Below, in pieces: positions 1 to 36,751 of a stretch of 36,751 bases of DNA. Position 1 is the first letter of the stretch, and each line of letters begins with the position of its first letter. Origin of the DNA: a virus; IMG/VR virus record IMGVR_UViG_3300042351_000244, positions 1 through 36,751 of that record, one strand, 5' to 3'. The position numbers and the translations under genes were made by a program. The notes under the pieces are model-generated. The model made no database searches. It was given only the letters and a program-made list of their open reading frames with translations, and was not told the DNA's origin.

Positions 1-3000
1 TACCAGTACCCAACACAACACCTTCAACTATTGTATGTGGAACTAATTCAATTGCAGTTGATGTCATTAATTGGCCTGCCGTTGTATATGCATGTCCCAT
101 AGCCGCACTTAATCCATATGCACCAGCCGCAGTTATCATAATTGCTTTTCCAGTTCCAACCATTGCTTTAATTTGCTTTTTTTCTTTTTTATATGATTTA
201 TAAAACAATTCCTTTTGTTTATCTGTCATATCTTCCTTTGGAATAGGTCTATCTTCATTCATCAAATTACCAGTCAACCAATGTCTTTTTTGCATTGGCT
301 TACCAGTCTCAGGATCATTTATTATGTGCCCATGACTATCAGTTTCGTATTGTGGAATTTTTTCATATCTTTTTTTACCATTCTCATCCACAGCTATATG
401 GTCATCGTGGTTAAATCTTTCTCCAGTTTCTGGGTCCTCTATCGTTCCCAAACCACCATAAGCTCCAGCTTCAAAAATAGCAACTCCGGCATCTTTGAAC
501 ATAACCGCATGGTGTACGATACCATCCTTAACGGCTTTTGGTATTCCTTTTATTTTATCTACTAAAGCTTTTCCAAAACTTCTTCTTGGTACTGAACCAG
601 GTTTATGACCACCTCTACCAAAAAACTGCTTTCCAGCTTCTTTCATCACTTTAAACTTTTGTTGAATTCTTTCTTTTTGTTTTTGAAACCAATTTTTCTT
701 TTCTTCTGGGTCTTCTGGTTGTGGTTCTGGTAAAGATGTTACATTTTGTATATCTGATTCTTGATTGGCATCTGCTTTTTTAGCTGCAACTCCTTGCTGT
801 TCGGCGAAATCATTACACATTGGTATGGCTTCTTTAATATCCATATCAATAGCCTGAACTTTCATTGGAATTTGATTATCAGGATTTTTTGCATTATATG
901 CCGTTATAGCTGCCCATCTATGATGACCATCGATTACATATCCATCTCTACTTACATAAATTGGTGCAGTTATGCTTGGATGATTTGGGTCATTTTCCAA
1001 TGCGTTCATCATACCAATAACTTTATCACCAACTAATTCGGATTGAGTTGCTTTTAATTTATCAGAAGGAACTTCGGTTTGAACAACTTTAATTCCTTTA
1101 TCTTCTAACATTTTTTTAAATAATGGTTCGGTATCAACTTCTCCATTTTTATCAACTTCCATATCAGCCGCAGGTGTACCAGGTTGTGGTTTACCTTTGA
1201 ATTGTGGCATTTCTGCTCTTGGTATTCCTAAGTTATCATCACAATATAAGTTGGTACCTGGCACAGTCACATCACATAAGTTAATGTTTGGTGCTTTTTC
1301 ACCCCTTTCTTTTGCATCGGATATTTCTTTAGCAACCTTATCAATATCAGTATTAAATTGTTCTAAATCTTTAGGTTCTATACCAGTTGGAATATCAGGT
1401 TCAGAACCAAACGTATCAGTATTTGCTTTTGGCATTTCCTTTTGAACATCATCTGCATTTATTGGATTAAAATCTCCAGCCTTTGGTTCAGCTTTTGGTT
1501 GCTCCGCAGGTTTTTCAGTTGATGTTGAAGTTGGTTGTGTAGGTTCTTCTTTTGAAGATGCTGCAGCTGCTTTAGCTCTTTGAGTTGCTTTCTTAACTGC
1601 TCTTGGAGGAAGTTCTTGCACCGTTATCTTTTCACCATTTTGTAAAGTACCTGTAATTGATTTTTCGAATAGTGCAAATACATCTTCGTTTAAAGAATCA
1701 TCAAATGCCATTTCAATCACCGATTCGGTTCTTACATATTTTGCAGGTCCATTTGGTTTATCAGAATAATACCCACCACCAACAGAATATAATGAATTAC
1801 CACTATCTGTCTTAGCTTCTTTGCCAGGCTTCTCTTTCTTTATATCATCTTTAGTTGCCTTTGGAGTTTCTTCCGGCTTAGTTGGTTCTGTTGTTGGTTT
1901 ATCCTCAGGCTTAGTATCGGATGATTTTCTCGTCATTTTATCCACCAAATCAACATGACTCTCACCTGCAATAGTAATAGGTATTTTACCTTGCGCCGTT
2001 AATTCTTTATTTTTTTCAATTAAATGTTCATCTCTTGCATCATTAAATGCAACTTGAATATCATTTATTTTTGTTGGTTTATCACCATTATCGTCTGGAA
2101 ATGATAATCTATATAATGTCCCTCTATCACCCGTTCCTTTCCAACCATTTTCTTCACTTGGCTTTTCACCTGTTGGATTATCGAAATTTTCTATTGGAGG
2201 CAATCCTGCTTCTTTAGCTGCATCTTGTATAAATTGTTTACCTTCATCATCTAAATAGTCTTTACTTTTCATAGTATGCTCAGGATCATTTGGGTCTAAA
2301 CCTTCACCCTCTCCCTGTCCAACCATACTTGCCCAATTACCTGCTAATATTTGATTATCTTTAAGGCCTGTTTTTTCTTTTTGTTTTTGGTATAATTTAG
2401 AATCGCTTTTATGTACATCCATATCATCACCATCCCATGTATCAACACCTGCACCCAATTCTTTAAACTTTGGTGCAGCATAATCCATTTCATCATTAAA
2501 ATCTATTTCACCGGTTTCATCGTTGGTTGCACCACCTTCACCTACAAATACAATATCTTTCCATCTTTCTTTTGGTATTTTGGATTTAACATCATCTAAT
2601 ATATCATCAACCATTGCTGTGTTTCCGTGCTTTGTTCCATATACGAATCCACCACCTTCCATTTCCATTGTTTGGATTTCTTCACCAGATTTATTTCCCT
2701 TAAATTTTTGTGCTTTAGATTCAGGATCATCATTAGCAGGTTCTCTTTTTGCTGGTTCTGATGGTTGTTCCGTTGGAGTTTTCTTTTTAGCATCAAATTT
2801 TTGTTGGCTTTCCAAATCAGCTAGTTCTTGTTTTTTAGAAGCAAGTATTTCTTTATTCTTTGCCCACTCAGCTTTCTTTTCAGGTGTTGCAAATTGTTCA
2901 GGATTATTTTGTTTCATCCTTTCCAATGCCTTCAATCTATTCTGAGCTTTTTGTATTTCAATTTTAGTATCTTCTATTTTTTCAACAGGAGGTACTTCTG

Positions 3001-4057
3001 TATCATTTGGAGAATTTGCATCAGGTACATCTTGGTCTGGAGTTGGTGTTGTATCAGGTCTAGCCGGTTCATCCATTGGTGGTTCTGCATTAGGTCCTGC
3101 TTCAGGTCCTGTTGGTTCTTCTGGTTTAGTATCATCAGCTTTTGGTGTCGTATCCGCTACTTTTGCTTTTGGATTATATGTTGGGTCATTATCTTGTCTA
3201 ATACTATCCCACATTGCTGCGTTTTCCATATCACCTTTTCTTTTATTTTTTTCGGTCATATGTTTTGCCCAATCAGCTTTTGCAGCTTTAGCTTCAGATG
3301 AATCCTCACCCTTTTCTTTCATTACATCTGTGAATTTATTCCTAGTATCCAATTCTTTCGATTGAACCTCATCATCACTCATTCCTTCAAAATCTTTATC
3401 GGGAGTATTATCAAAATCTTTATTTATATAATTGGTTAGCTTATCATCTTGTGCTTGTACGGAATCTTTTTCACTAGCAGATGCCTCTTTATCTTTTTGT
3501 GCCAATTTAGCACTAGCTTCTTTTTCTCTATCTAAGCGAGCTCCCATAGCAGGGTCTGCTTTTGGGTCAAACATTGCTGCTGCTTTCTTCTTCTTTTCAT
3601 CTTCAGCATCAGCTCCACCACCCTTTTCATCTTCACCCTCTTTACCCTTCTCATCTTCAGGTGCTTTAGCTTTACCATCTTTCTCCGAACCTAGTTCCTG
3701 ATTCATTGCATCTCTCTCAGGACTTCCTTCCGGTGGTAATGCCGCCTCAGCTGCCTTTCTACCTGGCGAATCTTCTGGTTGTCTTAATAAATTTCCAACA
3801 ATACCTTCTTTATCCTCACCTTTAGCATTTTTATATCTAACTTTTTTATTAAGTGCAGGATTACTAAACCCACCTTCTTCAGCTTCGTTGATACTTTTTA
3901 ATAGTTCGGACTTAATATGCCCTAAACCCATTTCGTTTAATACAATTTCCAATTCCTTTACGTGTATTGGATTTTTTGGGTTTGGCATCCCATCGTTTAC
4001 TCGATATGCCCAATCGGATACTATTTCGTTTATTAATTCAGATAAATTCATATTCAT
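1..4057 (-). CDS. Giant multidomain phage protein with TIKI/TraB-like and ParB-like regions (partial, C-terminus outside window)
   Basis: The frame is open from an ATG at 4057 to the left edge, giving at least 1352 residues. A second ATG lies at 4051. The first ATG overlaps the nuclease stop as TAATG, which suggests translational coupling. The N-terminal ~120 residues (SELINEIVSDWAYRVNDGMP) look like a folded domain. Long acidic, Lys/Pro/Thr-rich linkers follow. Residues ~465-705 carry two GX2H motifs (GTKH 474-477 and GESH 698-701) with VGEGG and Glu507 between them, as expected of the TIKI/TraB hydrolase superfamily. Residues ~1035-1060 contain VIDGHHRWAA (D1043-R1047), the signature of ParB-like nuclease domains. 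The visible C-terminal end is hydrophobic and Ala/Gly-rich. Size and domain mosaic resemble phage polyvalent proteins that are packaged and injected, but no packaging signal is visible. The reading frame and ParB-like motif are clear; the TIKI assignment is tentative. Confidence 0.8.
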   Translation of the reverse strand, partial: MNMNLSELINEIVSDWAYRVNDGMPNPKNPIHVKELEIVLNEMGLGHIKSELLKSINEAEEGGFSNPALNKKVRYKNAKGEDKEGIVGNLLRQPEDSPGRKAAEAALPPEGSPERDAMNQELGSEKDGKAKAPEDEKGKEGEDEKGGGADAEDEKKKKAAAMFDPKADPAMGARLDREKEASAKLAQKDKEASASEKDSVQAQDDKLTNYINKDFDNTPDKDFEGMSDDEVQSKELDTRNKFTDVMKEKGEDSSEAKAAKADWAKHMTEKNKRKGDMENAAMWDSIRQDNDPTYNPKAKVADTTPKADDTKPEEPTGPEAGPNAEPPMDEPARPDTTPTPDQDVPDANSPNDTEVPPVEKIEDTKIEIQKAQNRLKALERMKQNNPEQFATPEKKAEWAKNKEILASKKQELADLESQQKFDAKKKTPTEQPSEPAKREPANDDPESKAQKFKGNKSGEEIQTMEMEGGGFVYGTKHGNTAMVDDILDDVKSKIPKERWKDIVFVGEGGATNDETGEIDFNDEMDYAAPKFKELGAGVDTWDGDDMDVHKSDSKLYQKQKEKTGLKDNQILAGNWASMVGQGEGEGLDPNDPEHTMKSKDYLDDEGKQFIQDAAKEAGLPPIENFDNPTGEKPSEENGWKGTGDRGTLYRLSFPDDNGDKPTKINDIQVAFNDARDEHLIEKNKELTAQGKIPITIAGESHVDLVDKMTRKSSDTKPEDKPTTEPTKPEETPKATKDDIKKEKPGKEAKTDSGNSLYSVGGGYYSDKPNGPAKYVRTESVIEMAFDDSLNEDVFALFEKSITGTLQNGEKITVQELPPRAVKKATQRAKAAAASSKEEPTQPTSTSTEKPAEQPKAEPKAGDFNPINADDVQKEMPKANTDTFGSEPDIPTGIEPKDLEQFNTDIDKVAKEISDAKERGEKAPNINLCDVTVPGTNLYCDDNLGIPRAEMPQFKGKPQPGTPAADMEVDKNGEVDTEPLFKKMLEDKGIKVVQTEVPSDKLKATQSELVGDKVIGMMNALENDPNHPSITAPIYVSRDGYVIDGHHRWAAITAYNAKNPDNQIPMKVQAIDMDIKEAIPMCNDFAEQQGVAAKKADANQESDIQNVTSLPEPQPEDPEEKKNWFQKQKERIQQKFKVMKEAGKQFFGRGGHKPGSVPRRSFGKALVDKIKGIPKAVKDGIVHHAVMFKDAGVAIFEAGAYGGLGTIEDPETGERFNHDDHIAVDENGKKRYEKIPQYETDSHGHIINDPETGKPMQKRHWLTGNLMNEDRPIPKEDMTDKQKELFYKSYKKEKKQIKAMVGTGKAIMITAAGAYGLSAAMGHAYTTAGQLMTSTAIELVPHTIVEGVVLGTG

Positions 4058-4659
4058 TAAAATTTGTGGTCTTCTTTTTCACATATCATTTCTAACTCAT
4101 CCCAATGAAATTTAGGTTTTTGATTTAGAAATACAAAACATTTCCATTTTTTACTTTTTTCAAAATAAATGTGTTTTTGTAAGTGCGATGGAATTGCTGC
4201 TCCAGTTGGTACTCTTTTTACAGGCGTATCAAAGAATGTTTTTATTAGTACAGTTATATTTTCAGTATCATCCCATTTACGAATTTGTTCTTCTAACAAT
4301 CTCCATTCACCTCTATTAAGGTATTGGTCTTGCATTATACAATTTAAGTAAGAAAATGTTTGTTTTAGATTCTCCATATTATCAGAAAATGTTGCAGCTG
4401 GTGCACCATGTCCTTTATCGTATATGTTTTTAGCGTAATCATCCGCATCTGATGTTTTAATATTTGGTTCTTTATAAAAATCCATAGCCCCTCTATTTAC
4501 ATTTGTAGGACGGTTTGTTGAACGATACTTAATTACTAAGGGTTGTTCTAATGATTGTGAGTATAAAACCTCAAACACATCGTTTTTAATTCTTACATTC
4601 TGTCCAAAAGAAACCAAAGAAAGGATTATAAAACTAAAAAGGATACCAATTTTCTTCAT
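4057..4659 (-). CDS. Exported DNA/RNA non-specific endonuclease (beta-beta-alpha metal family)
   Basis: This 200-residue protein begins with a signal peptide: MKK, a hydrophobic core (GILFSFIILSLVSF), then Gly-Gln at 19-20, the style common in Bacteroidota secreted proteins. The body has the marks of the Serratia nuclease/NUC1 family: DKGHGAPA at 81-88 (a DRGH variant with the general base His84), and LNRGEWRLLE at 114-123, where Asn115 and Glu123 match the metal-binding Asn and downstream Glu with the family's N-x7-E spacing. A later VPTGAAIPSHLQKHIYF segment matches the family's conserved strand before the C-terminus. It should cut DNA and RNA with a divalent metal outside the cytoplasm. 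The family usually exceeds 230 residues, so this is a compact form. A TATTTATA box lies upstream and the stop overlaps the next start. Infection role (clearing extracellular DNA, attacking rivals, or lysis-phase nucleotide release) is unknown. Confidence 0.85.
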   Translation of the reverse strand: MKKIGILFSFIILSLVSFGQNVRIKNDVFEVLYSQSLEQPLVIKYRSTNRPTNVNRGAMDFYKEPNIKTSDADDYAKNIYDKGHGAPAATFSDNMENLKQTFSYLNCIMQDQYLNRGEWRLLEEQIRKWDDTENITVLIKTFFDTPVKRVPTGAAIPSHLQKHIYFEKSKKWKCFVFLNQKPKFHWDELEMICEKEDHKF

Positions 4660-4683
4660 ATTATAGCATATTTTTGTATATAC

Positions 4684-4691
4684 TATAAATA
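4684..4691 (-). promoter_or_regulatory. Candidate late promoter box TATTTATA upstream of the nuclease gene
   Basis: Read on the minus strand, ATATTTATAGTATATAC lies 24 nt before the nuclease ATG at 4659. It is one of eight near-identical boxes before transcription units in this window. No -35 element is evident. Confidence 0.55.
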
Positions 4692-4698
4692 TGGGTTC

Positions 4699-5985
4699 TT
4701 ATAGTTTTCCGTAATCCAAACCCCAACTAGCCTTAACAGGAAACCCACTCCCTTCAATGATTTCCTTCAATCCCCTAATTAATTGCTTATCCACATCAGT
4801 AGGAACATCAAAAAGGAACGAGTCATATGTGTATAAACAAAAGTTAATACCACTTCCCTTTATATAATCCAATATTTTTCTCATAACCTCAATGTTCATT
4901 TCAGTCTCAACGGCTTGTAATAAGTAGTTGAATACCTTTTGTGCATTTGGTTGTTCTATCCACTCTAACGGAATCTCTCTATGTGGTGTTTGTAGGAATC
5001 CTTTCTTTTGTACATCAATCCATAAGTTATCAATGTAATCAGCTACGGCATTAAAATATGGAATTGTACGGAAATCATCATCGATACCACCATAAAGTAA
5101 TTGGAACGTAATACCTTTTGATTCATCCACACTACATCCATATTGTTCGGCTAACCACTCATGCACACTGGTTGTTGGGAGTTCGAAGTTCACCAACTTA
5201 CCAATCAAACGGGGGTGATATGCGTTATAATCCATTTGTAGGAATATCCCATCCGATACGAAACATTCTCTACTACCATCCGTTTTGTTTAGGGCGGCAT
5301 AGTTCACACCACCATGTCTATTTGATGGTCTACCTGTCACCGTAAATGGATTGTATTCGGTGTACACTAAGTTATCGGATGAAAGCTGTTTGGAAGCTTG
5401 AGGCCATCTATCAATAAATTTTTTCCCATCGACACGGATTCCAAATTGTTCGATATCTGAAAGGGTAGGTATAAACACTTCATTGTACCATTTAAGTGTA
5501 GGAGTATAATGTTCTTTATGGAAGTACTTACCGAATTGTGGTTGTATTGCTTCTACAATCTTCATTAGAGGAAGGGATTGTATCAAGTCATCTCTATACC
5601 CTTTGTGAGTTAGAGTTGAAAGGAGGGGATTTAAAGGGGCTTCATAATCAATTACCTTTGCTTCCTTTCTAAAATATGCCGAATCTACATCATATAAATT
5701 TACCGAAACATTAAGAGTATGTAATATCTTCTTTTTTTGAAATATCCACTTTTGTCCGTTGGTATTGAGTACCGTCTCTATTTGCTCAATAGATAGCGAT
5801 AGAGCGTCTGTATGTTTATGTGGTAGAATGTACAATCCATCAGAACATCGTACAACTACGAGCGAAAGAGAAGTGTTTAACGGATGCTTACTATTATCTA
5901 CCCACAATGGATACCAAATAGATGCTTCCGTTTCCAGCTTTTCTTTTAGTTGATTAACTTCTTCAATAGACTCAATAATCTTCAT
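4699..5985 (-). CDS. Short divergent family A DNA polymerase (PolA-like)
   Basis: I start at the ATG at 5985 (428 aa, MKIIES...), because an upstream ATG at 6021 would add a hydrophobic dozen residues lying inside the tmRNA terminator. Numbering from 5985, motif A is FLQMDYNAYHPRL with catalytic Asp252, the O helix is SKGITFQLLYGG (Lys290, Tyr298-Gly299), and motif C is YTYDSFLFDV with Asp388. TGRPSNR at 217-223 corresponds to the TGRLSS motif before the palm. Both catalytic aspartates and the O-helix Lys/Tyr are kept. The O-helix Arg four residues before the Lys is replaced (Val/Asp region), and the usual HDE of motif C is YDS. The ~180 N-terminal residues are where a 3'-5' exonuclease would be, but I see no complete DxE triad, so proofreading may be lost. 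It probably acts in phage DNA synthesis or repair. Finding it beside tail genes and a tmRNA is unusual. Confidence 0.88.
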   Translation of the reverse strand: MKIIESIEEVNQLKEKLETEASIWYPLWVDNSKHPLNTSLSLVVVRCSDGLYILPHKHTDALSLSIEQIETVLNTNGQKWIFQKKKILHTLNVSVNLYDVDSAYFRKEAKVIDYEAPLNPLLSTLTHKGYRDDLIQSLPLMKIVEAIQPQFGKYFHKEHYTPTLKWYNEVFIPTLSDIEQFGIRVDGKKFIDRWPQASKQLSSDNLVYTEYNPFTVTGRPSNRHGGVNYAALNKTDGSRECFVSDGIFLQMDYNAYHPRLIGKLVNFELPTTSVHEWLAEQYGCSVDESKGITFQLLYGGIDDDFRTIPYFNAVADYIDNLWIDVQKKGFLQTPHREIPLEWIEQPNAQKVFNYLLQAVETEMNIEVMRKILDYIKGSGINFCLYTYDSFLFDVPTDVDKQLIRGLKEIIEGSGFPVKASWGLDYGKL

Positions 5986-5990
5986 AAGTA

Positions 5991-6022
5991 CAAAGATACA
6001 AAAAAAATCCCAAACTACCAAA
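5991..6022 (-). promoter_or_regulatory. Possible Bacteroidota-type promoter for the polymerase gene
   Basis: TATCTTTG at 5998-5991 fits the TAnnTTTG -7 box of Bacteroidota housekeeping promoters, and a TTTG at 6022-6019 lies 20 nt upstream, near the -33 position. The predicted transcript would start almost at the ATG at 5985, so the message could be leaderless. The upstream TTTG falls in the terminator loop. This is the only upstream gap of more than 30 nt without a TATTTATA box. Confidence 0.35.
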
Positions 6023-6036
6023 TATAGTTCGGGATT
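6000..6036 (-). terminator. Intrinsic terminator directly after the tmRNA
   Basis: A 12-bp stem (6025-6036 with 6006-6017, containing one G-U pair) encloses a 7-nt loop and is followed by eight T on the minus strand. It begins 5 nt after the tmRNA discriminator base. Confidence 0.85.
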
Positions 6037-6040
6037 TTAG

Positions 6041-6426
6041 TGGAGATGACGGGACTCGAACCCGTGTCTTACAAAGTAACCATAATACCAGCATGTCACA
6101 CGTTTAGGATAAAGTTTAATCTTATTCACTTTCCAAAATAATTGGGGCCGTATGGTTAATACAGCGATTCCACCATCCTATCAGTATTAAACAGCCGATA
6201 GGTAGAGCTGCGGTTGTTCACTTCTATTTAAATCCCACGAGTGATGCGGGAGGTGATTAGGCTGCTACAGCGTAATCGTAAGCTCCTACAAATGCCATAG
6301 CATCTTCGAAGTTCCAAGTAGATAATTCTACGTCGGTTATTGTTTTGTACAGATTTAAAGACATCTAGCACTTCTGTCTACGTGTGATACTATGTTTCTC
6401 ATTGCAATCAATTCCGTAACATCCCC
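6041..6426 (-). ncRNA. ssrA: Phage-encoded tmRNA (ssrA), tag peptide GAYDYAVAA
   Basis: The 5' end GGGGATG (6426-6420) pairs over 7 bp, with one G-U, to CATCTCC (6048-6042), followed by discriminator A at 6041. The 3' domain has a T arm with a 5-bp stem and TTCGAGT loop, close to bacterial tmRNA 3' ends. CCA is not encoded (CTA follows) and must be added. The tag frame GGA GCT TAC GAT TAC GCT then GTA GCA GCC TAA at 6286-6257 gives GAYDYAVAA. It has the same length and layout as the Bacteroidota tag GENNYALAA and keeps the protease-recognised Ala-Ala end. The 386-nt length is normal for one-piece tmRNA. It would rescue stalled ribosomes and mark products for proteolysis during infection. A TATTTATA box lies 6 nt before the 5' end and a strong terminator follows, so it is a separate transcription unit. 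Pseudoknots were not modelled. Confidence 0.93.
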
Positions 6427-6432
6427 ATAGTT

Positions 6433-6440
6433 TATAAATA
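6433..6440 (-). promoter_or_regulatory. Candidate promoter box TATTTATA upstream of the tmRNA
   Basis: The box ends 6 nt before the predicted mature tmRNA 5' G, the distance expected between a -10 element and a start site. This case ties the motif to a likely transcription start and fixes its orientation. Confidence 0.6.
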
Positions 6441-6459
6441 CAAATATACGAATAATAAT

Positions 6460-6828
6460 TTAGATTACCAAATCTTTCTTTTTTCTAAATTGAACTAAGT
6501 TTGGTAGATATGATTGTATTAATGGTATTTTATCAACACCTGTCTTTATTGATTTAAAATTACATTCTCTTATTTCTTCATCAGTTCCTTTGATTTTCCA
6601 ATCCAATGATACTGTACTATAAAATGCGTTTTCTACAAATTTACTATATCCAATATAATCTACTTCAGTTATTCTGGATTGTGTATCATTTGCTTTTTGT
6701 ATAAAATATCTTACAATATATCCTCTTTGATAATCCAAATCCGTTGGAGTTGGGATATATGGTGATATTCGCTTTTCTCTAAACTCACTTCCTATATTTG
6801 CTACTTTGTTATATCTACTTAAATCCAT
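6460..6828 (-). CDS. Small tail-cluster protein, function unknown
   Basis: This 122-residue protein is polar and rich in Tyr, Lys and Ile, with no signal peptide or membrane segment. It starts MDLSRYNKVANIG and ends in a basic RKKKDLVI. Its start lies 8 nt after the stop of the baseplate hub candidate, so it is the last gene of the tape measure/baseplate operon, just before the tmRNA promoter. A small baseplate wedge or tail-completion component is the natural guess from position, but I do not recognise the family. The middle part (RGYIVRYFIQKANDTQSRITEVDYIGYSKF, residues ~35-64, read as two short strands) suggests a mixed beta fold. The coding call is firm; the function is open. Confidence 0.75.
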   Translation of the reverse strand: MDLSRYNKVANIGSEFREKRISPYIPTPTDLDYQRGYIVRYFIQKANDTQSRITEVDYIGYSKFVENAFYSTVSLDWKIKGTDEEIRECNFKSIKTGVDKIPLIQSYLPNLVQFRKKKDLVI

Positions 6829-6836
6829 TTTTATTA

Positions 6837-9149
6837 TTATTTAGGTTGTAATCTAAATCCACCTTCTATTTCAGTTTTCCAAATCATATCGGTAATTGTT
6901 TGTTTTACAGATGTTACTTGAAAGAATCCAGTTTCTTCATATGCAGTTGGAATACCACCAACTCTAAATTTATCTCCTCTTTTAATACCACTTATACCAT
7001 GAATACTAAAACCAAATTTAATTGGCATTAGTGCAGATACTCCTTGAGCTTCACCAACTTTATCCTTACCATTTTTTAATGATTCAAATACCAATTGGTC
7101 ATTATATGCCGTAATATAAGTCATTTTTTCCAATTCTTGATTAAAATCTTCGTTTGGTAGTATATGAACTTTAGGTGCATATCCGATTCTACTTAAAAAT
7201 AACTGCATAGCCTTTTCTTTAGCTTTTTTAGCAGCTTCTTCTGAGGCCTCAGCTGCAGCTTCCTGTTCTGCTGCGGTTGGCGCAGCTGTGGTTGTATTTG
7301 GAGTACCTTGTTTTTTCTCAATACTTTTTAGAACCAAATCTGGCTCATCGGTGAAAAGACCTGCTTTCTTTTTACTATTTACTGATGGCGAAGAACCATT
7401 AACTTTTTGTCCTAATCTATTTCCAATAATTTGATTCATTTTTGCACCACTAATATCCAAATCCAATGATGCATCCATAAAAACAGAATCAGAACCAGCT
7501 ACATCAAATCTATATGGAAGTCCGCTTGTTTGTGGAGACATATTCATATCAACTACACTTAATTCAGTACCACCTTTTGAATCATTTGTTTCCAAAATTT
7601 GGAAATCCCACATACCACATGCTGCCCCAGACATACCATTAAGAAGTTGATAAAGTGCATCTTTTATAGAAAAGTTTTTTGTTTCTAAAATACCTTTTGC
7701 AAACTCCAAATTAACATAAAGGTCATCTAAGAATCCATATGAGTATGCTGGTTTGTTCAATCCTAAAAATGTACCATCATCTCCATATTGAATTTGACCA
7801 GGTGTTCTACCCGCAACCATACCTTTAACAATATTTTGGTCATATGGGAATCTCACTTTTGCTCCACCATATTCTACAGAACAATTTAAAACTGAACTAA
7901 AATCCGTTTGTGCCGAATTTTCAGATGCCTGTAATAATGAAAATTTAGGTGTATTTGGATTTGGTATAAATAATTTATTTTTATCCGTACTAAATATTTT
8001 TGGAAATGCCGCACATACTGTATTTTTTGTATTAACACTAACACTAACTATATTAGGTCCTACTTTATATGCTTCAAATCCAATTTTACTTAAAATTCCA
8101 GATAATACACCAAATTTTATAAAACCAGAATCTCCAATTAAATCAGTACCTTCCGGTAAATCTACTTTTCCAGATGTTGTACTTCCATCGGATGCGGTAT
8201 CGGTTGTTTCCGCCCCACCACCAAATTTAAATCCAAGAAAACTAGTACCTTTCATTTTACTATTCATCTCAGCTTTTACATTTTCATCTACGTTTACGAA
8301 ATTTAAAGGAGATGCGTAAAATGCATCCGTTATTAAATCCTGTACTTTTTTACTTTGTTTATTACTGGGTAATCTATTGAAACCCATCATAAATCTTTTT
8401 TTACCTAAATTTGGTTCTGCTGATATTTTAGATACATCATATGCTTTAGCTGATTCGGCTGTTTGTCCTTCTTTATCTTCGGTGTTATCGGCTGCATTAA
8501 GAAATGCTGGTAGTTCGGTGAATCCCGTACATTTTACACTTATCGTCCATTCTTGTCCACTCATTGAAACACTACCACCCGTTATAAATCCTAAATAATT
8601 ATCATATTGCCCATTGGATGCTTTTCTTTTTTTATTAACGGTTTGAAATGATTGATTGGCCCCAACAGAATCTCCACTTAATGTTGGAGTAAATTGAGAT
8701 ACACCACTTGGTGTATTCCATCCCCATTCTAAAAATATTGTATATCCCGGTTCTAAAAAATACTTACACATTTTATCCAATTGTGCTCTTGTATAGCATG
8801 TTATAGAAAATGTTGCTTTTCTAGAAATATTACCAGCCCCCTCATCTACTTCAATTGAAGTTATATTTGGTTTAGGTCTATAACCGTGAAAATCATCAGC
8901 AGTAACAAGCCCCTTACCATCCCAAGTATATCCTAATGTACCACTCATCGTATTATTTCCATATATAGAACCAGCGCCACCAAACAATGAAAAATTGGGA
9001 TTTGATATTAACTGACATCCACTTCCTACACCAGAAGCAACCCTAACCCAAGCATTTAGATTAGACACTTTCATGATGTTCCCTTTTCTGGAACTTAATT
9101 CGTCTTGAACGTGTTGTGCAATATTTGAAAAATTTGGAAATGATGACAT
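6837..9149 (-). CDS. Putative baseplate hub / late-control gpD-like tail protein
   Basis: This 770-residue protein has an N-terminal segment with SNLNAWVRVASGVGSGC and an early beta-rich domain (SRKATFSITCYTRAQLDK, then PGYTIFLEWGWNTP around 155-165). The last ~70 residues (RGDKFRVGGIPTAYEETGFF, then VTSVKQTITDMIWKTEIEGG) look like the C-terminal barrel of gpD/gp27-type hub proteins, where a GD..RV.G.P..Y...G.F.V pattern recurs. An Ala/Glu-rich stretch around 620-645 is probably a flexible or helical linker. It follows the gp53-like gene by 15 nt and precedes the 122-residue gene by 8 nt, within the baseplate set. It would sit under the tail tube at the centre of the baseplate. The exact homologue in T4 is uncertain (gp27, or a hub-spike fusion without visible lysozyme residues). 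The structural role is fairly secure from position and fold clues. Confidence 0.7.
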   Translation of the reverse strand: MSSFPNFSNIAQHVQDELSSRKGNIMKVSNLNAWVRVASGVGSGCQLISNPNFSLFGGAGSIYGNNTMSGTLGYTWDGKGLVTADDFHGYRPKPNITSIEVDEGAGNISRKATFSITCYTRAQLDKMCKYFLEPGYTIFLEWGWNTPSGVSQFTPTLSGDSVGANQSFQTVNKKRKASNGQYDNYLGFITGGSVSMSGQEWTISVKCTGFTELPAFLNAADNTEDKEGQTAESAKAYDVSKISAEPNLGKKRFMMGFNRLPSNKQSKKVQDLITDAFYASPLNFVNVDENVKAEMNSKMKGTSFLGFKFGGGAETTDTASDGSTTSGKVDLPEGTDLIGDSGFIKFGVLSGILSKIGFEAYKVGPNIVSVSVNTKNTVCAAFPKIFSTDKNKLFIPNPNTPKFSLLQASENSAQTDFSSVLNCSVEYGGAKVRFPYDQNIVKGMVAGRTPGQIQYGDDGTFLGLNKPAYSYGFLDDLYVNLEFAKGILETKNFSIKDALYQLLNGMSGAACGMWDFQILETNDSKGGTELSVVDMNMSPQTSGLPYRFDVAGSDSVFMDASLDLDISGAKMNQIIGNRLGQKVNGSSPSVNSKKKAGLFTDEPDLVLKSIEKKQGTPNTTTAAPTAAEQEAAAEASEEAAKKAKEKAMQLFLSRIGYAPKVHILPNEDFNQELEKMTYITAYNDQLVFESLKNGKDKVGEAQGVSALMPIKFGFSIHGISGIKRGDKFRVGGIPTAYEETGFFQVTSVKQTITDMIWKTEIEGGFRLQPK

Positions 9150-9164
9150 AAACTTTATTTAATT

Positions 9165-9458
9165 TTAATTATTTGTAAAATCCGATACTATTTCTATATA
9201 GTTCAATGGAATTCTTAATACAGTTGCTTCTGGAAATCCTAATGGCGCATCATGTATATTATTTGCTGATGCTATAATCCACCAAAGTGTTGGGTCTTGA
9301 TAATATTGAAATGCTAATGTATCCAACCTATCACCCAATTCAGTCATTACATAGACATCATCATCTCTTAATGGAATATTAGGATATAGTTTTGGTCTAT
9401 ATACTATCCTACCATCGTGAGTTTTTTTAGTTTCTAAATTATAATATCTACTTTGCAT
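9165..9458 (-). CDS. gp53-like baseplate wedge protein with LysM-type motif
   Basis: This 97-residue protein contains ELGDRLDTLAFQYYQDPTLW followed by WIIASANN at residues ~40-67. That is the LysM-like signature of phage baseplate and tail proteins such as T4 gp53 and the gpX/XkdP group, where GDRLD..A..YY.DP.LWW.IA.AN is typical. T4 gp53 is about twice as long, so this is a minimal version built almost entirely of the LysM fold. A PLGFPEATVLRIPLNY segment follows, matching the usual strand that completes the fold. It lies between the gp48-like and hub genes, with 3 nt separating it from the former. It most likely clamps wedge or tube-initiation proteins rather than binding peptidoglycan. Confidence 0.82.
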   Translation of the reverse strand: MQSRYYNLETKKTHDGRIVYRPKLYPNIPLRDDDVYVMTELGDRLDTLAFQYYQDPTLWWIIASANNIHDAPLGFPEATVLRIPLNYIEIVSDFTNN

Positions 9459-9461
9459 TTT

Positions 9462-12200
9462 CTATAATGATTTAAGTTCAGCATTTTCTAAAAATTTTAC
9501 AGCTGCTTCGCTTGTGGTACAATCTTTACCCGTTGCATATACAACTTCTTTTCCATTTAAATAAGCAGTTGCAATAAATTGACCAGGTTTTTTTGCATTT
9601 GGTTTTGTGTATATTAATAACGAACTTTGGGGAGGAGATTTAGTTACATATGTTTTAACAAATTTTCCTTTTACTGGGTCATCTGCTGGTATTGGTTGTT
9701 TTGGTTTAGCTCCTTCTTCTATTTTTGTTCCACCTTTAGCTTCTTCTATTTTTTTAGCATCAGTACCAATTGGCGTAGATGTTGCAGTTGATTGTCCAGG
9801 ATTATTTATTTTTGCTGCAGTATTTACTGTGGTTTCTTTTGCCGCTGATGTATTAACTGTAGCTTCTGTTTGCGATACACTATTTTTGGTATTTGCATCA
9901 GATGCTATTTCAGCTGATTTTCCTGTGGTCTCGATACTAACTTTTGGAACTCTTGGTAACTTATCAAATCCATATAAATAACCATTCTGAGTACTACTTT
10001 TTGATTCTACTAAATTCAATGTTACGCTTACATCAATTACTTTAGGTAATTTATAATTGTTTAATGTTGTAGATTCTGCGTTTATCGTAAATGTTTCATT
10101 ATCAGCCATTCCCATACCAGCAGTAGGTCCAACTTCCCAAGTACCATTATCATCAACAGTATATGATAATTGTGAAATAAAACATTCTTTATTTTTATAT
10201 AAATTACCAATAGTAATTCTAAGAAATGGTGCTATCACAGCTATACCTTTGTTATATGCCTGTGGATATGCTAAAGAAGTTAAAAAGTTTAATCTTTGCC
10301 AAGCTGCTATATGCTGTAAAGGTGTAGTTGAATATACTTTAAAATTAAAAGATACACTTCTTTCTATACCAGTATAAGTCCAATATGGAAATGGTGAACC
10401 AATAAATTTAGCGGAATCCCAAGTTGGTGTTGTAGTTTCAGTAATACCAGATAGAGTTGCTCTAAAATTTACAGATTCTCCCTTTGCAATTGATGTAAAT
10501 TTTAAAGTTACAAAATCATAATCATCTAATGTAGAATCCCCTACTTTCAACGAACTACCTTTATATTGAGTGTTTTCATTTACAAAATCAGATTTATCAT
10601 TACTATCAATACCATATTTTGTTTTTAAAGTTACTTTAGGAGTTTGTCCATCTTTTAATGATGAATAAGTAGTTATACCAACTGCTTCTCTAGTTGCAGA
10701 TGTTGCGCTTGTATTTAATGTTGAAGATGCCGCATTCAAAGCTGCCAATTTAGATGATAAATCATTTCTTAATGCAACATCATCTTGAGTTTCATCAACC
10801 GTATCAGAATATTTTGTTTTACCATCATTTTTTGATTCAACTCCAGCTGCTATTGCTTTATCATCCTTTCCTGCTAGTCTTTGTTGTCCTTCTTTTCTAC
10901 CCTGTTCTAATTTTGCAGTTGCTTCCTTTTTTGTAGAATCTATTTTTTCTGATATAGATGCAAATGGATTTTTAACTGGTAGTTTTTTACCAGCAACGGA
11001 TAAATCAGCTGGCGCTTCAGGTACACCCGGTTTAGTTACAACCGCTCCTTTAGATTTTTCTGCTTCGTTTGATACATTTATTGAATCAAGTTTTGATGAT
11101 AAATCATTTCTTAATTTAATATCAGTTGATTTAGCATCTATTGTAGATGAATAAGTAATCTTAGCATCTTTAGCTCCTGCAGCCGCATCTTTTTTAGTAT
11201 CACCTATTTGTGTTTTACCATCTGATATTGCTTGCTGTCCTTGCTTTTGTGCAGCTGCTAATTTAATTCTTCCATCGGCCGTTGCTGTTTTTAACTTATC
11301 ACTAACACTTGAAAATAATCCACCAGTAATATCTAATCCTTTTGATTTTGGTACTAATTCATCTATTTTTTTATTAACAGAAGAACCACCACCCAATGCT
11401 TTTGTTTCTTGTGCAACTAAAACCGATGAAAGGTCATTTCTTTTAAAGAAATCCTCATCAATTGGATTTACTGTATCTGAATATTTTCCTGAACTATCGT
11501 ATTGTACTTCTTGCTCACTTTTACCTGCTAAGTTTTGTGCACCCTGCTTAGGTGCTCCAAATAATTTTTTCTTTATTTCACCTTTAAGTAAATTTATACC
11601 GGCTCCTAATAACTGATTACCAATTTGCTTAGGAGTTCCTCTTGCACTATTCTTTAAAACTTGTCCAATTAAATTACCTTTTGAATCGTTTTTGATTTTA
11701 GCAAGAGTAATCATTGTATCAGGTTCTTTACCTGCTTTGAAATCTGGGTTTAATGAAATCTTAGTTGGTATAGTTGATTCAGGAAAAGCAATACCCAATT
11801 TACCTGCAACTTTTAATCCAAAGTTTTCTGCTTTTTTAAGGAAGTTGCCAACAATACCAGCATCTTGTGGGTTATTGGAATTTACACTATCCTTCATTAT
11901 TTCAACTAATCTAGTTGATTTTTTTTGAAATTTAAATATATCAGTACCATATATTAAGGGTGCTGATAATTTATTTATTATTCGTAATCCACTTGTTTCT
12001 TCTTCTAATCTACTCTCACCTTTTGTTGTTGATATTTTTCTTCTTAGTGCCGTTGCTACTCTAAACGATGGTTGTAATAATACCGTAGTGTTAGCACTTA
12101 TAGGCAAATCCTTACTATTACGGATATCATATTTCTGCTCAGCGGTTTTACCATCTGCTAACACTTTGGTCTTAAATAATTCTTCTATTGTCTTACCCAT
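9462..12200 (-). CDS. Baseplate/tail-tube junction protein, gp48-like, with three internal repeats
   Basis: This 912-residue protein starts with a conserved N-terminal domain (1-150) and has a beta-rich domain at ~560-760. The segment TWDSAKFIGSPFPYWTYTGI followed by ERSVSFNFKVYSTT resembles the gp48/gp54 tube-initiator motif (a W..., G.P.P.Y.YTG..R...F.F pattern). The middle is long and low in hydrophobic core, with three copies of a unit ending in RNDLSSKL (residues 239-261, 349-371, 463-485) separated by Lys/Ala/Gln-rich helical stretches. The C-terminal ~130 residues are Thr/Lys-rich. It starts 2 nt after the tape measure stop and ends 3 nt before the gp53-like gene, which fits a protein that joins the baseplate to the first tube ring. 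It is much larger than T4 gp48 (364 aa), mainly because of the repeats. Family call is moderate. Confidence 0.65.
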   Translation of the reverse strand: MGKTIEELFKTKVLADGKTAEQKYDIRNSKDLPISANTTVLLQPSFRVATALRRKISTTKGESRLEEETSGLRIINKLSAPLIYGTDIFKFQKKSTRLVEIMKDSVNSNNPQDAGIVGNFLKKAENFGLKVAGKLGIAFPESTIPTKISLNPDFKAGKEPDTMITLAKIKNDSKGNLIGQVLKNSARGTPKQIGNQLLGAGINLLKGEIKKKLFGAPKQGAQNLAGKSEQEVQYDSSGKYSDTVNPIDEDFFKRNDLSSVLVAQETKALGGGSSVNKKIDELVPKSKGLDITGGLFSSVSDKLKTATADGRIKLAAAQKQGQQAISDGKTQIGDTKKDAAAGAKDAKITYSSTIDAKSTDIKLRNDLSSKLDSINVSNEAEKSKGAVVTKPGVPEAPADLSVAGKKLPVKNPFASISEKIDSTKKEATAKLEQGRKEGQQRLAGKDDKAIAAGVESKNDGKTKYSDTVDETQDDVALRNDLSSKLAALNAASSTLNTSATSATREAVGITTYSSLKDGQTPKVTLKTKYGIDSNDKSDFVNENTQYKGSSLKVGDSTLDDYDFVTLKFTSIAKGESVNFRATLSGITETTTPTWDSAKFIGSPFPYWTYTGIERSVSFNFKVYSTTPLQHIAAWQRLNFLTSLAYPQAYNKGIAVIAPFLRITIGNLYKNKECFISQLSYTVDDNGTWEVGPTAGMGMADNETFTINAESTTLNNYKLPKVIDVSVTLNLVESKSSTQNGYLYGFDKLPRVPKVSIETTGKSAEIASDANTKNSVSQTEATVNTSAAKETTVNTAAKINNPGQSTATSTPIGTDAKKIEEAKGGTKIEEGAKPKQPIPADDPVKGKFVKTYVTKSPPQSSLLIYTKPNAKKPGQFIATAYLNGKEVVYATGKDCTTSEAAVKFLENAELKSL
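10746..11486 (-). repeat. Three ~110-residue coding repeats in the gp48-like protein
   Basis: Three units share a Y-S-(D/S)-T-(V/I)-(N/D) start and an RNDLSS(K/V)L end. Starts are 110 and 114 residues apart. Between them are Lys/Gln/Ala-rich helices with related GQQAISDGK and GQQRLAGKD segments. The similarity is plain at protein level, which points to old tandem duplication. Confidence 0.75.
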
Positions 12201-12202
12201 CG

Positions 12203-14833
12203 TTATCTTTTACCATATGAATTTGAACTACCTTTATCAACTATTGATGATATTTTTGATGTAACTTTTTGTCCATCCATATGAACGGATATTTTACCAG
12301 AACTTAAATCTGCTCTTAAACCTTTTATTTCATCTATTAATTCACCAGTTCTATCTCCCTTATCACCACCTTCACCACCACCAAATAACATAGCTGCTCC
12401 ACCGGCAACTAAACCTAATGCCATTAAAGCAGGTAATGCTAACATACCACTAACAGCAACAGCTGCTAATGCAAATGCCAATACACTTAATGCTCCTGCT
12501 AATCCTAAAATTGGCATATAATCTATTTGAGATACTGCTGATATTTGTTCCATTATAGCCGGTAGTGATGATGATATTGCTGAGAATCCACTACCAACCA
12601 TTGTTAATCCCGTACCTAATACTATTAACGCAATTCCCAATCCTGTCAACGCCAATAAACCAGCTCCAAATACTAATGCACCAACTCCAGTAAACATTAA
12701 TGCACCTAATGCAAATACAGCTCCTCCAAATATTACCAATCCAGCTGCTGCTGCTAATACAGAACCAATATCCAATCCAGCTATTAAACTCATAGCAAAT
12801 GCGAATGGAATCAATGCCACTCCTAATAATGCTACTGCGATAGCTCCTTTAATCATTTCACCCTGTGCCTTTCCTAATACATAAGCTATTGTTGCCAATC
12901 CAACCAATCCAACCAATCCTTTACCAACATCTTCCCATTTAACAGTTGCAAACTCTTGGAATGCTTTAGCAGATACCCAAAGTGCTGCTGCTAATATTAA
13001 TAATGCGGCCGCTCCTTTTATTAAATCACTTGCTTTTATTTTTCCAAATTTATTAGCTTGGTCAGCTCCCCCACCACCTGCTGCTGGTGTTGTTGCTGCG
13101 GCTGGTGTTGCTCCTGCTGCAGCATTTCGTTGTGCAAGTAATTCTTTTCCTTTTGAAAAACTACCACCAGCAAATTGAGATGCAGATTCCGCAGGTCCAC
13201 CCTTACCAAGCATACCCATCACTTTACTAGCACCAGCTTTAACTATATTTTTTACAAATTCTGCAGATGATTTAACTATACCACCCATATTAACTCCCAA
13301 AGAACTTAATCCAGTTCCCATTTGACCAACTGCAATTAAACTACTACCAAATCCAGTTACTATCTTACCTAATGGACCCGTTGCAATACCCGTCATAGTT
13401 TCCCATATAGAATCCCACTTAGATAATTGTACAGTACCATCATCGTTTAACTTATCAGAATTAGCTGCCATCTTTTGGAATTCATCAACCGATAATCCCA
13501 ATAATTCTGCTGCTTTCCTTTTTTGGAAGATATCCATTTTATTGAATTCTTCTATACCACCTAATTGTTGTAATGTTTCTTTTACAGCCCCACCAATATT
13601 TCCTTCATATGCCAATCCCCTTGCTCTATCTAAGTTAAGTTGTTTACCTAACATAGCTCCCAATTCCATTTCACTATTAATAGATGTTTCAAAATCTAAA
13701 AGAGAATCAGTTACTTTAGTTAATGAATCCATACCAACACCTAACTTAGCTGCTGCTACTGCTGCCTTAGCTATATTTAATCCACCATCTTTACCATATT
13801 CTGCAAACGCTTTTGATGAACCAGCAACATCTTTCATTAAAGAATCAATAGGAACACCAGCTGCTTTACCCATTGCTTTTGTAGTTGCCGCCATATCCAT
13901 AGCAGTTGCGGCAGAACCTTCGTTCATTCTTGCAAAGTTACCAACCACATTTGCAGCCTCAGCACCACTAATACCCATATTAGTTGCCATTAAGTTGGCA
14001 TTTAATTGAGTACTAAATGATACATCTTTTAATCCACCAAATTCTTTAGATAATCCTTTTGCTGTTTCTTCTGCATCTTTAAATGCAAATCCCAAAGCAA
14101 ATGTTGATATTTGTGCTGAATCTACATACCCTCCAAAACTTCTAACACTCTTACCCCACTTATCCAATCCCATACCAACACCCATAACAGCCGCTCCCAT
14201 AGCACCCATCAAATTGGATGTTAATAGACTCGCCGTTTCTAATATGCCACCAATTGTATCTTTTATACCATCATATACAGCTAATTGTTTTTCTAAAAAT
14301 TGTTTTTGAGTTTTTGTCATTTTGCCATAACTAGCAGCCATTGTATTTTGTGCTGCTAAATTATCTAAAATAATCTGGTCTTCTGAGGATATTATTCCTA
14401 TACTTTCTTCTATATCCCTATATTGATTTAGTAATGCAGTATGCTGCTGAACATCTTCAATTGTTAGTTTTGCAATATCTCTATTAATAGATGCTAATTT
14501 ATCAATCTTAGTTACTTGGTCTTGTGTTAGTGAATTACTTTCTTGAGTTTTTGCAATTCTATCTGCTTCAAATTTACTTAAATTTTTATATAGACCAGTC
14601 AAGCTATTATTGATTTCTTCGGCATTTTTTGCACCATCTAATCTTTCCTGATTTAATTTTTTTAGTTCTTTGGCTGCATTTTTAGTTTTTTCTTCTTGAA
14701 TAACTAAATACCTGTTTAATAAATTTTGATTTAGGGCAGAGTTTGCTCTTGCTGCCGCAATAGCTTTTTCACGATCTTCAATTTCTTTAAGTATCGTAGC
14801 CCTTCTCCTTAAATCTTTTTCTTGGTCTGCCAT
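12203..14833 (-). CDS. Tail tape measure protein
   Basis: This 876-residue protein has the usual tape measure layout. Residues 1-190 are charged and heptad-like (coiled coil). Residues 200-560 are small-residue-rich helices (many Ala, Gly, Met). A Pro/Ala/Thr linker (575-590) is followed by a strongly hydrophobic block at 605-815 that can hold several membrane-spanning helices, and a short polar tail with KISVHMDGQKVTSKI closes the protein. At about 0.15 nm per residue it would set a tail near 130 nm. It lies 18 nt after the 70-residue gene and 2 nt before the gp48-like gene. It is packed in the tube lumen and sets tail length; the hydrophobic block may form the channel in the inner membrane on ejection. 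No peptidase or lysozyme motif was seen. Confidence 0.88.
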   Translation of the reverse strand: MADQEKDLRRRATILKEIEDREKAIAAARANSALNQNLLNRYLVIQEEKTKNAAKELKKLNQERLDGAKNAEEINNSLTGLYKNLSKFEADRIAKTQESNSLTQDQVTKIDKLASINRDIAKLTIEDVQQHTALLNQYRDIEESIGIISSEDQIILDNLAAQNTMAASYGKMTKTQKQFLEKQLAVYDGIKDTIGGILETASLLTSNLMGAMGAAVMGVGMGLDKWGKSVRSFGGYVDSAQISTFALGFAFKDAEETAKGLSKEFGGLKDVSFSTQLNANLMATNMGISGAEAANVVGNFARMNEGSAATAMDMAATTKAMGKAAGVPIDSLMKDVAGSSKAFAEYGKDGGLNIAKAAVAAAKLGVGMDSLTKVTDSLLDFETSINSEMELGAMLGKQLNLDRARGLAYEGNIGGAVKETLQQLGGIEEFNKMDIFQKRKAAELLGLSVDEFQKMAANSDKLNDDGTVQLSKWDSIWETMTGIATGPLGKIVTGFGSSLIAVGQMGTGLSSLGVNMGGIVKSSAEFVKNIVKAGASKVMGMLGKGGPAESASQFAGGSFSKGKELLAQRNAAAGATPAAATTPAAGGGGADQANKFGKIKASDLIKGAAALLILAAALWVSAKAFQEFATVKWEDVGKGLVGLVGLATIAYVLGKAQGEMIKGAIAVALLGVALIPFAFAMSLIAGLDIGSVLAAAAGLVIFGGAVFALGALMFTGVGALVFGAGLLALTGLGIALIVLGTGLTMVGSGFSAISSSLPAIMEQISAVSQIDYMPILGLAGALSVLAFALAAVAVSGMLALPALMALGLVAGGAAMLFGGGEGGDKGDRTGELIDEIKGLRADLSSGKISVHMDGQKVTSKISSIVDKGSSNSYGKR

Positions 14834-14851
14834 TTATTCAAAAATTGCGTA

Positions 14852-15064
14852 TTATGAATACTTTTTAATGAGTTGTGAAAGTCTTTGTCTTTCATTCTCA
14901 ATTCTTTCCATACTATCAATTACATCAGGCGGAAATTTGTTTTGTTTCGCTTGTTCTAATGCTCTATTAACGGCGTTTGTTTTTAATCCATCAAAAAATG
15001 CATCAGTAAATTTTTTAGCTGCACCAAATAGTCCTTCTTCTACGGGTTGTTTTTCTTTAGACAT
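14852..15064 (-). CDS. Small protein preceding the tape measure, unknown
   Basis: This 70-residue acidic/basic helical protein starts MSKEKQPVEEGLFGAAKKFT and ends in a probable coiled coil (DSMERIENERQRLSQLIKKY). It has a clear AAAAGGA ribosome-binding site 7 nt upstream, a TATTTATA box 20 nt upstream and a terminator before that, so it opens the tape measure operon. Position suggests a scaffold or chaperone for the tape measure, but nothing in the sequence proves it. The coding call is supported by the upstream signals and by the spacing to the next gene. Confidence 0.72.
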   Translation of the reverse strand: MSKEKQPVEEGLFGAAKKFTDAFFDGLKTNAVNRALEQAKQNKFPPDVIDSMERIENERQRLSQLIKKYS

Positions 15065-15071
15065 AGTTTTA

Positions 15072-15078
15072 TCCTTTT
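15072..15078 (-). promoter_or_regulatory. Shine-Dalgarno site of the 70-aa gene
   Basis: AAAAGGA ends 7 nt before the ATG at 15064. It is one of only two clear Shine-Dalgarno sites I noted. Confidence 0.6.
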
Positions 15079-15084
15079 ATATTG

Positions 15085-15092
15085 TATAAATA
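15085..15092 (-). promoter_or_regulatory. Candidate late promoter box TATTTATA before the tape measure operon
   Basis: AATATTTATACAATATAAAAG on the minus strand (box at 15092-15085) lies just after the terminator at 15132-15102 and 20 nt before the ATG at 15064. Confidence 0.55.
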
Positions 15093-15101
15093 TTGGATAA
15101 T

Positions 15102-15132
15102 AAAAAAGTGAGGATTAACGCATCCTCACTTT
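15102..15132 (-). terminator. Intrinsic terminator overlapping the end of the frame-shifted tail chaperone ORF
   Basis: An 11-bp perfect stem AAAGTGAGGAT / ATCCTCACTTT with a 6-nt loop is followed by a short T run. The stop codon of the upstream ORF (15117-15115) lies at the stem-loop junction, so the last codons are part of the hairpin. Confidence 0.85.
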
Positions 15133-15363
15133 CGATTTACTTTGAGCTTTTTTCATCTCCTCAGCTTCTTTTTTCTTCATTTCAACTAATTTATTGAAAT
15201 AAAACCTTCTTAAATATACAGGCATATGGTAAACTTCAGACCAAGTAAATCCATTACTGAACTGAACCATCTCCCAAATTTGAGAATGTAATTGTATCCT
15301 ATAATCAAGCGGTAGGGTAAAAAAAGTTAATCCCGAAGGGTATATCCAGCGCCTCCGATTCAC
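15115..15363 (-). CDS. +1-frame extension of the tail assembly chaperone (probably translated by frameshifting)
   Basis: This 82-codon ORF overlaps the end of the 269-residue gene by 59 nt in the +1 frame. Its only upstream start is a GTG without a Shine-Dalgarno site, and its first in-frame ATG is well inside. The residues after the overlap (LDYRIQLHSQIWEMVQFSNG, then FTWSEVYHMPVYLRRFYFNK) look like a real helical domain ending in a basic coiled tail. The overlap contains seven T in a row (15325-15319), read as TTT TTT T. A +1 slip there would yield a ~332-residue fusion and skip the zero-frame stop four codons later. Overlapping, frameshifted chaperone genes just ahead of the tape measure are a conserved feature of long-tailed phages. 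A -2 slip at the same run is also possible. Confidence 0.72.
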   Translation of the reverse strand: MNRRRWIYPSGLTFFTLPLDYRIQLHSQIWEMVQFSNGFTWSEVYHMPVYLRRFYFNKLVEMKKKEAEEMKKAQSKSKVRMR

Positions 15364-16114
15364 CAGTTATTTGTGATGTAAATTGGAATGTTAAATCCAA
15401 ATCAGGACTTATTTCCTTAACGTACTTTCTAAAAGCCTTTGTATCTTTTGCTAAGAACCCATTATACACCCATCTATTTATAAATCCTCTATCAGTATTA
15501 CCATCAACGGATTTAATCATATACTTCAATCTAGTTGTAACATCATATGAAGTAGATGCGTTTTTATTTAATTTTTCTAAAGCCTGTGTTTCTTTTGTTA
15601 TTTCTTGCTCATCACCATGCGTAAGTAATTTAAATTCAATTTCTTTACCATCAGAAGGTAATATAAATTTGTATGTATTTTCTGAATTTAAAACATCAGT
15701 ATTTATATCTTTTGTTTGAACTTTACCCAAATCAATAGTTACTGCTTGCTTTTCTAAAGTAAAAGGGTCAGTCATTTCTATTTCATAATCAGCACCATAT
15801 CCTAAAATACGAGTTGCCAAAAGGATAGCGTTCTTATCACCAATATAAATATCATTTGGATTTACACCTGGCTCAACTACAACCGATTCAAATAATTTAT
15901 CTAAAACTATACCTTTTTTGATAAGATTTTGTGATGCAAGAATATCTTCTTCTCTTGCTGTCATATATTTGATTTCAATCGTACCCTTTCTTAATGGGTG
16001 TCCTTCTGGGTAAACCAATCCTTGTGATGGTAATTCAATGGTTTCTGTTGGGAAATCATTTTGTTTTGGTGCGGTTTGCATTTGCACCTTAGTTGTATTT
16101 GTCATTTCTGCCAT
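15305..16114 (-). CDS. gp26-like baseplate / tail assembly chaperone protein, zero frame
   Basis: This 269-residue protein has the opening signature of the T4 base plate protein family (gp26): ELPSQGLVYPEGHPLRKG, then IEIKYMTAREEDIL and a Leu-rich helix (residues ~24-65). A conserved second half follows with LLTHGDEQEITKETQ and RLKYMIKSVDG. It ends ...GINFFYPTA just after a seven-T run. It starts 23 nt after a TATTTATA box and 59 nt after a terminator, and sits where lambda-like and Mu-like phages carry the G/GT tail chaperone pair. It probably works in assembly of tail tube onto tape measure or hub, alone and as a frameshift fusion. The family assignment is good; the exact job is inferred. 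Confidence 0.82.
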   Translation of the reverse strand: MAEMTNTTKVQMQTAPKQNDFPTETIELPSQGLVYPEGHPLRKGTIEIKYMTAREEDILASQNLIKKGIVLDKLFESVVVEPGVNPNDIYIGDKNAILLATRILGYGADYEIEMTDPFTLEKQAVTIDLGKVQTKDINTDVLNSENTYKFILPSDGKEIEFKLLTHGDEQEITKETQALEKLNKNASTSYDVTTRLKYMIKSVDGNTDRGFINRWVYNGFLAKDTKAFRKYVKEISPDLDLTFQFTSQITGESEALDIPFGINFFYPTA

Positions 16115-16137
16115 AACGTTGTTTATTTGTTTGTATA

Positions 16138-16145
16138 TATAAATA
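16138..16145 (-). promoter_or_regulatory. Candidate late promoter box TATTTATA before the tail chaperone gene
   Basis: ATGTATTTATATATAC on the minus strand lies 23 nt before the ATG at 16114 and downstream of the terminator at 16201-16173. Confidence 0.55.
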
Positions 16146-16172
16146 CATAGAAATTAAAAAATTAGAAAGCAT

Positions 16173-16201
16173 AAAAAAGGGGATACTTTTGATATCCCCT
16201 T
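16173..16201 (-). terminator. Intrinsic terminator after the tail tube gene
   Basis: A 9-bp stem AAGGGGATA / TATCCCCTT with a 7-nt loop is followed by a T run on the minus strand, starting about 18 nt after the tube stop. Confidence 0.88.
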
Positions 16202-16219
16202 ATTTTTATTATTTTTAGA

Positions 16220-16708
16220 TTAGAATTCTAAGATTGCGTAATCATAAGATAGTGTTAATTCGATTGTTGCTGGTTCGTTAGAATCGAATGATAAATCTCC
16301 AAAGTTTGCTTGAGAGATAAATGCACCTTTCAACTTCCATTGTTCAATCTTATCACCAACTGGTCCTAATAAATAGAAATCAACATCTTTCTTATAGAAA
16401 TCAGCGTATCCATCTCTACCAGTGATTGATTCATGTCCTAAACGAATCCACTCCATTACCGCTTGTGCTCCAGAAGGAACGATTGGGTCATAAAGTGTGA
16501 TAGTGATATCTTGCCACTCACCTTTACCTTTCAACTTTCTCTTTACGTTGATATGGTCTAAAGTTACGGTTTCAAATTGAATTGTAGGTCTATTTGCTGC
16601 CTTTACAAGATATGAAGGGATATTGTCTATCTCCATCACATATCTATTTTTCATCTTCGGTTCGAAGTTCGTATAGAACATCTTATCAAACTCTAATATT
16701 TCTGCCAT
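16220..16708 (-). CDS. Tail tube protein (T4 gp19 family)
   Basis: This 162-residue protein is almost exactly the length of T4 gp19 (163). It begins MAEILEFDKMFYTNFEPKMK and has the family pattern: an N-terminal strand leading into NRYVMEIDNIPSYLVKAANR, a beta-hairpin segment (WQDITITLYDPIVPSGAQ), WIRLGHES, and a C-terminal ATIELTLSYDYA strand. It stacks as hexamer rings to form the inner tube of the contractile tail. It lies 52 nt after the sheath gene, with its own TATTTATT box and a Shine-Dalgarno AAAAGGA 7 nt before the ATG. A strong terminator follows, as suits a high-copy structural protein. Confidence 0.94.
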   Translation of the reverse strand: MAEILEFDKMFYTNFEPKMKNRYVMEIDNIPSYLVKAANRPTIQFETVTLDHINVKRKLKGKGEWQDITITLYDPIVPSGAQAVMEWIRLGHESITGRDGYADFYKKDVDFYLLGPVGDKIEQWKLKGAFISQANFGDLSFDSNEPATIELTLSYDYAILEF

Positions 16709-16715
16709 TTTTTAT

Positions 16716-16722
16716 TCCTTTT
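16716..16722 (-). promoter_or_regulatory. Shine-Dalgarno site of the tail tube gene
   Basis: AAAAGGA ends 7 nt before the ATG at 16708, matching the site of the 70-residue gene in sequence and spacing. Confidence 0.6.
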
Positions 16723-16731
16723 ATTTGTATT

Positions 16732-16739
16732 AATAAATA
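16732..16739 (-). promoter_or_regulatory. Candidate late promoter box (TATTTATT variant) before the tail tube gene
   Basis: GATATTTATTAATACAAAT on the minus strand, 23 nt before the ATG at 16708, differs from the consensus octamer only in its last base. Confidence 0.5.
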
Positions 16740-16760
16740 TCTACTTTATTGATTTTCGTA

Positions 16761-19100
16761 TTATGCGTTAAAACTTGCTCCAGTTGGTAAGATGTTGAAA
16801 TCTATTACGATAAATTCCGCTGTCTTAGCCGGTTGTAAGAAAATTTGTCCTGCTAATATGTTTCTATCAATTACATCAGGTGTGTTGTTACTTTCATCCA
16901 TTACAACTCTGAAAGCGTATAAACCTTGTCTTTGTTGAACTGCCTCTAAGTAAGGGTTCACAGTGTTTAAGAATCTTTGACGAGTTGTAGAAGTATTTTG
17001 TTCGAACACTAAGAAACGAGATGTAGATGCGATAAACTTCTTAAGAGTGATAAGTAATCTTCTAACATTGATTCTATCTAAAGCTGATGCCTTATCTTGC
17101 AATGTTTTCTGTCCGAATGCTACAATACCTTGTCCAGGGAATGCTGCGATTGGGTTTACTTTGTTCTCATATAGAGTATCTCTTTCAGAATGTGTTAATC
17201 TATTCAACACACTAACTGCTCCACTAATACCACCTCTATTCAAACCAGCAGGTGCGAACCATTCAGCTGCCAATCTATCGTTTGCAGCGAATACAGCCGG
17301 CATCAATACTGATGGAGGTACACTCATTAATTTGTTACTATTAGTATCAACTGTCTTAACCCAAGGGTAGTAAGTTCCAACATAGTTAGAATCTACTGAA
17401 TTTGCTTCTTCAGTTGCTTCAGTAATTAATGCGGTTGCTCCCACAAAATCAGCGATATAGAAACAATCTTGTCTATCTTCAACCATATCAATTACTTTTG
17501 TAGTAATAGATGGGTGTAAAGAACGAATAATACCAGGAGTTACAACTAAATTAATATCGTATTCATCTGCATTTGAAATAGCGTTGATTGCTTTTGTATA
17601 TGCAATTGAACCATTTGTTGAGTTATTTGAAAGGTTAAATCCTTGCGAATTTGCCGTAGTTATTGCTGTACCTAAGTTTATTTTTGTTGTTGGTGCCATA
17701 CCATCGAATCCGTATTGGAATCCTAATACAAATTGTCTTTTAACCATATCAGATGAAGTTGAACCAGTCATTTGAAATGCTAATTGAGAATCGAATGCGA
17801 ATGCTACGTTTGCTCCAGTTAATGCTCCGTCAGCAATTGGTTTTAAGTATTGTTTGTTATCATCAGATGTTCCGATAGTTTCGAAATCAAATCCAGAATA
17901 ATATACAGGAGATGATGATGTGTTATTTACTGAACCAGTTTGGTAAACTACTGCAGGTACTTTATTTACATCTCCAGCTCCCATACGAATTGGATTAACA
18001 TATGCTCCATGTCCAAATGGTGCTGATGAAATTGGGAATGAACCCGCTTCAGCTACAACCACTCTTACATATTTTGATTTGTTTGAGTAATCACCATTTT
18101 CAGTTATTTTACCATCAGATTCAATCGTATTCCATCTATCACCTATTCTTCTAGCTATATAGTTAGGAGAAGCAGGGTCTAAGTTTACATTATTAAATGT
18201 TTCAATTACTGTCTTTCTCTTATCAGTATCACTATATCCTCTTACAGTTACAGTAAATGTTGAGTAATCAGTTGCTCCATCTTCACCAGCTGCCTTAACA
18301 TTAGAAATGCCAATTTTGAATTTAGTGTTATATGGAGTACCATGTCCTAAAGTTACAAACTTAAATAAATCGTATCTAACGTTGTTGTTATCTTTTTGAG
18401 ATTTAACGTAAGGAGTTTCAGCTGCACTGATATCACCATATACTTGTGCGGGTAATGCTGATGCTGATACATATGTACCACCTTCCACTCCACCAGCTCC
18501 AAATGCTGCGTTAGTGTAATTAGTTGTTGCTATATTTTTGAAATAAGCGTAAGTGTATGCTGTTTTAGCGCCAAATGGTGAAGTACCAAATGTATCGGCT
18601 ACATCATTTGTAGCAGTTTCTAAAATAGATGCTGATACAATTCCAAATGAAGAAGATAATACAAAAGAACCAGATGCAAATCCAGGTCCAGATGCAGTTG
18701 AAGCCATTCCAAAATTTGGTATTCCAAATCCTACTGCTTCATCACCAGCTTCAGTTGAATATAAAACTCCAATAAGTTTTTCTCCAACCAAACCACCAGA
18801 TGCGAATATACCAATAGGTGCGGTTTGTTGATAACCACCAATACCACCAACTCTTACGATGGTAGCACTTCCAGCTTCTCTTAAATAGTTTTGTACTGCA
18901 TATTCAGTATAATAAGTTCCATCAGGAGTACCGAAGATATCTTCGAATTCTGATTGCGTTCTAACAATTGTTGGAACAAATGCAGGTCCTTGCTTAAAAG
19001 GTCCTATAAATGCTGCTCCAATTTCACCTACTCCTTGCGCTAGGAAGGAAAGGTCATTTTCTCTTGTGAATACGCCGGGTGATACGATTCTTTCTGCCAT
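16761..19100 (-). CDS. Contractile tail sheath protein (T4 gp18 family)
   Basis: This 779-residue protein opens with MAERIVSPGVFTREND, the standard sheath N-terminus, followed by AAFIGPFKQGPAFVPTIV and the TEYAVQNYLREAGSATIVRV motif. The C-terminal third has the conserved core: WFAPAGLNRGGISGAVSVLN, a LLITLKKFIASTSRFLVFEQN-like helix, and the final IFLQPAKTAEFIVIDF strand before a short tail. The middle (~115-480) is a variable Gly/Ser/Ala-rich insertion, which explains why it is longer than T4 gp18 (659). Subunits surround the tube and contract to drive it through the envelope. The tube gene follows 52 nt downstream. A TATTTATA box is 58 nt upstream, so the sheath has a longer leader than other genes here. 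Confidence 0.97.
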   Translation of the reverse strand: MAERIVSPGVFTRENDLSFLAQGVGEIGAAFIGPFKQGPAFVPTIVRTQSEFEDIFGTPDGTYYTEYAVQNYLREAGSATIVRVGGIGGYQQTAPIGIFASGGLVGEKLIGVLYSTEAGDEAVGFGIPNFGMASTASGPGFASGSFVLSSSFGIVSASILETATNDVADTFGTSPFGAKTAYTYAYFKNIATTNYTNAAFGAGGVEGGTYVSASALPAQVYGDISAAETPYVKSQKDNNNVRYDLFKFVTLGHGTPYNTKFKIGISNVKAAGEDGATDYSTFTVTVRGYSDTDKRKTVIETFNNVNLDPASPNYIARRIGDRWNTIESDGKITENGDYSNKSKYVRVVVAEAGSFPISSAPFGHGAYVNPIRMGAGDVNKVPAVVYQTGSVNNTSSSPVYYSGFDFETIGTSDDNKQYLKPIADGALTGANVAFAFDSQLAFQMTGSTSSDMVKRQFVLGFQYGFDGMAPTTKINLGTAITTANSQGFNLSNNSTNGSIAYTKAINAISNADEYDINLVVTPGIIRSLHPSITTKVIDMVEDRQDCFYIADFVGATALITEATEEANSVDSNYVGTYYPWVKTVDTNSNKLMSVPPSVLMPAVFAANDRLAAEWFAPAGLNRGGISGAVSVLNRLTHSERDTLYENKVNPIAAFPGQGIVAFGQKTLQDKASALDRINVRRLLITLKKFIASTSRFLVFEQNTSTTRQRFLNTVNPYLEAVQQRQGLYAFRVVMDESNNTPDVIDRNILAGQIFLQPAKTAEFIVIDFNILPTGASFNA

Positions 19101-19158
19101 TTTATTTCTCGAATTTGTATTTTAAGTTTGTAATTAAGATAATCCAATTAATTACTTA

Positions 19159-19166
19159 TATAAATA
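19159..19166 (-). promoter_or_regulatory. Candidate late promoter box TATTTATA before the sheath gene
   Basis: TATATTTATATAAGTAAT on the minus strand lies directly after a hairpin terminator and 58 nt before the sheath ATG, the longest leader among the eight boxes. Confidence 0.5.
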
Positions 19167-19171
19167 TAAAG

Positions 19172-19220
19172 AAAATATCCAAAACACAAATTTGTTTATA
19201 AATCTGCATTTTGGATATTT
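19172..19220 (-). terminator. Hairpin terminator after the 134-aa gene
   Basis: A 12-bp stem AAATATCCAAAA / TTTTGGATATTT (19220-19209 with 19184-19173) has a 24-nt loop that holds a smaller palindrome. A loose T-rich tract follows on the minus strand. The large loop lowers certainty. Confidence 0.6.
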
Positions 19221-19244
19221 AACATTTTTTTCTTATAATTTGTA

Positions 19245-19649
19245 CTAAACAGGCGCTGGAGTTGATACTTGCGGTGCAACTACACTACCAGATGTAGGAG
19301 ACCAAGGTAAATTTGCTTCATCAACTTGTAAACTAGTCCACTTATTAGCATTGATTTCTTTTTGTATTTGTCCGTTTATATGCTCCATGTAGTTTGTAGA
19401 TGTATTTGAACCACTTACATGATTTTTTACCCAACCAAGAACTATTTCTTCTGTCAATTCATGATAAGGTACAAAGCTTCCTGTGTTTATATTATTGATA
19501 TTAAACGGAGTTGCTCCAGTAAATGTACCAACATTCCCATCTTCATCGGTTGCTGTGATTTTCCAGTTAGTCCCAACGATAGCTTCATTCACATTTTGGC
19601 TATCTTGCTTTTTTAGCCCTATTAATTTCCATTCGTATGTTAATCCCAT
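19245..19649 (-). CDS. Conserved small protein next to tail fibres
   Basis: This 134-residue protein starts MGLTYEWKLIGLKKQD and contains KITATDEDGNVGTFTGATPF and HELTEEIVLGWVKNHV, which I associate with a small uncharacterised family in T4-like aquatic phages (possibly the one listed as DUF7936; not checked). The first half is predicted beta, the LTEEIVLGWV part an amphipathic helix, and the last ~15 residues are Pro/Val/Thr-rich and probably disordered. It lies between the S74 fibre and the sheath, with its own TATTTATA box 24 nt upstream and a hairpin terminator downstream, so it appears to be a single-gene unit. A role in fibre attachment or assembly is only a guess from position. Confidence 0.75.
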   Translation of the reverse strand: MGLTYEWKLIGLKKQDSQNVNEAIVGTNWKITATDEDGNVGTFTGATPFNINNINTGSFVPYHELTEEIVLGWVKNHVSGSNTSTNYMEHINGQIQKEINANKWTSLQVDEANLPWSPTSGSVVAPQVSTPAPV

Positions 19650-19673
19650 AATAAATCAGTTTTGTTTATATTC

Positions 19674-19681
19674 TATAAATA
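19674..19681 (-). promoter_or_regulatory. Candidate late promoter box TATTTATA before the 134-aa gene
   Basis: ATATATTTATAGAATATAAAC on the minus strand lies 24 nt before the ATG at 19649. Confidence 0.55.
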
Positions 19682-19691
19682 TATTGTTTTT

Positions 19692-19710
19692 AAAAAATAA
19701 CTATTATTTT
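19692..19710 (-). terminator. Weak AT-only hairpin at the end of the second giant fibre gene
   Basis: AAAATAA TAG TTATTTT forms a 7-bp A/T stem that includes the stop codon at 19706-19704 and runs into further T residues. It could end the fibre transcript but is marginal in an AT-rich context. Confidence 0.3.
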
Positions 19711-22700
19711 CTATCAAATAAAGTTTTTAGCATTTCTTTGATTTCAGAAATTTCATTATTTTGTTTTTCAATAATAGTTTGTTGTTCTTTAATAGCCTCT
19801 ACTAAAAGTGGAACTAACTTATCGTAATCAATTGTTAGATAGTTCTCACCACTCTTAGAACCTTTTATTTCTTTAGTTTCTGAATCTATATCAGTATCAA
19901 ATGGTGCTAAGTGCACAATTTCAGGTAATATACTTTGAACTTCTTGAGCTGACAAACCTAATTGTACTTTGGTATCAGTATATCCTACTGAATGTGCTAG
20001 CTCATTATTTACATAGTAGAATCCATTTAATTTAGATATCTTTTCTAATGGGTTTTCAATATTACCAATTTTTGTTTTTAATCTTTCATCAGAATAGTAT
20101 GCTATAATATTTCCTTGTGCAAATATCCAATCATAACAATATATGTTGTTATTGATAATATAGTTAAATCTAGATGTTGAGTTAAAGTCACCATAATATC
20201 CAGTGTCGTGGTCATAGAAAATCGGAGAACGGATATCGTTATACACATATACACCATATGGTTGCATTGACATTCTATCTGAACCGGCATAGTATAAGTA
20301 AAGAATTGCTCCACTCATTAACCACACCCATCCTCTAGCACTATCATGCACACCAACGTTATCACCCATAGTACTCATAAAGGTATAACGAGAACCTATA
20401 CCCCAACCTTGCCAGCCGTTTCTACCACCATCGTAAGTTGTATAGTTACCATAAGGGTTTCCACCACACTCAGCTGCCCATATACCTCTACCATATGATT
20501 GGTTATACAATCCAGTACAACCATAGTTTCTCCACCATCCGTAGTTATAACCCTGGTCTATGTATATTTCATTCAAACGGTTGCCACCATTTATATCTAA
20601 ATAATATCCAGTATTATCTCTATCGTAAATAAAGTTTGTTCTTATCTCATAAAGATAAGTTCTATTTCCAGAGTAGTGGTTGATGTAAGTTTCATATCCG
20701 TTTTGGCAATCTAAGTGTAAGTTACCATTAGTTGTTACAACAGATGCAGTTCCATCGGGTCTACCATTTGAACCAACATAAAGATATGCTCCCCAAGTTG
20801 GGTTAGGTCCATGTAAAGTACCACCACGTTGTCTAATACACGAATTTGATGTACTATTAAAATCTGCATAATATCCGGTATCATCTGAATCATAGAATAC
20901 GTTTGCACGAAGGTCACCAGAACCTCCACCACCATACATAGCGAATTCTTTCCATCCAGAAACTCCACCACCCCATTTACCTCTTGCCCAATATCTATTT
21001 GCAGTTGCATCACCAGCACCTACCATCATCCAACCATAAGCCGCACCACCATCGGATGTTGCATAGTGTTGTCCCGATACGATACCTTGTGCGTGAATAT
21101 ATCCACCACCTTGAGGGTGACCTGTTCCACCACCCCAAATATCCCATCCAGCAAATCCAGCTTTCCAAGCATTATCCCAGTTTCCAGCAGATGTTCCCCA
21201 TCCAAAAGTACCTGTCCAATAGTTTGTATCACCAGTATAATCAAATCTAGGAGTAATCCAATGATGACCCCTATTCATTGCTGCATGTGTTCTATTAGTA
21301 AATCTATTTAAGTTTGATGTACCATTTGCATCTAAATACCATCCAGTATCGTGGTCATAGAAAATAGGTGACCTCATATCTGCTCTTGCCCAAATAACAG
21401 ATGCTATTGCCGCATTTGTTGTACCATTTTCTACTACTAATAATCCGTGCGTATTTAGGTAACTAGCTTGTCCACCTGCGTTTGGATGCGACCAAGATAA
21501 ACCATATAAGTTACCAAGCGATGTACCATCAACAGGCATTCTCCAAGGAGTACCCATTGAGAATATACCCTGAAAACGAACTGATGTATAAACTCCGAAT
21601 ATAGTTTGTCCGTAGTTATAATCTAAATAAATATGTTCGTTTGCATCAACTCTAATACCACCATTAGCTACTACATAATTTAATCTAGCAGTACCATTAG
21701 GGTTTACATAATACGAAGTATCATTTGAATCATAAAATATTGGTGCTCTTAATGAGTTACCGCCAGTTAAATAATCGTTGGCGTAAACAGTACCATTTGA
21801 ATACCATTCCATTGTACTATAACGAGTACCGCTGGTGTTTGTGTTATAGAAATATGTATTACCACCGGTGTTAAATCTCATATAGGCTTGTCCCTGTCCG
21901 CCATTGATTCTACTAAATCCACCAGGTCCACCACCATCGTTTTGTACGTTAAATCCAAAACCACCATCATTCCAAGTTACACCAGGTTCAGAAACCCACA
22001 TTTGTAAATAAGATGGAGTACCAGTACCCATTTCATTTCCTCTAGCAGTTAATCTAATTGTAGAGTTACCATGCCCACCTGCTACTTCAAATCTACCTCT
22101 TACATAAGAACCACCATTTAAGTCAGTATAGTATTCCGTATTATCGGAATCATAGAATATAGGTGCTCTCATAGATGATGCAGCCTGTAAGTATCCTTCT
22201 GAATATGTGTATCCAGAATAAAAATACATTCTGTACGAACCTCCTCTAGTTATTCTTAAATCGTGATTTGTAAATGAACCAACAACCGATAATCCACCAA
22301 CATGTGAGAACATACCAGTTTCAATACCTTCACTTCTAGCATAAACTCTTATAATTGAGTGAGGACCATTTGAAACGTGAAGTTGAGTACCCCATCCACC
22401 AGGATCGGACCAATCACTACCACCATCACCAACATATAAGTTTCTTAATCTAGAAGATGAGTTAAGGTCTAAACGGAATGTAGTATCTGCTGAATCATAA
22501 AATACAGGTGCTCTCCAATCGGATGTTGCTGTACCAGTACCAGTTATTACCATGCCACCAGAAAATCCAAAACGAGAATAAGTTGTACCATTGTTTCTTA
22601 ATGCCAAATGATGGTCATATCCACTTCCATATTCATAAGCCAATCCATACATATTACCCAATGGCCAGCTTTCTCCAATTGTCCAAATTACTTTGTCAGC

Positions 22701-25700
22701 AGTACCCGTAGAATTATAATCACCCATCAAACCACCTCTATCACGACTTACTAAATAGTTAGTGTAATATGAACGAGCGTACATATTAAGAGTACTATTT
22801 ACATTTAATCCAAGTAAATTAGATGTTGAAGCAGGGTCTGTGTAATATCCGGTATTATTTGAATCATAGAATATTGGTGCTCTCATATCACCATCTGCCT
22901 GCATTTGACCTGCTCTATTAAAATAGAATCTATCACCAATTCCATTAAAATGGAAAATTAATGCTTCATATCCATTCCAACCATCATTTACCAACCAAGG
23001 GTAATATGAATTGCTATATGCAGTATTGCTTAAACCAATTAAATATCTATTATTGTGAGATAATTGTAAAGCGTAAGTATTTCCACCATTAAAGTTACCA
23101 CTATTACCGACTTTTAATGCCAATAATCTAGATTGATTATCACCATCTACATAATATGCACTATTATTAGAATCGTAATAAATTGGAGAATACATTGCAC
23201 TTCCCGCTTGAACATTAGTACCAGCATAGAATGATACTGGTGTTCTTAAATTACGAAGGTCACCTGATATATTTGAATATGAATCGGATTCTATTGCTAC
23301 TGAATATCCTTCAGCAACATCCATTATTCCACTATAATATGAACCATTTTGTATTTTTCTTAAAACAACTTGTCCATAAGACCAAGATGATGAACCATTA
23401 CCAATTACGATACAATATCTACCATCTTTAACACCAACTCTTACAGGTTTATCAGTTTGTCCAATTACTTCTGCATTTATGTTATACCACGCACCATTCC
23501 AGTTATGTCCACCAACTCTTACAGTTGATGCAGCATTTCCATTATATTCGTAGATATCAATTACAGCATGAATCATACCATAGTTACCAGTTCCGCCAGG
23601 GAATTTAATAACTACTGCTCCAGTTGCACCCGTTGCTCCCCAAACTGCGTAAGGTCTACCTACTAAGTTATCTTGCTTTATACCACCTGCTACTCTTAAA
23701 GATGTTGCTGTTGTGGCTGGGTTTAAGAAAAATGCGGTATTGTCTTGGTCATAGAATATTGGAGAACGCATTGAACCATCTGAAAACATATTACCAGATG
23801 TATCTATACCAGCTACTGTTCTACCTGCCGCTTCTGAATAAAAATGGAAACTTTCCGTACCAACTAATTGTGATGATGTTCTTTTACCTACATACCAACT
23901 GCTACCAGATCCTCCAATATAGCGAACCATTGCTTCATAGCCATTACCCGGATTAATAGTAAGATATTTATGAGCTGCGCCTGTTATATTAATAGGAGTG
24001 TTGTTTCCTCCAATCATACCAATATAAGAAACATCATTGATACTATTACCATTCAAATACATCGTACCATACAACCAGTTTGTACCAGTTGAATAAATAC
24101 CAGATGGATGATATGATGCGTTTCCAGTTCCTGCTACGTTACTATTTCCCTGATAAGAATATGCTTGTAATGTATTTAAGTTTGAGTTACCAGCTCCATT
24201 TATAAAATATGCTGTATTATCCGAATCATAAAATATTGGTGCTCTAAAATCTACGTTAGCAGTAATATTTCCAGAACTATTAATATTCATTCTTAAACTT
24301 CCACCAGTAGCATGAGTAATTGCATTATGTGTATAAAAATCTATTTGAGTTGCTGGGTTAGCTTCATATATATTTCCTCCAATATAAATTTGGTTTGCGG
24401 CTGCACTATTATATGCTCCTATAATGGTTGTTCCTTGTGCTTGTGATGTTGCATTATAGTGAGTACCAGTTAAAGTTGAAAATTTATTACTACCTTCACC
24501 AGCAGGTCCCATTAGGATATTACCACCACTACTATTACCAGCAGCGGTTAATCTTATTTTATTAAATGATGGTGAATCTGAAGTTCTTACCGCCTGATTT
24601 AAATAATCTGAAAATTGATAACCATCCCATAAATCTGCATTAAGATTAGTAACAACAGTTGTTGATGTTACTGCCAATGGAGATGTACCAGTTGCTACAG
24701 TTGATGTTATTCTATTGAATGATGGTGAATCAGATGTACGGACATTTTGGTTCATTAAATAAACCTCAGTTGCTCCTTGCCCAGTATCAATTGTACCACT
24801 AAGAACTACATTACCACCTACTTCTAATGTATTATCAGCATACCATCTGTCCGTTGATTCGTTCCAATAAAATGATACGGTGGATGCATTACCTCTCTTA
24901 ACTTCTATACCAGCATTTTCAGTTGGTGCAGTTGATGCTCCAATATCTGCATTAAGTGTAATAATATTATCACCTATGTTAAGAGTTGTTGTATTAATAT
25001 ATGTTGTTGTACCACTTACAGTAAGGTCACCACTAATTGTAGCGTTACCAGTTACTGCTAATGTAGTACCATCAAATCTTAAATTTGCTTCAACGGTTGC
25101 GTTTGGTGCAGTTCCGTTTAATGTGATTACACCATTATCAGTTGTACCAGTTAATGATAGTAACCCAGATGTGCCAGATGTACCACGTGTTCCTGATGTA
25201 CCGCTCGTGCCAGAAGTTCCACTAGTCCCAGACGTACCACCACTACCAAAGGTTCCTGATGTACCAGAAGTTCCTGATGTGCCACCACTTCCAGAAGTTC
25301 CTGATGTGCCACTACTTCCAGAAGTTCCTGATGTACCTCTAGTTCCACTTGTGCCAGAAGTTCCCGATGAACCACTTGCTCCAGAAGTTCCTGATGTACC
25401 AGAAGTTCCCGATGAACCATTTACTCCACTTGTACCAGAAGTTCCTGATGTGCCACGAGTTCCAGAAGTTCCTGATGTGCCACTACTTCCAGCAGAACCA
25501 CTTATTCCAGAAGTTCCTGATGTTCCTGATGTGCCAGACGAACCACTTATTCCGCTAGTCCCACTACTACCACTTATTCCAGAAGTTCCTGATGTTCCCG
25601 ATGAACCGGCACTTCCACTTACACCACTTGTACCAGAAGTTCCCGATGTACCATTTGAGCCCGAAGAACCTTGTGCCCCAGAAGTTCCTGATGTACCATT

Positions 25701-27350
25701 TGAACCTGAAGAACCTTGTGCTCCAGAAGTTCCAGAAGTTCCTGATGTACCATTTGTACCAGAAGAACCTTGTGCTCCAGAAGTTCCTGATGTGCCTCTA
25801 GTTCCAGAAGTTCCCGATGAACCACCAGTACCACTTACTCCACTCGTCCCACTACTTCCAGAAGTTCCTGATGTGCCACTACTTCCAGAAGTTCCTGATG
25901 AACCCGATGTGCCAGAAGTTCCCGATGAACCACTTCCTCCGCCAGCTCCAGTTATACCAGAAGTTCCTGATGTACCACTTGTGCCAGAAGTTCCCGATGT
26001 GCCACGAGTTCCAGAAGTTCCTGATGTACCGCTTGTACCTGAACTACCACCAGCACCACCAATACCGCTTGTACCAGAAGTTCCTGATGTGCCGCTTGTA
26101 CCAGAAGTTCCTGATGAACCACTTACTCCGGAACTACCACTACTACCACCAGCACCACTTACTCCAGAAGTTCCTGATGTTCCAGAAGTTCCACTACTAC
26201 CATTTGAACCCGATGTGCCAGAAGTTCCCGATGAACCACTTGCTCCACTTGTACCACTACTTCCACTAATTCCACTTGTACCAGCTGAACCAGTAGAACC
26301 TGAAGTTCCAGCCGAACCAGAAGTTCCTGATGTACCTCCACTACCAGAAGTTCCTGATGTGCCAGAAGTTCCCGATGTACCACGAGTTCCAGAAGTTCCT
26401 GATGAACCTGATGTGCCAGAAGTTCCAGCCGAACCAGATGTTCCTGATGAACCAGAAGTTCCCGATGTGCCAGAAGTACCACTACTTCCACTTGTCCCAC
26501 TACTTCCAGAAGTTCCTGATGAACCAGACGTTCCTGATGAACCTGATGTCCCACTACTTCCAGAAGTTCCTGATGAACCACTTGTACCACTACTTCCACT
26601 TGTGCCGCTTGTACCGCTTGTGCCAGACGTTCCTGATGTGCCGCTTGTACCTGATGTACCAGACGTTCCAGAAGTTGCTGCTGCAAATCTTCTACTAATT
26701 CTTCCTGTTGTTGTATTAAGAACTAATACTTCGTTTGTTGTATTATCAGTTGGTATTGTATCGCCAGTAACAAACATTGAACCACTAACTGATAAACTAC
26801 CAGTTATTTGTTGGGTATCGTTTGATGCATCACCAAATTTGTTACTTCCACTTGCGTAGATTATAGAAGATGAGATGTATGTTGCAAATAATTCCGTTGT
26901 ATTTATTTTTCCAGCTACATTTAAATCTCCTTTGAATATACCACTACCAGTTACAATTAAAAAATCATTAATCGTAACTCCTGTATTAATTCTTACTCCT
27001 TGATTTGGAGATATTTGTGCAGTTACAGATCCTGATTTTATTCTATTAATATCACCAATTGAATCTGCTGATATATTAAATAATCCACTACCATCTCCTC
27101 TAAATAATGATGCCGTTACAAATGATGAAACACTAAGTGAACCAGTTATTTGAGTATCCGATTTTAATTTCAACGGATTACTTCCAAATGAATCTATTTC
27201 ATCCGTTTGTATTTTGGAAGCACTAAAATTTCCAACCACATCTACCGATTGTGATGAAAAACTAGCTATTCTACTTCCACTTACAAATAAAGAAATTGTA
27301 TCTTTATTTTGTTGATTTAAACCATTAGGATTGTTACCCAAATACTCCAT
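19704..27350 (-). CDS. Giant collagen-like (Gly-Thr-Ser) tail fibre with S74 self-cleaving chaperone
   Basis: This complete 2548-residue protein has a beta-structured head (1-~225, with [10 protein letters not shown] and SGSVTAQISPNQGVRI modules shared with the upstream fibre), then ~507 residues of near-pure G-T-S/G-S-S triplets. Next comes a shaft module (LNIGDNIITLNADI, then WNESTDRWYADNTLEVGG) and two copies of a VRTSDSPSFN element. Eleven copies of an R(A/S)PIFYDS(D/N)NTGYY repeat follow, separated by diverse Gly/Tyr/Asn-rich segments that probably form the receptor-facing shaft. The last 129 residues (from Ser2420, SDERLKTKIG, with GLSAQEVQSILPEIV and DYDKLVPLLVEAI) are the endosialidase-type S74 intramolecular chaperone, which trimerises the fibre and then cuts itself off just before the serine. 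It starts 11 nt after the 110-residue gene. Confidence 0.93.
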   Translation of the reverse strand: MEYLGNNPNGLNQQNKDTISLFVSGSRIASFSSQSVDVVGNFSASKIQTDEIDSFGSNPLKLKSDTQITGSLSVSSFVTASLFRGDGSGLFNISADSIGDINRIKSGSVTAQISPNQGVRINTGVTINDFLIVTGSGIFKGDLNVAGKINTTELFATYISSSIIYASGSNKFGDASNDTQQITGSLSVSGSMFVTGDTIPTDNTTNEVLVLNTTTGRISRRFAAATSGTSGTSGTSGTSGTSGTSGTSGTSGSSGTSGSSGTSGSSGTSGSSGTSGSSGTSGSSGTSGSSGTSGTSGTSGSSGTSGSAGTSGTSGSSGTSGTRGTSGTSGTSGTSGSGGTSGTSGSAGTSGSTGSAGTSGISGSSGTSGASGSSGTSGTSGSNGSSGTSGTSGTSGVSGAGGSSGSSGVSGSSGTSGTSGTSGTSGTSGIGGAGGSSGTSGTSGTSGTRGTSGTSGTSGTSGTSGITGAGGGSGSSGTSGTSGSSGTSGSSGTSGTSGSSGTSGVSGTGGSSGTSGTRGTSGTSGAQGSSGTNGTSGTSGTSGAQGSSGSNGTSGTSGAQGSSGSNGTSGTSGTSGVSGSAGSSGTSGTSGISGSSGTSGISGSSGTSGTSGTSGISGSAGSSGTSGTSGTRGTSGTSGTSGVNGSSGTSGTSGTSGASGSSGTSGTSGTRGTSGTSGSSGTSGTSGSGGTSGTSGTSGTFGSGGTSGTSGTSGTSGTSGTRGTSGTSGLLSLTGTTDNGVITLNGTAPNATVEANLRFDGTTLAVTGNATISGDLTVSGTTTYINTTTLNIGDNIITLNADIGASTAPTENAGIEVKRGNASTVSFYWNESTDRWYADNTLEVGGNVVLSGTIDTGQGATEVYLMNQNVRTSDSPSFNRITSTVATGTSPLAVTSTTVVTNLNADLWDGYQFSDYLNQAVRTSDSPSFNKIRLTAAGNSSGGNILMGPAGEGSNKFSTLTGTHYNATSQAQGTTIIGAYNSAAANQIYIGGNIYEANPATQIDFYTHNAITHATGGSLRMNINSSGNITANVDFRAPIFYDSDNTAYFINGAGNSNLNTLQAYSYQGNSNVAGTGNASYHPSGIYSTGTNWLYGTMYLNGNSINDVSYIGMIGGNNTPINITGAAHKYLTINPGNGYEAMVRYIGGSGSSWYVGKRTSSQLVGTESFHFYSEAAGRTVAGIDTSGNMFSDGSMRSPIFYDQDNTAFFLNPATTATSLRVAGGIKQDNLVGRPYAVWGATGATGAVVIKFPGGTGNYGMIHAVIDIYEYNGNAASTVRVGGHNWNGAWYNINAEVIGQTDKPVRVGVKDGRYCIVIGNGSSSWSYGQVVLRKIQNGSYYSGIMDVAEGYSVAIESDSYSNISGDLRNLRTPVSFYAGTNVQAGSAMYSPIYYDSNNSAYYVDGDNQSRLLALKVGNSGNFNGGNTYALQLSHNNRYLIGLSNTAYSNSYYPWLVNDGWNGYEALIFHFNGIGDRFYFNRAGQMQADGDMRAPIFYDSNNTGYYTDPASTSNLLGLNVNSTLNMYARSYYTNYLVSRDRGGLMGDYNSTGTADKVIWTIGESWPLGNMYGLAYEYGSGYDHHLALRNNGTTYSRFGFSGGMVITGTGTATSDWRAPVFYDSADTTFRLDLNSSSRLRNLYVGDGGSDWSDPGGWGTQLHVSNGPHSIIRVYARSEGIETGMFSHVGGLSVVGSFTNHDLRITRGGSYRMYFYSGYTYSEGYLQAASSMRAPIFYDSDNTEYYTDLNGGSYVRGRFEVAGGHGNSTIRLTARGNEMGTGTPSYLQMWVSEPGVTWNDGGFGFNVQNDGGGPGGFSRINGGQGQAYMRFNTGGNTYFYNTNTSGTRYSTMEWYSNGTVYANDYLTGGNSLRAPIFYDSNDTSYYVNPNGTARLNYVVANGGIRVDANEHIYLDYNYGQTIFGVYTSVRFQGIFSMGTPWRMPVDGTSLGNLYGLSWSHPNAGGQASYLNTHGLLVVENGTTNAAIASVIWARADMRSPIFYDHDTGWYLDANGTSNLNRFTNRTHAAMNRGHHWITPRFDYTGDTNYWTGTFGWGTSAGNWDNAWKAGFAGWDIWGGGTGHPQGGGYIHAQGIVSGQHYATSDGGAAYGWMMVGAGDATANRYWARGKWGGGVSGWKEFAMYGGGGSGDLRANVFYDSDDTGYYADFNSTSNSCIRQRGGTLHGPNPTWGAYLYVGSNGRPDGTASVVTTNGNLHLDCQNGYETYINHYSGNRTYLYEIRTNFIYDRDNTGYYLDINGGNRLNEIYIDQGYNYGWWRNYGCTGLYNQSYGRGIWAAECGGNPYGNYTTYDGGRNGWQGWGIGSRYTFMSTMGDNVGVHDSARGWVWLMSGAILYLYYAGSDRMSMQPYGVYVYNDIRSPIFYDHDTGYYGDFNSTSRFNYIINNNIYCYDWIFAQGNIIAYYSDERLKTKIGNIENPLEKISKLNGFYYVNNELAHSVGYTDTKVQLGLSAQEVQSILPEIVHLAPFDTDIDSETKEIKGSKSGENYLTIDYDKLVPLLVEAIKEQQTIIEKQNNEISEIKEMLKTLFDRK
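19707..20093 (-). other. Peptidase S74 intramolecular chaperone domain (C-terminus of second giant fibre)
   Basis: Residues 2420-2548 begin at SDERLKTKIG, the conserved cleavage-site serine and following motif, and end in a heptad-like trimerisation helix (IKEQQTIIEKQNNEISEIKE). Family knowledge predicts autocleavage before Ser2420. Confidence 0.9.
20200..24250 (-). repeat. Eleven PIFYD-x-NTGYY coding repeats in the second giant fibre
   Basis: Eleven copies of a ~25-residue unit, consensus R(A/S)PIFYDSDNTGYYxDxNxTSxL, recur every 30-200 residues. Variants include SPIYYDSNNSAYYVD, RANVFYDSDDTGYYAD and RSPIFYDHDTGYYGD. The units are conserved while the intervening segments are not, suggesting a shaft of fixed joints with exchangeable inserts. 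Confidence 0.85.
25160..26680 (-). repeat. Gly-Thr-Ser triplet tract of the second giant fibre
   Basis: About 507 residues of uninterrupted Gly-X-Y triplets, mostly GTS and GSS, with scattered GAQ, GVS, GIS, GRT and GAG units. There is essentially no proline. Synonymous codons are well mixed, so the DNA is less repetitive than the protein. Confidence 0.92.
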
Positions 27351-27361
27351 TATCTAAAACT

Positions 27362-27694
27362 TTATGTTATTTCTAAAACCGAAACAATTACATCTGCTGA
27401 ATTTGCTAACGATGATGTCACCGAAATAAAATCAGTTGCTTCTAATACAACTTTTTGCTCACCACCTACTAATACAGTAGAGCTGCCTGGCATAATTAAT
27501 GCATCTTTAACAACATATACAGTTTTATTTCCGGATGCATCTCTCATCATCACACTTACTGATATATTATTTGAATTTACATTTGCCACATTCACACCAA
27601 TCACGGTTGTAGATGAACCAGCGGGAGTTTCGTAAACTTTAACCCCAGTTGTTCCTATTGAACCAGTTATACTATTTTTAAATGTATTTGCCAT
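27362..27694 (-). CDS. Small beta-rich virion protein, unknown
   Basis: This 110-residue protein starts MANTFKNSITGSIGTTGVKV and alternates short strands with Gly/Ser/Asn turns (VYETPAGSSTTVIGVNVANV, SVMMRDASGNKTVYVV, STVLVGGEQKVVLEATDF). This is the style of a beta-sandwich found in small tail or neck accessory proteins of T4-like phages. There is no signal peptide or membrane segment. It is 12 nt after the 92-residue gene and 11 nt before the S74 fibre, in one operon with them. It may bind or decorate the fibre base. I do not recognise a named family. Confidence 0.75.
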   Translation of the reverse strand: MANTFKNSITGSIGTTGVKVYETPAGSSTTVIGVNVANVNSNNISVSVMMRDASGNKTVYVVKDALIMPGSSTVLVGGEQKVVLEATDFISVTSSLANSADVIVSVLEIT

Positions 27695-27706
27695 TTCTTT
27701 TTATTT

Positions 27707-27985
27707 TTATCCTAATGCTATTGCAAAAGCTATTGCTGAATCTAATACGTTTACACCATCAACTAAATATCCGCCAGCTGTTAAATTCATAGAACCTGTC
27801 ATACTAACCGAACCACTAATAGATAATTTATTAGTAACATCCAAATTGGCAAATGCCGCCTGTTGTACATCAATTGTACCTTTGAATGAACCAGTTAATG
27901 AACCTGTGAATGAGCCACTTAAATTTGCGTAAGCAGATGAGGCTTGGGTAATTGAGCCAGAAAATATAGGACTGTGTATAATCAT
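27707..27985 (-). CDS. Short fibre-like protein, possible detached fibre module
   Basis: This 92-residue protein starts MIIHSPIFSGSITQASSAYA and contains GSFTGSLTGSFKGTIDVQQA and NKLSISGSVSMTGSMNLTAG. These S-G-S/T-G-S beta motifs match the head modules of both giant fibres. It is about the size of one such module, so it could be a free attachment subunit or a leftover of recombination between fibre genes. A TATTTATA box 26 nt upstream makes it the first gene of the operon leading into the second giant fibre. Function is inferred from sequence resemblance only. Confidence 0.7.
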   Translation of the reverse strand: MIIHSPIFSGSITQASSAYANLSGSFTGSLTGSFKGTIDVQQAAFANLDVTNKLSISGSVSMTGSMNLTAGGYLVDGVNVLDSAIAFAIALG

Positions 27986-28011
27986 TTATATTTATATACT
28001 TTTGTTATAGG

Positions 28012-28019
28012 TATAAATA
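28012..28019 (-). promoter_or_regulatory. Candidate late promoter box TATTTATA before the 92-aa / second fibre operon
   Basis: TTATATTTATACCTATAAC on the minus strand lies 26 nt before the ATG at 27985. No clear terminator precedes it. Confidence 0.55.
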
Positions 28020-28034
28020 TAAGTAATTTTCCTT

Positions 28035-28478
28035 TTAAGGTTTCACCGGCCAAGTTATACTAAATGGATTAGTTTGAGATGTAATATCTCTTAAAGATTG
28101 TCTGTAATCAGACCAAATTGCTTTTGTTTCGGATGGAATATCTCCCAATTGTGTCCAATCACATTCAGATAATAATTCATTTCGAGTTTCTCTAACAATA
28201 AACCATTGATTTTCCAATCTATAATCTATTTCACTTTGAGATGCATCAGCTTGAATCCAATTTTGATAATATACACCATCGGTTAAAACAGGAGTTCCTT
28301 CGGTAATATTTTTTGTGTAATCGTTTGGCATCGGAGTTGGAGTAACAACATACATATCCCACTCATTCAAAGCTTCATCAGATAATTCGGCAGGTAAACT
28401 TACATTTGGATAAGCTGCTCTTAATTCAGAAATACTATATGGATAGTTTATTGTTTCATCTATAATTCGTAAATACAT
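28035..28478 (-). CDS. Tail-assembly-chaperone-like protein (Phage_tail_APC type)
   Basis: This 147-residue protein has a C-terminal half with RETRNELLSECDWTQLGDIP, a Lys-rich helix, WSDYRQSLRDITSQ and a terminal P-F-S-I-T-W-P. The pattern RN.LL..sDWT..., W..YRQ.LRDI, ...WP is typical of the phage tail assembly chaperone family that often follows fibre and adhesin genes. The N-terminal half (ISELRAAYPNVSLPAEL) may be a separate fibre-binding part. It starts 1 nt after the stop of the adhesin-like gene, so the two are coupled. Its likely job is folding or mounting of that adhesin or of the fibres. Confidence 0.75.
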   Translation of the reverse strand: MYLRIIDETINYPYSISELRAAYPNVSLPAELSDEALNEWDMYVVTPTPMPNDYTKNITEGTPVLTDGVYYQNWIQADASQSEIDYRLENQWFIVRETRNELLSECDWTQLGDIPSETKAIWSDYRQSLRDITSQTNPFSITWPVKP

Positions 28479-28479
28479 A

Positions 28480-29385
28480 TTATTTGAAATTTAAAGGTAT
28501 TGATGCAAAATTTGATAAACCAGTACAATTATTAAATGCATCAGTTCCAGCTGGCGTTGGAATTCTATTCCATAGTTCAGGTGCAGTTCCAGTCAATGCA
28601 TTTGTAGTTGAACTCATATTATATAAGTTAGTAAATGTTGTTACATTCGTATTATTTGTAAATTGTAACACATTTGTTAATGCTCTACAATTTCTAAATG
28701 TACCAGAAAAAGTTGTTACGCTTGTGTTTAAATCAAATAATGTAGATGGTACAGATGTTAAGCCAGAACACGCAAAGAAACAAGATGCAAAAGATGTTAC
28801 TAATGGAACATTATCAAATAATCCAGTTGGTACTGTTGTTATTGTTGGTATTGATGAAAATGCACTATTGAATGATGTTGCATTTGGAGAAAAATCAAAA
28901 ATATCAGCTGGTATTGCCGTTATTCTAGTACCATTCATAAAGTTTGTAAAATTAAGTACTTCTGCTAAACCAGTGTATCCACCAACTCCACTCAAAGATG
29001 CACTACCAGGTATTGCTGTTAAATTTAAACACCCATAAAAGTTTATAGTTCTTAAACCAACAATTCCCCATTGAACTAATTCAGTAATAAGAGTTCTAAT
29101 AGATGCATTATTGTTTACAGCAAATCCAGGCATAAATCCACTTATAGTAATTGTATAAGTTCCAGCATTTACATACGTGTGTGTTCTATTTATAGAATTA
29201 CTTGCAGTTATTAAAGGTGAATTGGCAGAACCATCTCCCCAACTTATTATTAAACTAGGAGTAAGTCCACCATAATCAACCAATGGAGTTGTAAATACAG
29301 TATTAGAAGTAGTTGTTGTTACTTTAAATACAAATGGATATGCCTCCGAACCTTCTTGTGATACTAATCTTCTAAATATTCCCAT
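28480..29385 (-). CDS. PKD-like plus BspA-type leucine-rich repeat protein, putative adhesin
   Basis: This 301-residue protein has an N-terminal PKD-type beta domain: LIISWGDGSANSPLIT followed by HTYVNAGTYTITISG (residues ~45-80, the WGDG and HTY...AGTYTI hallmarks). From ~100 to the end it carries leucine-rich repeats of the BspA/DUF285 type: LTAIPGSA, ITAIPADIFDFSPNATSFNS, ITTVPTGLFDNVPLVTSFAS, CSGLTSVPSTLFDLNTSVTT, FRNCRALTN. These domains usually bind surfaces or glycans. It lies 16 nt after the first giant fibre and 1 nt before the chaperone-like gene, the place for a fibre-tip adhesin. It lacks a signal peptide, as expected for a virion protein assembled in the cytoplasm. The receptor is unknown. 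Confidence 0.82.
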   Translation of the reverse strand: MGIFRRLVSQEGSEAYPFVFKVTTTTSNTVFTTPLVDYGGLTPSLIISWGDGSANSPLITASNSINRTHTYVNAGTYTITISGFMPGFAVNNNASIRTLITELVQWGIVGLRTINFYGCLNLTAIPGSASLSGVGGYTGLAEVLNFTNFMNGTRITAIPADIFDFSPNATSFNSAFSSIPTITTVPTGLFDNVPLVTSFASCFFACSGLTSVPSTLFDLNTSVTTFSGTFRNCRALTNVLQFTNNTNVTTFTNLYNMSSTTNALTGTAPELWNRIPTPAGTDAFNNCTGLSNFASIPLNFK

Positions 29386-29401
29386 AACTTTAAATATAAT
29401 A

Positions 29402-32400
29402 TTAACTTAAATTTTTACCGGCTACAAATCCATAATATGTAGTACCACCATTAAATGTGTAGAATACTAATACATCAACACCAGACGATGTTAGAATTGG
29501 TGCACTTCCACCAGCCCAATCAATACTAGCAGGCCATGTAATTGAATATGCCCCAGCATTTACAACTACTAAAGTAAATCCAAATGCGTTTGATGCAGGT
29601 GGGTTAGTAAACGTTATTGTTGATGTACCATTAAATTGTCTTCTAAAGTTGTTTGCTGTTGATAAATCTAAAGTTACACTACCACCAGTTGATAAATCAG
29701 AATAAGTTTCTCTGAATGTTGTTGATGCAATATAATTTGTTGAACTTATATATCCACTAGCTCCTATATTTCCAGTTAAGCTTATTGTAGTACCATCAAA
29801 TGTTAAATTAGGTTCGGCCTGAACGCCTATTGGTGAATCTATATATGTAAGTACTGCATTATTAGTTGTACCTGTTATTTGCAATCCAGATGTACCAGAA
29901 GTTCCGGAACTGAATCCTACTGCCGATGTACCACTACTACCACTTATTCCAGAAGTTCCAGAAGTAAATCCAGGTGCATTTGTTCCAGAAGTTCCAGAAG
30001 AACCAGCTGCTCCAGTAGAACCATTAGCTCCACTAGTACCACTACTTCCAAAGAATGTACCATCCAATCCAGAAGTTCCTGATGTCCCAGACGTTCCAGA
30101 AGTAGATGTTAAGCCGGATGTACCAGCCGAACCACTTGTACCAGAAGTACCACTACTACCAAAGAATGTTCCATCAAATCCAGATGTACCACTAGTTCCA
30201 GAAGTTCCGTTTGACCCACTTATACCGCTTGTGCCAGAAGTTCCTGATGTTCCACTCGTACCACTACTTCCAAATAAAGTTCCATCTAAACCAGAAGTTC
30301 CCGATGTACCAGAAGTTCCTGATGAACCACTTACTCCAGAAGTTCCTGAAGTTCCTGATGTACCAGAAGTTCCACTGCTACCAAAGAATGTTCCATCGAA
30401 TCCAGAAGTTCCTGATGTACCAGACGTTCCTGATGAACCACTTACTCCACTTGTGCCAGAAGTACCGCTTGTTCCCGATGTACCACTACTACCAAAGAAT
30501 GTACCATCAAATCCAGATGTACCGCTTGTACCGCTTGTACCAGAAGTTCCATTAGTTCCGTTTTCTCCACTTGTGCCAGAAGTTCCCGAAGTACCAGATG
30601 TACCTGATGAACCGAAGAATGTACCATCCAATCCGCTTGTACCAGAAGTTCCGCTTGTACCAGAAGTTCCGCTTTCTCCAGATGTGCCAGACGTTCCTGA
30701 TATTCCAGAAGTTCCACTACTTCCAAACATTGTACCATCCAAACCAGAAGTTCCAGATGTTCCATCCGTGCCACTTATACCACTTGTACCGCTTGTACCA
30801 TTTTCACCAGAAGTTCCAGAAGTTCCAGAAGTTCCCGATGAACCAAAGAATGTACCATCTTGTCCAGAAGTTCCCGATGTACCGCTTGTACCAGAAGTTC
30901 CTGAAGTACCGGATGTTCCTGATGTGCCACTTTCTCCGCTTGTACCAGATGAACCAAAGAATGTTCCATCTAAACCGCTTGTACCAGAAGTTCCATCTGT
31001 ACCGCTGATTCCACTTGTACCATTTGTACCATTCTCTCCAGAAGTTCCTGATGAACCACTTGCTCCAGAAGTTCCTGATGACCCAAAGAATGTTCCATCT
31101 AAACCACTTGTACCAGAAGTTCCCGATGTACCATCACTTCCGTTTATACCACTTGTGCCAGATGTTCCCGATGTACCACTACTTCCACTAGCTCCAGAAG
31201 TTCCTGATGAACCGAAGAATGTACCATCTTGTCCAGAAGTTCCTGATGTGCCATCTATTCCAGATGTACCATCACTTCCGTTTACACCACTCGTACCAGA
31301 AGTACCACTACTTCCACTTTCTCCAGAAGTTCCTGATGAGCCAAAATATGTTCCGTCTAAACCAGATGTGCCAGATGTTCCCGATGTACCACTTACTCCA
31401 GAAGTTCCTGATGTACCATCACTTCCAGAAGTTCCTGATGTGCCATCACTACCAGAAGTTCCCGATGTGCCAGAAGTTCCTTCAGAACCATTTGTACCTG
31501 AAGTTCCTGATGTGCCACTTGTACCATTACTTCCCGATGTACCACTTGTACCATCACTTCCAGAAGTTCCCGATGTGCCATCTATACCAGATGTACCCGA
31601 AGTTCCTTCAGAACCATTTGTACCAGAAGTTCCAGCCGAACCATTTGTGCCAGAAGTTCCTGAAGTTCCAGATGTACCATCTGAACCACTTGTACCGCTT
31701 GTGCCAGATGTGCCCGAAGTTCCATCACTACCACTTATACCAGAAGTTCCTGATGTGCCAGAAGTTCCCGATGTACCATCTAATCCACTTGTTCCAGAAG
31801 TTCCTGATGTGCCACTTGTCCCAGAAGTTCCTTCAGAACCATTAGTACCACTAGTGCCGCTTGTGCCACTACTACCACTTGTACCACTACTACCACTTGT
31901 ACCTTCGGTTCCCGATGTACCAGAAGTTCCTGATGTGCCAGAAGTTCCTGATGTGCCACTACTACCACTCGTACCGCTTGTACCAGAAGTTCCCGATGAA
32001 CCTTCACTACCAGAAGTTCCCGATGTGCCAGAAGTTCCTGATGTTCCAGAAGTTCCGCTTGTGCCACTACTTCCAGATGTACCATCACTACCTGATGTTC
32101 CCGATGTGCCAGAAGTTCCAGATGAACCAGAAGTTCCTGATGAACCAGTTGAGCCTGAAGTGCCAGAAGTTCCTGAAGAACCTGAAGTACCACTACTTCC
32201 AGCTTCACCATCCGAACCACTTGTACCAGAAGTTCCTGATGAACCAGTTGAGCCTGAAGTGCCAGAAGTTCCTGAAGAACCTGAAGTACCAGAAGTTCCT
32301 GATGTACCAGCCGAACCAGATTCACCAGCAGTACCCGAAGTGCCCGCAGTTCCACTACTACCAGACGTACCGCTTGTGCCAGAAGTTCCACTACTACCAT

Positions 32401-35400
32401 TTGAACCAGATGTGCCAGAAGTTCCTGATGTACCAGAAGTTCCCGATGTGCCAGCAGTTCCTGCCGAACCTGTACTACCATTACTTCCACTTGTACCAGA
32501 AGTTCCTGATGTGCCACTTGTTCCTGATGTTCCACTACTTCCAGAAGTTCCTGATGTGCCAGAACTTCCCGATGTTCCTGATGTGCCAGAACTTCCCGAT
32601 GTGCCAGAAGTTCCTGATGTACCTCTAGTTCCAGAAGTTCCCGATGTGCCAGATGACCCAGAAGTTCCTGATGTACCGCTTGTACCATCCACTCCACTCG
32701 TACCAGAAGTTCCTGATGTACCACTCGTACCGCTTGTGCCAGAAGTTCCTGATGTACCGCTTGTGCCGCTTGTACCAGAAGTTCCTGATGTGCCAGAAGT
32801 TCCTGAAGAACCTTCACTACCAGAGGTTCCCGATGTTCCACTACTTCCGCTTGTACCAGATGAACCTTCACTACCAGAAGTTCCTGATGTACCAGACGTA
32901 CCAGAACTTCCACTCTCTCCGCTTGTACCAGAAGTTCCTGATGTACCTGATGTGCCATCCGTACCACTTACTCCAGAAGTTCCTGAAGTACCAGAAGAAC
33001 CAACTGCAGCTGCTATATTTCTATATGCTAATTTTTTTGATATAGTATCCCATATTACTACTTGCTCATAAGATGCGGATGGTAAATTTCCTAACAATAC
33101 ACTACCACTAACTCCCAAACTTCCACTAACAGTTAAGTTTGCGTTAATACTACTATCTTTGTTTACCTGTAAGAATGATGCTGTATTTACTCCTTCCGCA
33201 TTTAGAGCGTAAAGAGCGTATGATGCGGTAAATGCTAATGAAGCAGTACCAACCAACATCGAAGAAGTTTGTGAACTAAGTAAATCACCAGTACCAGTAC
33301 CACCAGTACCACCGCCACCTAATATTCTTACTAATACACCATCTGAACCAGACGATATTACATCAACACCAGAACCAGTAAAATGAATTTTTCCTACTTG
33401 TGCTTTTACTAATGAACTCGTTTGGTATATAAATAATTCAGTACCACCACCTACACCTGCGTTTAATGCGTAAGATGCGGTTAATGCGTAAGAAGAACTT
33501 ACTGCACTAAATACAGCCATTGATGATGTTTGTGAATTTCTTACAAAATTTTCTAAATCACCCAATGCTGCCAATGCCCCACTATCAAATCCAACAATAC
33601 TTTCAGCTATACCAGCTCTAATTGCGTATGATGATGATAAAACATTACCAACTACTCTATCACCAGTTATTGTTCCATTGATTAATGAACCACCACTACC
33701 AATTACAACATGCCCACTAGTCAATCCACTAAATACAATTTGAATAGTATCATCATCAATTGATTTTATTGTGCCAGGTAAAATTTGGTCTTCCGAACCA
33801 GTAGCATAAACCTGAACCATTGGGTATCTGATTCCTAAATTATGTACAATAGTTAAATTACTTACATTATTAAATGATACAGTTTCAGTTAATGAAGTTT
33901 CAGGTTGTGGAATAAAATATCCTCTATTCTCATCAAATCTTAAAATATCATACTGCGCCGATGCAGTTGGTCCTACTCCTTGGAAATTATATGTACCTAA
34001 GAATGAACCACTTACTAATGGAGCAAATACTCTATTTGAAGCAGTAATATCAGTTGCAGTTAAATCATTACCAACATAAAGATTACCCCAAATTGATGAA
34101 GATGTATTTACTACAAATCCTTTATCAGGAGAAATTGATGCGGTATATGAACCACTCTTTAATATAAATGTTTCAAATGATAAGTTAGCAATATTGATGT
34201 TAGTTAATCCACTACCATCTCCAATGAAAGCAGAACCAGAAGAAAGTATAACGTTTCCACCAGTAACAAATAATCCACCACTAACACTTAAATTACCAGA
34301 CACAAATGTCCTAGTACCAATTTCCAAACCTTTGTTTGGAGATATTACCGCCTGAACTGAACCTGATATAATTCTATCTAATTTAAGGTCTTGTAATGCG
34401 TTTGCAGGAATGTTAAATAATCCACCACCATCACCTATATAAAGTGCTGCAGTTATTGGTACGTTTACATCTAATTTTTCTGGGTCAATAATAGCAACAC
34501 CAGAACCAGAATTAATTTTAAATAATTCAAGTCCTTCAATTGATTCCGGTGGGATATTAAATAATCCACTACCATCACCATAGTAAACAGATGCGGTAAT
34601 TGAACCACTAATTGCTACTGATGATGTAAATTGAGATTTATATGAACCAGAAGATGGTGCTGTAATTACTTGGAATAGTTCACCACTTGCCACCGATGCA
34701 GTTGCTGAACCACTTGCTATCAATGGTGCGGCTGATGCTTGTACGTTTGTTATAAATCTACCATCACCAAAAAGAAATCCTCTTGCTGTTAAATCATCTG
34801 CTCTTAATGAACCACTAACATCAATTGAACCAGTAAATCTAGAACCAATAGCCGAACCAGTTACAGCAGTTGTTACTATAAATGTATCTCCACTTTGAAC
34901 GGATGCCGTTGCAGAACCACTACCAATGAATGGTGCAGCTGCTGCTTGTACGTTTGTAATATATCTACCATCACCAACAAAGAATTGAGATTGTACGCTA
35001 CCACTAACATCCACACTACCCGTTATACGAGTACCAATTTGATAATCAAGCCCAGAACCAGTTGCTCCAGTAGTTACTATAAATGTATCACCACTTGTTA
35101 CAGAAGCTGTTGCAGAACCACTTGCTATTAATGGAGATGCTGCCGCTTGTACATTTGTTATAAATCTACCATCACCAATAAAAAATCCATCATTTGATAA
35201 TCGTACACTTCCACTTACTGAAATACTTCCACTAAATTGTGAACCACTATCTTGCGATTGAACTCTAAATCCAAAATTAGGAGATACTGATGCAGTTACC
35301 GAACCGGATTTAATTTCCGTTGATACTAATGCATCTTCCGTTAATGCTGAACGAGGAATGTTTCTAAGATATGTTCCATCCGCAAATATAAATGATGATG

Positions 35401-36751
35401 AATTTATAAATAGTCCTCCACTGTTTTCGTTTATAAACAAACTACCACTTACATCAACCGAACCAGTAAATTTAGAAGCGATTTGAGTTTTATATATAAA
35501 ATCTGGGTTACCATCTAATACATTTATAACTCCCGCCATTGATGAATGGAATTCACAATTATAATATAATGTATTTGGTGCACTTCCAGAAACTAAAAAT
35601 CTTATTTGTCCATTATCTTCACCATTATTTGTAACCCAACTATTATAAAAATTACTATTACCAATGCCAGGTGTTTGATTAATCCAAAATGGATGCCCAC
35701 TTGCATTTACATTAAAAACATATTCATAATTTCTATGTAATGTAAGTGTAGGATTTGAACCACTTATTAACCTATTACTTATATTATAATTGCCACTTCC
35801 ATCATTAGTTACAATGAATACATTATCAAATTCCAAAGAAGATGTAAATGGAGTTTTAACTACGAATCCAAAATCAGGTGAAACCGATGCAGTTACAGAA
35901 CCAGATTTAATTTCTGCTGAAACCAATGCATCTTCCGTTAATGCTGCTCTAGGAATATTTCTTAAAAAAGTACCTTGTGCGTATATGAATGATGATGAAT
36001 CAATTCTAATACTTCCACTAAAGTCAGAACCACTTTCAAATGATGCTACTCTAAATCCAAAATTAGGAGATACAGATGCAGTTACACTACCACTAGCAAT
36101 TCTAACAGTATCCCCAGATATTGCAGATTGTGGAATATCAAATAATCCTTTACCGCTACCACTAAACATTGAAGCGGTAATATTTCCATCAACTTTAGTT
36201 TCTCCAATTAATGTTATTTCAGCTGGAACATATAATGCATCTACTACATTGATAGTACCTGCCATTGATGAGTGTAATTGGCAATTATAATATAATGTAT
36301 TTGGTGCACTACCAGAAACTAAAAATGTTATAACACCAACATCATCTCCATTATTAGTTATCCAAGAATCGTATGCATTATTAGTACCAATGCCACTTAC
36401 CGATTTAATCCAAAATGGATGGCCTGATGCATTAACATTAAATACATATTCTACATTTCTAACTAAAGTTAAAGTTGGGTTTGAACCACTTACTAATCCG
36501 TTACTAATATTATATAAACCAGAACCATCATTAGTTACCGTAAATACAGTATCTATATCATAGTGTGGTATTTCTCTTGCCGATGATGATACAATAAAAC
36601 TTCCACTAATTGTAGAGAATGTATTTACTCTAAGACCATAATCTGGCGAAATCGATGCCGTTGCCGAACCACTTGCAATTCTATTAATTTTAAATGATAA
36701 TGCTGATTCAGGAATATCACTTAATCCACCACCACTACCACTAAAGAACGA
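29402..36751 (-). CDS. First giant collagen-like (Gly-Thr-Ser) tail fibre with two cupredoxin-like domains (partial, N-terminus outside window)
   Basis: The frame is open from the right edge to a stop at 29404-29402, at least 2449 residues. The ATG at 36265 is internal, because the same frame and the same domain type continue upstream of it. From the visible N-terminal side: ~10 copies of an SGSxTASxSPxxGF module mixed with [10 protein letters not shown] and GDGRFITNV elements (36700-34100), and two ~100-residue domains with His...Cys-x2-His-x2-Met. Then a module with [11 protein letters not shown] repeats (~33200-33600), a ~1040-residue Gly-Thr-Ser tract (33000-29880) carrying 12 DGT(F/Y)FGSS interruptions, and a ~155-residue beta tip ending ...[11 protein letters not shown]. 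No S74 chaperone is present, so folding must depend on another protein, perhaps the downstream chaperone-like gene. It is one of the main host-contact proteins. Confidence 0.9.
29880..33000 (-). repeat. Gly-Thr-Ser triplet tract of the first giant fibre
   Basis: About 1040 residues of Gly-X-Y triplets, chiefly GTS and GSS with GSE, GSD, GSN, GID and GES units, almost without proline. In the 3' third, 12 copies of G(L/F/Q)DGT(F/Y/M/L)FGSSG break the triplet frame by one residue about every 35-45 residues. Confidence 0.92.
35512..35834 (-). other. Cupredoxin-like domain, copy B (first giant fibre)
   Basis: The domain runs from [11 protein letters not shown] to AGVINVLD. Candidate type 1 copper ligands are His (codon 35695-35693, in SGHPFWI), Cys (35557-35555), His (35548-35546) and Met (35539-35537), read as H-x45-C-x2-H-x2-M in the NCEFHSSM loop. 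Confidence 0.6.
36240..36556 (-). other. Cupredoxin-like domain, copy A (first giant fibre)
   Basis: The domain runs from [12 protein letters not shown] to AGTINVVD. Candidate ligands are His (36421-36419), Cys (36283-36281), His (36274-36272) and Met (36265-36263, NCQLHSSM), with the same H-to-C distance (46 residues) as copy B. The Met codon is the ATG that could be mistaken for a gene start. Confidence 0.6.

Follow-up and report, generated by a model that had tools for sequence, protein, structure and literature searches.

Several phage-encoded tmRNAs have been described. One list holds ten of them (PMC4131195), tmRNA genes have been reported from 402 of 18,146 phage genomes (PMC9004378), and huge phages with both a tmRNA and their own SmpB are on record (PMC7162821). 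The commonest tag length in the tmRNA database is given as 10 residues, with an extreme short form of 2 (PMC11915505). In many reports phage tmRNAs appear as counts of genes, and their tags as called by software. The phage tmRNA analysed here resembles Bacteroidota ssrA (RF00023) in its one-piece form, its acceptor stem and T arm, the UAA plus two bases before the G of the resume codon and the Ala-Ala end of its tag. The Bacteroidota tags read here, of the GENNYALAA kind, however, have 9-10 residues (59/59 by ARAGORN's reading), whereas the tags of this phage family have 23-26.

The window, i.e. the whole stretch of DNA that was analysed, is a virus record of 36,751 bases. ARAGORN and Rfam model RF00023 both placed a tmRNA on its minus strand (6038/6040-6426), which was the sole tRNA or tmRNA reported by ARAGORN and the sole Rfam match above threshold. 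The RF00023 match scored 73.8 bits (E 4.8e-27; gathering score 47) over the full length of the model (1-374 of 374), which covers pseudoknots 2-4 with a low posterior in the middle. By ARAGORN, RF00023 and the relatives, the mature RNA extends from 6426 to 6041. Its acceptor stem has 7 bp (GGGGATG/CATCTCC) and includes a G3-U70 pair, which is an alanine identity element. The T stem reads ACGGG/CCCGT, and the T arm with the 3' acceptor strand occupies 6042-6065 (minus strand). CCA is not encoded, since the 3' end of the RNA is A-CTA. The one-piece form, the 7-bp acceptor stem, the T arm and the lack of an encoded CCA had been described in an earlier sequence-only reading of the locus and are present as described. 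We collected 62 distinct viral tmRNAs, the window's included, from 175 instances, some contigs having been fetched more than once. In 61 of them the 7-bp acceptor stem is fully paired with G3-U70 (exception: L266), and the T stem occurs among these 61 in eight versions, each fully paired, as would be expected of a working RNA. The E value and the paired T-stem variation among relatives confirm that the tmRNA match exceeds chance.

The tag reading frame runs on the minus strand from a GAC resume codon to a TAA stop (6257-6334) and encodes 25 aa, DVELSTWNFEDAMAFVGAYDYAVAA. All 62 tmRNAs keep this frame open up to Ala-Ala-stop and carry 23 different tags of 23-26 residues. Their C-terminal ends are YAVAA, YAYAA, LAVAA, YALAA, EMAA and similar, and ahead of this end lies a conserved phage-specific segment of about 15 residues, VELSTWxFEDAMAFVG. 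Where the DNA alignment has gaps inside the tag, their lengths are divisible by three. In the part upstream of GGA 6286, pN/pS was 0.46 in frame versus 1.17 and 1.55 when the frame was shifted, values that are pairwise averages over related sequences and indicate a direction, not a formal probability. Across 31 distinct tag frames, taken with their stop codon, mean heterozygosity in the same part was 0.167, 0.198 and 0.352 for the three codon positions.

A search beyond this family sampled viral tmRNAs by their 5' end, giving at least 120 stretches, of which 88 had an ARAGORN tmRNA and 32 had none and were dropped. One of the sampled tmRNAs, L476, carries a homologous long tag, GNVQLSEMTFEKAIEFVNEYEMAA. 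A DNA pattern for part of this tag matched viral_contigs at three positions, each of them within a tmRNA (L476, L539 and L540). None of 16 window proteins was detected in the 4.5 kb of L476, and tRNA genes adjoin the tmRNA in both L476 and L539. A DNA search for cultured relatives with L539 returned 26 records; the 25 listed all matched at one 76-base tRNA-Thr stretch.

Both the recurrence of the peptide motif in this second phage group and the predominance of synonymous changes in the tag frame argue against an explanation in which the tag is long but its extra residues act as a spacer or meet an RNA need, so that tagged proteins would fare as they do with the host tag. The Ala-Ala end of all 23 tags would agree with such an explanation, as would a 5-6 bp stem near the tag start in 62/62 tmRNAs, in five stem versions of which two differ only in length; in the window it corresponds to a possible, weak hairpin inside the first tag codons (GTAGA-ATTA-TCTAC, 6318-6331, minus strand). 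However, for a single region stems reaching 5 bp are within chance, occurring in 1640 of 6300 shuffled regions (26%) and in 328 (37%) of 891 windows taken elsewhere in these RNAs, and in the DEMST group the hairpin would take in the resume codon. The case for an RNA structure is therefore weak, and we consider the spacer or RNA explanation, the main competitor of a recognition role, unlikely.

A second alternative would make the RNA a decoy, tying up host SmpB and so preventing trans-translation by the host, a role that has been suggested for the tRNA-like-domain-only form of phage DS6A (PMC4131195, PMC11915505). The search for SmpB in 20 phage records, which found none, would suit a decoy; but a decoy requires no frame, and tag frame, stop and resume context are kept in 62/62 tmRNAs, so this alternative is very unlikely. 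ClpP and Lon_C were likewise each found in 0 of 20 phage records, and control searches for SmpB, ClpP and Lon_C gave matches in 10, 12 and 13 of 14 genomes. Since some of the phage records are perhaps incomplete, these absences are weak evidence, but because of them the phage probably uses AlaRS, EF-Tu, SmpB and proteases of its host.

The context of the tag indicates where it starts. In the RF00023 alignment the consensus resume codon GCA is aligned with GAC 6334-6332, the canonical resume codon of the window. It is preceded by AATAACC (6335-6341, minus strand; A at -4 = 6338) and lies 12 nt after the end of pseudoknot 1 (AGACA/TGTCT and GTGC/GTAC; 6347-6379, minus strand). In E. coli tmRNA the A at -4 relative to the resume codon (A86) is almost fully conserved, its replacement by C or U abolishes activity in a survival assay, and it has been proposed as a ruler for the frame (PMC2481249). 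All 59 tmRNAs of our bacterial sample have A four bases ahead of the codon at which ARAGORN lets translation resume. The motif with which we located resume sites in the 62 viral RNAs itself contained this A, and the same RNAs were therefore rechecked by a motif-free alignment, in which the GAC site has A at -4 in 62/62 and G as the first codon base in 62/62. Pseudoknot 1 was examined in 12 of the 62 and ends 10-12 nt before the resume codon in ten, with several different stem sequences; the other best pairings were at 18 nt (L004) and 1 nt (L052).

The sequence-only reading had begun the tag at GGA 6286 (nucleotide 141), with nine residues in the Bacteroidota layout and divergent middle positions. 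This frame does start with a Gly codon and end in Ala-Ala-stop like GENNYALAA, and 60 of the 62 RNAs have G as the first base of that codon. Against it, the window has U at -4, the motif-free alignment shows C (39), T (15) or G (8) but never A in this column, and pseudoknot 1 is 60 nt away; in the RF00023 alignment a start at this codon means that 47 nt are inserted between pseudoknot 1 and the tag end. The codon also varies, being Glu, Asn or Asp in relatives whose tags end in ESFDYAVAA, NSFDYAVAA and DSFDYAVAA, and coding conservation reaches 16 codons further upstream. Resumption at GGA 6286 is thus extremely unlikely. Of the checks proposed with the earlier reading, the covariance-model match supports the tmRNA as such, whereas the refuting condition on the resume site tells against GGA 6286. 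GAYDYAVAA followed by a stop is present (6286-6260, stop to 6257), but as the last 9 of 25 codons and not as a complete tag. The peptide added to stalled proteins would most likely have 25 residues, and the difference from the bacterial tags read here therefore consists of about 15 extra conserved residues, not of substitutions in the middle. ARAGORN's own tag for the window, EQPQLYLSAV (nt 208-240), lies outside the conserved frame and was rejected. The program reports wrong tags for several relatives as well as for the window; long tags of this kind may escape lists compiled by software alone.

The window contains T4-like tail genes (tube, sheath, baseplate hub and wedge, tail fibre). Among the neighbours of the tmRNA with a family match, baseplate and tail genes lie upstream, and a DNA-polymerase-like gene (phrog_17; 4699-5985, minus strand), syntenic with the tmRNA, and a nuclease lie downstream. 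The two genes directly upstream (6460-6828 and 6837-9149) had no family match. A promoter-like arrangement of TTTGG, 19 nt and TATATTTG (6441-6472, minus strand) was classed as Bacteroidota type by what we take to be the promoter consensus of this phylum. The sequence-only reading had noticed a promoter box but put it 6 nt from the gene; the TATATTTG box (6448-6441) is 14 nt upstream of the tmRNA 5' end. In the relatives displayed, TATATTTG or TATATTTA is found near the same place. An intrinsic terminator is present as a hairpin directly 3' of the tmRNA (6004-6038, minus strand; 1 terminator hairpin found versus 0.3 expected), and a similar hairpin with a T run follows the tmRNA in the relatives displayed. 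The polymerase gene has a promoter-like TATCTTTG box of its own (window 5998-5985) that ends 5 nt before the ATG, and a TAnnTTTG box stands 4-6 nt before the polymerase ATG in 26 of 33 loci displayed; the polymerase mRNA may be leaderless.

The association of tmRNA and polymerase was followed in 79 loci with a related polymerase, seven of which had less than 700 nt upstream of the polymerase gene and were dropped before the count. A tmRNA is present in 71 of the remaining 72 (66 by ARAGORN, five more by Rfam), and the five missed by ARAGORN carry DEMSTMTFDSMMEFIGASEYAYAA. The gap between tmRNA and polymerase gene, usually 50-93 nt, measures 311-1191 nt in 15 of 66 such loci. Two tmRNAs (L048 5511-5943 and L073 4388-4809) have about 45 nt extra after the tag; these hold GTGTGATTCGAACACACC, which resembles an antisense tRNA T arm. 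A wider polymerase search, covering the best 80 among the matches listed, gave at least 62 further loci. Among these 62, ARAGORN detected a tmRNA in L357 alone, and Rfam, run on 12 of them, in L357 and L355; L354 starts inside a tmRNA. Visual reading, with translation as confirmation, showed long tags in L355 (AVELSTMTWEDAMAFVGADYAIAA; polymerase 64% identical) and in L357 (GREISTFTFEDAMAFVGAEEYALAA; polymerase 51% identical), where the resume codon is GGC as in bacteria and ARAGORN gives the tag as AEEYALAA. Ten distant loci (polymerase 43-55% identical) showed no Rfam tmRNA in the available stretch. Because of these ten, and because L045 (5300-6003; polymerase 74% identical) has an ORF before the polymerase gene at the expected place of the tmRNA, the tmRNA is not indispensable. 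In DNA searches for cultured relatives, the window stretch matched eight phage records, over no more than 4-6% of the query, and L357 matched none.

Of 198 Bacteroidota genomes sampled, 197 gave a tmRNA match, which exceeded the cut-off in 189. Nine of the 20 weakest genomes had no tmRNA over the cut-off and their tags were left out. The 62 bacterial loci fetched were not a random draw (30 best-scoring, 12 from the weakest genomes and 20 from lower on the list), and three without an ARAGORN tmRNA (L561, L589, L627) were dropped, which left the 59 referred to above. A further 106 loci were picked by the GENNYALAA pattern and are therefore uninformative on tag length; in those displayed, GGC is preceded by a similar context. 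A tree was built from 82 tmRNAs after removal of the tag frame; it has a midpoint root and some long end branches, and it united 25 polymerase-linked and three other phage rows in one clade (99/93), which holds both phage groups. This clade and 20 bacterial rows, named Bacteroidota genes among them, lie on the same side of a branch with 98/96 support, and the 34 other rows on the far side include bacteria of the same phylum. The exact pattern MAFxGA..DYAVAA gave 0 matches in genome_contigs (84,980 species). The tag profile gave three weak matches in 395 Bacteroidota genomes, none with an ARAGORN tmRNA, and four in 10 genomes (E 0.17-0.61) that were taken as chance. The simplest account is that a phage ancestor took up a Bacteroidota ssrA gene and that its tag then grew by about 15 residues. 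A Bacteroidota host is suggested by the tree, by the TATATTTG-type box and by a weak similarity (25%) of the polymerase to that of Flavobacterium phage immuto, in which Rfam detected no tmRNA. That the phage gene is a functionless passenger copy of host ssrA would agree with its position beside Bacteroidota genes in the tag-free tree, but the synteny with the polymerase gene in 71/72 loci, the retention of a promoter-like box and a terminator by the relatives displayed and the paired T-stem changes leave this explanation with a negligible probability.

Long tags are not a general rule among phages. By ARAGORN's reading, the tag of Bacillus phage G has 13 residues; of the 88 sampled viral tags, 72 have fewer than 20 residues and 16 have at least 20. 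Nor do long phage tags share an acidic charge: among twelve, five had a charge of -5 to -7, one of -1 and six were positive. Unrelated long tags were read by ARAGORN in L451, L499, L494, L441 and L479 (e.g. AESNFDFAPSVAEADAFLKASGFVDAELLAA, 31 residues), and phages may have acquired long tags on several occasions. A 484-kb phage record (LR756508.1) contains a 112-nt tmRNA match of 58.2 bits (L350 1501-1612; 414804-414915 of the record) that looks like a tRNA-like domain alone. The same record has a full tmRNA at 92434-92880, whose tag may by eye have 36 residues ending in AAV and is given by ARAGORN as GRRKPLSW.

From these features we infer a trans-translation pathway run with host parts, although expression, charging, tagging and proteolysis are predicted from sequence features. 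Host AlaRS would charge the phage tmRNA through G3-U70, and host SmpB and EF-Tu would carry it to stalled ribosomes. Translation would resume at GAC 6334 and add alanine plus the 25-residue tag, whose YAVAA end would serve as a ClpX-type signal for host proteolysis. ClpX reads an Ala-Ala end, and since this end is kept, proteolysis is probably retained. The VELSTWxFEDAMAFVG segment might then alter the speed of handling, or which host adaptor or protease handles the tagged products. We regard this account as a whole, with a 25-residue tag in which the segment is a second recognition element, as the best explanation and a probable one. Taken by itself, the role of the segment as a second recognition element is tentative, at slightly less than an even chance. 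More doubtful, though possible, is that the segment forms a phage-specific address, recognised by one particular adaptor of host or phage, which would mark products of infection time apart from host-tagged ones; the phage would then control whether a given truncated protein is destroyed, spared or moved. The idea that the phage tag perhaps alters the fate of stalled products, put forward in the sequence-only reading together with the phage-encoded tmRNA, stands. No partner of the segment emerged, and the tag profile had no match among PDB sequences. An amphipathic segment found no support for the window tag, as 1657 of 2000 shuffles scored as high; it was also unsupported for the consensus and for the tags of ET08 and L451. 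For the L539 tag, 36 of 2000 shuffles scored as high.

Our search of open-licence papers did not find this long-tag family. Several described systems share single features with it. The Bxz1-type tmRNA of mycobacteriophages (ET08, LRRHood) is also phage-encoded with an acidic 25-residue tag (ATDTDATVTDAEIEAFFAEEAAALV); however, that tag ends in AALV and has no clear sequence relation to the window tag, its gene lies in a tRNA cluster, and in our tree it stands apart from the window's phage clade on a long branch. The ssrA tag of Mesoplasma florum is described as unusual in both length and sequence, with a changed protease partner, Lon, which reads the tag where ClpXP is absent (PMC8138137). The phage tag keeps its Ala-Ala end, and neither Lon nor ClpP was found in the 20 phage records searched for each, which speaks against a Lon-directed long tag of the Mollicutes type. 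Methylophage Melnitz resembles our case in having a phage tmRNA of probable bacterial origin, but the Melnitz RNA is reported as a permuted two-piece form of alphaproteobacterial lineage (PMC9004378), whereas that of the window is one-piece. Mycobacteriophage DS6A is described as carrying a tmRNA derivative with the tRNA-like domain only and without a tag frame (PMC4131195, PMC11915505), in contrast to the frame of the window tmRNA. Phage tmRNAs and long tags were thus known separately, and the conserved long-tag family would be the new part. The corrected reading gives a family of 23-26-residue tags, with coding conservation across phages, in RNAs close to short-tag bacterial genes, and makes the benefit that a phage draws from its own tmRNA a testable question.
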